DNA of 64,000 nt from Pirellulaceae bacterium (GTDB lineage Bacteria; Planctomycetota; Planctomycetia; Pirellulales; Pirellulaceae), in assembly GCA_029243025.1 (NCBI GenBank), contig JAQWSU010000022.1:1-64000 (forward strand), given 5' to 3'. Each line of letters starts with the position of its first letter. The first letter of the stretch is position 1. Both the position numbers and the translations under genes were made by a program. Shown piece by piece: positions 1 to 64,000 of this stretch. The notes below the pieces were generated by a model, which was given only the letters and a program-made list of their open reading frames with translations, did no database searches and was not told the origin of the DNA.

Positions 1-697
<697 letters not shown>

Positions 698-859
698 AAT
701 TGCTTACTGCGGCTAGACCGTTTCCGGACTATCGCAGATGACGAGCCAATTGAGAGTCTGTTTTGGTGACATCACCATTAGGTAAACGGTGAGTCACCGG
801 TTCGCATAGCCTTATGCAAATTCTCAAATAAGAACATTCACAAGAGGTCACTACCAAAT

Positions 860-871
860 TGTCAAAGAGCT
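860..871 (-). promoter_or_regulatory. boxA-like rRNA antitermination site in the 16S leader
   Basis: On the minus strand the sequence AGCTCTTTGACAATTT closely matches the boxA element of bacterial rRNA leaders (TGCTCTTTAACA in E. coli). It lies about 165 nt upstream of the 16S 5' end, the usual place. In the known system boxA in nascent RNA loads NusB/NusE, which protects rRNA transcription from Rho. The role here is inferred from sequence and position. Confidence 0.75.
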
Positions 872-912
872 GGTTTCCCCTGAGGACAATTTGTCGCTCA
901 CAGGAACACGTA

Positions 913-940
913 ATATTAGCGGCCTGTGGATCCTGGTCAA
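913..940 (-). promoter_or_regulatory. sigma70-like promoter of the 16S gene
   Basis: On the minus strand TTGACC (935-940) and TAATAT (913-918) are separated by 16 nt, close to the sigma70 consensus. A run of nine T residues lies just upstream (952-960 as A on the plus strand), possibly an UP-like element. The predicted start near 905 is about 35 nt ahead of boxA and about 208 nt ahead of the mature 16S. No competing promoter of similar quality was seen nearby. Confidence 0.6.
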
Positions 941-1625
941 CACCCATCGGCAAAAAAAAAGAATTCGACCCGTTAACGTTGCGCCGGGTGTCTGTATAAC
1001 CGCCAAAAGTTTCCTGGATTGCCATCTGCGTGGTGAAAATGCACGCTTTGATGCACCGGCAAAGCCAAGCTGTGACTGCGGTTGGCTTACCGGTCGTCAC
1101 GTTTTTCTTCCCGTAGGCTTTCAAAAGCGGTCTCGGATCTACTTCCTTACACGGCAAATTGCGACAACGCAAAACAGCAGGTGGCTCACGCTAGGAGCGA
1201 GTTCGAGTCGGTGATTGGACCGTCTCGCTTTCGTTTCATCGGCTGAATAGATCAACGGCCAGAACGATTGCTGGAGCCGCGTCCTGTCCGCGACCTTGAT
1301 CAAGCCTGGCAACGTTGCTGTTCGGTTGCTTGACGCCGTTTGCCCTCTTCGCTGAGCAGAACTTTGCTCACGCAGTTCCCACTAAAATCGGCTCGGTGAA
1401 GCCCCGGTCGGGCTCGGATCGCCTTTGGGTGATTCATTTCGCCGAGCTGCTGGCTGTCGTTTGTTTTGCAGGGGGTAGCCTCCGTTGCTGCTGATTTGCC
1501 CGAGAAACAGCCGGCCAAACAGCCTCGCAGGCGACAGATGCTGCAAATGGCAATTCGTGGCAGACGGAAGCTGCTCGGTTCTGAAAACGCGAAAGTCATA
1601 GGGGCTATTGCGATCCTGAGCCTGT

Positions 1626-1655
1626 CCCCTTGCTCACGGGCCCCTTGCTCACGGA
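1626..1655. repeat. 15-bp tandem duplication
   Basis: Two adjacent 15-bp copies of ccccttgctcacggg; the second differs only at its last base. It lies in the gene-poor stretch behind the rRNA promoter. Confidence 0.9.
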
Positions 1656-1720
1656 TGATCAATTTGGAGACGCCTGCATCGGAAATTGAGCTGTCAAAAC
1701 GATCTTTGGCGGTTGTCCCC

Positions 1721-1749
1721 GTAAAAGCGCCGTGAAAGCGCCGTGAAAA
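1721..1749. repeat. 11-bp imperfect tandem repeat
   Basis: Successive 11-bp units of the form gtgaaagcgcc: the first differs by one base, the second is exact and a degenerate third follows. It lies about 65 bp from the 15-bp duplication in the same gene-poor DNA. Confidence 0.85.
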
Positions 1750-2696
1750 CGTCATCCGCTGTCGTTGCCCACTGAATCGGCCGTCTGGGGCAAATGCTTC
1801 CAATTTCATCATCTCTGCAGCCCGGCGGTAAACAACCAGTCCGCGGCAAGGCCGAGTGATGAGAACTCAAAGGTTATGGCGTTCATGCCGTTAGAAATAG
1901 AAAGAATGGGTCTCCCTCGGTTGCTGTTCTATTAATACGGCCGTCATCTGCATCGACCAAATCAGTTAAATCCGGAACGCCTGATTCATGTTCCGGACGA
2001 AGCATCTTTATCCCCGTGAGAACGCAAGTATCGAATCGGCTGTGCCGTCTTTGAAATCTTTCATCCACGGTTGAATTCTTGCGCGGTCGTTTGGCATGTG
2101 GTTCGTGCTTAAGTGGGCGCCTGGTCCGAACCCAATGAAAGCCCTGCCCAGGCTGCTTGGAAGAGCCCAGGAGACCGAAATTGCGATCATCCCATCCTGC
2201 ACATGCATGGATTTTCCCCGACGATGTGGCTGCTTGTGTTGATGAATCCAAGTCGCAAATGGGCCATCATCAGCGTTGTTTGGCGGCCAGTGTTCCGCGC
2301 CCCAATCACTAGGAGGCAGTCGTGGTCAGAAGGCTTGGTAGGGCGCGCTAAAGATCTATCTGCAGAGACTTGTTTGAGAAAATTGACTTTTCGGCTGCCG
2401 AGCGAGTCATGGCCTTGTTCCACAGTCTGAGGCGATTCGCATGGATGGAAAAGAGAATGAAACAGACGCTCAGAAGATCTGAATTTTGCATCCATCAATA
2501 TTGACGTCTCTGAAGTTGCTTCAATCATTTCATGTGTTGTTTCGCCTGATTCTCTAGGCTTAGCGAGCCGGAAGGAATGAAGGATTCGCCATTTGGGTGT
2601 TTGCTGAGAACCGGGGAATGGGGCTGCCTGCTTCGTCTCGAACACGCTGTGCCCCTTTGTTATTGGCCGAATTTCAGATCTCGAGCTGAAGTTGCG

Positions 2697-2732
2697 TTCT
2701 GGATTTCATTCTGGATTTCATTCTGGATTTCA
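2697..2732. repeat. 12-bp perfect tandem triplication
   Basis: Three exact copies of ttctggatttca follow one another. In one minus-strand frame they read as a repeated Gln-Asn-Glu-Ile, but no gene is supported there. Confidence 0.95.
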
Positions 2733-2770
2733 TTGATCGGCCGTTGCTCGTAAGGAGGTCCGATCTTGGA

Positions 2771-2808
2771 ATGGGCAAATGGAGAGAAAATGGGCAAATG
2801 GAGAGAAG
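2771..2808. repeat. 19-bp tandem duplication
   Basis: Two adjacent copies of a 19-bp unit beginning atgggcaaatgg, differing only at the last base. It lies just upstream of the GGCT-fold gene. Confidence 0.95.
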
Positions 2809-2896
2809 AAGCTCTGATTTCTGCTAACTTGTCGTCCTCGGGTTCGGGGCAGCTTTCCCAGGGACTCGCGTCCCGCTCCCCCCGCATTTCCAGATC

Positions 2897-3349
2897 GTGG
2901 AGAATCCAGCATTGAATCGACCGAATTCCATTTTCGTCTATGGAACCTTGAAGCGGGGGGAGTGCCGCGAAAACGCTTGGCCGTTGCCGTCTCGGAAGGT
3001 CGCTGCGGCCCGAGTTCGGGCTGAAATGTACGATCTGGGCCCCTATCCGGCGATCATCAGCGGAGATGACTGGGTGTTGGGTGAGCGCTGGGAGTTTGCG
3101 CCTCAGGACCTTCTTGCCACGCTGAAGGTGCTCGATGAAATCGAAGGTTATCGGAATCGTGCAGACGATCTCTATCAACGCCAGATCGTTTCTTGTTGGG
3201 GCGGTTCTGGGGTGAGTGCCGAAATCATCGGTGTTGGCAAGCCGACGGTCGTTGCTGCTTACGCCTACTTTTTTTCGGAAGCGGAGCATTTAAAACGCGT
3301 GGCCCACCGAATTATTCCACACGGCAACGTGTGTCAATGGGGCCGTTGA
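2897..3349 (+). CDS. Gamma-glutamylcyclotransferase-like (GGCT/AIG2 fold) protein
   Basis: A 150-residue protein of the small GGCT/AIG2-like family. The diagnostic FVYGTLKRGE motif sits at residues 13-22, and the LDEIEGY segment near 79-85 carries a candidate catalytic glutamate, followed by a Tyr-rich strand (AYAYF) typical of the fold. Enzymes of this fold release 5-oxoproline from gamma-glutamyl compounds, but many bacterial members have unknown substrates. Only GTG (2897) or TTG (2912) can start it, and no clear Shine-Dalgarno is visible, so expression is likely weak. It converges on the WYL regulator gene with a 27-bp gap. Family call is firm; substrate is unknown. Confidence 0.85.
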   Translation: MENPALNRPNSIFVYGTLKRGECRENAWPLPSRKVAAARVRAEMYDLGPYPAIISGDDWVLGERWEFAPQDLLATLKVLDEIEGYRNRADDLYQRQIVSCWGGSGVSAEIIGVGKPTVVAAYAYFFSEAEHLKRVAHRIIPHGNVCQWGR

Positions 3350-3376
3350 GTCGCCGGTGGAGTTGAGATTGTCAGG

Positions 3377-4423
3377 TTAACTCGACGATCTCTTTCGGCC
3401 GGCATCACTCACGATATAGGTGCGATTCATGCGGCGAATCGTTTCTTTCAGCGAATTTCGACTGGAAGCGGGCGACAAGAGTTCGGCTTCCGATCCGAGA
3501 GCGAGTACGCGCGGAATGATTTCCAGATCGTGTCCGGCCTTGACGGTCAAGATGATGCTCCCGTCGGCGTGTCGTTTGATTTTCTGATCGGGATGCCAGG
3601 GATCCTCCTCAATCCAAGGTGCAGCATAGGCGCTGACTTGAATCCGGAAGGTGCGGAGTTTTCCACCACTGAAGATTCCGATACTTTCGCGCAGATGTTG
3701 TTCTAGGTGAAAGTCGGATCTTGGCTTGAACCAGTTGTCGAGCGCGGTTGCTTTCCGGAAACGGTCCAGTTTGAGGTGGCGGATGGGTTGATCTGCGTCA
3801 TCCGCCTCGCAGGCGTCGGCGATGACGTAGAGGCTGCCATGGTAAAATGCGATCCCATACGGGTGGATCTGGCGTTTTGAGGCTCGGTCTTGGCCGAGCG
3901 GCTTGTAGCTGATTTCGACCACACGATGTTCGAGGATGGATCGATTGATGGTCTTTAGCATGCCCTGATGTCGTTCGTAGCTTTTTGCCGGCATGCCCAG
4001 CACGTGGAGGACTTGTCGATATTTTTCGTAATGGCTCCAGACGCTGGAGGGAAGGCTATCGCGGATTTTGTTCCAAAATGATTCGATGCCGATCCAAAAC
4101 GGGGTGCCGGCCAACGGCGTCAGCAGGTCCCGTCCAAGTGAGAAAGCCAGTAATTCGGTGGCAGAGGCGGTGATTTTATGGGATCCGCGGAAGAGGGGGC
4201 CGAGTTTCCAGATTCGACCTCGTTGAGTTTCGTGAACGCCAACATCAATACCTGCCGCTTGTAAGGCCTCCAAGTCTCGTCGCACGCTGCGAGTGTGGAG
4301 TGACGAGAGTCCAAGCTCGTCGACCAGTTCATCTCGCAATTCCGGTAGTGTACGACCGAATCGAAACCGTTCGAGGATTTGCAGTAACTTATGCTGACGA
4401 ATGAGTTGTTCGTTGCGAGCCAT
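3377..4423 (-). CDS. WYL-domain transcriptional regulator (DeoR-type HTH)
   Basis: 348 residues: an N-terminal winged helix-turn-helix of the DeoR/HTH_11 type (about 1-65, with a TRSVRRDLEAL recognition-helix-like segment), a WYL ligand-sensing domain (about 140-230, including VVEISYKPL and the YHGSLYVIA strand) and a C-terminal extension (about 255-335). WYL proteins act as transcription factors that bind ligands or nucleic acid through an SH3-like fold; several regulate DNA-damage or defence genes, but nothing nearby suggests such a target. ATG at 4423 precedes the HTH directly. It lies 63 bp downstream of cytidylate kinase on the same strand and may share its transcript. Confidence 0.88.
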   Translation of the reverse strand: MARNEQLIRQHKLLQILERFRFGRTLPELRDELVDELGLSSLHTRSVRRDLEALQAAGIDVGVHETQRGRIWKLGPLFRGSHKITASATELLAFSLGRDLLTPLAGTPFWIGIESFWNKIRDSLPSSVWSHYEKYRQVLHVLGMPAKSYERHQGMLKTINRSILEHRVVEISYKPLGQDRASKRQIHPYGIAFYHGSLYVIADACEADDADQPIRHLKLDRFRKATALDNWFKPRSDFHLEQHLRESIGIFSGGKLRTFRIQVSAYAAPWIEEDPWHPDQKIKRHADGSIILTVKAGHDLEIIPRVLALGSEAELLSPASSRNSLKETIRRMNRTYIVSDAGRKRSSS

Positions 4424-4486
4424 AGAATGAGCATCTGGGAAGAAATGTCAGCGAACGTGATGAATTGCGGCGGAGGAACAGTCGTG

Positions 4487-5128
4487 TTATTTCGGGATAA
4501 GGGCCACAATGCGATTAATCACCTCTTCAATTTCCAGCCCGTCGCTGATGATTTCGATCGCGTCATCGGCTTTGACCAATCGGCCGATCGGTCGGCTGGC
4601 ATCCTGCTTGTCCCGTTGGTTTTGCTGCTCGAGGATGTCATTTAGCGAAACCTGGTTCCCACGTTGCTCGAGTTCCTCTTTCCGCCGCCGGGCCCTTTCG
4701 TGGGGGGTCGCGTTAAGAAAAATTTTCAGATCGGCATCTGGAAAGACGAAGGAGCCTTGGTCGCGACCTTCGGTGACGATGTTGCCTGCGGCGGCAACTA
4801 GTCGCTGCTGTTCGGAAAGATAGGTGCGAACGGCTCGATTGTCTGCGACGGGTCGGATCGCTGAGGTGACTTCGGGTGACCGGATTTGGTTCGTGACATC
4901 CTCGCCGTTAACACGAATCCAGCCTTCGCCCGACTCAATCGTGAGATCATCAACGAGATTGGTAACGGCTTGTTGGTCGTCCAGTTTTACCTTTCGCTCG
5001 ATCGCCGCTCGAGCAACCGCTCGATACATGGCACCCGTGTCAAGGAAGCGAAAACCCAGTCGCTGGGCAAGTTGACGTGCCACGGTGGACTTTCCAGCCC
5101 CTGCAGGGCCGTCAATCGTAATGATCAT
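4487..5128 (-). CDS. cmk: Cytidylate kinase
   Basis: Phosphorylates CMP and dCMP with ATP in pyrimidine nucleotide salvage. From the ATG at 5128 the protein has 213 residues and opens MIITIDGPAGAGKST, placing the P-loop at residues 7-15 as in other Cmk proteins. FLDTGAMYRAVA, EGRDQGSFVFPDADLKIFL and RPIGRLVKADDAIEI match the substrate-binding and C-terminal family segments. The normal Cmk GRDIGT motif reads GRDQGS here, a mild deviation. A longer frame starts with TTG at 5164 and overlaps the stop of the upstream gene, but its 12 extra residues lie outside the family alignment. Confidence 0.93.
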   Translation of the reverse strand: MIITIDGPAGAGKSTVARQLAQRLGFRFLDTGAMYRAVARAAIERKVKLDDQQAVTNLVDDLTIESGEGWIRVNGEDVTNQIRSPEVTSAIRPVADNRAVRTYLSEQQRLVAAAGNIVTEGRDQGSFVFPDADLKIFLNATPHERARRRKEELEQRGNQVSLNDILEQQNQRDKQDASRPIGRLVKADDAIEIISDGLEIEEVINRIVALIPK

Positions 5129-5160
5129 TGGGGATTTGCTTGAAAGGTTAAAAGGTTGGG

Positions 5161-7944
5161 TCAAGCTTGGAAACGCGCCTCGATTTCCGTTAACTCGTGT
5201 GGCGAAATCTGAAATCGCAGTTTATCGTCTTTGACTTCGCATTGCGTCAGCGTTTGTTGTTGGAAATCGGTCTTTCGTGCTGAATCAAACGAACGGAATG
5301 CGGAGATTTGAACCTGGCCAGGGCGTCCCTCCGATTCGCAGAGTCGAAGGCGAATACCGACAACCCGATCTTGTTCGAGCCACGGTTCCCAGCTAATGAT
5401 TTGCACATGTTTTGCATCGATGTGCATTAACCAGCTTGAGATGCTCGCATGATCGCCATTGAGATCAGGGACGATGATGTCGGGGGCAAGCAAGGCTTGA
5501 CTTTCGCGGAAGGGATGCTTGAGGTCGATTCCGATGCCAAACTTGAATTTGCGCTGCGATTCGCCTTTCACGATCAGCAAGCTGTCAAGCATCCGCATGC
5601 CCATCTTGCGATGGTACGGTAAGCCTCCGGTCAGGATTGCTGTTTGCTGCTGTCCATCATCGATTTGAATGAATAGCGGCGCTTCGAGCCGTTTTCCTGT
5701 CGATGGACAGCGAATTCCATTCAAAGCTCGGTCAAGCTCTGCGGCTTCATTCGACCAGGCAAAACGGCTCGCAAAATAGGAATTCCATCGGTCGTCGGCT
5801 GCGGAGCGTGTTGGCTGTAGTTCCGTTTCCACCTCGAGGACTCGGCTGCCTCGGATCACCCGAAACGTTTGGCTGAATTCGGCAATCACTTCTTTGGCGT
5901 CGTCAATTAGCTTGCCTCGTGATTCAATCGCCGCTTGCACGCGATTAACGCAGACGGTTTGCACTGAGTCGGCGACCATGTGGGTGTAGCCGCCATGGCG
6001 ATCGAAACGAAAGGCTAACTGCTGGGAGAGTCGATTTCCGCGGGTGGAATAGTCGCGAATGGTTCGTAGACCGCCCGTTTGCGTGTCAATGCACGCCTCG
6101 AAAAACTCGTTTCGCAACGTGGTTTCCTCGAGTAGTTCCGGCGATTTCCCCGGGCTGCTGGCTGTTTTCGCGCTGTCAATAAAGGCGATGCCCATGCTGG
6201 GTGTGTCGACGACCATGGGCCGCTCAGCGTCTTTTTCGTCGCTGGCATAAACGGGCGGCTTGATAGGAGGGCAGTGGGATAGGCCCGCATTGAGCACAGC
6301 GGTGCGACGGGGAAAACCGAGGGGGTTCACGATGGCGAGCCGATCGGCTGTTGTCGCGACTTGGACGGGGTTGAGCTGCGTGGCCAGTTGATGGGCAACC
6401 TTTTCCAACGCCAGTTGCAGTTCAGGCTCCTGATCCTGCCACTCGGGATTGTCGAAGCCGGTGAGTGCAAATCGCTCCGCCAGTTTCTGGTATTCCTTGT
6501 ACTGGTCGCGCTGTTCGGGTTGATCGTCGATGATCAGTTGCAGGCCCGAGCAGCTGACGAGGCTCTGGAGTAATAGCTCCTGTCGCCAGTAATTGATACT
6601 CGACGAAATCGGATCGGTCGGGCATTGGGTGAGGCGAGGTGAACGATATTGGTCGGCCGTAAATCGCTCGTGCATGCCCGGATCGTAGGTTTCGTCAAAG
6701 TATTCCTCCAGGGTGACGAAGCGTCCGAGCGCATGGGTGTATTGAGTAATCCTCTGAAGTTCTCGATACCAGGGGCTGGTTTGGCCAGCCCAGTGGGTAA
6801 AACAGCGAGTTGCCACGTGATCCATATCCATCGAGTCGCTAATGCTACTGGCCAAACTCAAGAAAGTCGCAGCGTTGGTCGCATCTAGCGGGGCACGCAA
6901 AATTGCATCGATGCTGACTTGTCCGTTACCCTCCCAACGCGATTTCGACTGCGTAGCCTCCGGGAATTGGCCACCGTCGAAGGTGGCGTGGAGAGCTGCA
7001 CGATATCCCAGCTTATTGAGGAGTTGAGGTAAGCTGGGCGTGAGTCCGAACTGTCGTCGGGCATAAACCGTGGGACGGACGCCAGCGGTCGCTTCTAGGG
7101 CCTGGACGCTCCGGCTGATCTGGGCTCGTAACGTTTCGATCGACAGCAGCGATAGCGGCAATTCGCGGTAATCACCTCCAATGATCGATGCGTTTTGATC
7201 CGCGACCGCTGCCTGCAACGCGGATAGGGAGTCACCGGTGGTGGCGGCTAATTGATCGGCCACTTCGCCCGACATGATCAAATTGGATTTGGCAATGGTT
7301 TGAAGTTGAGAGAGGAGTGGATCGCCAAGTAAGGACGCGTCAAGCAGCGTGATGTCGATTAAGAAAACATCGACTGCATAATAATGGTCTCGCTCTTGGG
7401 CAAGGAAATCAAAACAGCTCTGGAGTTTTTCTCGTGTCGCAATTTCCTCTCCGTTCATTGCGAGTCGAGCCGCCGCGACCAGATTTTGTTCGAAAGACGT
7501 TTCCTCGACTGTCGTCGAATAACGCATCTGCCGGGTGAGCAGTTCTACCTGAAGGTAGGCGTAGCCTAGAGCCATGAAGTCATCGGCTAAGGCAGGCGGC
7601 GATGGGCCCGCATTCAATTTGGCAAGCGCCGGCTTGAGGATCGAATCCCTCTCCTGGGGGGATTCGATAAGGAGGCTATCTTGGGCGGTCAGATCGTTGA
7701 CCAGACTCGGCTCGAGATCATTGGCGTAAGGTGTGGGAACAACCCAGAGGCAACCGCAGCGTTCCGAGGGCGGATCGTCGACTCGATGCCAAGTGGGCAT
7801 CTTACCGATGGCTGCGATTAGTTGGGGATGCCACAAGGCGGTCCAGGAGGCCAGTAAGCTTTCAGCGGCCTCACCTTCATGATGAACCGGAAAGTCATCA
7901 AAACCATGACAACCGAGGAGAATGGCAGCTTCTTGCAAGGACAT
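5161..7944 (-). CDS. Glycoside hydrolase family 38/57-like protein (alpha-mannosidase-like)
   Basis: A cytosolic-looking protein of about 927 residues without a signal peptide. The middle region (VRPTVYARRQFGLTPSLPQL and GYRAALHATFDGG) resembles the catalytic-barrel segment of GH38/GH57 enzymes, where a polysaccharide deacetylase-like barrel is followed by a beta-rich domain. The C-terminal half (NEFFEACIDTQTGGLRTIRD, later LEVETEL and the IQIDDGQ stretch) looks like the mannosidase beta-sandwich. Catalytic residues could not be assigned with certainty and the substrate is unknown. ATG at 7944 begins the conserved-looking part; an in-frame ATG at 8073 adds 43 low-information residues. Its stop nearly abuts cmk, so the two are probably cotranscribed. 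Confidence 0.65.
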   Translation of the reverse strand: MSLQEAAILLGCHGFDDFPVHHEGEAAESLLASWTALWHPQLIAAIGKMPTWHRVDDPPSERCGCLWVVPTPYANDLEPSLVNDLTAQDSLLIESPQERDSILKPALAKLNAGPSPPALADDFMALGYAYLQVELLTRQMRYSTTVEETSFEQNLVAAARLAMNGEEIATREKLQSCFDFLAQERDHYYAVDVFLIDITLLDASLLGDPLLSQLQTIAKSNLIMSGEVADQLAATTGDSLSALQAAVADQNASIIGGDYRELPLSLLSIETLRAQISRSVQALEATAGVRPTVYARRQFGLTPSLPQLLNKLGYRAALHATFDGGQFPEATQSKSRWEGNGQVSIDAILRAPLDATNAATFLSLASSISDSMDMDHVATRCFTHWAGQTSPWYRELQRITQYTHALGRFVTLEEYFDETYDPGMHERFTADQYRSPRLTQCPTDPISSSINYWRQELLLQSLVSCSGLQLIIDDQPEQRDQYKEYQKLAERFALTGFDNPEWQDQEPELQLALEKVAHQLATQLNPVQVATTADRLAIVNPLGFPRRTAVLNAGLSHCPPIKPPVYASDEKDAERPMVVDTPSMGIAFIDSAKTASSPGKSPELLEETTLRNEFFEACIDTQTGGLRTIRDYSTRGNRLSQQLAFRFDRHGGYTHMVADSVQTVCVNRVQAAIESRGKLIDDAKEVIAEFSQTFRVIRGSRVLEVETELQPTRSAADDRWNSYFASRFAWSNEAAELDRALNGIRCPSTGKRLEAPLFIQIDDGQQQTAILTGGLPYHRKMGMRMLDSLLIVKGESQRKFKFGIGIDLKHPFRESQALLAPDIIVPDLNGDHASISSWLMHIDAKHVQIISWEPWLEQDRVVGIRLRLCESEGRPGQVQISAFRSFDSARKTDFQQQTLTQCEVKDDKLRFQISPHELTEIEARFQA

Positions 7945-8354
7945 GTGTTCAATTATCGAGTTGTGGGAAGGGGCGTGAGGCGAACGCAACGAGCAGAATC
8001 TTGGTTGATTTTTCGTTGCGCTGCCGTCGATCGGGTGCAAAGTCGTCGGCACGGCACCTTTTCTGAACATCATCGAATTTCAGGATATCGGACGCAACCG
8101 TTGCCGTCGACTAGGGCTTGCCACCGTCAAAGACGCTATGTTGTTGAATCAATTCAGGTTACGACGGTTTTCCTGAGGCCGAATTGTTTGACAACGTAAC
8201 CTTGTGTTCGATAGACTAGAGAGTCGGAACAGATACCGGAACAGAATCATTTCAACTTCTTGATTCCCAGTTGGACGTTCGCTCTATTTCTTGGAGCAGC
8301 GTTGACACTTAATTGCATCGCAGGGCAATCGTTCGGATTGTCTGGGAGTTTGCT
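7945..8354. other. Divergent intergenic region before the pilM operon
   Basis: Holds the possible N-terminal extension of the GH38-like gene (to 8073) and a candidate promoter for the pil-type operon at 8188-8217. Nothing else could be recognised. Confidence 0.5.
8188..8217 (+). promoter_or_regulatory. Candidate sigma70-type promoter of the pilM-secretin operon
   Basis: TTGACA (8188-8193, perfect -35) and TAGACT (8212-8217, four of six matches to -10) are separated by 18 nt, about 140 nt ahead of the pilM start. Not tested; the -10 is weak. Confidence 0.45.
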
Positions 8355-10574
8355 ATGGCAACATCGAATGCTGTATGGGGCATTGATATTGGGCAGTGTG
8401 CACTGAAGGCACTTCGTTGCAGCCTGAGTGATGATGGCGAGACGATTGTCGCGGATGCTTTTGATTACATCGAGTATCCCAAGATCCTGACACAGCCCGA
8501 CGCGAACCCGGAAGAACTCGTCAAGGACGCGCTTCAGCAGTTCTTATCCAACAACTCGGTCCGCGATTCGAGGGTTGCGATTTCGGTCGCTGGTCAAAGC
8601 GGCCTGACTCGATTCATTAAATTGCCTCCAGTCGAAGCGAAAAAGATTCCTGACATCGTTAAGTACGAAGCGAAGCAGCAAATCCCCTTCTCGCTCGACG
8701 ATGTGATTTGGGATTACCAGCCACTGCTCGGCGGGCTTCAAGACGAAGGCGTGGCGTTGGAAACTGAAGTCGGTCTGTTTGCGATGAAGCGTGAGCAGGT
8801 TTTTCGATCGTTGCGGCCGTTCCGTGATGCGGGTATCGAGTTGGACATCGTGCAACTTACGCCCATCTCGATCTACAATGCGGTGACCTACGGGGTGATG
8901 AAGGGCTTGCCCAATACCTCGGAATTCGACCCGGACAACCCACCGCCCTCGGTAGTGGTTATCTCCATGGGAACCGACACCACCGATCTGGTGGTCACGA
9001 ACGGATTTCGTATTTGGCAACGTAGTGTGCCGATCGGCGGTAGTCACTTCACCAAGCAATTGACCAAGGAGATGAAGCTGACCTTTGCCAAGGCCGAGCA
9101 TCTCAAGCGAAACGCGCGTCAGTCGGAAGATCCTAAAGCCGTTTTTCAAGCGATGCGGCCTATCTTTAATGACTTCGTCCAAGAATTGCAGCGTAGTATT
9201 GGTTACTTTCGTAGCATTGATCGAACCGCCAAAATCGAGCAAGGGGTCGTCTTGGGCAATGCCATGCGGCTCCCCGGTCTGCAGCCCTACGTGGAAAAGA
9301 ATCTGGGGATTCCGATTAGAAAAGTATCGGAATATCGCCATTTAGACGGCGCCAGTGTGATTTCTACACCCAAATTCAAAGACAATTTATTGTCGTTTGC
9401 CAACGCGTACGGCCTGTGTGTCCAAGGTGTCGGCAAGGGGCGACTGTCCACCAACTTGATCCCGCGAGAATTGGTGACGGCTCGGCTCATTCGCCGCAAA
9501 AAGCCCTGGGCTTTAATCGCAATCGCCGTGTTCATGCTCGCCGTGACCTTCAATTTCCTGTTTCATTGGAATCGCTGGCGAGAGGCTCATGCTGATAACT
9601 TCAGTGCTGTGGCTCAAAAAGTACAGATGGTGGCGAGCAATAGTGGCGAATACAAGAGCCAGGATGAAACATTGCAGCAGGAATTCGATTCGCTCAAAAA
9701 AGTCGGCGACGAAGTGGTCGGCGGTGCGGACGCTCGTTTTCTAGTCGTTGAACTGATGAAAGCGTTCAACTCTTCACTGCCTCGCGACGAAACGGCCGAT
9801 CCGATGGCTGTGCGAAAGGGTGGTTTTGACAAACGGCCTGAACTGTTCATTAAGTATGTCGATTCGCAGTATTTCACCGACCTGACGAACTACTTCACGC
9901 CGGATGCCAAGGACCGCTATCTTGGCTTCCTACGCGACCTGGAGTACAGCAAACAACGTGCTGCCGCACCGTCACCGGAACAGCCGATGGAAGACGGTGA
10001 AGTGTCCGACGAAGAGCAGGAAACAGATGAAGATTTCGAAGCGGAGGATACTGGCGATGAAGAATCGGGGATGATGGTTGAAGAACCCGATCTGCCAAGT
10101 TTCGCCACACCCGGATGGGTGTTTCAAGTTCATGGATTTCACTTTCACAATGATGATTTCTACAACCGAGGTGCACAGTATCTCGTCAATACGATCTTGA
10201 ACGAGTTGGAAAATGGTTCGGTTGATCTTCCCTCCGGACCGGGTGGCGAAGTGACCACCTTCACGATGAAGGAACTCGGCATCCATTGTCCCTTGATCGC
10301 TCTTGAAGGACATGATGACACGGTGAATGTGCCGAATCCCGCCTATGAACCGCCGGTTGGTCAAGCAGCCAACCGAGGAGGAGGTGAGGGGCGTCGGTTT
10401 AACTTTGGGAACCAGCCGACTGATCCGAAAAAAGCTGAGTTCATCCCCGTGACTGCGCACGAGTTCACCATCCAATTTATGTGGATTGAGACGCGAGCAA
10501 GCCAGAGACTGGAAGCCAGGCAAAAGGCCGAGACGGCTGACGATCCCACCGATGACGTGGCAGGAGATTTTTGA
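8355..10574 (+). CDS. pilM: PilM-like pilus/secretion assembly ATPase fused to a membrane domain
   Basis: Actin-like inner-membrane platform protein of type IV pilus/type II secretion systems. Residues 1-350 show PilM motifs: GIDIGQCALKALR near residue 9, a KYEAKQQIPF segment, a second phosphate-binding motif (VVVISMGTDTTDLVV) and the adenosine motif (VVLGNAMRLPGLQPYV). Unlike ordinary PilM (about 350 residues) it continues to 739 residues with a membrane span near 385-405, a coiled segment, an acidic linker and a beta-rich domain, so it may combine PilM with a PilN-like partner. ATG at 8355 has GGGAG 5-9 nt upstream. First gene of an operon with the next three. Confidence 0.8.
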   Translation: MATSNAVWGIDIGQCALKALRCSLSDDGETIVADAFDYIEYPKILTQPDANPEELVKDALQQFLSNNSVRDSRVAISVAGQSGLTRFIKLPPVEAKKIPDIVKYEAKQQIPFSLDDVIWDYQPLLGGLQDEGVALETEVGLFAMKREQVFRSLRPFRDAGIELDIVQLTPISIYNAVTYGVMKGLPNTSEFDPDNPPPSVVVISMGTDTTDLVVTNGFRIWQRSVPIGGSHFTKQLTKEMKLTFAKAEHLKRNARQSEDPKAVFQAMRPIFNDFVQELQRSIGYFRSIDRTAKIEQGVVLGNAMRLPGLQPYVEKNLGIPIRKVSEYRHLDGASVISTPKFKDNLLSFANAYGLCVQGVGKGRLSTNLIPRELVTARLIRRKKPWALIAIAVFMLAVTFNFLFHWNRWREAHADNFSAVAQKVQMVASNSGEYKSQDETLQQEFDSLKKVGDEVVGGADARFLVVELMKAFNSSLPRDETADPMAVRKGGFDKRPELFIKYVDSQYFTDLTNYFTPDAKDRYLGFLRDLEYSKQRAAAPSPEQPMEDGEVSDEEQETDEDFEAEDTGDEESGMMVEEPDLPSFATPGWVFQVHGFHFHNDDFYNRGAQYLVNTILNELENGSVDLPSGPGGEVTTFTMKELGIHCPLIALEGHDDTVNVPNPAYEPPVGQAANRGGGEGRRFNFGNQPTDPKKAEFIPVTAHEFTIQFMWIETRASQRLEARQKAETADDPTDDVAGDF

Positions 10575-10576
10575 TC

Positions 10577-11983
10577 ATGGACCAACTGAAAGAATTTTTC
10601 GGTGTCTTTAAGAGACAGCATTTCTGGTTCATCGCACCCGTATTGCTTGGGCTGGGAATTGCCGGTTGGATGATGTCATCATCAAAACTGACCACCGAGC
10701 TTGAGCAAAGCAAGCAGAAGGTCAAAAGCTACGTCGATCAAATGGCTGGAGTCAGTCGGACGGATAAGCATCCGAATCCCGAATTCCACGACGGCATGGG
10801 ACAATTAATCAAAGATCGTCGTGCGAATGTCCTGCAGGCATGGGAAACCAAGTGGGAGCGACAAAAGCAAGAATTGAAGTGGCCCGAGCAATTACCGCCT
10901 GATTTTCGCCGAAAAGTCGAAGCGATGCGGCCGATCGAGAAGGTGGACCCGAAAAACAATCGTGAACAACGAATCACCTTGTCGCTTCGCCGCAGTTATG
11001 GAAATTACATTAAGAACGAGCTTCCTCGTCTGGCAGCGGAAATCGGTGCCAAGTGGCAGCCAGCGAGCAATCGTCAAGGTTCGGGAGGCGCTTCTGCATT
11101 CTCTTCCTCACGTGAGGCTGTGCGGGAACCACGCGGAAGATCGACAGCCGGTGAGGTGATTGACGAGTCGCAAATTGTGATTTGGAATCCGCAAAATCAA
11201 ACGGAGATCCAAGCCCAATTCGATTGGGGGAATACACCGCCGACTACTTTTGAAATCCTCTACGCCCAAGAAGATCTCTGGGTGTTGGCCACCCTGATCG
11301 ACATCATCAAGCGAACCAATGGCGACGTGCAAACTCGCTCGCAAGCTGCTGTGAAAGAGATTGGTTTTATTCAAATTGGTAGCGCCGTTGAACGTCCCGC
11401 GTTTCAAGTTCACGTGCCTCAATCCGTGGGTGGTGCCGAAGAAGGAATCGCAGACACGATTCCCGACGTTAACAACATGCCTGAAGTCAGCGGTTTGGAT
11501 TCGGAACGAGGCGGATTTGACACAGAAAGCGGCGCTCCTCCTCAGCCTGATGCGCTCGCAACGTTGGTTGCTGATCGATATGTAGATATCGACTATAAGC
11601 CGATTGCGGACCTGGCTGGGCTCGAAGCTTCAGCTGCCGTGGCAAAGAGAATTCCAGTGCGGATTCGTCTCAAGATCGATCAGCGGGACGTTTACAAGTT
11701 GTTGGTTGAATGTGCCAATTCGCCACTCACACTTGAGGTTAGACAATTACGTTTTAACCCCCAAGGGGGCGCCTTGAGCGCCAACGGCGGCGGGTTCAAC
11801 GGCGGCGGTCGCGAAGAGACGGCAAATTCCTTCACGAATCGAAATTCAGCAGCCAAGCAACTGGCCGGTATTGATTCGTTCGACCGAATGATCGAGATTT
11901 TTGGCATCGTCTATATCTTCAATCCCGTGGATGCATCCAAACTGGGAAATGAAGTGGACGAAGATATGACGGCATCTTTGTAA
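10577..11983 (+). CDS. Single-span membrane protein of the pilM operon (PilN/PilO position)
   Basis: 468 residues with a short cytosolic N-terminus, one membrane span (about 17-33), a coiled-coil-like stretch (TTELEQSKQKVKSYVDQM) and a large extracytoplasmic part. This is the architecture and gene position of PilN/PilO platform proteins, but no family motif could be confirmed. A Gly/Asn-rich segment (GGALSANGGGFNGGGR) lies near residue 395. GTG/TTG-type upstream starts exist, but ATG at 10577 has GGAG about 10 nt upstream, inside the end of pilM, so translation is probably coupled. Function is inferred from context only. Confidence 0.6.
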   Translation: MDQLKEFFGVFKRQHFWFIAPVLLGLGIAGWMMSSSKLTTELEQSKQKVKSYVDQMAGVSRTDKHPNPEFHDGMGQLIKDRRANVLQAWETKWERQKQELKWPEQLPPDFRRKVEAMRPIEKVDPKNNREQRITLSLRRSYGNYIKNELPRLAAEIGAKWQPASNRQGSGGASAFSSSREAVREPRGRSTAGEVIDESQIVIWNPQNQTEIQAQFDWGNTPPTTFEILYAQEDLWVLATLIDIIKRTNGDVQTRSQAAVKEIGFIQIGSAVERPAFQVHVPQSVGGAEEGIADTIPDVNNMPEVSGLDSERGGFDTESGAPPQPDALATLVADRYVDIDYKPIADLAGLEASAAVAKRIPVRIRLKIDQRDVYKLLVECANSPLTLEVRQLRFNPQGGALSANGGGFNGGGREETANSFTNRNSAAKQLAGIDSFDRMIEIFGIVYIFNPVDASKLGNEVDEDMTASL

Positions 11984-12007
11984 GCGGCTCAGATTCCTTT
12001 CGGAAAT

Positions 12008-14029
12008 ATGGGAAATCAGGCGATGAAGTTTAGCTTCAAGAAAAACGACGGCGGCGGCGAAAAAAAAACAAAGCCCAAAGGCAAACGCAAGTCAAGCGGC
12101 GACGGGATGGCTTCCTTGAAGACTGGCGCCGCCAATCACGGTGAAAAACTACTGCTTGGCTTCGTCGTGCTCGTCTCGCTCTACGTGATCTACGTAGGCT
12201 GGAATCGAGAGGGATTGGACTCCAGCCCTGCCCAGGTTGAGTCTGCGATCAACAATGCACGTTCCAAGATCGATTCACCCACTTGGGCTGAGGTCAAGCA
12301 AGTACGCTATCCAGAAGTCGATAAGTTTCACCGACTTGCCTCCGATGATACGCGCCCGCTCAAAGCAGAAGACTTTGCGATGAAGATGCCAATGCATCCC
12401 GTGCTGCAAGAACAGAGACAACGACGCGCTGACCCTGAACTGCTTGCCCCATTGGAACTGGAAGTTCGCCCGAGCTATGGAGCAATCGCCATTCGAGGAG
12501 ATGGTGACGGGGGGCGATCAGCGATCGGCAATCTGATCGGCCAGTCGGAAGATATCCGATCGTTGCCCGATAGGGTTAGTGAGCGACTGCGCGGGCAGTC
12601 GACAGGCGGAATGGATACCGAAGCACGCTATTTCATTTCCATTACGGGACTCGTTCCCGTGAAAGCTCAGCAGGAACTTTATCGTGCCGCTTTTGGACAG
12701 GCGATTGAATACCGAATTGAACGCGATTCGCCCCAATATATCGCTCTCGATGTTGAGCGTCGTGAGCTGGATGCGAGCGGGAAACCAGGGGAATGGAATA
12801 GCTTGGATGCGCCTCGGGTTGCTCGGCTTGAGCCGCGTAAATGGGAATCGAAATCCGAAGAAGTTGCCCTGCAGGAGCACGTGATTAGCGCGTTGATGAT
12901 GCCGCTGCCACCCGTTATCTTTCGCGATATTGGCGAATGGGCTGTCCATAGTAAAATTCCCCATGCCCAACTCGATCAGAGTGGATTTATTCGGGAAACG
13001 GAATCAAGAGACGATCTTCGCGATCAAGGAGCAGAAGAAGAATTTAGTCTTTTTGACTCCGAGTCCGTCTCTCGCCGGAGTGAAGGTGAAGAACGGAACG
13101 ACGAAAGTAACGAAGAATTTTCTGAACGGGGTGGCGACGAGAGTGTTGTCAACCAATTGAAGGTCGAGATGGGCATGCTGCGGTTCTTTGACTTTGATGT
13201 TCAGCCAGGCAAAGTTTACGAGTATCGGGCCCGGTTGTTGCTTGAAGATCCCAACAATCCGCATGGCTTCGAGATGCCATCCGCCAGTGCATGTGAAACG
13301 GCAGTGATTATCCGCCGGCAGGCCGATCCTGACAATAATCTGCGGCAGTCTCCGTGGAGCGCATTAACGAAACCGGTTCGTGTACCCAGCGGACGCCAGG
13401 TTTTCGCAGGAAAAGTGGTGTCACCAAGTACCAGTCCCGTGTCGGCTGCTCGTGGCTTGATTGCACTCCCCAAGAAGTCAACCGATGAACCTGCGGCGCG
13501 AATGATGGGCGTCGCCTGGGACGCTGTGAACAAATACGACGTCCCGAATGTTTTGACCGTTCGACGTGGTTCGGTCGTCAATCAAGCATCCGCCGAAGTG
13601 GAAGTCATTGATCCATCCATTGCTAAGGTGCGGAAATTGCGAGATTACGACTTCAAAACGAACATCGTTGTACTTGATATTGCGGGGGGAGAGCCGCTCA
13701 AGACGAAAGGGACTTTCAGTCGCTCTGAGCTGCGAGCACCTGGAATGGTGTTGGTCATGGATGAAAACAATAACTTGTCTTTCCACAGTGAAATCGCAGA
13801 TCGAGGCGATTTTGAATTCTTTGAGATCCCGCCCGACGAAGAAATGTTGCGGGAACAACAAAGGCGTTCCGAGGAGGACGAAGAGGGCGAACGTCGTGGC
13901 GGTCGGCGGGGAGATCGCGGTGGCCGAAATGATCGCGGCGGCCGAAATGATCGCGGTGGCGAGAATGATTTTTCCGAACCAGGATTTGGCGAAGACGAGG
14001 GCGATCGGCGTGATCGTCGACGTCGTTAA
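12008..14029 (+). CDS. Single-span membrane protein of the pilM operon with RGG/RND-repeat tail
   Basis: 673 residues: a Lys/Gly-rich cytosolic N-terminus, a membrane span near 48-64, a long soluble region, an acidic stretch (about 340-380) and a C-terminal Arg/Gly/Asp tail made of DRGGRN repeats. Position between the PilN/O-like gene and the secretin suggests a periplasmic alignment component comparable in role to PilP or GspC, but sequence similarity was not recognised. A second ATG at 12023 with GGGAAA upstream is an alternative start. The repeat-rich tail is encoded by an 18-bp tandem repeat. Confidence 0.6.
   Translation: MGNQAMKFSFKKNDGGGEKKTKPKGKRKSSGDGMASLKTGAANHGEKLLLGFVVLVSLYVIYVGWNREGLDSSPAQVESAINNARSKIDSPTWAEVKQVRYPEVDKFHRLASDDTRPLKAEDFAMKMPMHPVLQEQRQRRADPELLAPLELEVRPSYGAIAIRGDGDGGRSAIGNLIGQSEDIRSLPDRVSERLRGQSTGGMDTEARYFISITGLVPVKAQQELYRAAFGQAIEYRIERDSPQYIALDVERRELDASGKPGEWNSLDAPRVARLEPRKWESKSEEVALQEHVISALMMPLPPVIFRDIGEWAVHSKIPHAQLDQSGFIRETESRDDLRDQGAEEEFSLFDSESVSRRSEGEERNDESNEEFSERGGDESVVNQLKVEMGMLRFFDFDVQPGKVYEYRARLLLEDPNNPHGFEMPSASACETAVIIRRQADPDNNLRQSPWSALTKPVRVPSGRQVFAGKVVSPSTSPVSAARGLIALPKKSTDEPAARMMGVAWDAVNKYDVPNVLTVRRGSVVNQASAEVEVIDPSIAKVRKLRDYDFKTNIVVLDIAGGEPLKTKGTFSRSELRAPGMVLVMDENNNLSFHSEIADRGDFEFFEIPPDEEMLREQQRRSEEDEEGERRGGRRGDRGGRNDRGGRNDRGGENDFSEPGFGEDEGDRRDRRRR
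13913..13966 (+). repeat. 18-bp coding tandem repeat (DRGGRN x3)
   Basis: Three 18-bp units of the type gatcgcggtggccgaaat; the second has one substitution and the third several at its end. They encode the Arg/Gly-rich tail of the membrane protein ending at 14029. Confidence 0.9.
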
Positions 14030-14063
14030 TCTTGTTGTTTTCCCGCGTTCTATGCTCTTTCTT

Positions 14064-14088
14064 GCGGCTAGCGAGCTGTGCTAGCCGC
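14064..14088 (+). terminator. Stem-loop with weak U-tract after the pilM-operon membrane genes
   Basis: Perfect 9-bp arms GCGGCTAGC/GCTAGCCGC with a 7-nt loop, followed by ctttct. GC-rich stem but poor T-run, so it may be a partial terminator or an RNA-processing/stability element. Confidence 0.5.
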
Positions 14089-14106
14089 CTTTCTAAGGCA
14101 GCGCCC

Positions 14107-14124
14107 GAGAAAGATATCTTTCTC
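14107..14124. promoter_or_regulatory. Perfect 18-bp palindrome
   Basis: GAGAAAGATATCTTTCTC reads the same on both strands with no spacer. Its form suits a dimeric DNA-binding protein; the protein is unknown. It lies 220 bp ahead of the secretin start. Confidence 0.4.
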
Positions 14125-14223
14125 AATTCTTTTGCTTTGCCCTTGACGCTGTTCTCTACAGCAAGTACTTAACCGCCACTCGTCGACAGACCTCATTTCC
14201 GAAACGTCGAATTTACGTTTGCT

Positions 14224-14244
14224 GAACAACAATTTTTGTTGTTC
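14224..14244. promoter_or_regulatory. Inverted repeat, 9-bp arms
   Basis: GAACAACAA and TTGTTGTTC flank a 3-nt spacer, about 100 bp upstream of the secretin start. It could be an operator or an RNA hairpin. Confidence 0.35.
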
Positions 14245-14344
14245 GCCAGTAGCTCAGGAGTGGGCTGCAGTGGCATGCTGGCACCAGTGAGAGTTCGCAC
14301 GAAAACCTCGGAACGGATTTCATTTCGATTTAAGGAGCGTCGCG

Positions 14345-17300
14345 TTGAAGATGGACGCGAAACGAATTAGCTGCGGTGTGCTGGGAGCTTGGATGTTGAT
14401 GACGACATTCAGCCAAGCACAGTCCAACAACTTGAGCCACGCATTTCAGATCTCCAAGATCTCTGTGGGGCAGTCACCAACGACCGGCAGTCGTCGGGAA
14501 GCCGATGAGCTTCTCCGGCGATCTCGTGGAGCCATGAAAGATGGAAATCTGGCTCAGGCGAGGTGGTACTTGGAGCGAGCGGAAAAGATGGACGTCAAAT
14601 ATGATGGCCTCTTAAAGCGATTCATCGACACGCCTGAAAAGGTGCGTCGCGATCTCGCTAAGCTTGATCCAGCGAACACGTCGTCTGCTCGGAAGACGGA
14701 TTCGTCGGATGTCGACGGTGCAGTCAAACCAGAGACGGTGAAGCCAGAGACGGTGAAGCCAGAGACGGTCGACAATCAGTTGGCCTCCAAACCGTTGCCG
14801 TTGAATGCCGACGCCCAGCCGTCGCCGAATCGGTCAACGGAGTTTATTAAAAACCCGTACACGAATCCGAAGGTAGGGGCACAGCCTCCACAACCGGCTG
14901 TACCTGCTCCGTTAAAAGCTTCCCCTTGGACTGCTAAAAAACAGCAAGCCTCGCAATTGCTTTCAAGTGCACGTGCTTCGCTGAGTCGCGGTGACATTGC
15001 CTTCGCTGAGACTCAGGCCCAACGCGCTCATGCCATGCGAATTCCGGATGCGGAGTTTGGGCCGGGAGAAGCCCGACCTTGGATGGTTCTGCTTGAAGTT
15101 GATAAGGCCAAGCGACAGATGCAGAGTTCGGCTGTTGTGCCGGCTGGTGGAGTCATCGATAACGGGGGTGTTCGCCAAGCGGTAGTAGGAATCCCCGATG
15201 GTTCCCGCGTTCGTCCAGCAGCATCAGAGCCGTCTCAATTATCCAACACACGGCCGCTACCAGGCGAGCCCAATCCGTTTAACTTCCCCCTCAATGCGGA
15301 CCGGGCTCCGGCAGCACGAGTGGCTCAATTTGAATCGACGGTGCAAGCGACGCCGGACAGGTCGCCTGCAGCCACACCGGCAATGAAGCTCATTCGTGAA
15401 GGTGAAGCCGCAGTGAAGAACCGGGACTTCACAACCGCACGGGACCGATTCCGAGCAGCTTGGAAGTATGAAGCGGAATTAGATCCGCAGATTCGACAAC
15501 GATTACAGGATAATCTGCAGCTTTCACGAGCGGCGGGTGCCGAAAGTGTTCCGCCACCAAGTCCATTGTCGACTGGCGAGCAGGCCATGGTTCGCCGCTT
15601 TAGTTCTGAAATTGCTCGAGAACAAGTTGTCATTAACCGCCAGCTTCGCAACAGTCCTCGGGCTGCTTGGGAACAGCTGAAGACATTGCGTGCTAAGGTG
15701 AGCGATGCGGAGATTCCGGAAGATGCTCGCCGACAACTTCTGGGTCGAGTCGATCGCAGCATCGACGAAGCCGAGAAATATATTGAGCAAAACCGGGCAC
15801 GTATCGAATTGGATGAAGACAACAAAGCCGTGTTGGCTGAAGTAGATCGTCGCCGCCTGCATCAGATCCAGGTCGACGATGAATTGACACGGATGGTGGA
15901 CGAATTCAACAAGCTGATGGATCAAGAGCGTTTCTCAGAAGCGGTCGTGATTGCCAAACAAGCGAGAGAGTTACATCCTGAAGATCCAACAGTTGAATCG
16001 ATGGCTTGGAAGAGCCGATTCGCGGAAAGATTGATGGTCGACATGTCACTCCGAAGTCGCAGCGAAGAGGGCGTCATTGGGGCCTTGATGAGCGTGTCGC
16101 AGGCAGGTATCCCCTTCGATGATCGGAATCCGATCGAATTCCCCCAGGATGGCAACGCCAAGTATTGGGAAGATTTAACGGATCGCCGACGCCGAGCGAT
16201 GTCAGAAGGCTCGAGACGATTGTCGGATACGGAACTTGAAATTCAACGAGCGTTGCGCAAGAAGGTGCAGGTCGATTTCAGTGAGCAGCCGCTCGGTGAG
16301 GTTTTGACTCATCTGGGTGACCTGGTTGGCATCAGCATTTACATCGATCCCCAAGGTTTGACGGCCGAGGGAGCGTCCAGCGATATGCCGGTGACGATAC
16401 GCCTGAATCAAGAAGTGCAACTGAAGAGTGCTCTGAATATCATTTTAGAGCAGTTCAGTCTGAGCTACGTGATTCAGGATGAAGTACTCAAAATTACCAG
16501 CGAGACCATCAGGGCCTCGAAGGTGTACGTCGATACCTACGATGTTGCGGATTTGGTGATTCCAATCCCGAACTTCTTACCGAGTTACAATGTGGGCTTG
16601 CCGAGTGCGATTCGCGAAGCCTACAACGCTCAAGGGTTTGGGAATTCAACGGGAGGCTACAACCAAGTTCCGTTGACGATCATGGCCAATAATCAGAATA
16701 GTGCATCAGCGTCAAATTCGGTCCTCGCGCAGATGTCCGCATCAGGAGCACTGTCGAACACCGGTGGTTCACCGCAGCCAATCGGGTTTGGCCCGGGTGG
16801 ACTGGGAGGCGGTGCCCAAGCTGACTTTGACACTCTGATCGAATTGATCACGGCGACCATTGCTCCCACAACGTGGGACGAGGTGGGCGGTGAAGGCTCG
16901 ATTCAAGGTTTTCCGACTAACTTGAGTCTGGTGGTCAGTCAGACTCAGGAAGTGCACCAGCAGATCGCTGATCTGCTGGAACAATTGCGACGCTTGCAAG
17001 ATCTGCAGGTGACGATCGAAGTTCGATTCATCACGCTCAACGATAACTTCTTTGAGAGAATCGGCGTCGACTTTGACTTTGACATCGATGACAACACGAC
17101 GGTGGTTCCAAATGATGACTCGGGACCAAGTATCGTAATTGGTTTGGATCCGCAGGGTAATCCGACTGCCGACCTCGACTTACAGTTCAGTCAAGGGAGC
17201 TTCGGAGAAGCTGTGCCTGCCTTTGGCGGTTTCAGTGCGGGAAGTGCGGCCACATTCGGTTTTGCCATCATTAGCGATATCGAAGCGTTTTTCTTGATCG

Positions 17301-17959
17301 AAGCAGCTCAGGGAGACCAGCGGACGAACGTCTTACAGGCTCCCAAGGTGACCTTGTTTAACGGTCAACAGGCGAGTGTGAATGACTCGAACCAACGACC
17401 GTTCGTGACGAGTGTGACGCCTGTTGTTGGTGACTTTGCCGCAGCTCAGGCTCCTATTATTGTCGTGCTTAGTGAAGGGACATCGCTGAATGTTCAAGCG
17501 GTTGTCTCCAATGATCGACGATTTGTGCGGCTCACGCTGGTGCCGTTCTTCAGCAAAATCGGTGACGTCGAGGAGTTCACCTTCGAAGGTCGACGTGTCT
17601 CGAACACGGGTACTGCGGTTGCGGATCCGACCGATCCCGATCAAACGCTCGACGACAACGCCGAAGAGATTATCGAAGGTACGACGGTGCAGTTGCCTCA
17701 ATTTGCCTTTACGAGTGTGTCAACAACGGTCAGTGTGCCCGACGGAGGAACGATCTTGTTGGGCGGCATTAAACGTCTGCAAGAGGGACGAAATGAGCAG
17801 GGGGTTCCCGTGCTGAGTAAGTTCCCTTACATCAATCGACTGTTTAAAAACGTTGGCATTGGCCGTACGACTCAAAGCCTGATGATGATGGTTACCCCCA
17901 GAATTATCATTCAGGAAGAAGAGGAATCGAAATTAGGAATCGCCTTGCCGGGTAATTAA
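14345..17959 (+). CDS. Type II/IV secretin with long TPR-like N-terminal region
   Basis: Outer-membrane pore of a GspD/PilQ-type machine. 1204 residues, about twice the usual secretin. It has a signal peptide (about 1-26), helical repeat-rich segments that look TPR-like (about 50-630), an STN/N-domain (about 639-715: VDFSEQPLGEVLTHL and QLKSALNIILEQF), a Gly/Asn-rich insert and a C-terminal secretin domain (about 888-1195) with VTIEVRFITLND, QAPKVTLFNGQ and VPDGGTILLGG. TTG at 14345 lies 7 nt after aaggag; ATG at 14351 is the alternative. A strong terminator follows. No assembly ATPase or PilC-like platform gene lies in this cluster. Confidence 0.88.
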   Translation: MKMDAKRISCGVLGAWMLMTTFSQAQSNNLSHAFQISKISVGQSPTTGSRREADELLRRSRGAMKDGNLAQARWYLERAEKMDVKYDGLLKRFIDTPEKVRRDLAKLDPANTSSARKTDSSDVDGAVKPETVKPETVKPETVDNQLASKPLPLNADAQPSPNRSTEFIKNPYTNPKVGAQPPQPAVPAPLKASPWTAKKQQASQLLSSARASLSRGDIAFAETQAQRAHAMRIPDAEFGPGEARPWMVLLEVDKAKRQMQSSAVVPAGGVIDNGGVRQAVVGIPDGSRVRPAASEPSQLSNTRPLPGEPNPFNFPLNADRAPAARVAQFESTVQATPDRSPAATPAMKLIREGEAAVKNRDFTTARDRFRAAWKYEAELDPQIRQRLQDNLQLSRAAGAESVPPPSPLSTGEQAMVRRFSSEIAREQVVINRQLRNSPRAAWEQLKTLRAKVSDAEIPEDARRQLLGRVDRSIDEAEKYIEQNRARIELDEDNKAVLAEVDRRRLHQIQVDDELTRMVDEFNKLMDQERFSEAVVIAKQARELHPEDPTVESMAWKSRFAERLMVDMSLRSRSEEGVIGALMSVSQAGIPFDDRNPIEFPQDGNAKYWEDLTDRRRRAMSEGSRRLSDTELEIQRALRKKVQVDFSEQPLGEVLTHLGDLVGISIYIDPQGLTAEGASSDMPVTIRLNQEVQLKSALNIILEQFSLSYVIQDEVLKITSETIRASKVYVDTYDVADLVIPIPNFLPSYNVGLPSAIREAYNAQGFGNSTGGYNQVPLTIMANNQNSASASNSVLAQMSASGALSNTGGSPQPIGFGPGGLGGGAQADFDTLIELITATIAPTTWDEVGGEGSIQGFPTNLSLVVSQTQEVHQQIADLLEQLRRLQDLQVTIEVRFITLNDNFFERIGVDFDFDIDDNTTVVPNDDSGPSIVIGLDPQGNPTADLDLQFSQGSFGEAVPAFGGFSAGSAATFGFAIISDIEAFFLIEAAQGDQRTNVLQAPKVTLFNGQQASVNDSNQRPFVTSVTPVVGDFAAAQAPIIVVLSEGTSLNVQAVVSNDRRFVRLTLVPFFSKIGDVEEFTFEGRRVSNTGTAVADPTDPDQTLDDNAEEIIEGTTVQLPQFAFTSVSTTVSVPDGGTILLGGIKRLQEGRNEQGVPVLSKFPYINRLFKNVGIGRTTQSLMMMVTPRIIIQEEEESKLGIALPGN
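14726..14770 (+). repeat. 15-bp coding tandem triplication (KPETV x3)
   Basis: Three 15-bp units of the type aagccagagacggtg, nearly identical, encode Lys-Pro-Glu-Thr-Val three times in the N-terminal linker of the secretin. Confidence 0.95.
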
Positions 17960-17984
17960 TAAGGCGAGTCAAATCAAAAGAAAG

Positions 17985-18017
17985 GCCTGTGGCATTAATT
18001 TGCCACAGGCTTTTTTT
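17985..18017 (+). terminator. Rho-independent terminator of the pilM-secretin operon
   Basis: Perfect 10-bp stem gcctgtggca/tgccacaggc with a 6-nt loop (ttaatt) followed by seven T residues, 25 bp after the secretin stop. Confidence 0.93.
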
Positions 18018-18266
18018 GTTGCGCTCACGTCAGGTCGCTCGGGTAGTCGCGATCGCCTGATGAAAACCCTTGATTACCTCTTCTGCTTCGCTGCGATTTC
18101 TCTGGCTGATTGATGAAAAACGTCTCGCGGCATGTTAAGGTAGTCGCTGAAGTCCTTGGGGCTCGCTCCCGGATGGTTTGAGCGATCTTGGCGATGAAGT
18201 CGTCTGCTCAATCTTTTCTTCCTGATGTTGATGCACCGTGATTTGTCTTGCTAAAGGAGCCAACGA
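18018..18266. other. Spacer before the amidohydrolase pair
   Basis: No gene or clear promoter recognised; the stretch ends in a good ribosome binding site (aaaggagcc) for the gene at 18267. Confidence 0.5.
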
Positions 18267-21200
18267 ATGCTGCTCGCGATTCGATCGGGATTGGTGCTGT
18301 TTGTATTGGCCATTACGCCTGTTTTCGGTTTGCTTGCCGAAGATGATTCGACGAGGCCTGTTGCCGGATTGCATGAGAATCCACCCCGTCTGCATGCTCT
18401 GACCAATGCGCGTATCGTGCTTGCTCCGGGGCAAGTCCTGGAAAAGGCGACGTTGGTCATTCGTGGCATGGTGATCGAAGCGGTGGGCGTCGGCGTAGTT
18501 ATTCCGATGGAGGCAGAAGTAAAAGATCTGACAGGACATACCATTTACCCCGGATTCATCGATGCGTTTTCTGAGTTGGAGGTTCCCGCGCAACCGGTCG
18601 ATCGAGGTGCGGCTCATTGGAATCTGTATGTTCAAGCTCAACGAGATGCCGCGGTTGCCTATGCAAAAGATATCGGAATCAACAAGCAGCTGCGGTCACA
18701 GGGGATTACGACTCGATTGGTTGCTCCCAAGAGCGGTATTATTAAAGGCACCAGTGCGTTGGTCACCACCTCGGATGATGGGGGAGATCGATCGCTGTTA
18801 GCTGATCATGTTGCCATGCACGCAATGTTGACGGTGCCGCGATCAGGATCTCGGAAATCTTATCCGAATTCCCCGATGGGGGCTGTTGCACTTCTGAGAC
18901 AGACTCTCTACGACGCGCATTGGTATCGCGAAGCCTGGCAAGTCTTTCATTCTCAGGCTGGGGTGGAAAAGCCAGAGACCAATGTTGCTTTGGAGGCTCT
19001 GCAACCCGCGATTAATGGCAACCAACTTGTGCTGCTAGCGGCTCCTGACGAACAGTATCTGCTGCGTGCAGATGCAATCGGCAAGGAATTTGGTTTGAAT
19101 GTTGCCATTTTGGGATCAGGCGAAGAATATCGACGCATCAGCGATGTGCGGCAAACTCGTCGCGTGATTATTCTTCCGTTGAATTTTCCGGCGCCTCCCA
19201 ATGTGGCTACCGTAGAGGCCGCTCGAGAAGTAACTCTGGAGGACTTGATGCATTGGGATCATGCACCTGAGAATGCCGCGCGGTTGCAGCAAGCTGGTAT
19301 TTCTTTCGCCTTCACGAGCCACGGGCTTAAGAATAAGTCGGAGTTCCTGAGCGCAGTGCGAAAGGCTGTTCAGCGTGGGTTACCCGCCGCAGAAGCGTTG
19401 AGAGCAATGACCATCATGCCAGCACGATTGTTTGGCGTGCAAAATAAAGTTGGTTCGATTGCGGAAGGGAAACTCGCCAATTTGTGCGTGGCCGATGGCC
19501 GGCTGTTGGAAGAAAAAGCAAAGGTTATCTCAACCTGGGTCGGTGGGAAACGCTACGAAGTAACCCCCGAAGAGCCTCGTGATTTGCGAGGTACTTGGAA
19601 GGTGAAAGTTGAAGGGAGGGAACGGTCAGCCGCCTTGGATATTTCCGGGAAGCCGGCAGCATTGAAGATCAATTGGGATTCAACGCAGGAAGGGAAAAAG
19701 CCCCAGCCGCTCAAGAAAATCAAAATGCAGGATCTGCACCTGACGGCTACCCTGAATGCGGACTCCTTTGGCGAATCGGGTCTCGGGTTGTTTTCGGCGG
19801 TGGTCATGCCTGGTGCCAATCAGAGTTGGCGACTTGACGGACGCATTGTTTTGCCGAGCGGCAAGGAGATCGCTTTTGTTGCTCAGCCAGACAAGACAGA
19901 GGACAAGACAGAGGAGGTTGCTGACGAAAGCTCTGATGGGGATACCGAGGAAAAGGCGGTTGTATCAGACGACACGGTGAGTGAAGTGGATAGAGAAGCG
20001 GCGGCTGAGGCGAGTGCTGAGCAAGCCGAGCCGGAAGCTGCTGGCGAGGCGTCAATGGCGAGCTATCCCGTCAATCGGCCATTGGGCGCTTTCGGGCGAC
20101 TTGAAAAACCCGAGCAACCTGCGCTGCTGGCATTGACGAACGCGACGGTTTGGAGCTGCGGTCCGCAAGGAATTGTTGAGAATGCCACATTACTTGTTCG
20201 AGCTGGTTTGATCGAGCGTATTCAGTCCCGCACAGATGCCTTACCCGATTCGGCAGTGGTGATCGACTGCACCGGCAAGCACATCTCACCAGGGATTATC
20301 GACTGCCACTCCCATATGGCGACTGATGGTGGGGTAAATGAAAGTGGTCAAGCGATCACGGCCGAAGTGCGGATCGGAGACTTTATCGATGCTCGCGACA
20401 TTTCCATTTACCGGCAACTGGCGGGAGGTGTCACGACCTCGAACATCCTACATGGTTCAGCCAACCCAATTGGTGGGCAAAATCAAGTGATCAAACTTCG
20501 ATGGGGTGCCACACCGGAAGAGATGAAGTTCGCGACCGCCCCGACTGGCATAAAATTCGCGTTGGGTGAAAACGTTAAGCAAAGCAATTGGGGCAGCGGT
20601 TATAACACGCGCTATCCCAAGTCCCGCATGGGCGTTGAGCAGATTGTTCGCGATGCGTTTCTCGCAGCGAGGCAGTATCGCGATCGCGGAATTGAGTGGC
20701 AAAACACTCATCGTGGTTTACCGCCTCGTCGAGATTTGGAGCTTGACGCTCTGGTTGAAATCTTGGAGGGGGAACGCTGGATTCACTGTCATAGCTATCG
20801 ACAGGATGAGATTTTAGCGTTGTTGCGAACCCTTGAAATGTTTCAGATTCGGATTGGAACCTTGCAGCATATTCTTGAAGGATACAAAGTTGCAGAGGTG
20901 ATGAAACGCCATGGTGCCATGGCTTCGGCATTTTCAGATTGGTGGGCATACAAGATCGAGGTTTATGATGCGATTCCATACAACGGTGCATTAATGCACG
21001 ACATGGGAATTGTTGTCTCGTTCAACTCCGATGATCAAGAGTTGGCTCGCCACCTAAATCATGAGGCAGCCAAGGCAGTGAAGTATGGGGGCGTTGCGCC
21101 GGAGGATGCCTTGCAGTTTGTAACACTCAATCCGGCTAAGCAACTCAGAATCGAAGACTACGTTGGTTCCCTGGAGGCGGGGAAGCATGCCGACTTTGTC

Positions 21201-21449
21201 GTTTGGAGTGACTCTCCCTTGTCGACATTGAGTCGTTGCGAACAAACTTGGCTGGATGGTCGCAAGTATTTTGACATCACCGAGGATCGTTCCCAGCGAA
21301 AGAAGTGGTCGGAGATGCGGTCTTCATTGATTCAAAAAATCTTGGTTGCCGGTGAGAAGATGCAAAAGGCGAGTGACAAACAAGCTCGTGAACGTGATCT
21401 CTGGCCTCGTGTCAACATTTACTGTCGAGGTCATTTTCGTTCGAATTGA
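18267..21449 (+). CDS. Exported double amidohydrolase-family protein
   Basis: 1060 residues with a signal peptide (about 1-23). Two amidohydrolase-like modules are joined by an acidic Glu/Ala-rich linker (about 535-595). The second module (about 610-1010) has the expected metal-site landmarks: IIDCHSHMA near 677-685, WIHCHSYR near 838, a further His in LQHILEGY and Asp in NSDDQE near 920, plus the AGKHADFVVW C-terminal strand. The first module keeps the scaffold (YPGFIDA, GKLANLCVADG) but has no HxH at the equivalent place (FIDAFSEL), so it is probably not catalytic. The substrate is unknown; family members hydrolyse amide or ring bonds. ATG follows aaaggagcc. The next gene lies 32 bp downstream. 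Confidence 0.82.
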   Translation: MLLAIRSGLVLFVLAITPVFGLLAEDDSTRPVAGLHENPPRLHALTNARIVLAPGQVLEKATLVIRGMVIEAVGVGVVIPMEAEVKDLTGHTIYPGFIDAFSELEVPAQPVDRGAAHWNLYVQAQRDAAVAYAKDIGINKQLRSQGITTRLVAPKSGIIKGTSALVTTSDDGGDRSLLADHVAMHAMLTVPRSGSRKSYPNSPMGAVALLRQTLYDAHWYREAWQVFHSQAGVEKPETNVALEALQPAINGNQLVLLAAPDEQYLLRADAIGKEFGLNVAILGSGEEYRRISDVRQTRRVIILPLNFPAPPNVATVEAAREVTLEDLMHWDHAPENAARLQQAGISFAFTSHGLKNKSEFLSAVRKAVQRGLPAAEALRAMTIMPARLFGVQNKVGSIAEGKLANLCVADGRLLEEKAKVISTWVGGKRYEVTPEEPRDLRGTWKVKVEGRERSAALDISGKPAALKINWDSTQEGKKPQPLKKIKMQDLHLTATLNADSFGESGLGLFSAVVMPGANQSWRLDGRIVLPSGKEIAFVAQPDKTEDKTEEVADESSDGDTEEKAVVSDDTVSEVDREAAAEASAEQAEPEAAGEASMASYPVNRPLGAFGRLEKPEQPALLALTNATVWSCGPQGIVENATLLVRAGLIERIQSRTDALPDSAVVIDCTGKHISPGIIDCHSHMATDGGVNESGQAITAEVRIGDFIDARDISIYRQLAGGVTTSNILHGSANPIGGQNQVIKLRWGATPEEMKFATAPTGIKFALGENVKQSNWGSGYNTRYPKSRMGVEQIVRDAFLAARQYRDRGIEWQNTHRGLPPRRDLELDALVEILEGERWIHCHSYRQDEILALLRTLEMFQIRIGTLQHILEGYKVAEVMKRHGAMASAFSDWWAYKIEVYDAIPYNGALMHDMGIVVSFNSDDQELARHLNHEAAKAVKYGGVAPEDALQFVTLNPAKQLRIEDYVGSLEAGKHADFVVWSDSPLSTLSRCEQTWLDGRKYFDITEDRSQRKKWSEMRSSLIQKILVAGEKMQKASDKQARERDLWPRVNIYCRGHFRSN
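19890..19913 (+). repeat. 12-bp coding tandem duplication (DKTE x2)
   Basis: Two exact copies of gacaagacagag encode a duplicated Asp-Lys-Thr-Glu at the start of the acidic linker of the amidohydrolase. Confidence 0.95.
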
Positions 21450-21481
21450 CGTCGTCAGCTTTCTTATGAATTGATCGAACT

Positions 21482-22777
21482 ATGATTACGCAAATGAGAA
21501 TAGTCGGAATCATCCACGGCATCTTGTTCGGGATGGCGAGTGTGGCCTGTGCATCGCCCGAGATTCCAGGCGGAGATCAGGCTGCGCCGATTGCGATCGT
21601 CAATGCGACGATTCATCCTGTTTCTTCCGAACCCATTTCTTCTGCAACCATTCTGTTTGCAGAAGGAAAGATTGTTGCGTTGGGAGTCGACGTGCAAATT
21701 CCCGAAGATGCACAGCTCATCGATGGTGTTGGAAAGCAGGTGTATCCTGGTTTGTTCAACGCAGGTGGACAAATCGGACTCATCGAAATTAACTCGATTC
21801 GAGCGACCGATGATAGCCAAGAAGTTGGCTCGCTCAACCCTAACGCGAAGGCGCAGGTGGCTGTGAATCCAGACAGCGAAGTGATTCCTGTTACTCGTGC
21901 CAATGGTGTGCTTTTGTCTCTAGCGGTTCCTAAGGGAGGACTTTTGTCGGGCACTTCGGCCGTGTTGCAACTTGACGGTTGGACTTGGGAAGACATGACC
22001 CTGCAGGCTCCGACGGGAATGCATGTGCAATGGCCACGAATGAGCGCCCCTCATGCGAACGATAAATCGGGCGCGAATTCGCCCGATCATCTGAAAGCAC
22101 TGCGAGACGTTTTCAAGGCGGCAGAAGCTTATCGGCGCGTTGCCGCAGTCAATGGCCCTGTCGATGTCCGATTGGAAGCGATGCTGCCGGTCATCAATCA
22201 AGAACTCCCACTCATTGTTCATGCAGATACGGCTCTGCAAATACAATCGGCCGTAGCATTTGCTGCGGAGCGAAACTTGAAATTGGTGATTTACGGTGGG
22301 TATGACTCGCATCATTGTGCACGGTTGTTGAAAGAAAACGATGTGCCCGTGATTCTCAGCGCCGTCTATCGTTTGCCTCGACGACGGTCCGATCCGTTTG
22401 ACGCCTCCTATACTTTGCCGGAACGTTTGCGAGCTGCTGGCGTCCAATTCTGTATTGCGGGTGTCGGGCGGTTTAGCGCCGCGAGTTTGCGGAACTTGCC
22501 CTACCATGCCGCCACTGCGGTCGCCTACGGTTTGCCGAAGGATGAAGCTTTGAAAGCAATCACCCTCTACCCTGCTCAAATTCTCGGTGTTCATGAACAC
22601 GTTGGGTCGTTGGAGCCTGGTAAGGATGCAACGATGATTCTCACGACCGGCAATCCTTTGGATACCGAAAGTCAAGTTGAGCGGGCGTTCATTCAAGGAC
22701 GATCAGTCGACTTGAACAGCCGGCATACTCGGCTCTGGAAAAAGTATCGTATCAAATACCAGCGATTGCAGGACTGA
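21482..22777 (+). CDS. Exported amidohydrolase-like protein lacking the HxH motif
   Basis: 431 residues with a signal peptide (about 1-24). The beta-sandwich and barrel scaffold of metal-dependent amidohydrolases is visible (IAIVNATIHPVSSEPI near the start, LEPGKDATMILTTGNPL near the end), but the HxH metal motif after the first strand is replaced by YPGLFNAGGQIGL, and no full ligand set is apparent. It resembles the first, degenerate module of the upstream protein, so the two genes may have arisen by duplication and may work together as an active/inactive pair. Probably the second gene of an operon with the double amidohydrolase. Substrate unknown. Confidence 0.72.
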   Translation: MITQMRIVGIIHGILFGMASVACASPEIPGGDQAAPIAIVNATIHPVSSEPISSATILFAEGKIVALGVDVQIPEDAQLIDGVGKQVYPGLFNAGGQIGLIEINSIRATDDSQEVGSLNPNAKAQVAVNPDSEVIPVTRANGVLLSLAVPKGGLLSGTSAVLQLDGWTWEDMTLQAPTGMHVQWPRMSAPHANDKSGANSPDHLKALRDVFKAAEAYRRVAAVNGPVDVRLEAMLPVINQELPLIVHADTALQIQSAVAFAAERNLKLVIYGGYDSHHCARLLKENDVPVILSAVYRLPRRRSDPFDASYTLPERLRAAGVQFCIAGVGRFSAASLRNLPYHAATAVAYGLPKDEALKAITLYPAQILGVHEHVGSLEPGKDATMILTTGNPLDTESQVERAFIQGRSVDLNSRHTRLWKKYRIKYQRLQD

Positions 22778-23388
22778 ACTGGCGATTGACGTGGGCTCCT
22801 TGGAGGGGGCGGCGTTCGAGGATCGATCCGAGCGAGTCAAGGTCAACGTCTGAAGAAAAAATCGCTTCCGTTGTTGGTGGCCGGCGTTTTTTTACTTGGT
22901 TCGGCTCGCTGCAAGCTGTTGCTGTCGTCTCTTGAGCGGCTGTCTGCTTTCACTTGTAGCATGCGAAAACATCGGAGGAATCTGTATTGACTCATCTTTG
23001 ACACTCCCTTCAATCGGCTTTGCGATCATCCAGCACTTCATTGTGTCCTCGGATGACGGGAATCCTGCTGAGGAAGAGATGGAGTTCGTCTTGGCAGCTG
23101 AACCGGCTTTTGTTAATGTCCGGACTTCAGGGAGCGTCAAAGTTTTTCTAGGAGAGAGTGCTTTAAAAGGAATTCGGGCGACGAGTTGAACAACTGGCAG
23201 GGTTCTGGGTGATGCGTTTCTGGTTAAACTCTGAACTAAGTTGTTTGCTGACATGCATCGATGCATGGCGATTAATTCCTGGTCACTTGAACTCCATTAC
23301 CCCATACTTGAAATCGGACAACGGTCCGAACGATTGAGCAACTGTTGTTAGTTCCAGCAAACGGTTGCTATTACACGGAGGTTGGCGT
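22778..23388. other. 611-bp intergenic region before rimI
   Basis: Contains a perfect 16-bp palindrome at 23252-23267 and overlapping frames of 97 (plus) and 124 (minus) codons that are not supported as genes: the plus frame uses a TTG start without a binding site and the minus frame has no recognisable family. Confidence 0.5.
23252..23267. promoter_or_regulatory. Perfect 16-bp palindrome upstream of rimI
   Basis: CATGCATCGATGCATG is identical on both strands and lies about 120 bp ahead of the acetyltransferase start. It is a candidate operator with no known protein. Confidence 0.35.
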
Positions 23389-23910
23389 ATGAGTCTCGAT
23401 GGCGTGCAGGACTTGCGAGTTCACATCCGCTGGATGATCCGGCGAGATATGCCAGAGATACTGGAAATCGAGAATCGAAGTTTTGAGTTCCCGTGGTCTG
23501 AGGAAGACTTTATTCGCTGCCTACGTCAACGTAATTGTATCGGCATGGTTGCCGAACGTGACGAGCGGATTGTCGGGTTCATGATTTATGAATTGCACAA
23601 GACGCGATTGCACGTTTTGAATTTCGCGGTTCACGGTGATTTTCGTCGCAAGGGAGTGGGTGGGCAAATGACCCATAAGCTTGTTGGGAAGTTGTCCCAT
23701 CAACGCCGCACTCGCATCTTGCTGGAGATTCGCGAAACGAATTTGGATGCCCAACTGTTTTTTCGCAGTTGTGGTTTTCGAGCTGTATCCGTCTTGCGGG
23801 ATTTCTACGAGGACACAACGGAAGATGCCTACCTGATGGAGAGTCGTTACAAACCGACACTGCATGAAGCTTTGCAGCCAGTTAATCGGATTTCCCGGTT
23901 GGCAGGGTAG
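23389..23910 (+). CDS. rimI: GNAT N-acetyltransferase, RimI-like
   Basis: 173 residues of the GCN5-related fold. RimI acetylates the N-terminal alanine of ribosomal protein S18. Characteristic segments are the early IRRDMPEILEIENRSFEFPW, the hydrophobic VLNFAVHGDFRRKGVGGQM (acetyl-CoA binding, R-x-x-G-x-G near 84-92) and LEIRETNLDAQLFFRSCGFR, which matches the RimI consensus around Glu and Asn of the active site. ATG at 23389 has GGAGG 7 nt upstream; an in-frame TTG at 23365 is less likely. Other GNAT substrates cannot be excluded. Confidence 0.82.
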   Translation: MSLDGVQDLRVHIRWMIRRDMPEILEIENRSFEFPWSEEDFIRCLRQRNCIGMVAERDERIVGFMIYELHKTRLHVLNFAVHGDFRRKGVGGQMTHKLVGKLSHQRRTRILLEIRETNLDAQLFFRSCGFRAVSVLRDFYEDTTEDAYLMESRYKPTLHEALQPVNRISRLAG

Positions 23911-23928
23911 GCGAGCGATCACCAACGC

Positions 23929-24861
23929 TCAATTGTTGGAATCCGTTTGCTGAGACTGCAGCGTTCGAATGATTTGCTGCAGTCGCTCCATCCGTTGATT
24001 CATGGCTCGGATGTCTCCGGCCAGTTTCTTATTCTCGGCTTCTAGATCGGTACTCGTTGTGTCACCTTTCCGATCACGTTGGGGCGGCGGTAGTAGAAAG
24101 TTCAGTCCGGTGGGCATGGAGTGGATGAAAGCGTGCTGGCCGGATGCCAAGTGTTGAAGCTGAGTCGCCCATCTCTGTGTTTCTGGCGGTAGCGTGTCAA
24201 TTGACTCGGGTGTGACGATCCACTCATTGCCACCTTTTCGCACTGCGATTTGAGTTCGAGTTCCAACGCGGCTGATTCGGAATTCAATGCCTAAGGGGAA
24301 TTCAGGTTTTGGCGTTGGTAGTACGATGCCTGGATTCATGAATCTCAGATTGATCCCGGGGCCAAAACCGCTACTCGCTTGCTTCTCGATCCAACTCGCC
24401 ATTTCCTCGGAGTTCATACCGGACGGGATTGTGTAGTTAATTGAGGTGCGGTTCGTCGGCTTTAGCTGAACATTGATGAGTGTCTCTTTTCGACGGATTT
24501 GCACAGAAAGTCGCTTGCCGTTGCTGCGCTCGACCAGCCGTCCCAATTGCTCGACCGAGGCCAACGGTGTCGCATCGACGGATACGATTTCATCTCCCGA
24601 AACAATGCCAGCGGTCGCAGCGGGCGCTTTGGGTATCACATCAGCCACAATTACTTTGAGATTGTTGGGAGTACCCGTGTTGGTGCAGCGCACACCGATC
24701 CAGTACGAGATTGGTGCCGGCATGGTGAGTTGTTCTTTTGAGAGAGGCTGTGGTAACGGAGCCTCGGTATCCTCAGCTGTCACTACTGAGACGGTAGCTA
24801 GGAGCATGATGGCAATTAGCAGCGGGGGCGTCTGAAATTGCTTAATGGATGACCAAGGCAT
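23929..24861 (-). CDS. Exported PDZ-domain protein
   Basis: 310 residues: a signal peptide or N-terminal anchor (IAIMLLATVSVVTAE, about 15-30), a PDZ domain (about 55-135, with ATAGIVSGDEIVSVDATPL as its core), a middle region of unknown fold and a C-terminal coiled coil (about 270-303). No protease domain is present, so it is an adaptor or sensor rather than an HtrA enzyme. It is the last gene after the sigma/anti-sigma pair on the same strand, with a 92-bp gap, which suggests a role in the same envelope response. ATG at 24861 is preferred over TTG at 24882. Confidence 0.7.
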   Translation of the reverse strand: MPWSSIKQFQTPPLLIAIMLLATVSVVTAEDTEAPLPQPLSKEQLTMPAPISYWIGVRCTNTGTPNNLKVIVADVIPKAPAATAGIVSGDEIVSVDATPLASVEQLGRLVERSNGKRLSVQIRRKETLINVQLKPTNRTSINYTIPSGMNSEEMASWIEKQASSGFGPGINLRFMNPGIVLPTPKPEFPLGIEFRISRVGTRTQIAVRKGGNEWIVTPESIDTLPPETQRWATQLQHLASGQHAFIHSMPTGLNFLLPPPQRDRKGDTTSTDLEAENKKLAGDIRAMNQRMERLQQIIRTLQSQQTDSNN

Positions 24862-24953
24862 GTTTCGCGTGCCTTCAAACAAGATGGAGCGGTTGTGTAC
24901 GGTCCGGTTACGGTTGATTGGTCTGATGCTAAACGTAAAAAAATTATCTGTAC

Positions 24954-25634
24954 CTATTGGTAACCCGTGAATTGGACATTCAGATTATCCGTTGGGACAA
25001 ATGCTCCTCGTCCATCCTGGAGTTGTACGGGATGCCAGGTTCGTTCTCGTGTGACATCGTGGCCTTTACTTTCAAGAGCCTGTAGAACTTCCGATGACAT
25101 TTGGTTTTGTTTGGCCAGCTGTTGGCTATCCAGATTGCCGACATTTTGTACTGGAACACTCATCGGATTCAAACCATCCCCCGTCTGATTAGGCACCCAG
25201 ACAACGACTTGTTCAGCCGGATTTGTTTTGTTGTTGGGGGAAATAGCGATGTTTGAGGACGAAGGCTTGCTTGCTGGAAATTCAAATGTGCCTATGCCGT
25301 AGCCCACCGTAAGCGAGAGAAGCAGCATGGCTGCAACATTCAAAACTCTCCAAGGCGTGATTCCTGCTCGAGTTGAGAAGCGTGCCGGAGCATTCGCAAG
25401 TTGGAGGACGGATTCTTCCTTTTGTTCTTCTACGATATCTTCTTCGACTGCGGCCGCTGACCATATCGAAAACTCGTCGCGCCATGTTTGTGATTCGACA
25501 TAAGCGAGTGCCATTTCTCGCCAGTGTTCTGGTTGTTGGTCGCAGGCCATCAGCAGTTCACGCTGTTCGTTTTCATTCAGCTCACCGTCGACCATGCGAT
25601 CAATGATGGCATCCGTAATTTCACGATTTGACAT
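24954..25634 (-). CDS. Membrane anti-sigma factor-like protein
   Basis: 226 residues. The cytosolic N-terminus (about 1-75; DRMVDGELNENEQRELL) has the helical look of anti-sigma domains but lacks the HxxxCxxC zinc motif. A single membrane span (about 95-115) is followed by an extracytoplasmic domain of about 110 residues. ATG at 25634 follows GAGGTG and lies 1 nt after the stop of the upstream ECF sigma gene, so the two are translationally coupled, as usual for a sigma factor and its regulator. The call rests mainly on this coupling and topology. Confidence 0.75.
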   Translation of the reverse strand: MSNREITDAIIDRMVDGELNENEQRELLMACDQQPEHWREMALAYVESQTWRDEFSIWSAAAVEEDIVEEQKEESVLQLANAPARFSTRAGITPWRVLNVAAMLLLSLTVGYGIGTFEFPASKPSSSNIAISPNNKTNPAEQVVVWVPNQTGDGLNPMSVPVQNVGNLDSQQLAKQNQMSSEVLQALESKGHDVTRERTWHPVQLQDGRGAFVPTDNLNVQFTGYQ

Positions 25635-25635
25635 C

Positions 25636-26205
25636 TTACACCTCAGTAACCTTCGCACTGGTCAATACCTGACGCATGCGTTTTCGGGCTCGGTGCAGTC
25701 GCGATTCCACTGCACTCGTTGTCATGGTCAAATGCTCGGAGATTTCCTTATAGCTCCAATTCTCTGTGTACTTCAACAAAAGTAGTTCGGCGTCGCGTGG
25801 GTGTAATTGGTCTAACGCGTCGCGCACCATTTGTCTTCTTTCATCGGCCAACAGCCAGTGGAGCGGGTTGTTGGGTTGGCGGTGCTCAGTTAGCGATATC
25901 CCACGCTCGGCATAATTTCGTTCCAGCTTCCGACGACGTCCCTGTTTTCGCCGGTACATCAACGATTGCCGAACGGCCAACTGATAGAGCCAGGCCCCTG
26001 CTTTGGAGGGGTCTGATAAGGGTGATTTTTGCTCGATGGCGGCGGAGGCGACCTCTTGGTAGATCTCGTCGATCGCTTGGGCCTCGCCACACCGGGCCAT
26101 AATCACCGTGCGCAACCATCGTTGGTGCTCGGTAAGTTCCTGTTGCCAATCAATTTTTACGTCGGCAGCGACGTTCGAATTGCGGTTTTTCTGGGAACCA
26201 GTCAT
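25636..26205 (-). CDS. ECF-family RNA polymerase sigma factor
   Basis: 189 residues with sigma region 2 (about 28-95; AIDEIYQEVASAAIEQ and AGAWLYQLAVRQSLMYRRK) and region 4 (about 125-185; LHPRDAELLLLKYTENWSYKEISEHL then SAVESRLHRARKRM), without regions 1 and 3, as expected for the extracytoplasmic-function class. It directs RNA polymerase to a small regulon, probably under control of the membrane protein encoded just downstream. Its own regulon cannot be deduced from the window. Confidence 0.9.
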   Translation of the reverse strand: MTGSQKNRNSNVAADVKIDWQQELTEHQRWLRTVIMARCGEAQAIDEIYQEVASAAIEQKSPLSDPSKAGAWLYQLAVRQSLMYRRKQGRRRKLERNYAERGISLTEHRQPNNPLHWLLADERRQMVRDALDQLHPRDAELLLLKYTENWSYKEISEHLTMTTSAVESRLHRARKRMRQVLTSAKVTEV

Positions 26206-26388
26206 CGTCTGCCTAAACGTTGCCGCGAGAATGTGGATCTTGCACCAGAACTTCGGTTCTGCTGGGAAATATCACGTTATCCCTCGTGAGCGGATGGAGG
26301 GGAAGGAACGCCACCGGATGGGGCATTCTACACTTCACCCCCGTCTTCGGGGAATCGGCAGGCCCATTTTAGGTGTCTGGGCTGATTT

Positions 26389-28443
26389 TTAAGCGTCTGT
26401 TACGACGCAGCCCAGCAGGTTCAGTTGCCGGTCACGTAGCATCTGGATCGCCTCAGCGAGGACGCCAAGGTCGAGATCTTGCATGGAGACAACCAGCAAC
26501 ACCGCGTCAAAGGCCTCAGCCAGTGGGATCGCGAGAGTTGACCGAGTCGAATCTGCGTCGCAAATGACAATTTGCCCACGGCGCGTCAATGTTTGCAATA
26601 GATTTCGAATGGTTCGGCCTTCGACACTATTTTGGGTTCGTGAGATACCCGTCACATCGTCGCCGCAGGGCAGGAGGTGAATTGATCGGTTCGAGGTTGC
26701 AAGAACGAGATCTTCTGTCTGGCTTGTTTCAGTCAATACGTCGCAAACGCCTGCCTTCCCCAATGCCTCATAGCGTCGCGTCAATCCTTGCTCCGCCAAG
26801 TTTGCGTCCAGCATGACGACCTCATGTCCCTCGCGCGCCATGACCATACTTAGATGAGTCACCGTGTCGGCAATCCGTTCGCTTGGTTGGGGTGTGAGCA
26901 GCAGCAAGCTCGTGGGAAACCCATCTTCACTGCGAGCATGGATCTGGCTGAGCAGTTGTTTGAATCTCTGCTCGGTGTCTGCGTTTGTCAAACTCGCGCT
27001 AAGTTCGAGCTCGTAATCGCATGCTGTTGTTTCAACTTCGATTGCGGAGGGAGTGGGAATCGTGCTTCCCTGCCAGGCTTCCAGCTCCGTCGTTGCCGGC
27101 AGAGGTTCCACAGGATCCGAAACAAAAGCTTCAGCGAAAGCAGTATCCACTTCGGGCGAGGGAGTGGAGCAATCGGGGCGTTCAATCGCTTCCACTGGAT
27201 TGTATTTCGGTTTTTGCTCAAGCTCGGGTTCGCGTGACTGGGAGTCAAGCTGGGAGTCAAGCTGGGAGTCATCGCTGTCGGTTGAGATTGTTTCAGAGGG
27301 ACTCGCTTCGTCCTCTTGAAGATCGTAGAAGGGTTTGATGACAGGATGATAGGCATCGTCGTCCTCTGTCGCACCGATTGGTTCGGATGGGCTTCGCGGA
27401 TTTTTCTCGTCGTCGGTTTGCAAGTTCAGATCGGCAGAGGTTGGTGTTGGTTCTGCTGCTTCCTTGAGTGGGGCGATCTCCCAGGCAACGGGTACGTCTT
27501 CACCGGTGGTATACTCTTCTTCGGAGGGCGATTGCTCGGCGGCTTGGAGGATCTGCTCCAGGGATTCAATGCTCTCGGTGATCAAGGGTTCAATGTCTCG
27601 TCCAGCAAAATCATCTGCTTCATCTGCCGACTGAGTGTCTTCCGCATTAGGGCCCGGATTCAGATTCGAGACGTGATCTCGTCCAGCATCGCGATGGGCG
27701 CCGTGTTGAAGTTCAGGTTTTGGTGGTTCGAAAGGATTGGGGTCGTTCGAATCTGAAATCGGTGCCTTTGGGTTTGGGTCAGAGTCAAGCGGTAAGGCGG
27801 GCGTCGTTTCGACGCTTTCATCGCATTCCACTTCGGAGCAAGGCGGCTGGGCAGGTGTTTGCGAATTCGTTGATGGCTCTTGATTGAATGCAGCAAGGTC
27901 GTACGGTTCTGGTGTCTCCCCTGACTCAGGAGACTGCTCGGTTTTGCCGCAATCGGTGTCGGTTGTGGATTGAGCAGCGGTGGTCTGTGGAATGGTGGTG
28001 TCTTTGATGTCGGGCTGGTGATGTGGAGGGGTTGCTGCTTCCGCAGGCTCTTCGTTTTCGACTTCTGCATTTGCTGAAGTCCCCGGCAATAAGGGCGACT
28101 CAACTACCCCGGGTTGGGCGGTTTGATCGCTGTCGGTCGCCGGGATGTTGAAGTCTTCTTCGTCAAAAGGAAGCAGGCTGGGTAGGCCGTCACCCGTCTC
28201 TTGATCGTTTTCCGGTGAAATGGGTGGTTCTATTTCGAGACTTGGTTTTGCTGCGATTGGTTCGCCGGAGGTGATCTGGTGAATCGGTTTTGTCTCGGCA
28301 TTTGCTTCTTCTGCAGACGCTTTGGTTTTCGTTACGGCAGGCTTGTCTGTTACTTTCGGCGTTGCATCGGCTTGATGCGGGACGCTTGCGGGGAATGCTC
28401 CGCTTTGTTCCAGTTTACGCAGTGCGTCTACGGTCAAACTCAT
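26389..28443 (-). CDS. BY-kinase/ParA-like protein with degenerate P-loop and long acidic N-terminus
   Basis: 684 residues. About 1-480 is a Glu/Pro/Thr/Ser-rich low-complexity region. About 490-684 matches the bacterial tyrosine-kinase (CpsD/Wzc) or ParA fold: LLLLTPQPSERIADTVTHLS stands where the Walker A should be but has no GKS/T, EGHEVVMLDANLAEQGLTRRY resembles Walker A', and QIVICDADSTRSTLAIPLAEAFDAVLLVV the Walker B region. There is no C-terminal tyrosine cluster, so catalytic activity is doubtful. ATG at 28443 follows a GAGGTAAGG binding site. Last of three same-strand genes with an ExeA-like ATPase and a Wzz-like protein, which suggests a role in polysaccharide export. Confidence 0.68.
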   Translation of the reverse strand: MSLTVDALRKLEQSGAFPASVPHQADATPKVTDKPAVTKTKASAEEANAETKPIHQITSGEPIAAKPSLEIEPPISPENDQETGDGLPSLLPFDEEDFNIPATDSDQTAQPGVVESPLLPGTSANAEVENEEPAEAATPPHHQPDIKDTTIPQTTAAQSTTDTDCGKTEQSPESGETPEPYDLAAFNQEPSTNSQTPAQPPCSEVECDESVETTPALPLDSDPNPKAPISDSNDPNPFEPPKPELQHGAHRDAGRDHVSNLNPGPNAEDTQSADEADDFAGRDIEPLITESIESLEQILQAAEQSPSEEEYTTGEDVPVAWEIAPLKEAAEPTPTSADLNLQTDDEKNPRSPSEPIGATEDDDAYHPVIKPFYDLQEDEASPSETISTDSDDSQLDSQLDSQSREPELEQKPKYNPVEAIERPDCSTPSPEVDTAFAEAFVSDPVEPLPATTELEAWQGSTIPTPSAIEVETTACDYELELSASLTNADTEQRFKQLLSQIHARSEDGFPTSLLLLTPQPSERIADTVTHLSMVMAREGHEVVMLDANLAEQGLTRRYEALGKAGVCDVLTETSQTEDLVLATSNRSIHLLPCGDDVTGISRTQNSVEGRTIRNLLQTLTRRGQIVICDADSTRSTLAIPLAEAFDAVLLVVSMQDLDLGVLAEAIQMLRDRQLNLLGCVVTDA
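27239..27270 (-). repeat. 12-bp coding tandem repeat (DSQL)
   Basis: Two full copies and one partial copy of tgggagtcaagc encode repeated Asp-Ser-Gln-Leu within the acidic region of the BY-kinase-like protein. Confidence 0.95.
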
Positions 28444-28497
28444 TGCCTTACCTCGATACAAACGCTTTCCGAGCAAAGAATGCGCCAGCGAAATGGT

Positions 28498-30342
28498 TTA
28501 CCGCTGGGCGAGTCGCAATCGAGTGAACAGATTTCGATAGCCATCGCGATCTGTTTTCGTTGACTCCTGACCGATGTCAGAGTTTTGTTCTGTTGGGGAT
28601 GGTGCCGCAAGCGATGTGGTTTCTGGAGATGGACTGTCGTCGTCTTCTGAGTTTTCCAATTTCGGCCAGTTTGTCGCTTCGGTGGGTTTGCGATTGGCCT
28701 CGAAGTTGTGTGCTGATACGGGATGATCGAATTCGCTCATGAAGTTTGCTGGGGCACTACCGGTCGGTTCCGGTTCGATCAGCACCTCGACATCGCCTGC
28801 GAACGCGTCTGTCTCTGGTTCGGCTTCGAAGTCACGTACCGACGGCAAAGCAAAGGAGATAATTTCGGGATCGCTGTTTTCCAGATCATCATCTTGTCGA
28901 TCGTTTTCGGGATCGTTGGGTTTAGAATCAATCGTCGCGGTTGGAATCGCTTGACGCAGTTTTTGGCTCAAATGTTCGGCAATCTCAAGACTCTCATCGC
29001 AGCTAACGGGGCGATGTTGTTCAGCGAGAATGCTGGGCATCAGGTAGTCATCGACGACCAGTTCCTCTTCCTCGAAGGGCTCATTGAATGGATCGATAGT
29101 TGTGGGGGCGTCATGGAAGATCAATTCAATCTCGGGACGGCCGATCGGCTTGAGGTCCATTTGCGTATCGTCGGTTTGCGGATCCCAATTTGTATCGGAT
29201 GAAATTGAAGGGACAACTTCTTCGACTTCCGGCAACGTTTCGGCTTCTTCTTCCGGCAACGTTTCGGCTTCTTCCGGCAACGTCATTTCCGTTTGCACTT
29301 CAAATGCTTTTGCTGAGGTGCTGCAACTATCTTCCTCGGAGAATGTGTTGAGGGAATCATCCAGTTGGCCGAACTCGACGATGTTTGGTAGCGGTTCAGA
29401 ATCTGAGGATTGGAATCCTGAATGGCTGGGTGCTGGTAGTTGCTGTAGGTCCGCCCAGGCATCCGATATGTGATGACAATCAAGGCGGCTCAAATCGTTG
29501 ATCGCACCCAAAAACAAGGCATGGCCGCACAGTTGATTAATAAGCCTGGGGATGCCCTCTGTCGCTTGGCTGATGGATTGGATCGCATCATCCGAGAAAA
29601 TACTGGCGGGCTCACCACCGCTCTCGAGAATCTGTTGGTGAACGTATTGCTTCACTTCTTCTGGAGTCAACGCTTCCAGGTAAAAGCGACCGGCGAGCCG
29701 TTGGTTGAACGATTCGAGTCGCGGATGAGCGAACTTTTCCTCCAATCGTCGATTGCCGAACAAGGTCAGGTGAATTAGCGTTCGACCGTCTGACGTTAGA
29801 TTGGTCATCGTCCGCAATTCATCGAGCAAGGCCATGCTGAGATTTTCTGCCTCATCGACTACTAATACGATGCCGTGAGGGCAGGCATCTCGATTCGTAA
29901 CATGATCGATTACAGCCAGTCTCGCTTCGCACTCATCCAGGTCGCGATAAGGCAAGCCTAGTTCGTAGAGCATCATCTGTAGCAGCGCGAGGCGGGAAGC
30001 TAAGCGAGCGTTCGGCAGTCGCACAACCCGACACCGATGTCGAAAAGATTCGGAGATCAGTTGACTCAACAGTGTCTTTCCGATTCCGACGGGGCCAACG
30101 ACGATTGCTGGCCCATTCTCCCGCTCGATTAATCGCACTAACGACTCGCGAGCGTTCTCGATGGTCGCGGCTGGAAAGTAATGTTCTGGATTGGGAGCGC
30201 TCGCAAACGGTTGTCGTTGCAGATTGAAATGCGCTTCAAACATCGGTTCATCTGTTTTCTGCCTGGAACCCGATCGGTCCTTCAAATCGGCGTTTGTCGT
30301 TGGTGGAGTTTGGATCTGCTGGGCAACTGAAAATGCATTCAC
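28498..30342 (-). CDS. ExeA/GspA-like AAA ATPase with long acidic tail
   Basis: 614 residues. The N-terminal ATPase (about 34-300) starts like ExeA and the XrtA/PEP-CTERM-associated ATPases (MFEAHFNLQRQPFASAPNPE), with Walker A GPVGIGKT at 83-90, Walker B VLVVDEAEN at 159-167 and a sensor segment (LTLFGNRRLEEKF). About 310-600 is acidic low-complexity sequence like that of the next gene. Members of this family drive export steps or assembly of secretion pores. GTG at 30342 has GGAG 7 nt upstream; ATG at 30243 would start at the family boundary but lacks a binding site. Middle gene of a three-gene set. Confidence 0.78.
   Translation of the reverse strand: MNAFSVAQQIQTPPTTNADLKDRSGSRQKTDEPMFEAHFNLQRQPFASAPNPEHYFPAATIENARESLVRLIERENGPAIVVGPVGIGKTLLSQLISESFRHRCRVVRLPNARLASRLALLQMMLYELGLPYRDLDECEARLAVIDHVTNRDACPHGIVLVVDEAENLSMALLDELRTMTNLTSDGRTLIHLTLFGNRRLEEKFAHPRLESFNQRLAGRFYLEALTPEEVKQYVHQQILESGGEPASIFSDDAIQSISQATEGIPRLINQLCGHALFLGAINDLSRLDCHHISDAWADLQQLPAPSHSGFQSSDSEPLPNIVEFGQLDDSLNTFSEEDSCSTSAKAFEVQTEMTLPEEAETLPEEEAETLPEVEEVVPSISSDTNWDPQTDDTQMDLKPIGRPEIELIFHDAPTTIDPFNEPFEEEELVVDDYLMPSILAEQHRPVSCDESLEIAEHLSQKLRQAIPTATIDSKPNDPENDRQDDDLENSDPEIISFALPSVRDFEAEPETDAFAGDVEVLIEPEPTGSAPANFMSEFDHPVSAHNFEANRKPTEATNWPKLENSEDDDSPSPETTSLAAPSPTEQNSDIGQESTKTDRDGYRNLFTRLRLAQR
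29226..29283 (-). repeat. 21/24-bp coding tandem repeat (EEAETLPE)
   Basis: A unit beginning cttccggcaacgtttcgg occurs as 24-bp, 21-bp and partial copies, encoding repeated Glu-Ala-Glu-Thr-Leu-Pro in the acidic tail of the ExeA-like ATPase. Confidence 0.92.
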
Positions 30343-30682
30343 GAGTTGGCTCCATAACCAAGCGGAGGAGTTGGATCGACCGAATCGTTCCTGGAATCGG
30401 GTCGGAGGTCTGCTATCACTCCAATTTTTCCGAGTTGGGGTGAACGGTCCTGACGCGATGAATATGCTCGACGCGGAACCTCCGGATCATTCGTAACAAT
30501 CGGCAAACTTTCCCGGTCTCTTCAGCGGAATGAGAAAGCAAAGTCGGTTCCGAAAGAATCTGTTTGAATTGCCGAGGTTTCTTGCTGTCGAAGACGCCCC
30601 GGTCATTGCTAGCGACTTGTCGTCTGATGACGGCCGCGGACGAATCGGTGAGGAATGCGCGCTCAGGTCGAATGACTTTTGC
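30343..30682. other. 340-bp spacer between the Wzz-like and ExeA-like genes
   Basis: No supported gene. It contains the binding site for the ExeA-like GTG start and is long for an operon gap, so a separate promoter for the two downstream genes is possible; none was identified. Confidence 0.5.
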
Positions 30683-31513
30683 TCAATGGCGGGGCCAGAA
30701 GTTCCGCATCGTCTCGGCATATGTCTGAAGCGGACTGCCAAGTAGTTCGGCTGTCGAGGTAGAGTTTGTCGTCGATGCAAATACCATCAGCAGAAAGGCG
30801 ACAGCGACAACTGCCTCTGCAAGCATCACGGTGACTCGCAGCGGCGTATTCGATGCTTTTTGATTGCGAGTTGGGTTATTTGACGGGAAGACGGACCCCA
30901 AGGTTGGTAAGCCAGTCGAACTCTCGATCTGGTCGACGGTCACGCTTTCTTTTTCGATTGCCCGGTTTCTTGGGTAGATCAGTGTGATTGCGCCGAGGCA
31001 AAGTGCAATGGCTCCGATCTTTAACAATCCGTTTCGATTAATCGGTGATTCGATACTGGATTCGATTGACACCACTGCGGCGGTTTGATCACCGATCGAC
31101 GCGGCGTGGGAAAGTTCACGAGCCAGAACTCCGGCAATATTGGCGCTCAACTGACGGTTTTCGTCTCGGATCTGAATGGTCGTGAGGCGTTCTTTGCCAT
31201 CGGGGGTTTCGGTCGTGGAGAAATCCGTCAGCGATCGTAAGCTTTCGACCTCAGGAACGACGAATCCAGTGGGATGGGTGGCTGCGACCTGATCGATTGC
31301 CAGTTGCAAGTTGTCGCTCACAACAGACTTGACACGACCCGTTTCCAGGGGAACGTGTTGAACGATGGCGGAGGCTTTCCAGACTTTATGTTGTGACTGA
31401 ATCCAGGGAACCGCAATCAGGATTGTCGCGAGTCCGGTCACCAACAGGGTGTAAGCTCGCCCAGGCAGTCGTTTGGGTCGCATTGGCTGCTTGCTCGTGT
31501 CTTGGTTGCTCAT
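30683..31513 (-). CDS. Wzz-like polysaccharide chain-length/co-polymerase membrane protein
   Basis: 276 residues with a membrane span at about 21-39, an extracytoplasmic segment of about 120 residues, a second span at 163-180 and a third at 226-246. Just after the second span comes SSTGLPTLGSVFPS, matching the linker (TGLPVLG) that follows the second span in Wzz/Wzc proteins of polysaccharide export. Wzz proteins are usually two-span; the third span is unusual. With the downstream ExeA-like ATPase and BY-kinase-like gene this reproduces the set found beside exosortases in EPS/PEP-CTERM loci. No glycosyltransferase or exosortase is in the window. Confidence 0.65.
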   Translation of the reverse strand: MSNQDTSKQPMRPKRLPGRAYTLLVTGLATILIAVPWIQSQHKVWKASAIVQHVPLETGRVKSVVSDNLQLAIDQVAATHPTGFVVPEVESLRSLTDFSTTETPDGKERLTTIQIRDENRQLSANIAGVLARELSHAASIGDQTAAVVSIESSIESPINRNGLLKIGAIALCLGAITLIYPRNRAIEKESVTVDQIESSTGLPTLGSVFPSNNPTRNQKASNTPLRVTVMLAEAVVAVAFLLMVFASTTNSTSTAELLGSPLQTYAETMRNFWPRH

Positions 31514-31976
31514 GGGCCGCCCTAACTGATTCTAGAAAACGATAGCAATGCGGGCAGTCTACTATGTAGAACTGTCAGAATCGTCATCGTCGATTCTTCT
31601 TCGCGACTTTAACGCTCATGGGTCTGTTTTGGCTTGCTGCTGCTGCCAGCGTTGGTCTCTCGCAGATTTGTCAGGACCGATTCGAAGGTGGCAAAATTGC
31701 TGCGGGGGAGGAGGTTTCGAGCGGATTGCCCTTGGGTTCGGCAATGCAATTCGTGGAAATTACCTGGCCCGATCGGCCAGGTAAGGAAAAAGCTTGCGGG
31801 ATGCTTGCATGCCTAGTACGATTTCGCCAGTGTGAAGCGACAATGAGTTGAAGGGCAACAGCGGATTGGATCGCGAATTTTTGGACGAGGGACTTGTCTC
31901 GGAATCAGGGTTTCGCGAAATCCTTGATTGCACTGCGGTGTTTGCGTTGCTTGGCCTGTGGTGAACGGTGGTATGA
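31514..31976. other. Divergent intergenic region between Wzz-like and STAS genes
   Basis: 463 bp holding an inverted repeat with 10-bp arms (31760-31784). Frames of 60-78 codons here lack similarity or binding sites and are not called. Confidence 0.5.
31760..31784. promoter_or_regulatory. Inverted repeat with perfect 10-bp arms
   Basis: TTACCTGGCC and GGCCAGGTAA flank a 5-nt spacer. No T-run follows on either strand, so an operator between the divergent genes is more likely than a terminator. Protein unknown. Confidence 0.45.
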
Positions 31977-32297
31977 ATGAACTCGAGATCTGATGACGCT
32001 GACTCAACTGCGTCTGCGACGCTGAAGTTGCAAGAGAAACGTCTGATTGGTTACATGCAGGGATTGGATCTCCGCCAAGAGCTGCTGGGATTGCTGGAGA
32101 AAGGCTATCCTGAAATCGTTGTTGACATGGCGAGTGTCGAACTGATTTCGAGTTCGATTATCGGAACACTGGTGGGTTTGGAGCGTGACTTTCGATTGCG
32201 CGACGTATCTTTAGTGCTAACCCAGATTCAACCGCCTGTGCATAAGATCCTGACCACGACAGGTGTCATTGGCCTGTTCAAAATTCGCGACAAATAG
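31977..32297 (+). CDS. STAS-domain protein (anti-sigma factor antagonist-like)
   Basis: 106 residues. The STAS fold (about 15-105) shows the strand VVDMASVELISSSIIGTLVGL, where the conserved phosphorylatable serine of SpoIIAA/RsbV proteins falls in the Ser58-Ser60 cluster; the family's usual DSSG reads SSSI. Such proteins bind anti-sigma factors or act in partner-switch and polysaccharide-regulation circuits. ATG at 31977 has GGTGG nearby but other starts are possible. It is divergent from the Wzz-like gene; no partner kinase or phosphatase gene is adjacent. Confidence 0.75.
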   Translation: MNSRSDDADSTASATLKLQEKRLIGYMQGLDLRQELLGLLEKGYPEIVVDMASVELISSSIIGTLVGLERDFRLRDVSLVLTQIQPPVHKILTTTGVIGLFKIRDK

Positions 32298-32538
32298 CGT
32301 CGAAGGGGTGATTAATTGTTCGCTACGGGCAGCTCATTGTGAGCCAAGACCTTTTGTCGGCTTCTATCGATACACTTTTGCTGACCGGAAATAGAGCTTC
32401 TGGTAGACTGAGAAACGGGGCGCGTGTGGACGGGGTTGTCACACCGCGGACTCTGAAGGCGACAATTCTCAACTCAAATCTCGACCGAGGCTCGTTGTAC
32501 GAACGTACGAACTGCCGCGCGTGGCTGTAGGATCTTTG

Positions 32539-34068
32539 ATGGTACGCATATCTTTCATGTTCGTTTTTGTGGGAATGGCAACACCCGCATGTATGGCCAT
32601 TCCTTTCGATGATTTGTTGGATTCCTATGGGGTACTAGAAACAGTCGCGGGCACTGGTTTGATACGAGAAAAAACGGTCAACGGTTGGCGATCTGAGATG
32701 GAAGGTGGGTCGGCAACGGAAGCAGAGCTTTCACGGCCGCACATGACCATGGCAGATGCATCAGGCAACCTTTACATTGCCGACAAAGACGCCCATGCGA
32801 TCCGTTTAGTGACTCCTGATGGTGCCATTCATACGATTGCTGGGACAAATCTGGCGGGCTACAACGGTGACGGATTTGGCGTCGACACTCAGCTCAATGC
32901 GCCCAACGGTTTGTTTACTTTTCCAGATGGAACGACCTATATTCTCGACGTTGGCAATAGCCTGGTTCGCAAGTTGGGAACAGACGGTGCTCTCACGACA
33001 GTTTTTGAGGATCCTTTTGGAATACAGATAGGTCGTGGTTTATGGGTGAGCCCGGATGAGTCCAAAATCTTCTATTCCTCCGCAAGTGAAGTTCGGATGT
33101 GGCAGGCCGATGAGGGCGTTTCGATCTATGCGGACGGATTCATTGTGTTGGGCAACCTTGCAGTCGATCCCGCAGATAAAGAGCTTGTTGTCACTGATCG
33201 TGATGGGCATGGGGTTTACAAAGTTTACTCGGATGGGAGTCGCGATTTAATTGCCGGAAATGAAACAACGTCAGGCGGCGGTGATGGGCAACTGGCGACC
33301 AAGACGGGACTCAAGGAGGTGCGTGGCATCGCGTTTCATCCGGAGGGTGGCTATCTATTAGCGACGCATGACGATGGGCAAATCTGGTTTGTTGATGATG
33401 ATGATCGGATTCATTTACTAATTGACGGTGACGACGACGGTACGCATGCGGGAGATGGTTTGCCACTGGATACAGTCGGGCGAAAGATCAGTGAACCACG
33501 TGCCGTCACGTTATCACCGACTGGGGATTTGATTATTACGGAGCACGATGCGGGCTATATCCGTTTTGTTCGTGCCAATCGCCCAATTGGAGTCGAGGGC
33601 GATTTCAACCGGAATGGATTTCTGGATGTCGAGGATATTGATCTGCTATCCGTTGAGGTTCGTGCTGGCCGTCAGACCACTCGTTTTGATTTGAATTCGG
33701 ATCAGATTGTTGACGGTCAAGATCGAAGTGTATGGGTTGATGATTTGAAGCGTACCTATTTTGGTGATTCCGATCTGGACGGCCAATTCAACAGCCGAGA
33801 CCTGGTGCAGATTTTTCAAGCGGGGCAGTTTGAAGACGGTTTTCAACTCAATTCCAACTGGCAGTCAGGCGATTGGAACGGTGACGGTGACTTCACGAGT
33901 AGTGATTTTGTCATCGCTTTTCAAGCTGGCGGTTACGAAAAGGGCCCACGCCCAGCACGCTTGGCTGTTCCTGAGCCGAACTCTATTTTGCTGCTGCTAG
34001 TCGCTGGTTTAGCGAGTGTTTTTCGACGTGCCTTCTGCGGCACGTTTCAAACTCGCCCCGAGGGCTAA
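32539..34068 (+). CDS. Exported NHL-repeat protein with dockerin-like repeats and PEP-CTERM anchor
   Basis: 509 residues: a signal peptide (about 1-25), a beta-propeller of NHL-type repeats (about 35-340; e.g. PHMTMADASGNLYIADK and HAIRLVTPDG), then calcium-loop dockerin-like segments (DFNRNGFLDVEDID, DLNSDQIVDGQD, DSDLDGQFNSRD, DWNGDGDFTSSD; about 355-465), and a C-terminal PEP-CTERM sorting signal (VPEPNSILLLLVAGLASVF followed by RR, about 475-497). PEP-CTERM proteins are processed by exosortase and exported with exopolysaccharide. About 12 residues follow the Arg pair, longer than usual. ATG at 32539 has AGGA 6 nt upstream; GTG at 32521 is in frame. Confidence 0.85.
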   Translation: MVRISFMFVFVGMATPACMAIPFDDLLDSYGVLETVAGTGLIREKTVNGWRSEMEGGSATEAELSRPHMTMADASGNLYIADKDAHAIRLVTPDGAIHTIAGTNLAGYNGDGFGVDTQLNAPNGLFTFPDGTTYILDVGNSLVRKLGTDGALTTVFEDPFGIQIGRGLWVSPDESKIFYSSASEVRMWQADEGVSIYADGFIVLGNLAVDPADKELVVTDRDGHGVYKVYSDGSRDLIAGNETTSGGGDGQLATKTGLKEVRGIAFHPEGGYLLATHDDGQIWFVDDDDRIHLLIDGDDDGTHAGDGLPLDTVGRKISEPRAVTLSPTGDLIITEHDAGYIRFVRANRPIGVEGDFNRNGFLDVEDIDLLSVEVRAGRQTTRFDLNSDQIVDGQDRSVWVDDLKRTYFGDSDLDGQFNSRDLVQIFQAGQFEDGFQLNSNWQSGDWNGDGDFTSSDFVIAFQAGGYEKGPRPARLAVPEPNSILLLLVAGLASVFRRAFCGTFQTRPEG

Positions 34069-34220
34069 ATACCAAAATGTCTGAACCGCAGTCGATTTTT
34101 TCTGGGAACGCGGCGGAAGATGTGGAGATTTAGTTTGCCTTTGGACGGGGACTGTTCTTACATTGATAACCCACGTATCGTGTTGGAAGTTGTTACAGTA
34201 CGTAGCCAGGTGACTGCACC

Positions 34221-35609
34221 ATGAATGATCGAATTGCTTCCGTTTCAGACCCAGCCCGCATTGATGAACACCAGGAACGGATCGAGGGAGATACAAATCG
34301 TTCTCCTCTGCGATCAGAGTACCAGCAGCAAAATTTAGATGCAGCGACGCATCAGATTTTAGACGAGGACGCGGAGTATTTTTTGCACCAGTCCCTGTCA
34401 ACGCCCTGTATTGATGCACTCGTGGAAGCAGAGGGCATCTATCTGCATGACGTGGCTGGGCGAAAGATCATGGATTTTCATGGAAATGGCGTCCATCAGC
34501 TTGGATTTCGGCATCCGCGGGTCATGCAAGCTGTCAAAGATCAGTTGGAAGTTTTACCCTTTTGCACGCGTCGCTACACAAATCCCGTTGCGGTTGCTTT
34601 GGCAAAAAAACTGCGGGAGATTGCGCCGGGTAATTTGGATAAAGTGCTCTTCGCACCGGGTGGAACCAGTGCCATGGGGATGGCCATGAAGCTCGCCCGT
34701 ATTGCCACAGGGCGCTACAAGACGATTTCCATGTGGGGTTCCTTTCACGGCGCTTCCTTGGACGTTATTTCGGTTGGCGGACAGGCCTTGTTCAGCGACG
34801 GATTGGGCCCTTTGCTTCCGGGAGCTGTCCACATTCGTCCACCTGTTTCCGAGGACTGTCCCTTCGGATGTGAAAAGACATGTAATGCGGCATGTGCTGA
34901 ATATGTGAGGCACATTATGCAAAACGAAGGACAGATTGCTGCCGTCATTGCTGAACCGATTCGTTGGTCGACGGTCACGATTCCTCCTGCGGAGTACTGG
35001 CAACGTATCCGGAAATTCTGTGACGATCACGGGGCTTTGCTCATTTTCGATGAGATTGGAAGCGGCCTGGGACGTACGGGGCGAATGTTCGCTTTCGAAT
35101 ATTTTGGCGTTCAGCCCGACATCGTCGTGTTAGGAAAAGGTTTCGGTGGTGGCATTATGCCACTGGCTGGGATTATCGCGCGACGCGATCTGGATGTGGC
35201 CGGTGACCGCGCGATCGGCCATTATACCCATGAGAAAAATCCGGTGAGTTGTGCGGCTGGGCTCGCGACGATTGAAACGATCGTCGATGACAATCTGGTC
35301 GAGCGGGCCGTGGAGTTGGGGCAGTTGGCATTGGACGAATTGTCCCAATTGAAGGGAAAGCATGCGTGCATCCGCGATGTTCGCGGGGCTGGACTTCTGA
35401 TCGGTGTTGAATTGCAGGACCATCCGGATTTTGGTTCGTCTGTCCAGCTCGCTGAAAAAATAATGTACGCTTCGATGGCCCGAGGCCTTAGCTTCAAGGT
35501 GTCTGCGGGGAACGTGCTAACGCTTGTTCCACCTCTCGTGATCAGCGTCGAAGAACTCAAAGCTGCGATTCAGATCATCGATGAATGTCTGACGGACTTG
35601 AAGAAATAG
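34221..35609 (+). CDS. Class III PLP-dependent aminotransferase-family enzyme
   Basis: 462 residues of fold type I. The PLP site is clear: LLIFDEIGSGLGRTGRMFAFE (cofactor Asp) and VVLGKGFGGGIMPL with the Schiff-base Lys near 305. The N-terminal MDFHGNGVHQLGFRHP and the Cys-containing CPFGCEKTCNAACAEY segment resemble a subgroup that includes the lyase PbfA, which acts on (R)-1-hydroxy-2-aminoethylphosphonate, but I cannot confirm that assignment, and no phosphonate genes lie nearby. Other possibilities are omega-amino acid:pyruvate or acetylornithine-type transaminases. AGGTGA precedes the ATG. Stands alone, followed by a weak hairpin. Confidence 0.82.
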   Translation: MNDRIASVSDPARIDEHQERIEGDTNRSPLRSEYQQQNLDAATHQILDEDAEYFLHQSLSTPCIDALVEAEGIYLHDVAGRKIMDFHGNGVHQLGFRHPRVMQAVKDQLEVLPFCTRRYTNPVAVALAKKLREIAPGNLDKVLFAPGGTSAMGMAMKLARIATGRYKTISMWGSFHGASLDVISVGGQALFSDGLGPLLPGAVHIRPPVSEDCPFGCEKTCNAACAEYVRHIMQNEGQIAAVIAEPIRWSTVTIPPAEYWQRIRKFCDDHGALLIFDEIGSGLGRTGRMFAFEYFGVQPDIVVLGKGFGGGIMPLAGIIARRDLDVAGDRAIGHYTHEKNPVSCAAGLATIETIVDDNLVERAVELGQLALDELSQLKGKHACIRDVRGAGLLIGVELQDHPDFGSSVQLAEKIMYASMARGLSFKVSAGNVLTLVPPLVISVEELKAAIQIIDECLTDLKK

Positions 35610-35624
35610 CCAGTTTGGCTTTTT
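35608..35624 (+). terminator. Weak terminator after the aminotransferase gene
   Basis: AGCCA-gtt-TGGCT (5-bp stem) overlaps the stop codon and is followed by TTTTC. Short stem, so only weakly supported. Confidence 0.35.
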
Positions 35625-35758
35625 CTTTGTTCGCTTTTTTTGCTCTTCGATCAAAAAAAAGAAAGCCTACTTTCGTCTTGTTTCCGTGTAGATCGCATGA
35701 TTCGAAGCTGATTTCTATTCCTCTATTCGAATCGGCCATTTTTGCTAATGCTGATCGT

Positions 35759-35786
35759 TTGACAAGACTCTGCTGTGACATAGGTT
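35759..35786 (+). promoter_or_regulatory. Candidate promoter upstream of flp
   Basis: Perfect -35 TTGACA with a poor -10 (TAGGTT, three of six) at 16 nt. If real, the flp mRNA has a leader of about 250 nt. Confidence 0.3.
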
Positions 35787-36000
35787 TCCAGTGGAGAGAA
35801 AGTCGAATTCGTAGATCATGCAGTGGTGCGATGTTCGACCCGTTGTTTAACCGCTCTTCCAAATGTGCGTATCACTCGCATGGTTGTGTTCGATTTCACT
35901 GTATGGCTGCAACAGTCGTACTGTCAATGTGAGTCGATCCCGGCAGTTTGGATCGGTGCACTGTATGGAAATCGAACCATGGTTTATTTGACTTCGTGTC

Positions 36001-36018
36001 AACACGCTTTGGCGTGTT
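36001..36018 (+). promoter_or_regulatory. Stem-loop in the flp 5' untranslated region
   Basis: Perfect 7-bp arms AACACGC/GCGTGTT with a tttg loop, ending 28 nt before the pilin ATG. Such hairpins can stabilise abundant mRNAs or regulate translation; role inferred. Confidence 0.45.
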
Positions 36019-36046
36019 CGACCAAAATGAAATCGAGAGGAACTTC

Positions 36047-36229
36047 ATGAAAAGTCTTGCCAGAAAAGTACGACGCTTTTTAGTTTCAGAAGACGGTCCA
36101 ACTGCGGTCGAATACGCCGTGATGCTGGCCCTTATCGTCATCGTTTGCTTGACCGCAATTCAAGCAATCGGTACGAATGCAAAGACGACCTTCCAGGAGG
36201 TTGCTGATCAAATAAGCACCGGTACCTAA
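36047..36229 (+). CDS. flp: Flp-type IVb prepilin
   Basis: 60 residues: a short basic leader, then the Flp cleavage site. The sequence EDG/PTAVEYAVMLALIVIV has Gly before the cut and Glu-Tyr at mature positions 5-6, the signature of Flp pilins, with a hydrophobic assembly helix after it. The prepilin peptidase CpaA downstream should process it. GAGAGG precedes the ATG at 36047. A terminator-like hairpin 34 bp after the stop separates it from the assembly genes, which would give the pilin the excess expression a fibre subunit needs. Confidence 0.92.
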   Translation: MKSLARKVRRFLVSEDGPTAVEYAVMLALIVIVCLTAIQAIGTNAKTTFQEVADQISTGT

Positions 36230-36262
36230 GGTCGCTGGTCACCGATTCTGAGCTGAGATAAT

Positions 36263-36295
36263 CCCCCACGGCGCGTCTGCGCCCTGGGGGTTTTT
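36263..36295 (+). terminator. Terminator/attenuator between flp and the Tad assembly genes
   Basis: 12-bp stem with one mismatch (cccccacggcgc/gcgccctggggg), loop gtct, then five T residues. Strong GC-rich stem immediately after flp. Confidence 0.88.
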
Positions 36296-36344
36296 CTTGC
36301 ACGATAGGCTGTTCTTGTCGGAAGAAAAGCTCAGGCGATTCGGG

Positions 36345-36476
36345 ATGCTGCCAGTCGAGGAACGTTCAATGTACTCCGCGATTCCTGCAGACGCGTTGCA
36401 ATCAGTGTTTGAAATACTGTGCTACATTTTCAGCGCGGGAGCGGTGTTGATTAGCTTCTTAGTAACCTTGCGCTGA
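36345..36476 (+). CDS. Small membrane protein between flp and cpaA (unrecognised)
   Basis: A short frame of 43 codons (ATG 36345) or 35 codons (ATG 36369). From the second ATG the product reads MYSAIPADALQSVFEILCYI followed by a hydrophobic, Gly/Ala-containing helix and a C-terminal LR, i.e. one membrane span with almost no soluble part. GAGGAA lies 7 nt upstream of the second ATG. It sits just after the flp terminator and 37 bp before cpaA in the same orientation. No family recognised. Position suggests a small Tad accessory protein. Confidence 0.55.
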   Translation: MLPVEERSMYSAIPADALQSVFEILCYIFSAGAVLISFLVTLR

Positions 36477-36513
36477 GTCGAAAACAAATTTAGTATCCAC
36501 GGGGGAATCCAAT

Positions 36514-37089
36514 ATGTCAGCGTTCTTGGAAGGTGTTGCTCAAAATTGGCACGTATGGGTCGTTTCCATCATTCTCGTGGTGGCGGCCGTCATCGATGGT
36601 ATCAAGTTGAAGGTGCCCAACTGGATCACCTTTCCGATGATTATCACCGGTTGGGTGTATAGCGTTTGGGCGGCGCCTTCACTCGGTATGACTTGGTACG
36701 AGGGGCTGGGGTGGAGTCTGATGGGTACCATCGTTGGGCTCGGTTTATTACTCCCTGCTTACGCAATCGGTGGTATGGGGGCAGGCGATGTCAAGTTGTT
36801 AGCAGGGATCGGTGCTTGGATGCACGCGACGCACACCGCTTACGCCTTTGTGATTTCCGCGTTTGTGGGAGCATTGCTAGCGATTTTGATGGTCTGGTAT
36901 CGCAAGGCCTGGGCGAAACATCGAAATCAGTTCTGGCTGATTTACAATGAAATTATGACCGTCCGCGATCCCAACAAGCTGAGTCAACTTGCTGCAGAAC
37001 GCAAAAGTTCGATGTTGCTTTTGCCGTATGGGATCCCGATTGCGATAGGGACAATCGTTTATTTTGCCTGGATGAATATGCTCGTTTGA
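36514..37089 (+). CDS. cpaA: Prepilin peptidase CpaA (A24 family)
   Basis: 191 residues with about five to six membrane spans. The two catalytic aspartates of A24 peptidases are visible: DGIKLKVPN near residue 28 (first Asp) and GGMGAGDVKLLA near residue 88 (GxGD motif). It lacks the N-terminal methylase domain of PilD-type enzymes, as expected for CpaA/TadV. It cuts Flp prepilin at the inner membrane. GGGGGA lies upstream of the ATG. Confidence 0.9.
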   Translation: MSAFLEGVAQNWHVWVVSIILVVAAVIDGIKLKVPNWITFPMIITGWVYSVWAAPSLGMTWYEGLGWSLMGTIVGLGLLLPAYAIGGMGAGDVKLLAGIGAWMHATHTAYAFVISAFVGALLAILMVWYRKAWAKHRNQFWLIYNEIMTVRDPNKLSQLAAERKSSMLLLPYGIPIAIGTIVYFAWMNMLV

Positions 37090-37151
37090 ACCTTTTCAGG
37101 CGATTGATCTCAGACCAAAATTTGGTGTTATATTTGAAATGGGGAGTCGGG

Positions 37152-37171
37152 GTAAAGTAAGGCAACTTTAC
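37152..37171 (+). promoter_or_regulatory. Hairpin in the cpaA-cpaB gap
   Basis: GTAAAGT and ACTTTAC arms with a 6-nt spacer, without a T-run. A second near-palindrome (accaaaatttggt, 37114-37126) lies close by. The 278-bp gap carries no gene; a promoter for the cpaB operon may be here but was not identified. Confidence 0.35.
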
Positions 37172-37367
37172 TGTTAGGCTTTTGGAAACTGGACAAGCTA
37201 TGCCAATCCTCCCGACAAGTACGACGAGGCGCCACCGACTCCGACACTGCGTGGGTGGTTCTGATACTTCGTACTTGACGTACTGACCATTCAGGTAGTC
37301 ATGAGGGTTTCCTGCACCATCGCAAGCCAACCACCTCGAGTACGAAACCTAGAAAGGTGAACCTGTT

Positions 37368-38435
37368 ATGCGTCCCAAATCCATGATTCTGATCGTTGTT
37401 GCTCTTGGCTGCGGGCTGATCGCTTCGATCGGTATCAGCCAAGTCATGGAGAATCGAGAAGTCAGCAGTCCGATTCCAATTCTGAAAGAGACCATTTACG
37501 TGGCCGTTCGTGATGTTCCTTTGGGGCAAGTCATGAACGCGCAAATGGTGAAGATGGAAGATTGGCCCCAAGACTCGATTCCTGAGGGCGCCATTAAAAG
37601 GCTTGAAGACATCGAGGGTAAACGCCCGTTGACCCGTTTGTATCCGGGAGAGCCCATTTTGAGTGCAAAGTTGGTGGATGCCAACAAATTTTTGGGGGCG
37701 TCCGACAAGATTCCAATGGGGATGCGGGTGGTGTCGGTGAAGGTTACCGTCGACAGTTCCGCGTCCGGTTTGTTGAACCCAGGTGATCGAGTTGACGTTT
37801 TGGTTTACCTGAGACGAGGCAAGGGAATTCTTTTCACGACAACGCGGACCATCATGAAGAACGTCACCGTTTTTGCCGTCAATGCTGTAACGCAGAGAGA
37901 GGTTGATGATACGGGTGCGGTGATACAAGCCAAGACTGTTTCTCTGCTCGTGACGCCGAGCCAGGTGGAAAAAATCATGTTGGCGAGTGAATTGGGTCGG
38001 ATCAAACTTTCGTTGCGACGTTCGGATGATGATCTTGAGGACGAGGCGAGCGGTGCCACGATTGCGGATCTAGACCAAGGAGTGGGGGGAACATCGCAAA
38101 CCACCGTTGTTGCGAAAGAAGAGCCGACCGGAATTACGAATTATCTACAGGAAATAACGACGCCGAAGGAGTCTGTGCCGGCGCCCGTCAGTCAGGTGTG
38201 GCAAATGCACATCCACACGCCACAAGATATCATGGTGTACAACTGGGACGATCGAGATGCGTTACCGCGTGAACTTGTCGAGCCGAGTTCGAAAGCAGAT
38301 ACCAGTTCACCTCCCAGCATTGAGGTTTGGAGCGATTCAGCCAGCAAGGCGGATGTCTCGGACGATTCGACGACAGCTGAAGTCGAATCAACGGACGATT
38401 CGTTCGACACGAATTTTGAAGACGTTCCCGAATAG
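37368..38435 (+). CDS. cpaB: Flp pilus assembly protein CpaB (RcpC)
   Basis: 355 residues: an N-terminal membrane anchor (about 5-25), a SAF-type domain (about 45-115; YVAVRDVPLGQVMNAQMV and RPLTRLYPGEPILSAKL) and the RcpC/CpaB domain (about 120-225; VSVKVTVDSSASGLLNPGDRVDVLVYL and KTVSLLVTPSQVEKIMLASELG). About 290-355 is a Ser/Asp-rich tail. CpaB is a periplasmic partner of the CpaC secretin, possibly binding peptidoglycan. AAGGTG precedes the ATG. The cpaC gene follows after 77 bp. Confidence 0.9.
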   Translation: MRPKSMILIVVALGCGLIASIGISQVMENREVSSPIPILKETIYVAVRDVPLGQVMNAQMVKMEDWPQDSIPEGAIKRLEDIEGKRPLTRLYPGEPILSAKLVDANKFLGASDKIPMGMRVVSVKVTVDSSASGLLNPGDRVDVLVYLRRGKGILFTTTRTIMKNVTVFAVNAVTQREVDDTGAVIQAKTVSLLVTPSQVEKIMLASELGRIKLSLRRSDDDLEDEASGATIADLDQGVGGTSQTTVVAKEEPTGITNYLQEITTPKESVPAPVSQVWQMHIHTPQDIMVYNWDDRDALPRELVEPSSKADTSSPPSIEVWSDSASKADVSDDSTTAEVESTDDSFDTNFEDVPE

Positions 38436-38512
38436 CGTCATTGACCGAATTGGGCCTTTTTGAGTTCAGTTCGACTAACATTGAAGATCGTTGCTAACGC
38501 AAGGACGCAGGC

Positions 38513-40183
38513 ATGGTCAAATCGTTACGATATTTCGCCGACATTCTGTTAATACTCCCCGTGATGCTGGTGGCCGTTTCGGTTCTCCAGGCCCAAACAG
38601 ACGGGACGCAAGTCGAATTCAGGATCTCCAAGCCAGATCAGAATTTGGAGATGGTGGTCAACACCAGTCGCATTCTTAGCTTGGATAAGGAAGTTCCACG
38701 TGCGATGGTGAACAACCCCAGCATTGTTCGGGTTGTACCATTATCACCAAACAAAGTGCAACTTTCTGCAACGAAGCCTGGTGTCACTCAGGTTAACCTC
38801 TGGGACGAAGACGGCAACCTTTACACCGTCAATCTAATCATTATCGGTGATGCCCAGGAACTGGAAATGCTGTTGCGATCGGAGTTCCCGCAGGCATCGC
38901 TGCGGGTGCGACCTCTCGCCACCGCCGTCGTGTTGTCGGGACGAGTCGACCGTGCGGAGGATGTAAGTCGAATCGTTCATATGGCGGAGGACTACTACCC
39001 AAAAGTGATCAACAATGTGACCCTCGGTGGTGTTCAGCAAGTGTTGTTGAATGTCAAGGTGATGGAAGTCTCCAGGACCAAGCTCCGGGCGTTAGGGTTT
39101 GACTGGGTTAATATTGGTAGTAGCGATGTCATTGTGCAAAGCGTAGCAGGGGTGCTTGGTGACGTGTCATCGAATACGTCTCTGGTTCCAGATACGGGTG
39201 GCTCGACAATCCGTTTTGGTCTCATTGGGAACAATAATGCGTTTTTCGGTTTCCTAGAGGCTTTGAGCGAAAATAACTTGTCGAAGATTCTCGCCGAACC
39301 CATGCTGACGACGGTGAGTGGTCGTCCGGCCAGCTTCAATTCCGGTGGAGAATTTCCGATCTTGGTGCCCCAAAGTCTGGGGACAATTGGTATCGAATAC
39401 AAGCAGTTCGGTACGCGAGTTGATTTCGTTCCAATCGTGTTAGGAAACGGGGCGATTCGTTTGGAAGTGCGTCCCCAGGTTAGCGAGCTGGACAACGCCA
39501 ATGGGGTCACCTTGCCTGGTACGGGCAATCGAGTGCCCGCCTTGCGGACTCGTTGGGCAGACACGGCTGTCGAGATGAGAGCCGGACAAACGTTGGCCCT
39601 AGCGGGACTAATTCAAACACGTATCGAAGCTCAAAGACGAGGGATTCCATGGTTAGCCGATTTGCCTTGGGCGGGTGCCGCATTTCGTCGTGTTGAGGAA
39701 GTAAAGAACGAGATCGAACTGGTGGTCACGGTGCGTCCGGAGCTTGTTGACGCGCTTGATCCTCACGAAGCGCCGAGTTGTTTGCCCGGAACGCAGACGA
39801 CGAGCCCGCGAGACACGGAGTTGTACGGTCGTGGTTACATCGAGGTGCCCCGTTGTTGTCCTGATGGGAGCTGCCCGAGCTGTCAAGCGAGCGGAATTCC
39901 AGCCCCGGCGGAGACGATTCTCGAGGGTCCAATCGATCCATCGCCCGAAAACTCTGCCACGCCTCTACCCGATTTGAATCAGGGCAGCTCATTCTCGCCG
40001 CGCCAATACTCGCCAGCAAGGGCAAAGCAACAGCAGCTGTCTTCGAAGGTGATCGCCGCTTCGGCATCTGTTCCGGTTCGAGGCCCCAACAAGCAGTCTG
40101 TCTTGCCAGGGCAAAGGCCGACCCAGCAAGATCCCGGTTTGTTCGGACGAGTCGGGTATGACGTTGTCGAGTTCCAAAAGTAA
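38513..40183 (+). CDS. cpaC: Tad pilus secretin CpaC (RcpA) with C-terminal cysteine cluster
   Basis: 556 residues: a signal peptide (about 1-28), an N-terminal pilus-secretin domain (about 40-120; SLDKEVPRAMVNNPSIVRVVP), a BON-like segment (about 125-170) and the secretin domain (about 180-415; LLNVKVMEVSRTKLRALGFDW, ILAEPMLTTVSGRPASF, ALAGLIQTRIEAQRRGIPWL, ELVVTVRPELVD). It forms the outer-membrane pore for the Flp pilus. A Cys-rich segment, RCCPDGSCPSCQASG, follows the domain near 447-461, and the last 100 residues are Pro/Ser/Gln-rich. Confidence 0.92.
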   Translation: MVKSLRYFADILLILPVMLVAVSVLQAQTDGTQVEFRISKPDQNLEMVVNTSRILSLDKEVPRAMVNNPSIVRVVPLSPNKVQLSATKPGVTQVNLWDEDGNLYTVNLIIIGDAQELEMLLRSEFPQASLRVRPLATAVVLSGRVDRAEDVSRIVHMAEDYYPKVINNVTLGGVQQVLLNVKVMEVSRTKLRALGFDWVNIGSSDVIVQSVAGVLGDVSSNTSLVPDTGGSTIRFGLIGNNNAFFGFLEALSENNLSKILAEPMLTTVSGRPASFNSGGEFPILVPQSLGTIGIEYKQFGTRVDFVPIVLGNGAIRLEVRPQVSELDNANGVTLPGTGNRVPALRTRWADTAVEMRAGQTLALAGLIQTRIEAQRRGIPWLADLPWAGAAFRRVEEVKNEIELVVTVRPELVDALDPHEAPSCLPGTQTTSPRDTELYGRGYIEVPRCCPDGSCPSCQASGIPAPAETILEGPIDPSPENSATPLPDLNQGSSFSPRQYSPARAKQQQLSSKVIAASASVPVRGPNKQSVLPGQRPTQQDPGLFGRVGYDVVEFQK

Positions 40184-40254
40184 ATAATGGACGGTAGTGT
40201 TCCTGTTAACGTCATTGGTTTGAAGTCGTGGTCTGAACGCTAGGTCAATAAATT

Positions 40255-41475
40255 ATGGGTAAAGTGCTGCGTTTAGCGATCGTCGATCCGGACGACACCA
40301 GTCGTGAGTCGCTCAAAAAGCTCTTGCTGAGTATGGACTCGGTTTGGCTGGAGGCGGAATGTTCTCGCTACGAATATTTCACCGATGTTGTCGATCAAAG
40401 CAATCCCGACGTGGGTGTTGTGACCATTGATGAGGATCCCGACAAAGCGATTCGGTTGATCGAAAGCCTGCGAACATCCACAAGCTGCAGTGTGGTGGTT
40501 ATCAGCAGTTCGAACGATGGGGCACTCATTCTTCAGGCGATGCGTGCCGGAGCGAAAGAGTTTTTAACGCAACCGTTGTCGGTGGGAGAGCTCATCGCAG
40601 CCTTTGACCGTATCAGTGACCAACATGCGGGTACGGGCGACGCAAAAACAAACGGTTGTCTGTGTTTGAGTGTCGCCGGTGGTAGCGGAGGAGTGGGCTC
40701 AACGAGCCTCACCGTGAACCTTGGTTGTGCGCTTGCGGCCGACGAAGCAAATTCCGTTGCATTGGTTGATCTCGACATGTCACTTGGAGACGCAGATGTA
40801 TTCCTGGATACCATCCCGGACTATACGATTGCCGATGTGGCTCAAAACGTTTCACGAATGGATTTTGCTCTGCTTAAAAAATCGATGACGAAACATTCGT
40901 CAGGGTTATATCTGCTGCCGAGGCCGGTGCAGCTACAGGATGCGTCCATTGTGAATCCGGAAGATTTCCGACGAGTACTAGGGTTGTTGAAAGCCAGTTT
41001 CACACACGTGCTGTTAGACCTTTCCAAAGCGTACAGCGCGTTGGATATGGCGGCACTCGAAGAATCCAGCGTTGTGCTGTTGGTTACTCAATTAGATCTG
41101 CCCTGTTTGCGCAACGTGGTGCGTTTGATGGTGTCGTTTGACGAAGTAGAAGGGCTGAAAGAAAAGACCCGAATTGTTGTGAATCGCGTGGGATTGGATG
41201 CTGGCCAAATCGGATTGAAGAAAGCTCAGGAAACGATTGGCCGCGATATTTTTTGGCAGATTCCCAACGATTATCGCACCATGGTCGAGATGCGCAACAA
41301 TGGTGTACCCTTACTGCAGCAGTTTCCCAAGGCTGCCATCACGCAGGCAATTTCTTCGCTGTCGCGCGTGCTCGCTGATGATGGAATCGAGAATCTACCA
41401 GTTGGGAAGTCGACCCCTCAGGGGGGGTGGCTCGGTTTCTGGAAAAGTAAGAGCGGTGCAAAGAGCGACGGTTAG
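40255..41475 (+). CDS. cpaE: Tad pilus localisation protein CpaE/TadZ
   Basis: 406 residues: a receiver-like N-terminal domain (about 1-120; LAIVDPDDTSRESLKKLLL), then a ParA/MinD-type domain (about 135-380). The deviant Walker A normally written KGGVGKT reads GGSGGVGSTSL, so both signature lysines are replaced, while the A' segment SVALVDLDMSLGDADVFL and the later ILLDLSKAYSALD region are retained. TadZ proteins place the secretion ATPase at the pole. About 285 bp separate it from cpaF. Confidence 0.88.
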   Translation: MGKVLRLAIVDPDDTSRESLKKLLLSMDSVWLEAECSRYEYFTDVVDQSNPDVGVVTIDEDPDKAIRLIESLRTSTSCSVVVISSSNDGALILQAMRAGAKEFLTQPLSVGELIAAFDRISDQHAGTGDAKTNGCLCLSVAGGSGGVGSTSLTVNLGCALAADEANSVALVDLDMSLGDADVFLDTIPDYTIADVAQNVSRMDFALLKKSMTKHSSGLYLLPRPVQLQDASIVNPEDFRRVLGLLKASFTHVLLDLSKAYSALDMAALEESSVVLLVTQLDLPCLRNVVRLMVSFDEVEGLKEKTRIVVNRVGLDAGQIGLKKAQETIGRDIFWQIPNDYRTMVEMRNNGVPLLQQFPKAAITQAISSLSRVLADDGIENLPVGKSTPQGGWLGFWKSKSGAKSDG

Positions 41476-41759
41476 GTCCTTATAAATCGAATATTCGGTT
41501 TTCGTTTCCGCTTTCAGAGCTTTTCTGAAATTTGTCTCGCCTTGACGCGGTAGGCGTTCGTGTCAGTGGGTTTTTCTGCAAATCCAACCAGTCTTCTTTC
41601 TGGAAAATTTGGCTCAGATGCCAGTTCTGTCTTTCGTCGTGAGCTATGTTTGCGAGGGCGAGGTGTGCCTTGTGGCAGTACCGTTTGCCCACTCTTTGCT
41701 GATAGATGCCGGCGATTTTGTCCCTATGCGGTCAATGGTTGAATAGATGGGAGTGGTTG
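41476..41759. other. cpaE-cpaF gap with hairpin and a short frame
   Basis: 284 bp with a hairpin at 41512-41530 (TTTCAGA/TCTGAAA, loop gcttt) without a real T-run, a 10-bp palindrome near 41488 and a 42-codon frame at 41618-41746. No recognised element. Confidence 0.45.
41618..41746 (+). CDS. Possible small ORF before cpaF (weak)
   Basis: A 42-codon frame starting MPVLSFVVSYVCEGEVCLVA and ending 13 nt before the cpaF start. No good Shine-Dalgarno and no recognised family; chance occurrence cannot be excluded. Confidence 0.2.
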   Translation: MPVLSFVVSYVCEGEVCLVAVPFAHSLLIDAGDFVPMRSMVE

Positions 41760-43082
41760 ATGAAAACAATTGGTGCCAGTTCGAGACTACAGGACTCATC
41801 TAAGAACGAAGTATTTGAAGGGCTGAAGCGAAGCATCCACAGTAAGCTGGTTGACAAGCTGGATCTCAATAAGGTGGGGGAGCTGGAGGGAGATACACTT
41901 CGACGTGAGATTCGCTTGGTTGTCGAACACCTTTGCGACACGCAAGACACGTTACTCAATCGAAATGAACGCGAGCGACTAATCGACGAGGTCCTCGATG
42001 AAACATTTGGTTTGGGACCGTTGGAACTGTTATTGAAAGACCCGAAGGTCTGCGACATTCTGATCAATGGTCCCCGTGACGTGTTTGTTGAACGTTTTGG
42101 GAAAATAGAGCGGACGAACGTCGAGTTTCGTGACAATGCTCACTTGATGCAAATCATTGATCGTATTGTGTCCAAGGTGGGACGCCGAGTCGATGAAACG
42201 TGCCCAATGGTTGATGCCCGTTTGACTGACGGCTCGCGTGTCAATGCGATCATTCCGCCTCTGGCTTTGGATGGCGCTGCGGTCTCGATTCGCCGCTTTG
42301 GTACGAATCCGCTTAAGTTGGAGGACCTTTTGAATTTTAAGGCCTTCACCCCGGAAATGGTGATGTTACTGGAGGGTGCGATCAAGGCGCGGCTTAATGT
42401 CGTGATCTCCGGCGGGACGGGATCTGGAAAAACCACGATGCTCAACACGCTGTCGAGCTTTATATCGAATAGTGACCGTATTATCACGATCGAAGACGCA
42501 GCCGAAATTCAGCTGCAACAGGAACATGTGGTTCGTCTTGAAACTCGTCCGCCAAATATCGAAGGCAAGGGATCGGTGACCGCTACCGATTTGGTTAAGA
42601 ACGCGCTTCGAATGCGGCCCGAGCGAATCATTATTGGTGAGTGTCGCGGTCCTGAGACGCTCGACATGTTACAAGCGATGAACACCGGTCATGAAGGGTC
42701 CATGACCACCCTGCATGCCAATACGCCACGAGATGGCGTGGCACGTATGGAAACGATGATCATGATGGCGGGCTTCGAATTGCCAATCAAAGCGATGCGG
42801 CAACAAATCGCGAGTGCCGTCGACATCATTATTCAAGCTAGCCGGCTACAAGGTGGGAAACGCCGGGTGACCCACATTACCGAGGTGGTCGGCATGGAGC
42901 AAGATACTGTTGTGATGCAGGATATTTATCGATACATCCAGGATGGCATTGACGAAGCGGGAGCGGCAAAAGGTCGCTTTGTGTCCACCGGTATTCGACC
43001 CAATTTTATGCCGCGGCTTGAGTCCGTCGGAATCAAGTTGCCAGGTAGTGCGTTCCGCGAACGAGTGATGTTAAACGACTGA
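41760..43082 (+). CDS. cpaF: Tad pilus/secretion ATPase CpaF (TadA)
   Basis: 440 residues of the GspE/VirB11 secretion-ATPase family. Landmarks are the Walker [12 protein letters not shown] near 218-226, the Asp box [13 protein letters not shown], the Walker [16 protein letters not shown] and the His box [15 protein letters not shown]. It powers assembly of the Flp pilus from the cytosol. A longer frame starts at 41706, but ATG at 41760 has GGGAG 6 nt upstream and fits the family start. Confidence 0.95.
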
Positions 43083-43128
43083 CGATCCTACGAAGAGAAG
43101 CCAAGTATCAACTCACTGAGCGAATAAA

Positions 43129-44091
43129 ATGTCAATCACGATTTTGGTTATCATCTCAGCATTTGTCGGAGTTGCCGCTCTGGTTGGCGGTCTCGCATCT
43201 TTAGTGAATGGTGCAACGGAAAGCATCGCCGAAGATCGACTCGGTGTTTTGACCGGCAAGGTGAAGAAGGGCAATGTCGAGCAGGACGCGACTGTGGTCT
43301 CCAGACCGCTCGACGATATGCCGAATGCGGTCGAGGAGATGGTCGCGAAGTTTCTGAACCTGACGCTGTTTTTGGAGCAAGCCAATATTAATTTCACGCC
43401 CAGCAAATTTCTGCTGATTGTGGGGGCGCTCGCAGGCGCTGGCGCGTTTGTTGTGCTCGTCGCTGGCTTGTCCCCGTTGTTCGCTCCGCTCGCAGCTCTC
43501 GCTCTGGCCAGTCTGCCGTTTGTGTACGCAGTTTTCGCACGGAAGATGCGTAAAAAAGCATTTGCGAAACAGTTACCCGAAGCGCTTGAACTGATTGCTC
43601 GCGCTTTGCGTTCCGGCCACAGTCTCGGAGCTGGATTCCAGTTGGTTGCATCAGAAATGCAAGATCCAATCTCAACCGAGTTCCGGCGTTGTTACGAGGA
43701 ACAGAATCTTGGTATTCCCATGAATGATGCTTTGGATTCGCTGGCCAATCGTGTGCCAAATCTGGACTTGCGATTCTTTGCGACGGCTGTCATTTTGCAG
43801 CGACAGACAGGTGGTGACCTCGCTGAGATCCTCGATAAGATCGGCTATTTAATCCGTGAGCGTTTCAAGATTTGGGGGCAAGTGCAGGCGTTGACCGGAG
43901 AAGGGCGGCTGTCGGGAATCGTCTTGTTGGCCCTACCTCCCGCTCTCTTCGCGGTCATGTTGAGGCTCAATTACGGCTACATCATGTTGTTGTTTGAAGA
44001 TCCGATGGGAAAACAAATGCTTGCCTTTGCCATCGTAATGCAGCTTGTCGGGGCAATCGTTATCAAGAAGATCGTCAATATTAAAGTTTAG
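43129..44091 (+). CDS. tadB: Tad pilus inner-membrane platform protein TadB
   Basis: 320 residues with N-terminal spans (about 1-25 and 100-140), a T2SF/GspF domain (about 148-270; LPEALELIARALRSGHSLGAGF and RQTGGDLAEILDKIG) and C-terminal spans (about 260-320). It forms the membrane platform with TadC that couples CpaF to pilin polymerisation. 46 bp after cpaF. Confidence 0.92.
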   Translation: MSITILVIISAFVGVAALVGGLASLVNGATESIAEDRLGVLTGKVKKGNVEQDATVVSRPLDDMPNAVEEMVAKFLNLTLFLEQANINFTPSKFLLIVGALAGAGAFVVLVAGLSPLFAPLAALALASLPFVYAVFARKMRKKAFAKQLPEALELIARALRSGHSLGAGFQLVASEMQDPISTEFRRCYEEQNLGIPMNDALDSLANRVPNLDLRFFATAVILQRQTGGDLAEILDKIGYLIRERFKIWGQVQALTGEGRLSGIVLLALPPALFAVMLRLNYGYIMLLFEDPMGKQMLAFAIVMQLVGAIVIKKIVNIKV

Positions 44092-44145
44092 GCCCAACTC
44101 GAAATACAGGTCCGTGTACCTTCACGACTTTAAGGGACCATCGCT

Positions 44146-45108
44146 ATGTTGTTTGCAATCGTTGACTCCACCTTCACGATCTCCGCTGCGATTTTTGTCG
44201 CGTTTTCTACTGGGGCGTGGTGGCTGATGGACCTAATCGCATCGCGAAACACACGAGCCACTGAACGTCTGAGTGAACTTCATGACCCACGGAGGCGAAC
44301 GAGTGAAAAAAATCCCGAGAATCGATCTGAAAAAGTTGTGAACGTCCTGAAAAAAGCGTCTCCGGCATTGGCGAAACCGTTGCAGCCCAAAACCGAAGGT
44401 GAGCAAGATAAGCTGAAATTGAGACTCGCACATGCTGGGTTTCGTAATGAGACTGCCCCCGGCTTTTTCCTCTCCATGAAATTCGTCGGACTGATCGGCG
44501 GATTCGTTTTAGCTGGCGGGTCAGTGTTGTTCACCGGTGTTAGTCAAGCCGTGCTGATGCGGGTCGTCGCCTGTGGGGGAGTCCTGTTTTACCTGCCTGA
44601 TGGGATCGTTTGGCTTCTGAGTCGGCGACGAAAGCAAGCCATTTTTCTTAGCCTGCCCGATGCGCTTGATTTGATGGTCGTTTGTGTCGAAGCTGGTTTG
44701 GGCTTGGATCAGGCCATGCGTAAGGTTGCTGAAGAAATGACCAAATCACATCGAGTCATTGCCGAAGAATTCGCCATCTGCAATTTCCAACTCCAAATGG
44801 GGAAGACCCGCCGTGAGGTGTTGCAAGATCTTGGGAACCGGACTGGAGTTGATGATCTGCGTGCGTTAGCTGCTGTGTTGATTCAAGCTGAAAAATTCGG
44901 TGCAAGCGTAGGGCAGGCGTTGCGTGTGCAAAGTGACTCGATGCGTACGAGGCGACGTCAACTGGCGGAAGAAAAAGCAGCAAAAACGGCTGTGCAGCTA
45001 ATCTTTCCGTTGGTGCTCTTTATTTTTCCGGGGATCTTTGTCGTGTTGGTGGGACCCGCAGCCATCACGATGGTGCGAGAAATGTTCCCCGCGATGAATG
45101 GCGGGTAG
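44146..45108 (+). CDS. tadC: Tad pilus inner-membrane platform protein TadC
   Basis: 320 residues, same overall plan as TadB: N-terminal membrane span, charged region, two central spans (about 105-145), the T2SF domain (about 165-285; SLPDALDLMVVCVEAGLGLDQAM and GASVGQALRVQSDSMR) and a final span (about 285-310). AAGGGA precedes the ATG. It is 54 bp after tadB and completes the core inner-membrane machine. Confidence 0.92.
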   Translation: MLFAIVDSTFTISAAIFVAFSTGAWWLMDLIASRNTRATERLSELHDPRRRTSEKNPENRSEKVVNVLKKASPALAKPLQPKTEGEQDKLKLRLAHAGFRNETAPGFFLSMKFVGLIGGFVLAGGSVLFTGVSQAVLMRVVACGGVLFYLPDGIVWLLSRRRKQAIFLSLPDALDLMVVCVEAGLGLDQAMRKVAEEMTKSHRVIAEEFAICNFQLQMGKTRREVLQDLGNRTGVDDLRALAAVLIQAEKFGASVGQALRVQSDSMRTRRRQLAEEKAAKTAVQLIFPLVLFIFPGIFVVLVGPAAITMVREMFPAMNGG

Positions 45109-45383
45109 TCGATCGAACGCAGCCGATTGGCAATGGAGGTTGACTCATGAAAGAGTCTGACTGCGTAAAATTGAGCGGTTATGAGAGTGAATGGTGTTAG
45201 CACCATTTGGTTCACGGTAGGACTTCTTCGGCGGCGATACTTAAGGTTAGAGATCGATAGCCCACGCTAGCAGCTCGTTGATGAAACAGGGATTCGTCAG
45301 CCTCCTGGGAATGACTCTTGCAGCGAGAGTCGTGGGAGACCTTAAGGGAAAACGTTTTCCCAATGCAGATGGAGATGCATAAT
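45109..45383. other. tadC downstream leader with tiny frames and a palindrome
   Basis: 275 bp. A 17-codon frame (45147-45200) follows a strong GGAGG. A 33-codon frame (45281-45382, MKQGFVSLLGMTLAARVVGD at its start) ends 1 nt before the next gene's ATG. A perfect 16-bp palindrome lies at 45346-45361. These could be leader peptides, but none is certain. Confidence 0.35.
45346..45361. promoter_or_regulatory. Perfect 16-bp palindrome GGGAAAACGTTTTCCC
   Basis: Self-complementary without spacer, 22 bp before the start of the secreted protein gene at 45384. Could be an operator or an mRNA hairpin affecting its translation. Confidence 0.4.
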
Positions 45384-45935
45384 ATGCCGCGAGTCAGGAT
45401 CGCTTTATTGACGGGCCTCGCCCTTCTGATCACATTCTCATCAGTCGAAGCTGGCTGGCACGAATTCTGGCATCGGGTTCACACCGATTTCCATCGAAAT
45501 AACTGCTGGCCAGAGCCGTTTACGACAATTGATCGTCGCGCAGTGCGAGCGCCTTTTCACGCGATGGTGCGGAATGGCTGGCGCCTGCAAAACACGCTTG
45601 GAGCAGCCTATTTTCATCATGAGACCAACGTGTTGAACGATGCGGGTAAACGAAAGCTTTACTGGATCCTGGCCAACTCACCAGAACAGTTTAAGACGGT
45701 CTACGTCTACCAGTCTTATGATTCTGAGATTTCCGAAAAACGACTCGACTCCGTTCAACAGACGCTGGCGCAATTGCTGCCGGATCAAGCGATGCCGTCA
45801 GTGCTACCATCGTTGGCCGAGCCCGTGGGGGCGTCAGCTGATTATGTCGATCAGGTCGACCGCAAAATGCGTTCGACGATCCCAAATCCCCGTCTACCGT
45901 CCTTCCAAGCTGCAGGCGGTTTGAGTGGCGGGTAA
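45384..45935 (+). CDS. Small exported protein linked to the Tad locus (unrecognised)
   Basis: 183 residues with a signal peptide (about 1-23, ending SSVEAG). The mature part has a HEFWHRVHTDFHRNNCWPEP segment rich in His and Trp, then a folded-looking region (ANSPEQFKTVYVYQSY) and a low-complexity Pro/Ser/Gly-rich end. No known domain. Position after tadC and before a TPR lipoprotein suggests an envelope accessory function. Start chosen at 45384 for the signal peptide; longer in-frame starts at 45318, 45363, 45369 and 45375 exist. A strong terminator follows. Confidence 0.6.
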   Translation: MPRVRIALLTGLALLITFSSVEAGWHEFWHRVHTDFHRNNCWPEPFTTIDRRAVRAPFHAMVRNGWRLQNTLGAAYFHHETNVLNDAGKRKLYWILANSPEQFKTVYVYQSYDSEISEKRLDSVQQTLAQLLPDQAMPSVLPSLAEPVGASADYVDQVDRKMRSTIPNPRLPSFQAAGGLSGG

Positions 45936-45965
45936 GCGCAAAAACGGCTATTGATGAGAGCATCA

Positions 45966-45999
45966 GCCCGCCTGGCGATCACGCCGGGCGGGCTTTTTT
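45966..45999 (+). terminator. Rho-independent terminator after the Tad-linked secreted protein
   Basis: 12-bp stem gcccgcctggcg/cgccgggcgggc (one G-T pair), loop atca, then six T residues. Confidence 0.93.
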
Positions 46000-46204
46000 C
46001 TTTGGTTTCCTCCCGCTCAGATTGGGCGCCTGCGAGCAACGCTCTTGACCGCTATCGTCGTTAAAGTCGCCGCATCTCTCAGAATTCAACTCAAGCGATC
46101 CCTTTGGCAAGTCGATGCTGAGTATACGATGTGCGGTGTTTCAATCACGGGCGCGTCTGTTGTAGGTACTCCGGCGCGATGCCGCATGAACAGGGAGGTT
46201 GGTC

Positions 46205-47542
46205 GTGGCTCTCAAACAATGGAAACGAACTGCAGTCGTCTTGTTGGGGGTTAGCCTCGTTGGTTGTAAATCTGGGACGGACAAAACGCCTGTTCGCATG
46301 GATTCGTTCTTGAACCGGCAGAGTTCGTCGGCTGGGGCTGCTGCCGGATCGGGCGATCTTCAAGCCATGTCGCCGCAAAGCGTTGCCGCTCTTAAGACGG
46401 CGGGAAACGGCGGGCAAACGTCATTTGGGAAAGTCACCGCGGTAATGAAAGATGCGTTGACCATTGATCCCAGGGTGAGCCAATCGGCCGATCCAACTGA
46501 CTTGGCCCACGATCCGGGGGAATTGCAACCCAAATTGTACCTATCCGCAGCGGCTCTTTATGAGCAGGCGGGGGATTTGGAATCCGCGGCTGAAAAATAC
46601 GAACAACTACTTGTGATTGATTCGACCCACCGTGAAGGGCTTGTTGGTTACGGGAGATTGAAGCATCGGCAAGGTGATTTAGACGGAGCGATTGAAGTTT
46701 ATCGCTTGGCGGCAACACAGTATGGTGATGATCCGATTGTTTTGAATGATCTTGGCTTGTGCTTAGCGCGGTCAGGTCGTTCCCAGGAAGCTGTTGAGAG
46801 TCTACAAGCCGCTATTCAATTAAAACCCGAGAGCTTGTTGTATCGGAACAATTTGGCTGCCGTGCTCGTCGAAGCAGACCGTTCGAACGAGGCCGTGACC
46901 GCGCTAGAGCAGTCGTATGGGCCAGCGGTTGCCCACTACAATGTGGCTTATCTTTTGAAGCAACAGGGCAAAGGGCAAGATGCCATCGTCCATTTTAACG
47001 AAGCGTTGAGGCTCAATCCGTCAATGCAACCTGCTCGCATCATGCTCGACCAGATGGCGCCGCAAATCGGAACGCTGCCGCAACATCTCCAACGTCCGTC
47101 CGCAGGAGATAAACTACGAACCAGCAGTCGATCGCCAGCCCGCCGACCAGGATCGGTACCCATTTCAGAGCCCCGAGTTGATCCTGGGACGGATGCTGCG
47201 ATGACTCCATCCAATGATTTGACTCGACTTGGATCACGGATTTCGTCTCCGTCGGAGGTCATGCCCAGCGTTGCGATCGAGCACCTGAAGCCGGTCCAAG
47301 CGGTAATCGTACCGGCCGAAGCGGAAAAAGTTCCGTCGTTCGTAACGCAGGCAACTTTTGCACAGCCGTTATCGCCAAAGATTCGTCAGCCTGAGACGGT
47401 GGCGACGAAAGCTGTTGAACATCGGATTCGGATTCCGCTTTCGCGGAAAACGAAATCAAAAGAATCCAGTTTGGTTCCGCCTTCACCGTCCGAGCTGAAA
47501 TCGCAGCGGTTGCCCGAATTCTTGCCCGTACAGGATGATTGA
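46205..47542 (+). CDS. TPR-repeat lipoprotein (TadD-like)
   Basis: 445 residues: a lipoprotein signal with lipobox LVGCK (Cys near 20), at least four TPR units (about 108-275; LYEQAGDLESAAEKYEQLL and LARSGRSQEAVESLQAAI are clear), then a Pro/Ser/Arg-rich tail without structure. TadD proteins of Tad loci are TPR lipoproteins that help secretin assembly, and the position at the end of the locus fits. GTG at 46205 has GGGAGG 6 nt upstream; the TTG at 46199 directly abuts that site and is unlikely. Confidence 0.78.
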   Translation: MALKQWKRTAVVLLGVSLVGCKSGTDKTPVRMDSFLNRQSSSAGAAAGSGDLQAMSPQSVAALKTAGNGGQTSFGKVTAVMKDALTIDPRVSQSADPTDLAHDPGELQPKLYLSAAALYEQAGDLESAAEKYEQLLVIDSTHREGLVGYGRLKHRQGDLDGAIEVYRLAATQYGDDPIVLNDLGLCLARSGRSQEAVESLQAAIQLKPESLLYRNNLAAVLVEADRSNEAVTALEQSYGPAVAHYNVAYLLKQQGKGQDAIVHFNEALRLNPSMQPARIMLDQMAPQIGTLPQHLQRPSAGDKLRTSSRSPARRPGSVPISEPRVDPGTDAAMTPSNDLTRLGSRISSPSEVMPSVAIEHLKPVQAVIVPAEAEKVPSFVTQATFAQPLSPKIRQPETVATKAVEHRIRIPLSRKTKSKESSLVPPSPSELKSQRLPEFLPVQDD

Positions 47543-47557
47543 ACGGCCGCTGCAGAA

Positions 47558-49048
47558 TCAATTCTTCAGGTCATCTATGCGTTGCTGTAACGCTTTCATG
47601 ATGATCGGGCCGACTTCGGGGCCACAACTGTTGATCTCGCCGTATTGGGATTTCTGACGACCGTATGCATAGGGTGCCAGTTGGTCCCATTGCCGCTTCG
47701 GAATGATGTATCCAATTTCGTCGTTTGCGAGCCCGATTAGCATCCATGGAGATGAGCCCATCATCGCTTTCAGAGGCCGTTCGAGGGCCGCATCGGGATA
47801 GTCGACGTTGGGTTCCACTGGGATCTGATATTTGCCGTAAACGAGCTCTGGATAAATCTCGCCCGGAACGCAGGCTACTTTGAGTTCGCCAAGGCCCAGG
47901 CATGCGACTTCGGTGGCGATGGCGAGCGAATTCTTGAGGGGAAGTCGACCGAGCGGTTGGTTGGCGTCGTTGAAGTCACCTGTCCATGAGACTCCGGGGC
48001 GTTGTAGAACGCCCACCAGTCGTGCAGTTCGGTAGAGCTGATTTTGTAAAGGGATTGCCACGCTTTGTTGCGAAATTCTCAAGGGTGTCAATTGAATCGG
48101 TTCGGCTGCCTTGGTTGCCCGCATGGCTAACTTGGCGACTGCTTTGCCATATTGTTTCGCGTAGTGAAAGTTTCCCCGTTGAAGCGGTTGCCCCTGTTCA
48201 TTTCTGATTCCATCAGCCGGTGGTGCCATCAGCCCACCAACTTCTCCGGAGAAGTAGGCAACCGGGCAGTTGTATGCCTTCTCGAGGACTGCGATCGTTA
48301 TCGCTGGAAAGTCGGCTGTGATCAGCGTGTTTTTCGAGCCGAGTGCCTCCGGGTGGCAGCTCCATACGACTAACAGGCCGACATTCTGTGAGGGATCCGT
48401 CACTCGTGTAAACTTTAAAACTCGGAGGGTGGCTGCTTTGACTTCTGGCTTGCGGCTGTCGCCAACGAGAGTTGGATCAGTGGCCGCTCCAAACGTGGCA
48501 TACACGGGTACGGCTTTTGACGCCGCCGCTTGAGTTACTGCCACGATTTTGTCCACGAGCGATTCAAGATAGGCTTCGTCGACACCGCGGTGAAAGGGTG
48601 ATTTGCCCCAAAGTCCAATCGTATCAGGTCCCTCATGGTTGTGTGTGCTGCTCACCATGACGTAGTCAAAGTCAGGTAGCTGCTGCCGGATTCGTTTCAC
48701 CGTTGGTAGCTGCAATCCGACGACATCGACCGTTACCCATGCGATCTTCTTTGAGCCCTCTTGGAAGACAACACTTGTCGCTCGCAGTGGGTCATGGATC
48801 CCCGTTGCTTGGCGCCCCCACCCGTAGCCTGCCAGCCAAACCGGATGGTTGGTTCGAATGCTGGGGGTGATGTCGATTGACTCGATGCCAACTTGGAGCG
48901 GGCCTGCGGGTGGCTGCATTGGCTCCGCAGCAAGAGTGCGGTTTGCAGAAAGCAGGACCAAGTTCATGCTGATCGCCAGGACAAAAATCGTCGTTTGGCC
49001 TATTTGTGCCAGACGGATTCGCTTCAGGTGATGAAAATTAAGCTTCAT
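47558..49048 (-). CDS. Exported neutral/alkaline ceramidase-like protein
   Basis: 496 residues with a signal peptide (about 20-41). The N-terminal domain of neutral ceramidases is recognisable: LQVGIESIDITPSI, HPVWLAGYGWGR, IAWVTVDVVGL and the zinc-binding VMVSSTHNHEGPDT. Related segments YFSGEVGGLMAPP and GLANDEIGYIIPKRQW follow. It is shorter than the bacterial neutral ceramidases (about 650 residues) and lacks their C-terminal domain. Planctomycete genomes hold many such proteins with unproven substrates, so hydrolysis of ceramide is not assured. Convergent with the TPR gene. Confidence 0.78.
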   Translation of the reverse strand: MKLNFHHLKRIRLAQIGQTTIFVLAISMNLVLLSANRTLAAEPMQPPAGPLQVGIESIDITPSIRTNHPVWLAGYGWGRQATGIHDPLRATSVVFQEGSKKIAWVTVDVVGLQLPTVKRIRQQLPDFDYVMVSSTHNHEGPDTIGLWGKSPFHRGVDEAYLESLVDKIVAVTQAAASKAVPVYATFGAATDPTLVGDSRKPEVKAATLRVLKFTRVTDPSQNVGLLVVWSCHPEALGSKNTLITADFPAITIAVLEKAYNCPVAYFSGEVGGLMAPPADGIRNEQGQPLQRGNFHYAKQYGKAVAKLAMRATKAAEPIQLTPLRISQQSVAIPLQNQLYRTARLVGVLQRPGVSWTGDFNDANQPLGRLPLKNSLAIATEVACLGLGELKVACVPGEIYPELVYGKYQIPVEPNVDYPDAALERPLKAMMGSSPWMLIGLANDEIGYIIPKRQWDQLAPYAYGRQKSQYGEINSCGPEVGPIIMKALQQRIDDLKN

Positions 49049-49112
49049 GACGTCTTTGCCGTGTGTGTAGCGAACTGGCCTGCCAATGGCTGTGTTTCGG
49101 AAAAGAAGCCCT

Positions 49113-49146
49113 CACCGTGACACCCTATCCACCGTGACACCCTATC
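49113..49146. repeat. 17-bp perfect tandem duplication
   Basis: Two exact copies of caccgtgacaccctatc in the divergent region between the ceramidase-like and transporter genes. Confidence 0.95.
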
Positions 49147-49284
49147 GGCTTCGTCTGGGAAAATCACCAGCAATGTAGATGATCGTGGCCTGCAGCAGCT
49201 TGTCGCCGCTCCTCAATCTGCATTAGAATCTGAGATCTTTAAGTTGCAACCCTCACGTTCTTCAGCCGAGTGGGATCTCACAAG

Positions 49285-50646
49285 ATGAATAGTTTAGTAC
49301 GCGTACAGCTTTCGATCATGATGTTTCTCCAGTTTTTTGTCTGGGGAGCTTGGTACGTGACTGCTCCGAACTATCTCAGCACCATTGGTTTTGATGCGGG
49401 GAACGTGGGCGACACCTTTACCGTTGGACCTATCGCGGGCCTAATTACGCCGCTCCTGGTTGGGCTGATTGCCGATCGATTCTTGTCGGCTCAAAAGGTT
49501 TTGGGGATTCTGCATTTGCTCGGGGGGGTCATTATGTTTGGCGCAATCACCGTCATGCAGCAAGAATCGCCGTCGCCCGGACTTCTGAATTGGGGGTTCT
49601 TTCTCGGCTACATGCTCACTTACTATCCCACACTCGCCCTCACAAACACGATTGCGATGAAGAACATGAGCGATCCGGAAAAAGATTTTCCGGGAATTCG
49701 TGTGCTGGGAACGATCGGCTGGATCGCAGCTGGCCTCGTGCTCACCTTCGCAAACCTCGAAACCAATGTTGGCATGTTTTACTTGGCTGCCGGTACCGCG
49801 ATCGTACTCGGATTGTTCAGCTTCACACTTCCGGATACGCCACCCGTGAAAGGTGAACCGGTAAGCATCAGCCAGTTATTTGGTTTGGACGCTTTTGCAC
49901 TTTTCAAGGATCGATCGTACTTTGTATTTATCATTTGTTCGATGTTGATCTGCATTCCGCTTGCCTTTTATTACCAGATTGCAAGTCGAGTTGTGGAATT
50001 GACGCAGCTACCAATCGGCTTGACGATGTCCTACGGACAAATGTCAGAAATCTTTTTCATGCTTGTTATGCCGCTATTTTTCGCTCGCCTAGGGGTGAAG
50101 TGGATGTTGGCAGTCGGCATGTTGGCATGGGTCGTTCGCTATGCCTTGTTTGCGATTGGAGCTCCTGATGAAATCCGTTGGATGATCATCCTCGGTGTGG
50201 TGCTGCACGGCATCTGCTACGACTTCTTTTTCGTCACCGGACAAATCTATACGGACAAAAAGGCTCCAAAACCGATTCGTGCTCAAGCTCAAGGTTTGTT
50301 GGTGATGCTGACGCTGGGGCTTGGCATGATGATTGGTGCACAGATTGCCGCTTCGGTTGAGGCAACGAACACGCCTGCTAAGGCGATTAGCCTTAACGAG
50401 CAAGTTGTTGAGAAAACGAAAGAGTATGCTTCGTTAGAAGAGGCGATCGGAACGGGGACTGCGGAGCCTGGACAACTCGATGCACTCAACAAGGAAAAGA
50501 ATGACTTGCGTCACCAGGCTTTGGCCGCCATGCAGTGGAAATCGTTATGGGCATTTCCAGCGATTTTTGCCGCTGTCATCCTCGTTGTTTTCGTGATCGC
50601 CTTTCACGACAATTCGGACAAGGATTCCACGGCCGAGAGCGCCTAA
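49285..50646 (+). CDS. MFS nucleoside:H+ symporter-like transporter
   Basis: 453 residues with about 12 membrane spans. The N-terminal [20 protein letters not shown] and the later [35 protein letters not shown] segments are typical of the NupG/XapB nucleoside permease family. It probably imports nucleosides with protons; solute unproven. A charged insert (about 375-415) lies before the last span. ATG at 49285 is preferred over the GTG at 49270. Divergent from the ceramidase-like gene. Confidence 0.82.
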
Positions 50647-51260
50647 TCAAGAGTGCCGATATTTTCTGCTCAGTGGACGGCTTTCTGACGCTCCGCGGTT
50701 CGAGTAACTGTCCAGGCATTTCGCTGAGCGAATTCGTGAGAAAAAGCTGTATTTCTCGTGCTAGATCCTGCCGGTTGCGGCAACATTTTCTTCACTGCTA
50801 GCCGAGCGGAAGAAGTTCTGCCGCCTTTTGGCTGCAAAACGGGAGCGAGGCCTGTCGATTTCGATAGATGGCCGTTATTTCAGTCGACCTCGATGATGTG
50901 AAGCGGGTGTCGCTCGTTGTAAATTGCTTGTATGTATCGACTTCCGTTCTTTCGTTTGGCAGGATTGGGCAGTGGGTACGGTTTTGGCCTCCTACTGCCT
51001 ACGATAGCATTTGAAGCGTTTTGCATCGTTGTGGGGTGGCTCATCCGCTTGTCAAACCGACGAAAAGGGTAAGCATTGGACGCACGTTGCACGACCGCTT
51101 TAATTTACGAGGCCCCAAACTGGCCAATCATTCAATCGAACGTAACGATCGATTGAACTTGTGAACGAAAGTTGCCAGGATTTCGTATCAACTGCAACTC
51201 GTTTCACGAGAACCAGTTTGGGAGCCTCCTACTCGTCGGGTATGGAGAGAGAGGAAAAAG
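50647..51260. other. 614-bp region before htrA
   Basis: Contains one plausible short membrane ORF (50932-51072) and, immediately before htrA, a purine-rich binding site (gagagaggaaaaag). No terminator or promoter was identified with confidence. Confidence 0.5.
50932..51072 (+). CDS. Possible small membrane protein (46 aa)
   Basis: The frame reads MYRLPFFRLAGLGSGYGFGL and continues hydrophobic (LLPTIAFEAFCIVVGWLIRL) to a basic end (SNRRKG). Its amphipathic start, single strong membrane span and positive-inside tail look protein-like, but there is no clear Shine-Dalgarno and no recognised family. An in-frame stop lies 9 nt upstream, so it cannot be extended. Confidence 0.4.
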   Translation: MYRLPFFRLAGLGSGYGFGLLLPTIAFEAFCIVVGWLIRLSNRRKG

Positions 51261-52757
51261 ATGAGAAGAAAAAACATTGTGATTGCTTTGGTTCCATTGT
51301 CTCTGATTGCCGCTGTTCTAATCCAATCTGCGGTTAGTAATCCTCGAACATCCACTTCTGAGGTTCGGGCGGTCGATCATGCTGAAAGCATGTCAACTGC
51401 CTTCCGAAATGCGGCGGATGCGGTGCTACCGACGGTTGTGAAGATCAAGTCAGTGGCGACCTCGCAAAACGTCGTGCGACGTGGCTCCGGCCGCCCTGAT
51501 CGAATCCCTGAAGGCTTTCGCGGCTTTGAAGACTTTTTCGGACCCGAGGGTTTTTCGAATCCTGAACAATTTGAACGTGCTCCTCGTCGGCAAGGTACGG
51601 GGTCCGGCATCGTGATTCAGGAGTCGGGTTTAGTGCTCACCAACAATCACGTTGTGGAAGGGGCCGATGTTGTTACAGTCGAGTTGCCTGATGGAAGAGA
51701 GTACACCGCCGAGAACATCCGCACGGATCCGCAAACGGATCTCGCGATTCTGAGAATCAAAGGAGCAGGGAAGCTGAAGGCGGCTAAACTCGGCAATTCG
51801 GATAGGACACGTATCGGTGACTGGGTGTTGGCAGTTGGTAATCCGTTCGAATTAGAGGCATCCGTCAGCGCTGGAATCATCAGTGCCAAGGGGCGGTCCC
51901 TAGGTTCTGCTCAACGCGCCAGTTTCTTGCAGACCGATGCAGCAATCAACCCCGGGAACTCGGGTGGTCCACTGGTCAACTTGCGCGGCGAAGTCGTTGG
52001 TATCAACACGGCTATTGCTTCTTCGTCAGGTGGCTATCAGGGGATCGGGTTTGCCATTCCGATCAATCTTGCGAAATGGGTGGCCAAACAATTGGTCAGT
52101 AGCGGCACGGTCAGTCGAGCGTGGTTAGGTGTCAGCATCAGTCCCGTGACTCAAGAGTCAGCTGAGACACTGAACATTGATCCGCGAACACCGGGTGTTG
52201 TTGTTCAGCAAGTTGGCGAAGACACGCCTGCAGAGCGAGCAGGTGTCCGACCAGGTGATGTGATCACGCATTTCGGTGACAAGTCGGTTGCCGGACCGGC
52301 CGAATTACAGCGAGCGGTCGAACGAGCACCGCTTGGTACCAGCGAGACCTTACGAGTTTTACGTCGAGGAAAACGGGTCAATCTAAAGGTGGAAGCCGAG
52401 GCATTGCCAGATCAAATCGCATCCACCGGCCGACAAGATCGATCGCCGCAGGAAGACAATATTGTCGAAGATGCATCGCTTGGTATTCGTGTCTCGGACG
52501 TGACTGCTGACCTTGCCAACAAGATGAAGCTGAACACGGAGGACGGTGTGGTCGTCGTTGACGTTGCATCTGGAAGTGTCGCAGCTGAAAGTGGCGTCGC
52601 TCGCGGAATGTTGATTTTGGAGATTGATGGAGCTGAGGTCGATTCATCACGTCAATTCCAAGAGTCGGTAGGGAAGGGCGATCTGGACAAAGGAATTACC
52701 TTGACAGTCAAAGTACCAGGCGTTGGTACGCGTTTTCTGATCCTCAAAAACCGATAA
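51261..52757 (+). CDS. HtrA/DegP-type periplasmic serine protease
   Basis: 498 residues: a signal anchor (about 5-24), a trypsin-like protease domain (about 45-285) with the catalytic triad His130 (TNNHVVEG), Asp160 (QTDLAIL) and Ser234 (PGNSGGPL), and two PDZ domains (about 290-380 and 410-490). Substrate-gated degradation or refolding of envelope proteins is the known family role. A Gly/Arg/Phe-rich LA-loop-like insert (about 75-112) precedes the His. A good terminator follows. ATG follows a purine-rich site. Confidence 0.93.
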   Translation: MRRKNIVIALVPLSLIAAVLIQSAVSNPRTSTSEVRAVDHAESMSTAFRNAADAVLPTVVKIKSVATSQNVVRRGSGRPDRIPEGFRGFEDFFGPEGFSNPEQFERAPRRQGTGSGIVIQESGLVLTNNHVVEGADVVTVELPDGREYTAENIRTDPQTDLAILRIKGAGKLKAAKLGNSDRTRIGDWVLAVGNPFELEASVSAGIISAKGRSLGSAQRASFLQTDAAINPGNSGGPLVNLRGEVVGINTAIASSSGGYQGIGFAIPINLAKWVAKQLVSSGTVSRAWLGVSISPVTQESAETLNIDPRTPGVVVQQVGEDTPAERAGVRPGDVITHFGDKSVAGPAELQRAVERAPLGTSETLRVLRRGKRVNLKVEAEALPDQIASTGRQDRSPQEDNIVEDASLGIRVSDVTADLANKMKLNTEDGVVVVDVASGSVAAESGVARGMLILEIDGAEVDSSRQFQESVGKGDLDKGITLTVKVPGVGTRFLILKNR

Positions 52758-52776
52758 GTTGTTTTTCTTCTCTCGT

Positions 52777-52811
52777 CGCTGCTGCCTGCTATGCAGGCGG
52801 CGGCGTTTTTT
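52777..52811 (+). terminator. Rho-independent terminator after htrA
   Basis: 13-bp stem cgctgctgcctgc/gcaggcggcggcg with two G-T pairs, loop tat, then six T residues. Confidence 0.9.
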
Positions 52812-52856
52812 GCGCGCTGACCTGAAAAGTAGTATATTCGCCGCAACGGGCTGAAC

Positions 52857-53249
52857 TGAATCTGCAAAAGCAAGCGATGGCGTGCGGGGCGCATATTCAC
52901 GTGCCTGCCGGAGCAACGCCCAAGGATGGACTCTCGGCCGGTGTGGCGATGGCAACCGCTTTGGCGTCTCTCTATTCCCACCAGCTCGTTCGCGATGACA
53001 TGGCGATGACCGGCGAGATTACCTTGAGTGGTTGAGTTTTTCCCGTGGGTGGCATCAAGGAAAAGGTGCTGGCGGCACATCGGGCTGGCATGAAACGGGT
53101 GATCTTGCCTGAGGCGAATCGAGCGGACTTGGAGGAGCTGCCCAACCAAGTTCGAGACGAGTTGCAATTTGTTTGTAGTAGCGGAGTATGTCGAGCAGGT
53201 TGTGACGGCAGTGATTCCACATTTGGCCAATCACTTTACTAACGTCTGA
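52857..53249 (+). pseudogene. lon: C-terminal fragment of Lon protease, decayed
   Basis: The frame from about 52892 reads [20 protein letters not shown], matching the Lon proteolytic domain around its catalytic Ser (DGxSAG), then [11 protein letters not shown], a TGA stop (53033-53035) where Lon has Arg, and [16 protein letters not shown] with the catalytic Lys. Near 53175 the frame shifts; the last Lon residues ([17 protein letters not shown]) continue in the +1 frame to about 53249. Only about 120 residues of the usual 800 remain, with neither the ATPase nor the N-terminal domain. A single C-to-T change explains the stop. It is not expected to make an active enzyme. Confidence 0.9.
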
Positions 53250-53255
53250 TCGAAC

Positions 53256-54779
53256 CTATCCTGTTGCCGACTTGGTTGCTGCTGCCATGATTTTTTGTTC
53301 GGAGGCCTCCGCACGATCGAACTCGCCTGTCAAACGTCCCTCAGCAAGCACGAGGATGCGATCGCAGACGGTGAGCAGTTCCGGTAATTCACTCGAGGTT
53401 AAGATGATTGCGATGCCTTCATTGCACAGTTGGTTCATCAGTCGGTAGAGTTCGGATTTAGCTCCCACATCAACGCCTCGCGTGGGATCGTCAAGGAGCA
53501 AGATCTTTGGGCGAGTCAGCAACCATCGGCCGATAATTGTTTTTTGCTGGTTTCCGCCACTCAAGCTTGTGATGGGGGACTCCGGACCTGCGGTCTTGAC
53601 CGACAATCGGCTAATCATCTCGCTGACCAACTGCGATTCACGACCACGTCGAACGATACCGCCGCTTACGGTTTCTTCGAGCGTGCAAATGCTGATGTTT
53701 TCACGAACGCACATCTGAGCGAAAAGGCCCAGTCGTTTTCGATCTTCGGTAACCATCGCCACGCCCGCTCGTTTGGCTTCGTTGGGGTTGCGGAATCGGA
53801 CTTGTCGGTCATCGACAAAAACTTGACCACTGGGGGCCTCGTTCGTGGCCCCAAATAAGCATTCCAGCAACTCGGTTCGACCGGCACCCATTAGCCCGGC
53901 GATGCCCACGATTTCACCTTGCCGCAATTCAAAGGAAATGTCTTTGAGGCGCCATGCACGCGCATGTCCCGGCCAAGGCAATGAAAGTCCTCGAACCTCT
54001 AAGATGATATCGCCCGGGTTGCGCACATCGCCAAGATCTATGTCATCGATGTCACGGCCCACCATCAGATTGGTCACTTCTCGCGGGGAAGTTGCGCCGC
54101 GGTCAAGTGTTTTGACGAGTTCGCCGTCTCTCAAAATCGTGATTCGATCCGATAGCCGAAAGACCTCGTCCATTTTGTGCGATATATAGAGGATTGTTAC
54201 TCCGTCACGCCGTAACTTATCGATGACGCGATACAGTCGCTCGACTTCCGATTCCGTCAATGCGCTTGTTGGTTCGTCCATGATGAGAATGTCTGAACTC
54301 AGAGATAATGCCTTGGCAATTTCCAGCAACTGCTGGTCTCCCACCCTCAGTGATCCGGCCAGCGCCTGAGGGTGGACATTACATTCCAAGCGTTTCAGGA
54401 GGCTTTGCGTCTCGTCGTTCATTAACTTGTGGTTGAGCAAGCCCAGTGAAGACGTGTGTTCGCGGCCGAGAAACACGTTGGCCGCTGCGGAGAGTTCCTC
54501 CACGAGGTTGAGCTCTTGGTGGATGATGCTGACGCCCTTCGATTCGGCATCTCGCGTGCCGCGGAATTGTACGGGCTGATTGTGGATAGAAATTTTCCCT
54601 TCATAGTCCGTGATGACCCCAGAGAGAATCTTCATCAGAGTACTCTTGCCAGCTCCATTTTCGCCGCAAATCGAATGCAATTCGCCCGAGCGGATGTCGA
54701 TCGATACATTCGAGAGCGCGACCACCCCCGGGTAGCGTTTGGTCACATTCTGAATCGAGATGATCGAGGTTGAAGTCAC
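53256..54779 (-). CDS. Sugar ABC importer ATPase (RbsA/MglA type, two ATPase domains)
   Basis: About 507 residues with two tandem ABC domains. Domain 1: Walker A GENGAGKST, signature-like LRVGDQQLLEIAKAL and Walker B ILIMDEPTSAL. Domain 2: a degenerate Walker A (GLMGAGRTELL), signature LSGGNQQKTIIGRWLL and Walker B ILLLDDPTRGVDVG. This asymmetric pair is typical of ribose/galactose/autoinducer importers. GTG at 54779 begins 4 nt after the permease stop, with GAGGG 9 nt upstream, so the longer frame from 54863 (overlapping the permease) is unlikely. Last gene of the transporter operon. Confidence 0.9.
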   Translation of the reverse strand: MTSTSIISIQNVTKRYPGVVALSNVSIDIRSGELHSICGENGAGKSTLMKILSGVITDYEGKISIHNQPVQFRGTRDAESKGVSIIHQELNLVEELSAAANVFLGREHTSSLGLLNHKLMNDETQSLLKRLECNVHPQALAGSLRVGDQQLLEIAKALSLSSDILIMDEPTSALTESEVERLYRVIDKLRRDGVTILYISHKMDEVFRLSDRITILRDGELVKTLDRGATSPREVTNLMVGRDIDDIDLGDVRNPGDIILEVRGLSLPWPGHARAWRLKDISFELRQGEIVGIAGLMGAGRTELLECLFGATNEAPSGQVFVDDRQVRFRNPNEAKRAGVAMVTEDRKRLGLFAQMCVRENISICTLEETVSGGIVRRGRESQLVSEMISRLSVKTAGPESPITSLSGGNQQKTIIGRWLLTRPKILLLDDPTRGVDVGAKSELYRLMNQLCNEGIAIILTSSELPELLTVCDRILVLAEGRLTGEFDRAEASEQKIMAAATKSATG

Positions 54780-54783
54780 CTGA

Positions 54784-56040
54784 CTAGGCCCTCTTGGTTC
54801 GTGCCATTTCCACGATCTTTTGGGCGGATAGAATCGCCGCGACCGAGAGACCAGTGACGACACCGACTGTGATTCCCTGATTCTTTTGGGTCATCACAAA
54901 GATAACTGTTCCCACCAACAAGGCCAGGATCGGAATAGTGATGATTCCAAGAACTCCCGGGAAGAAATCTTTTTTTACCCCCGAGCTTTGGCGGCGAAGC
55001 TCATTAAATGCAACTGCCAGGACAACCAGAAAGCCAACGATCATACCTTGGTAATCGTCTGATCCCGCTCTGACAATCTTGGCGACAGCGTCAATGACTA
55101 ATCGCAGGAAGAGCACGCCAAGCATGACGCCGGGGATCAGGCCGACACCTCCTTGTAGACTGCAGCCGCCCACGACTGCCGCCGCGATCGCATTTAGTTC
55201 GTAGCCGACCGCAAGTGTCGATGGATTGGCGGAACCGACCTTCGCTGTATAGAGTACACCTGCGATTGCCGCGGTCACGGAACCAATGCAGTAAGCGAGC
55301 CACTTCAATAGGTCAGTACGAATACCGCTAAGACGTGCAGCCTCCTCGTTGCCTCCCATGGCGTAAAGGTGACGTCCGACAACTGTAGCATTCATTAAGA
55401 ACCAACAGGCGATACCAAGGACGATGAAGATCAGCAGAGCCACCCACCATTCGCTCAAATAGGCGAACGTTGCGTCGTCGGCTCGAACGGTTGTGACTTG
55501 ATTGCCTAATTGAGCGGTGACGGCTTGGTTTAGGATTTTGGCAAGGCTACGGAGGCCAACAAGCGAGGCTAGCGTGGCCACGAAGGGAGGTAATCGGATG
55601 ATGGTAATCAGCCAAGTATGTACCGTGCCAACCATCAGACCAGCGGACATCGTGAGAAGAATGGCGACGCTCACAATCGTCAGTCCGACGTCTGTTGCGT
55701 CAGGTAGCATGTCATCGCCTTTGGGCGCGAGCACCAACATCACAAGACCGCAAATGGATCCAGCGAACACGATCATTGATCCGCTGGAAAGATCGATACC
55801 GCCAGAGATGATGACGATGGCCGCTCCCAGCGCGAAAATGCCGAGTAACGCCGTTTGATGCAGAATGTCTTTTAGGTTTCGCGTCGGTTCGTTGAGATAA
55901 TCAGCGGTTCCGTGGAACAATAAATTTGCACCGATCGTACCAATGACGACCAGAACGAGGGCGATCACAAGACCCAGTTCGTTACGGTATCGCTTTGCGA
56001 AACTTGTCGAAACTTGTTGCGTTTCTGTATCGCTGCTCAT
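54784..56040 (-). CDS. Sugar ABC importer permease (RbsC type)
   Basis: 418 residues with about ten membrane spans of the BPD_transp_2 family. IVIISGGIDLSSGSMIVFAG carries the family hallmark GGIDLS-GS, and NEEAARLSGIRTDLLKWL matches the cytosolic EAA-like loop that contacts the ATPase. Substrate not defined; ribose, xylose, myo-inositol or similar sugars are typical. It starts 7 bp after the stop of the binding protein. Confidence 0.9.
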   Translation of the reverse strand: MSSDTETQQVSTSFAKRYRNELGLVIALVLVVIGTIGANLLFHGTADYLNEPTRNLKDILHQTALLGIFALGAAIVIISGGIDLSSGSMIVFAGSICGLVMLVLAPKGDDMLPDATDVGLTIVSVAILLTMSAGLMVGTVHTWLITIIRLPPFVATLASLVGLRSLAKILNQAVTAQLGNQVTTVRADDATFAYLSEWWVALLIFIVLGIACWFLMNATVVGRHLYAMGGNEEAARLSGIRTDLLKWLAYCIGSVTAAIAGVLYTAKVGSANPSTLAVGYELNAIAAAVVGGCSLQGGVGLIPGVMLGVLFLRLVIDAVAKIVRAGSDDYQGMIVGFLVVLAVAFNELRRQSSGVKKDFFPGVLGIITIPILALLVGTVIFVMTQKNQGITVGVVTGLSVAAILSAQKIVEMARTKRA

Positions 56041-56047
56041 GAGCCGA

Positions 56048-57163
56048 CTACGAACCTGTTAGGTCCCGTTCTTTCATCCATTCACGAAACTCGGTATACG
56101 TGAAATACTTGGTCTCGGGATTAAACATTTCGGGGGTCAGCGGCGAGCCATTATCAGGTACGACGACGCGAAGTTCCGTCGTGTAGATGTCATCGCCTTC
56201 GCTCTTGAATTTCTGTGTTTCAGAGTCGTAGCCCGGAAACATCGAAGCGATCTTTTCGTGGTCGTCTTCGACAAGAGCCTTCATCAATTCTGTCCCGAGG
56301 TAACCCATCTGATAAGGGTTTTGCACGACCATCGCATCGATCTCACCAGCTTCGAGATCTTTTAACGCTAGCGGTGCGGCATCGAACACAACGATCGTGG
56401 TCTTGTCACGAATGTTGCGTTCATCGACGACCCGCACGATCGCGTGGGCATTGTAGGCCCAGATGCCAACCAGTGTATCCAGGTCAGGGTTGTTGTTCAG
56501 GGCCGCTTTGACATTTTCCTGTGCTTGATTCTCGTCACCACCGTCTGCCAAGCTGTCGCGACTCACGAATTTATCACCAGCACCTTCGCCAAATCCATTA
56601 ATTCTTTCGATCGCATTGGCTACCGTTTTGAGTCCGACGAAGGTTGCGTATTTGCCACCGTCGGGGCGAATGCCTTTTGCTGCTTTTCCGAGCTCTTGTC
56701 CGCCAATCACATTGTTGGTTCCGAGATAGGCAAATCGGCTTGACTTGTCGTCCATGTCGGAATCAATCGTGATGACTTTTACCCCTTTGTCTCGCAAGTT
56801 CTTCATCTCGTCGACAATCCGCGGATTCTTGGCGTCAACTGATGAGATGGCGATTGCAGCAATTCCTGATTGAGTCACATACTGTTTGAGCTTGTTGATC
56901 TGTGCCTCTTCCGAGAAGTCGCCTTTGTCCAAGACCGCTTCGAGATTAGATTCAGAAAGCTTGAGGTCGTCCGCTGCCTTGTTCATCCCTTTTCGCATTG
57001 CGTCCCAAAATGGGTCATCGCCATTGGTGAGAAGAATCAGTCGTTGAGTATCCGGCGAGTTGCCGATTTGTGCCGACTTATTGCAACCCGTGGACGCGGC
57101 CAAGCTGATGAGTGCCAGCGCAAGCGTCAACGCCAAATGGTTTCGAACTGTCGTAGCCACCAT
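56048..57163 (-). CDS. Sugar-binding lipoprotein of the ABC importer (RbsB type)
   Basis: 371 residues: a lipoprotein signal with Cys near 25 (AASTGCNKS) and the two-lobed periplasmic-binding fold of the Peripla_BP_4 family (ILLTNGDDPFWDAMRKGMNKAA, IAAIAISSVDAKNP, KVITIDSDMD, LVGIWAYNAHAIVRVV, AMVVQNPYQMGYLGTELM). It captures the substrate for the permease/ATPase pair. ATG at 57163 has AAAGG 9 nt upstream; ATG at 57172 abuts that site, and longer frames to 57289 lie beyond it. First gene of the operon. Confidence 0.9.
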   Translation of the reverse strand: MVATTVRNHLALTLALALISLAASTGCNKSAQIGNSPDTQRLILLTNGDDPFWDAMRKGMNKAADDLKLSESNLEAVLDKGDFSEEAQINKLKQYVTQSGIAAIAISSVDAKNPRIVDEMKNLRDKGVKVITIDSDMDDKSSRFAYLGTNNVIGGQELGKAAKGIRPDGGKYATFVGLKTVANAIERINGFGEGAGDKFVSRDSLADGGDENQAQENVKAALNNNPDLDTLVGIWAYNAHAIVRVVDERNIRDKTTIVVFDAAPLALKDLEAGEIDAMVVQNPYQMGYLGTELMKALVEDDHEKIASMFPGYDSETQKFKSEGDDIYTTELRVVVPDNGSPLTPEMFNPETKYFTYTEFREWMKERDLTGS

Positions 57164-57287
57164 GCGAACCATCCTTTGGAATTTTTGCCAGCGTACTGGA
57201 CCCCCGTCGCAGTCTGCGAAGGCAGATTGATTTGAAAAGAGCCCTAATTTTAAGTGCGGCGAGCAACGCATACAAGTAGTTGCCAGC

Positions 57288-58397
57288 ATGCCACTTTTCG
57301 GCAGCTATCGCCGATCAAGCAAACTTGTTTCAACTCTTTCCCCCGAAGAACCGATCCAATTAGTAAGTTCCCACCTCACGCCTGCTCGAACAATGCGTCC
57401 TTCCATGAGCAACTTTTCTAAAACTTCGTCTGAATCCGCGTCCGGACCATTTCGGGCAGCCGATCTGGCACCCAACAAACTGTTGGGGAACTGGCAGTTA
57501 GAGAATATCGTCTCGGCCGGCCCTTTTACGAATGTTTATTTTGCCCGTCCTCTCGGCTGTCCGCCGTCTTGGCCCGCCGATTATGTCGTCAAGGTTCTCA
57601 ACCCGAAGCATACGACCGACCCGGTGGCGGTGAATGCCTTGCGACGTGAGGCAGAAGTTGGTCGTCACAGCTCGCATCCGAATTTGGTGCCCATTCTTGA
57701 GGCTCAGTTCAATGAGGGGCGTCCCCACCTCGTAATGCCCCGACTCGGTGGAGCAGCCTTGAACGCCGCGATAAGCGGAATTGGACAGTTGGCTGTCTCC
57801 CAGGCGCTTTGGATTTCCCGGCAAGTCGCTCAGGCCTTGAGGCACTTACATGCGAAAGGTTGGGTGCATGCGGATGTTAAGCCTGCCAACATGGTGGTGT
57901 CTGAGGACGGCCACGCGACCTTGATTGATCTTGGATCGACTTTACGGCCGGACGAGTCGATCTTTGCTTGGCAACGTCCGGTGGTTGGGACTTTGAAATA
58001 CGTCGCGCCGGAACTCTTAATCTCCGCGACGCAAACGAATCCTTCGAGCGACATTTACAGTCTGGGCATTTCTCTTTTTGAAATGCTCGCTGGACACCCT
58101 CCGTTTGCGACGAATGAACCGGAAGAGCTTGTCGAGGCTCACTTAAGTCACGCGGCTCCAGATGTGGTTGACTTGCGAACGGATGTTCCAGATCGAGTTG
58201 GCCGTCTGTTGCGGGGGATGCTCGCGAAAGATCCGCTTCGTCGTCCGCAGTCGGCCGATGAGGTGGTTAATCAACTTGCTTCACTCGAGATTGAAACACT
58301 TGACTCTCGATTTGATCAGGGGAGACCTACGGCGGTTCATGCTCCAAATCGAGTCCGTTGTCGATCGAACGATGTTCCGTCGATTGAGCCATCTTGA
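57288..58397 (+). CDS. Serine/threonine protein kinase (Hanks type)
   Basis: 369 residues, cytosolic, with no membrane span. Kinase domain (about 68-335): a loose Gly loop (VSAGPFTNVYFARP), Lys102 in VVKVL, Glu in the RREAEV helix, catalytic HADVKPAN at 194-201 with Asp196, DLG at 214-216 in place of DFG, and VAPELL/SSDIYSLGISLFEMLAGHPPF. The N-terminal 67 residues are low-information and the tail is basic. Substrates unknown. Start uncertain: ATG at 57393 or 57405 would remove 35 or 39 residues. Divergent from the sugar importer operon by about 124 bp. Confidence 0.85.
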   Translation: MPLFGSYRRSSKLVSTLSPEEPIQLVSSHLTPARTMRPSMSNFSKTSSESASGPFRAADLAPNKLLGNWQLENIVSAGPFTNVYFARPLGCPPSWPADYVVKVLNPKHTTDPVAVNALRREAEVGRHSSHPNLVPILEAQFNEGRPHLVMPRLGGAALNAAISGIGQLAVSQALWISRQVAQALRHLHAKGWVHADVKPANMVVSEDGHATLIDLGSTLRPDESIFAWQRPVVGTLKYVAPELLISATQTNPSSDIYSLGISLFEMLAGHPPFATNEPEELVEAHLSHAAPDVVDLRTDVPDRVGRLLRGMLAKDPLRRPQSADEVVNQLASLEIETLDSRFDQGRPTAVHAPNRVRCRSNDVPSIEPS

Positions 58398-58410
58398 CCG
58401 AATCAGTGAT

Positions 58411-59718
58411 CTATTCGATCGGTAGGCCCCGATAACTTCGGTCCAAGATATCCATCGGGTGGAGCAATCGAAGTGGTTGTCCTTCGATGCGAGCCTCTTT
58501 CGCAATCTGTAACAAACAGCCTGCGTTTGCGGTAATCACCAAACTCGCCTTGGTGGAGAGTATATTCGCCAGCTTTCGTTGGGCGAGTTGCCCGGCCATT
58601 TCCGGCTCTGTTAGGTTGTAGGTTCCCGCTGCTCCGCAGCACAGTTCACTTTCTGGCAGAGGGACCAGTTCCAAGCCGGGGACGTGATTGAGTAATCGTC
58701 GAGGCGCTTCACGAATCTGTTGGGCATGTGCTAAATGACAGGCGTCGTGGTAGGTCGCCCGTTGGCGTATTTCACCCTTGGGTGGGATCAGGCCTAGTTC
58801 GTCGAGGAATTCGTGGACGTCTTTGGTTTTTGCCGCGAATGCGGCTCTTTCCGGTTGGTTCGAATCTCGCCAGTGCAGCCCGTAATCTTTCAGCATGGAT
58901 CCACAACCAGCCACATTGACGATGATCGCGTCATAATCGTCCGGTGGGATCGCTCGGAGGTTCGTGTCGGCCAATTCCCTGGCCGGGAGTTCATTTCCGG
59001 CGTGAAAATGAATCGCGCCGCAGCATTCTTGTCCTGGAGGTACGATTACGTCGCAACCATTTTCCTGCAACACACGAGCGGTTGCCCATTGAGTCTGATC
59101 GAACATGACGTCACCGATGCAACCTCGGAACAAGGCGACGCGCGCTCGTCGTGGTCCCTTTGCTGGTAATTCGGTCGGCAATTCGTCGAGCGGTTTAGAG
59201 AGTGGCGGCAACATGGCTACGAGCTGTTGAAGCTGCGTGGGTAGCAGCTTGGGCAGGCCCAAAAAGTCGGCCAAGCGATCGACCCCAAGCCGTTGGGACC
59301 ACCGGGCCAGTGTCATCGCTTGACGCAGTCGCTCGCGATTCGGGAACAGGCCGAACAGGATCCAGCGATGGAACCAATCATCCGTTTTACTCTGCCCCTC
59401 GTTTGATCGCGCCATTGAAACTCGGAAGGGTTCGATGAGCTGGCCATATTGAACTCCGGACGGACAGGCCGACTCGCAAGCCCGGCAGTCAAGACAAAGT
59501 TCCAAATATCGACGAACCGGCTGAGTGAGTTCGAGCTCTCCATCGGTTACAGCACGCATCAAGTAGATGCGTCCGCGCGGACTATTATTCTCATTGCCAG
59601 TCTCGACATAGGTCGGACATGCGGACGTGCAGAGTCCACAGTGGACGCAGTCCAGAAAGCGTTCGTAATTTATTTCAGAGCCCGGCTGGGATGTTGACTC
59701 GGATGACGAGGTGTTCAT
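58411..59718 (-). CDS. glcF: Glycolate oxidase iron-sulfur subunit GlcF
   Basis: 435 residues. Two 4Fe-4S motifs are present (CVHCGLCTSACPTY near 24-37 and CLDCRACESACPSG near 74-87), followed by two CCG domains with ECCGAIHFHAG and LCCGAAGTYN, as in GlcF and heterodisulfide-reductase-type subunits. It accepts electrons from the GlcDE flavin subunits when glycolate is oxidised to glyoxylate. Its ATG overlaps the GlcE stop as ATGA, so the two are translationally coupled; the longer frame to 59790 would overlap glcE. Last gene of the cluster. Confidence 0.93.
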   Translation of the reverse strand: MNTSSSESTSQPGSEINYERFLDCVHCGLCTSACPTYVETGNENNSPRGRIYLMRAVTDGELELTQPVRRYLELCLDCRACESACPSGVQYGQLIEPFRVSMARSNEGQSKTDDWFHRWILFGLFPNRERLRQAMTLARWSQRLGVDRLADFLGLPKLLPTQLQQLVAMLPPLSKPLDELPTELPAKGPRRARVALFRGCIGDVMFDQTQWATARVLQENGCDVIVPPGQECCGAIHFHAGNELPARELADTNLRAIPPDDYDAIIVNVAGCGSMLKDYGLHWRDSNQPERAAFAAKTKDVHEFLDELGLIPPKGEIRQRATYHDACHLAHAQQIREAPRRLLNHVPGLELVPLPESELCCGAAGTYNLTEPEMAGQLAQRKLANILSTKASLVITANAGCLLQIAKEARIEGQPLRLLHPMDILDRSYRGLPIE

Positions 59719-60956
59719 GAGTAAATGTAGCGTCCCGGGTTGAGGAGGTTGAGCGGGTCGAATTGTTCCTTGATGCGATCCATCATCCAAAAGGGTTCGT
59801 CAATCCCGCCCCAAGTAGACTGGCGGGTCATTTCTTGGCCGCTTGGATTTGACATGACCACCACATTGCCGTGATGAGCGATCGCTAGAGGACGGAGGTT
59901 GCTGGTCACGACGCGAGAGATGCCCTGTGCTGGAAACTCCGGAAATCGTAAGTAGACAATCCCGTTACCGGCATGGGCATGAATCGAACAGTCCGTTTCC
60001 AGCGCTCGTGCGGCCTTGATCATCGCTGTCGTTCCACTCGGCACTACATTGGCCTTGAGGACGAGCGGCGCGTCAGCAGCGGCCGGGAAATCGACCAGCT
60101 GTTGGAACAAAGATGCTTGCTGGTCTCTGGTGACGAGTTGTTGATTTTTGATTTGTTGGCTTTGCCATTCGCTCTGCAATTGGCTGACCATCCAATTTAC
60201 CTCTGAGTCAGTGCCCTCTAAAACGGCAATCAGCCAATCACGATCCGAGTCTCCATTGAGTTCTGGTGCACTTTGCCAGCTAGTGCCACCAACGAGCTCC
60301 AAGGCGGTGGGGTAGGTCTTCGACTGAACCATCGTTGCCAGGACGCTCTCCGCATGATCGAGGTTGTCAGGTTGGCCGACGAGGATTTCTCGGCGAGTGG
60401 CCAAAGGCTTGACCTTCAAGGTGATCTCGGTAATGACTCCCAAGGTGCCAAGCGAACCGACCAACAACTTGCAAAAGTCGTATCCGGCCACATTCTTGAC
60501 GACACGTCCGCCGCCGGAAAAACGACGACCACAACCATCGACTGCGCCGATTCCGATCACGTAGTCACGGGCAGTGCCAAAGCCCCAGCGTCGGGGCCCA
60601 TTGTGATTCGTTGCCAGAACGCCTCCGATTGTTGCCGTTTCGCTGTGCGGTACGTCGAGCGGAAGTTGTTGTCCCTCGGCTCGCAGCTTTTCTTGCAACG
60701 CCGACATCGTCATGCCAGCTTCAACGGTGATGGTCATGTCGCCGACAGGATAATCAATGATTCTCGAGATGGCTCGCATCTGTACGGCCAGCCCGGGTTG
60801 CTGGGCCGGAAGACCATAGTTGAGGCTTGTACCACCGCCAACCGGATAGATTGCCTCTCTTCGATCGTAAGCTTCGCGGATCACATTGGCCAGTTCAGTG
60901 ACAGAAGCCGGTTCGATCGTTTCAGATATCGGCAAGTCGGATGTGGAAGTTGTCAT
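59715..60956 (-). CDS. glcE: Glycolate oxidase FAD-binding subunit GlcE
   Basis: 413 residues of the PCMH-type FAD family. FAD-binding landmarks: AIYPVGGGTSLNYG, ISRIIDYPVGDMTITVEAG and VVKNVAGYDFCKLLVGSLGTLG. It is shorter than GlcD because its C-terminal half is reduced, as is typical of GlcE. ATG at 60956 lies 11 bp after the glcD stop; the extra 19 residues of the longer frame (61013) overlap glcD. Confidence 0.92.
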   Translation of the reverse strand: MTTSTSDLPISETIEPASVTELANVIREAYDRREAIYPVGGGTSLNYGLPAQQPGLAVQMRAISRIIDYPVGDMTITVEAGMTMSALQEKLRAEGQQLPLDVPHSETATIGGVLATNHNGPRRWGFGTARDYVIGIGAVDGCGRRFSGGGRVVKNVAGYDFCKLLVGSLGTLGVITEITLKVKPLATRREILVGQPDNLDHAESVLATMVQSKTYPTALELVGGTSWQSAPELNGDSDRDWLIAVLEGTDSEVNWMVSQLQSEWQSQQIKNQQLVTRDQQASLFQQLVDFPAAADAPLVLKANVVPSGTTAMIKAARALETDCSIHAHAGNGIVYLRFPEFPAQGISRVVTSNLRPLAIAHHGNVVVMSNPSGQEMTRQSTWGGIDEPFWMMDRIKEQFDPLNLLNPGRYIYS

Positions 60957-60967
60957 GGGGATTCTCG

Positions 60968-62407
60968 TTAGAGTGCAGCACGTCGACCGGGGTGGGTTTG
61001 TTCGACGCCACATGCCCCTGCCGTGGGTAGCATCTTGTAAGGGCTTAGATGATTGTCAGGGTTGAAAGCGGTTCGTAGTCGTTCCATCGCTGCTAGATCG
61101 CCCGCGTCGAACATCTTGTTCATGAAACTTACTTTTTCCACGCCGATGCCATGTTCACCCGTCACGCTACCACCGCAATCGAGGCATTCATCCAAGATTT
61201 CTCCACTCGCTTGGAGGACACGATCGACCTGTGACGAGTCTCGCTCATCGAACAGTAGGATTGGGTGGAGATTGCCGTCACCCGCGTGAAAAACATTGAC
61301 GATCTCGATTTGGTGTTTCTCTCCAATTTCCCGAATTCGTCGCAGGATGTGAGGAAGTTTGGTTCGTGGTACGACACCGTCTTGAGTACAGTAGCTAGGG
61401 CTGAGTCGACCAATTGCTCCGAACGCTTGTTTGCGGCACTTCCATAATTTTTGGCGTTCATTCTCGTCTTTTGCGAGTCGTACTTCGCGCGCCCCGCGTT
61501 GTGTGCACAGCTCGGTAATTCGATCGCGTTGCTCGTTCAAGCCGGCTTCCAGTCCGTCGACTTCGATCAGGAGGACGGCCTCTGCGTCGAGAGGAAAACC
61601 AAAGTGGAACGCTTCCTCCAACGCCCCGATGATCCCTTTGTCCATCATTTCGAGTGCTGCTGGGACAATTCCTGCCGAGATAATTTCCGTGATCGCATTC
61701 GTCGTGTCTTCGACCGAATCAAATACGGCTAACATTGTCCGATAGCCTTGGGGATTCTTGGTGATACGAACGCACGCTTCGGTGACGATCGCGAGCGTTC
61801 CTTCGCTGCCAACCAATGTTCCGACGAGATCAAGCCCTGGACCATCTTCTGCCGGACCACCAAACCGCACGATACGACCATCGGCCATGACCGCTTCGAT
61901 TCCCAAAACGTGATTGACCGTGACGCCATACTTGAGTGTATGGGGACCCCCTGAATTTGTGGCAACATTGCCTCCAATCGTGCAGGCCCCCTGACTGGAT
62001 GGGTCGGGCGCGTAATGATATCCCGAGCCTTTCAGCGCTTCTGTCAAACGTACATTGACAACGCCTGGTTGAACCACCGCGTACCCGTCGCGCAAATTGA
62101 TCTCCAAGATCGAATTCATGCGAGTGAGCACGATCATCACGCCTCCACCGACGGGTAAGCATCCACCTGCCAAGCTTGTACCTGCACCTCGCGGTACGAA
62201 TAGAACATCCGCCTGCTGGCATTGTTTGACAATTTCGGCGACTTCCGCCGTATCTTGCGGAAAGACGGCAATGTCCGGACTGTTTTTCTCGATGACGAAG
62301 CCGTCACACTCGTACACCAGCAAGTCAGATCGACCGGAAAGCACTCGGTCGGATCCCAAAAGCTTGCGGAATTGATCGATTAATTGGTACAGCTTTGAAT
62401 TTTGCAT
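60968..62407 (-). CDS. glcD: Glycolate oxidase FAD-linked subunit GlcD
   Basis: 479 residues of the FAD-linked oxidase C family. Visible are VPRGAGTSLAGGCLPVGGG (FAD pyrophosphate site), GACTIGGNVATNSGGPHTLKYG, DLVGTLVGSEGTLAIVTE, the NVFHAGDGNLHP metal/substrate motif and CGGSVTGEHGIGVEK. With GlcE and GlcF it forms the membrane-associated complex that oxidises glycolate (also D-lactate in some relatives) to feed the respiratory chain. Confidence 0.94.
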   Translation of the reverse strand: MQNSKLYQLIDQFRKLLGSDRVLSGRSDLLVYECDGFVIEKNSPDIAVFPQDTAEVAEIVKQCQQADVLFVPRGAGTSLAGGCLPVGGGVMIVLTRMNSILEINLRDGYAVVQPGVVNVRLTEALKGSGYHYAPDPSSQGACTIGGNVATNSGGPHTLKYGVTVNHVLGIEAVMADGRIVRFGGPAEDGPGLDLVGTLVGSEGTLAIVTEACVRITKNPQGYRTMLAVFDSVEDTTNAITEIISAGIVPAALEMMDKGIIGALEEAFHFGFPLDAEAVLLIEVDGLEAGLNEQRDRITELCTQRGAREVRLAKDENERQKLWKCRKQAFGAIGRLSPSYCTQDGVVPRTKLPHILRRIREIGEKHQIEIVNVFHAGDGNLHPILLFDERDSSQVDRVLQASGEILDECLDCGGSVTGEHGIGVEKVSFMNKMFDAGDLAAMERLRTAFNPDNHLSPYKMLPTAGACGVEQTHPGRRAAL

Positions 62408-62464
62408 GGAGGGAATTATAAAAAAATTGGGGCTTGGATGGCTACGCCTCCCAAGGCAAAACTG

Positions 62465-63688
62465 TCATGCACTGTCAATTCTCGGCTGATCGCCGAGTCG
62501 GTTTGCTAACCGATCCACAATCGTATCACCAATTTGCAGCGACGAGGTGGCGGCAGGCGAGGGTGCGTTGCAAACGTTGATCACTCGATCGGAATCCAGA
62601 ATCAAAAAGTCATCAATCATCGCACCATCCTCTGCGACTGCCTGTGCTCTCACACCTGCCGGCGCCGATTCTAAGAGGCTGCCGTCGATTTCTGGTACCA
62701 AACGCCGGAGGGCACGCACGAAAGCGGCTTTACTGGCGGATCTCCAGATCTCGCCGACGCCCACGCGCCAATATTGTGCGGCCAGCTTTAGGAAGCCAGG
62801 GTAGGTGAGAGATTCGAATAAGTCGTTGAGATTGACATCCGTCTTGCGATAGCCCTCACGGGCAAAGGCCAGGACCGCATTGGGGCCGCATTCCACCGTT
62901 TTGTCGATCATGCGGGTGAAGTGGACACCCAGGAAGGGGAAATTAGGATCGGGGACCGGGTAGATTAGATTGCGGCATAAATGAAAGGCGGATGGCTTCA
63001 GCTGATAGTATTCGCCGCGAAATGGAATGATCTTTGCCTTGGGATCTGCGCCGGTTAGTTTGGCGATCCGGTCGGACTGAAGCCCGCTGCAGTTGACCAG
63101 CAATTGACTCGAGAACTCTCCTGCCGTGGAACTGACGACGATCTGATCAGCTCGCTGGTCAACGGCAATAACGCGGGCGGAGGTGATGATTTGATGGCCG
63201 TTGGCTGCCAATACTTCTGCAAGACGTTGGCAGACTTTCACGTAATCAACGATACCCGTTTCTGGGACATGAATGGCTTGGATACCAGCCACATGTGGTT
63301 CCAGTTCTAGGAGGCGTTCCCGATCGATCCTCTCACATTGCACATGATTCTCTTTTCCCCGTTCAAGAATTTTGTCCAATGCGGGAAGTTCGCTTTCATC
63401 GATTGCCACGATTACCTTGCCGCAGACCTCAAAGGGGATTTCATGCTCTTCGCAGAATCGCTGCATGGCCAGTTTTCCCTGGCGGCAGTTGGTTGCCTTT
63501 AATGATCCCGGGCGGTAATAAATTCCGGAATGCAACACGCCCGAGTTGTGCCCGGTTTGATGATGGGCCAAGCTCGATTCTTTTTCCAAAACCGTGATGG
63601 ATCGATCTGGGTAACGCCGTTGCAGTTGATAGGCTGTCGCCAAACCGACGATGCCTCCGCCAATCACTATTACATCGCTTGATTGCAT
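62465..63688 (-). CDS. lhgO: L-2-hydroxyglutarate oxidase
   Basis: 407 residues of the DAO-type FAD oxidoreductase family. The Rossmann motif VIVIGGGIVGLATAYQL lies at about 6-22, the LhgO-type HNSGVLHSGIYYRPGSLKA at 48-66 and PFRGEYYQLKPSA near 230. It oxidises L-2-hydroxyglutarate to 2-oxoglutarate and passes electrons to quinone. It precedes glcD by 57 bp on the same strand, so this is probably one 2-hydroxyacid oxidation operon. Confidence 0.92.
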   Translation of the reverse strand: MQSSDVIVIGGGIVGLATAYQLQRRYPDRSITVLEKESSLAHHQTGHNSGVLHSGIYYRPGSLKATNCRQGKLAMQRFCEEHEIPFEVCGKVIVAIDESELPALDKILERGKENHVQCERIDRERLLELEPHVAGIQAIHVPETGIVDYVKVCQRLAEVLAANGHQIITSARVIAVDQRADQIVVSSTAGEFSSQLLVNCSGLQSDRIAKLTGADPKAKIIPFRGEYYQLKPSAFHLCRNLIYPVPDPNFPFLGVHFTRMIDKTVECGPNAVLAFAREGYRKTDVNLNDLFESLTYPGFLKLAAQYWRVGVGEIWRSASKAAFVRALRRLVPEIDGSLLESAPAGVRAQAVAEDGAMIDDFLILDSDRVINVCNAPSPAATSSLQIGDTIVDRLANRLGDQPRIDSA

Positions 63689-63758
63689 TCCTGATTCTCT
63701 TCTGGGGAATGGGCAGCGTGGGTTCGTCTAACCGCCAGGTTGTTAAGGTCGATTGCTG

Positions 63759-64000
63759 TCAGAACGCCGGACCTGACGTCCGAAGTTGACGGCCTAGTTT
63801 GTCTTCGACGCTTTTGACTTTGCTACTCAGGCGATCGCCGGCGCCCTTGCGAAAGTCGAGCTTTGCGGAGCAGCTGATTCGGTTGCAGTCTTGGCTCATC
63901 GCGGTCAGGCATTGTTTAAATACGTTTAGGATTTGATCAATGTCGCCTTCCACCAGCGTACCCATTGCGTGCAGTTGGTAGTCGACACCGCTCTTATCGA
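63759..64000 (-). CDS. MTH1187/YkoF-type thiamine-binding-fold protein, 5' end missing
   Basis: The frame runs off the right edge. The visible residues SGVDYQLHAMGTLVEGDIDQ, ending with VKSVEDKLG, match the UPF0045/MTH1187 family of about 100 residues, whose members bind thiamine or related ligands. An internal ATG at 63965 is not the true start, because the conserved DYQLHAMGT strand continues upstream. About 20 N-terminal residues are missing. It is on the same strand as lhgO, 70 bp upstream. Confidence 0.85.
   Translation of the reverse strand, partial: DKSGVDYQLHAMGTLVEGDIDQILNVFKQCLTAMSQDCNRISCSAKLDFRKGAGDRLSSKVKSVEDKLGRQLRTSGPAF

Follow-up and report, generated by a model that had tools for sequence, protein, structure and literature searches.

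Does the 284-nt gap between flp and cpaA in the Tad locus of this Pirellulaceae bacterium hold a further gene and, if so, what could its product do in the pilus machine? The question comes from the original prediction, made on the window (the whole stretch of 64,000 nucleotides analysed here), in which a short hydrophobic frame at this place was proposed to encode a small Tad accessory protein or a partner of the prepilin peptidase.

The Tad locus and the frame between flp and cpaA

The features of the locus are the following.

36047-36229, + strand: flp, the major Tad pilin (PF04964, E 1.5e-9)
36263-36295, + strand: intrinsic terminator after flp, a hairpin (36263-36290) followed by five T (-23.2 kcal/mol, z -5.4 versus 200 shuffles)
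36345-36368, + strand: extension from an alternative in-frame start, the upstream ATG at 36345 (43 codons, not favored)
36357-36362, + strand: ribosome-binding site GAGGAA
36369-36476, + strand: microprotein gene, a 35-codon ATG frame plus stop, product MYSAIPADALQSVFEILCYIFSAGAVLISFLVTLR
36514-37089, + strand: cpaA/tadV, prepilin peptidase (PF01478, E 1.6e-17)
37368-38435, + strand: cpaB/rcpC (PF16976 and PF08666)
38513-40183, + strand: cpaC/rcpA secretin (PF00263 and PF13629)
40255-41475, + strand: cpaE/tadZ-like ATPase (PF01656 and PF00072, with a weak PF16968 match below its cut-off)
41706-43082, + strand: cpaF/tadA motor ATPase (PF00437, E 1e-63)
43129-44091, + strand: tadB-like platform protein (PF00482)
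44146-45108, + strand: tadC-like platform protein (PF00482)

The two PF00482 genes would be tadB and tadC, respectively, judging by gene order. The hairpin after flp was missed by a simple terminator scan. Given the strength of this terminator, the microprotein gene probably heads the assembly genes and would be transcribed either by read-through or from a promoter of its own. In relatives, a scan of 122 intervals between flp and the microprotein gene found a hairpin with a T run in 56, so by this measure the flp terminator is common, and not universal, among them.

The ATG at 36369 is followed by 34 further codons and a stop ending at 36476, and GAGGAA lies 6 nt 5' of it. The frame, its binding site, its position after the flp terminator and its hydrophobicity were all as originally described: the Kyte-Doolittle maximum is 2.36 (19-residue window), and the product consists almost entirely of one membrane span. 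The 37-bp distance to cpaA likewise holds, with the stop at 36476 and the cpaA ATG at 36514. Two lengths, 35 and 43 codons, had been left as alternatives and both ATGs are indeed in frame; however, the shorter one is favored, since 95 of the 134 rows of the family alignment extend to column 1 in local alignment, all 95 have Met there, and a congener has a 35-codon ATG frame at the same site (product MLWTLPNDMLASAIEMLCYVFSMGAVLMSFLFTLK). The 36345 start was therefore set aside, as both the family rows and the congener begin at the column of 36369. A Shine-Dalgarno-like word was found in 50 of 64 relatives, versus 17% of random positions. The length of the frame is uninformative in itself: when the 284-nt gap was dinucleotide-shuffled 5,000 times, 36% of the shuffles contained a + strand ATG frame of 35 or more codons. 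Only 0.04% of these shuffles held one that was equally hydrophobic.

The surroundings of the locus gave three additional observations. Between tadC and a TPR gene, positions 45318-45935 hold a 205-residue frame (TTG start as listed) that matches neither Pfam nor NCBIfam at E<=1e-3 and is possibly another undescribed part of the Tad locus. Upstream of flp, positions 34221-35609 score above the cut-off for PbfA, (R)-1-hydroxy-2-aminoethylphosphonate ammonia-lyase, which points to phosphonate catabolism beside the Tad locus. Positions 32521-34068 encode a PEP-CTERM protein (TIGR02595, above cut-off), and the genome of the window has four exosortase matches.

Conservation among Pirellulales and selection on the protein

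The family search and GTDB contigs supplied 110 cpaA loci, or 99 once duplicates were removed. A seed profile reached at least 12 bits in 64 of these 99. A second profile, built from those 64, reached at least 10 bits in 68 of the 99, in each case no more than 500 nt upstream of cpaA. As the seed was drawn from the same loci, the counts for real loci lean upward, and the size of the background is given by the strand, place and shuffle controls: no match of at least 10 bits occurred elsewhere in the 99 loci on either strand, and + strand frames of shuffled intervals reached 10 bits in 0 of 1,980 and 7 bits in four. The 31 loci without a match include one with only 285 nt of upstream sequence (L088), one with 680 nt upstream and no flp (L097), and one with a 7-bit frame in the right place (L124). 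Lacipirellula limnantheis, a culturable species, is among the carriers of the gene (L090). Among 134 Pirellulales copies, 104 are 36 residues long, all have 34-38 residues and 130 start with ATG; the start was taken as the one nearest to the profile start, so the lengths lean that way. In 64 loci, between 33 and 420 nt separate the microprotein gene from cpaA. A homologue search of planctomycete flp-cpaA intervals had been suggested as a check, and in these intervals both the frame and its hydrophobic pattern are conserved.

For the comparison of synonymous and nonsynonymous differences, pairs were picked by CpaA identity (75-98%), not by the identity of the microprotein. The 377 same-length pairs gave a pS of 0.69 and a pN of 0.26 (ratio 0.37), with pN below pS in 372, while the DNA of the same pairs read in the +1 and +2 frames gave ratios of 1.10 and 1.78. 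When pairs were restricted to independent ones, sharing no genome, pN was below pS in 38 of 38 (pooled ratio 0.34). Between the two congeners, pN was 0.32 and pS 0.59. Purifying selection thus acts on the amino acids of the microprotein, and the second suggested check also came out in favor of the prediction, pN falling below pS in the microprotein frame only. Judged from sequence evidence, 36369-36476 is a real gene for a 35-residue single-span microprotein, whose translation we infer. Together, frame conservation, purifying selection and synteny (see below) strongly support the proposal that the frame is a genuine small gene with a link to the Tad locus.

Anatomy and predicted topology

Across the 134 copies, the N-terminal half has an initial M, often followed by Y-P, then P6 (84%), E/D8 (96%), A13 (67%) and Q/E at 15. 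The span and the end of the protein have C18 (78%), T22 (78%), A26 (73%), S29 (63%) and a terminal basic residue. Column 35 is R in 126 of the 126 rows that reach it, a count to be read with the fact that local alignment trims misfits; the congener protein ends in Lys. Counted over whole copies, K or R occurs within the last five residues in 133 of 134 (131 R, 2 K, 1 neither), and the first 12 residues contain 179 D/E versus 7 K/R. According to the positive-inside rule, the basic end of a membrane protein faces in. Together with this rule, the charge distribution suggests an N-out/C-in topology, in which the acidic N-terminus would be outside and the terminal Arg/Lys inside.

Over residues 13-33, conservation repeats best with a period of 100 degrees (p 0.0036). 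Small or polar residues cluster on a single face of the helix (15, 18, 22, 25, 26, 29 and 33; p 0.014), which reads Q/E, C, T, small, A, S, small. AlphaFold2 gave a single helix over residues 7-34 (mean pLDDT 84; block means 92 and 95 over residues 11-30). With this period and this helix, the microprotein has the single span and the conserved packing face that characterize proteins of the CydX type. The conserved face implies that the microprotein should pack against another membrane helix, whichever the partner.

For the window protein, searches of Pfam, NCBIfam and PDB chains gave no match at E<=10; searches of Pfam and NCBIfam with the 64 members yielded only weak, scattered matches to unrelated families. 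Among the literature matches listed, judged by the titles and the opening abstract lines of open papers, none concerns such a protein. The global small-protein catalogue (PMC11364881) may hold the family without a name.

Distribution

A match at E<=0.05 was obtained for 96 of the 149 genomes of the family sample, a count that includes matches inside 330-630-residue frames, which are the only matches in G102, G127 and G142. Second matches of the same type occur in G091, G106, G118 and G130, and all of those inside such long frames are probably due to chance. The order sample gave matches at E<=0.01 in 107 of 296 genomes. Phylum-wide, where few of the 294 genomes searched are Pirellulales, three matched, one of them (G243) weakly and inside a 168-residue frame.

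Within the order, presence is patchy. In whole-genome searches, the Blastopirellula marina genus (g18) and genus g58 have no match, and the CpaA of both is 68-74% identical to that of the window. Intervals without the microprotein, inspected by eye in 10 groups for a substitute ORF, held nothing conserved, and this includes the intervals of g18 and g58. On a FastTree phylogeny of CpaA (147 rows, 144 labelled), presence changes at least 17 times, with at least five changes forced by the starred branches; the Planctomycetales frames described below and the weak cases L079, L084, L115 and L131 were labelled as present, and L088, L097 and L124 were left out. Our reading is that the changes are mostly losses, a distinction from gains that the number of changes in itself cannot make. 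This patchiness argues against essentiality, and the microprotein seems dispensable for the Tad machine.

In other families of the class, a search of 118 genomes gave 20 loci from families f111, f112, f113 and f115, with no like frame among those listed. Several of these loci have tandem flp copies before cpaA instead of a microprotein-like frame (within L238-L257, e.g., L249, L251, L256 and L257), and in L249 and L251 the tandem flp ends about 27 nt from cpaA, which is the site of the microprotein in Pirellulales.

A positional counterpart in Planctomycetales

Of 30 Planctomycetales loci, 29 have a one-span frame of 34-39 residues at the corresponding site, starting mostly with MFP[FY]; the frames were picked by eye and then found again, and 13 of the 30 loci come from one genus. 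All 29 start with ATG, and 22 of the 29 have a Shine-Dalgarno-like word. In pairs with at least 40% protein identity, pN was below pS in 69 of 69 (ratio 0.33), 65 of these pairs being within that one genus (ratio 0.32) and the remaining four having a ratio of 0.40. Outside that genus, 43 same-length pairs, unaligned and partly saturated, all had pN below pS, with a ratio of 0.70 versus 0.92 and 1.20 in the other frames. Profile comparison of the Pirellulales and Planctomycetales sets (hhalign) gave a probability of 8.7% and a P of 0.0038 in the same register (11-33), which is only suggestive. We thus consider the Planctomycetales frame a positional counterpart, possibly homologous to the Pirellulales microprotein.

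Synteny and relocated copies

For the analysis of synteny, 139 regions were chosen by the presence of the microprotein, namely, the window and 138 regions fetched for matches of the family and order samples; most near-threshold matches and some clear ones (e.g., G133, G470, G556 and G622) were left unfetched. The gene directly downstream on the same strand is cpaA in 136 of the 139 regions. One of the remaining three is at a contig end, and in two the microprotein gene is relocated. Most of the genomes with matches have one microprotein match each.

In G160 (L392, G160:C105:49000-51500), the microprotein lies behind a second flp, on a contig other than that of cpaA, and an inverted repeat is visible by eye between this flp and the microprotein; the same genome has another flp at its cpaA locus, where the microprotein gave no match. 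In G150, the microprotein is alone, with neither flp nor cpaA adjoining, and has nearby a frame that we take to be pdxJ-like from a reading of its translation. The relocated copies (L392 and L393) were compared with a same-genus relative that has the usual location, and they keep its sequence, F[FL]P[IV]EAISSLWE[IM][IV]C, with the end W[IL][LF]APR. Since these copies are relocated and yet conserved, a cis-acting leader is unlikely and the product should act in trans.

Motor and platform genes were recovered less often: in 141 Tad regions, cpaF, tadB and tadC were found in 51, 50 and 47, respectively, versus cpaA in 138. These genes may frequently be located outside the 10 kb fetched, or elsewhere, and many of the regions are shorter than this or truncated at a contig end.

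Proposed role and alternative explanations

The reading that we lean towards, by a modest degree, is that the microprotein belongs to the planctomycete Tad machine as an accessory subunit with a single span, pilin processing (Flp/CpaA) being its most likely site of action. Placing it there follows from its near-fixed position between flp and cpaA and from the separate flp-microprotein unit of G160. The microprotein would sit in the inner membrane with its acidic N-terminus (P6-x-E/D8) outside, and a helix of about residues 7-34 would cross the membrane once, with its conserved face packed on another membrane helix. As a small accessory part of the pilus machine that acts in trans, it could dock on CpaA, the prepilin peptidase, or on Flp stored in the membrane, and once docked may stabilize or tune processing and the hand-over to the TadB/TadC platform.

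Covariation gave little help in naming the partner. Mutual information (MI) of the microprotein with Flp, CpaA, CpaB, CpaC and TadZ was in no case clearly above the null, which consisted of swaps among near relatives, and the sets were small (Meff 12-88). The weak signals are a top pair with CpaB (z 8.3, p 0.065), which is the strongest covarying pair of all, and a top-10 mean with CpaC (p 0.02). Raised mean MI was seen with flp and cpaB (0 of 200 permutations) as well as with cpaC (p 0.01), not with cpaA (p 0.37). The p-values carry no correction for five partners and three statistics, and the raised means may stem from relatedness. The signals point, if anywhere, away from CpaA and thus speak against the CpaA half of our reading. 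For the 12 CpaA residue features that differ most by microprotein presence, the tree gave five independent pairs, too few for significance. Of the originally proposed function, the link to the Tad locus stands, with cpaA adjoining in nearly all regions. The role of peptidase partner is one of several options: MI with CpaA is not above the null, the two genera without the gene keep a similar CpaA and the G160 copy sits away from the cpaA locus. The more specific proposal of a dedicated partner of prepilin processing shared by the two orders, either a subunit or modulator of CpaA/TadV or an escort of Flp, is one that we offer only tentatively and with considerable doubt.

The same weak signals are what an alternative placement of the microprotein could build on, namely, in the TadB/TadC platform or in the CpaB/secretin alignment complex, with its adjacency to cpaA reflecting no more than its place at the head of the assembly operon. 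Being downstream of the flp terminator, the gene may well be read together with cpaA-cpaB-cpaC-tadZ and onward, and a conserved helix face fits any polytopic partner. However, the covariation with CpaB and CpaC is uncorrected, TadB and TadC were found in a minority of the regions, and the flp-microprotein unit of G160 lies away from the cpaA locus; overall, we consider this placement unlikely. That relocated unit, together with the orphan copy of G150, weighs strongly against a leader peptide or translation-coupling ORF that would control cpaA in cis, with an irrelevant product. Such an ORF would be expected to be short and directly upstream of cpaA, as the microprotein is in almost every region, but its amino acids are conserved far beyond its codons and with a helical period, the gaps to cpaA are too variable to suit coupling, and the cis position is not always kept; we rejected this explanation as very improbable. 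The orphan copy, the patchy presence, the size and the hydrophobicity would suit a single-span toxin or an unrelated stress microprotein found there by chance, which nevertheless appears improbable considering the near-fixed Tad synteny across Pirellulales and the single match in most genomes that have one.

Two further candidates were suggested by features of the protein itself. In Aggregatibacter, flp-2 lies between flp-1 and tadV, and the microprotein might by analogy be an Flp paralogue that has decayed into an uncleaved mini-pilin, an A-x-[EQ]-[LMY] motif being alike in both proteins. Against this, profile comparison (hhalign) gave a probability of 0.3% (E 0.24), PF04964 matched none of the 64 members at E<=1, and the Gly -1/Glu +5 cleavage site is missing as well: when position 15 is taken as +5 (our register), the leading residues at -1 do not include Gly, the +5 residue is Q in 54% and E in 38%, and the order of charges is opposite to that of Flp. 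Membership in the Flp/Fap pilins was rejected on these grounds, and decay from an Flp paralogue seems quite improbable to us. The PEP-CTERM layout consists of a Pro-x-acid motif, a span and a terminal Arg, and this architecture is what the microprotein resembles when regarded as a free-standing exosortase sorting peptide; moreover, two of the 64 members touch VPDSG-CTERM (best E 0.43-0.49), and the window has its PEP-CTERM protein. Yet the microprotein has no cargo domain and is present in exosortase-free genomes, with no PF09721 match in several genomes that have strong microprotein matches, among them G014, G019, G068 and G083 (93-99% complete), so that an exosortase signal was rejected and is barely credible.

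Should the accessory-subunit reading hold, loss of the microprotein would be expected to change piliation or the processing of Flp. A conserved membrane component of 36 residues that opens the set of assembly genes, widespread in one planctomycete order and with a positional match in another, would imply that the known list of Tad parts is incomplete for planctomycetes. We know of no earlier small partner of a type IV prepilin peptidase, and the dedicated partner, if true, would be the first. The case also illustrates how far a microprotein can be followed without proteomics, from sequence alone, through frame conservation, the helical period and the relocated copies.

Comparison with known systems

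The systems nearest to the proposed subunit belong to other membrane machines. CcmD, KdpF and AcrZ are likewise single-span microproteins within a larger membrane machine; to our knowledge, none of these and similar proteins is part of a pilus or a prepilin peptidase, and a further difference is that no family model matches the microprotein credibly. Within the same locus, the Flp/Fap pilins (PF04964), including the tandem flp before cpaA, are also small, one-span proteins encoded at a similar place, but the microprotein differs from them in lacking a leader-like basic N-terminus, a G|xxxxEY site and profile similarity, and in its opposite charge order. Another Tad accessory protein, as the microprotein is proposed to be, is CpaL of Caulobacter, the deletion of which reduces and does not abolish piliation according to the text available (PMC12607857). 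CpaL differs in being a predicted minor pilin fused to a vWA domain, and is hence far larger.

CydX, as described in the available text of its source, is a 37-residue subunit of the cytochrome bd oxidase, and its presence follows a CydA loop (PMC4325964), a type of link that the comparison of CpaA residues looked for. No NCBIfam or Pfam match links it to the microprotein. The two are nevertheless alike in having one hydrophobic helix, the same length, a place in the operon of their membrane complex, and a divergent sequence with few fixed residues (PMC4325964). In contrast, CydX has its N-terminus in the cytosol and its C-terminus in the periplasm (PMC4325964), opposite to the topology suggested for the microprotein, and is required for enzyme activity, whereas the microprotein is absent from many loci. 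The N-outside, C-inside orientation is that reported for CcmD in the accessible part of its source (PMC10903887), and AcrZ, as far as its available text goes, interacts with the transmembrane part of AcrB (PMC7267776). By analogy, then, CydX, CcmD and AcrZ are the closest working models for the microprotein of the planctomycete Tad locus.
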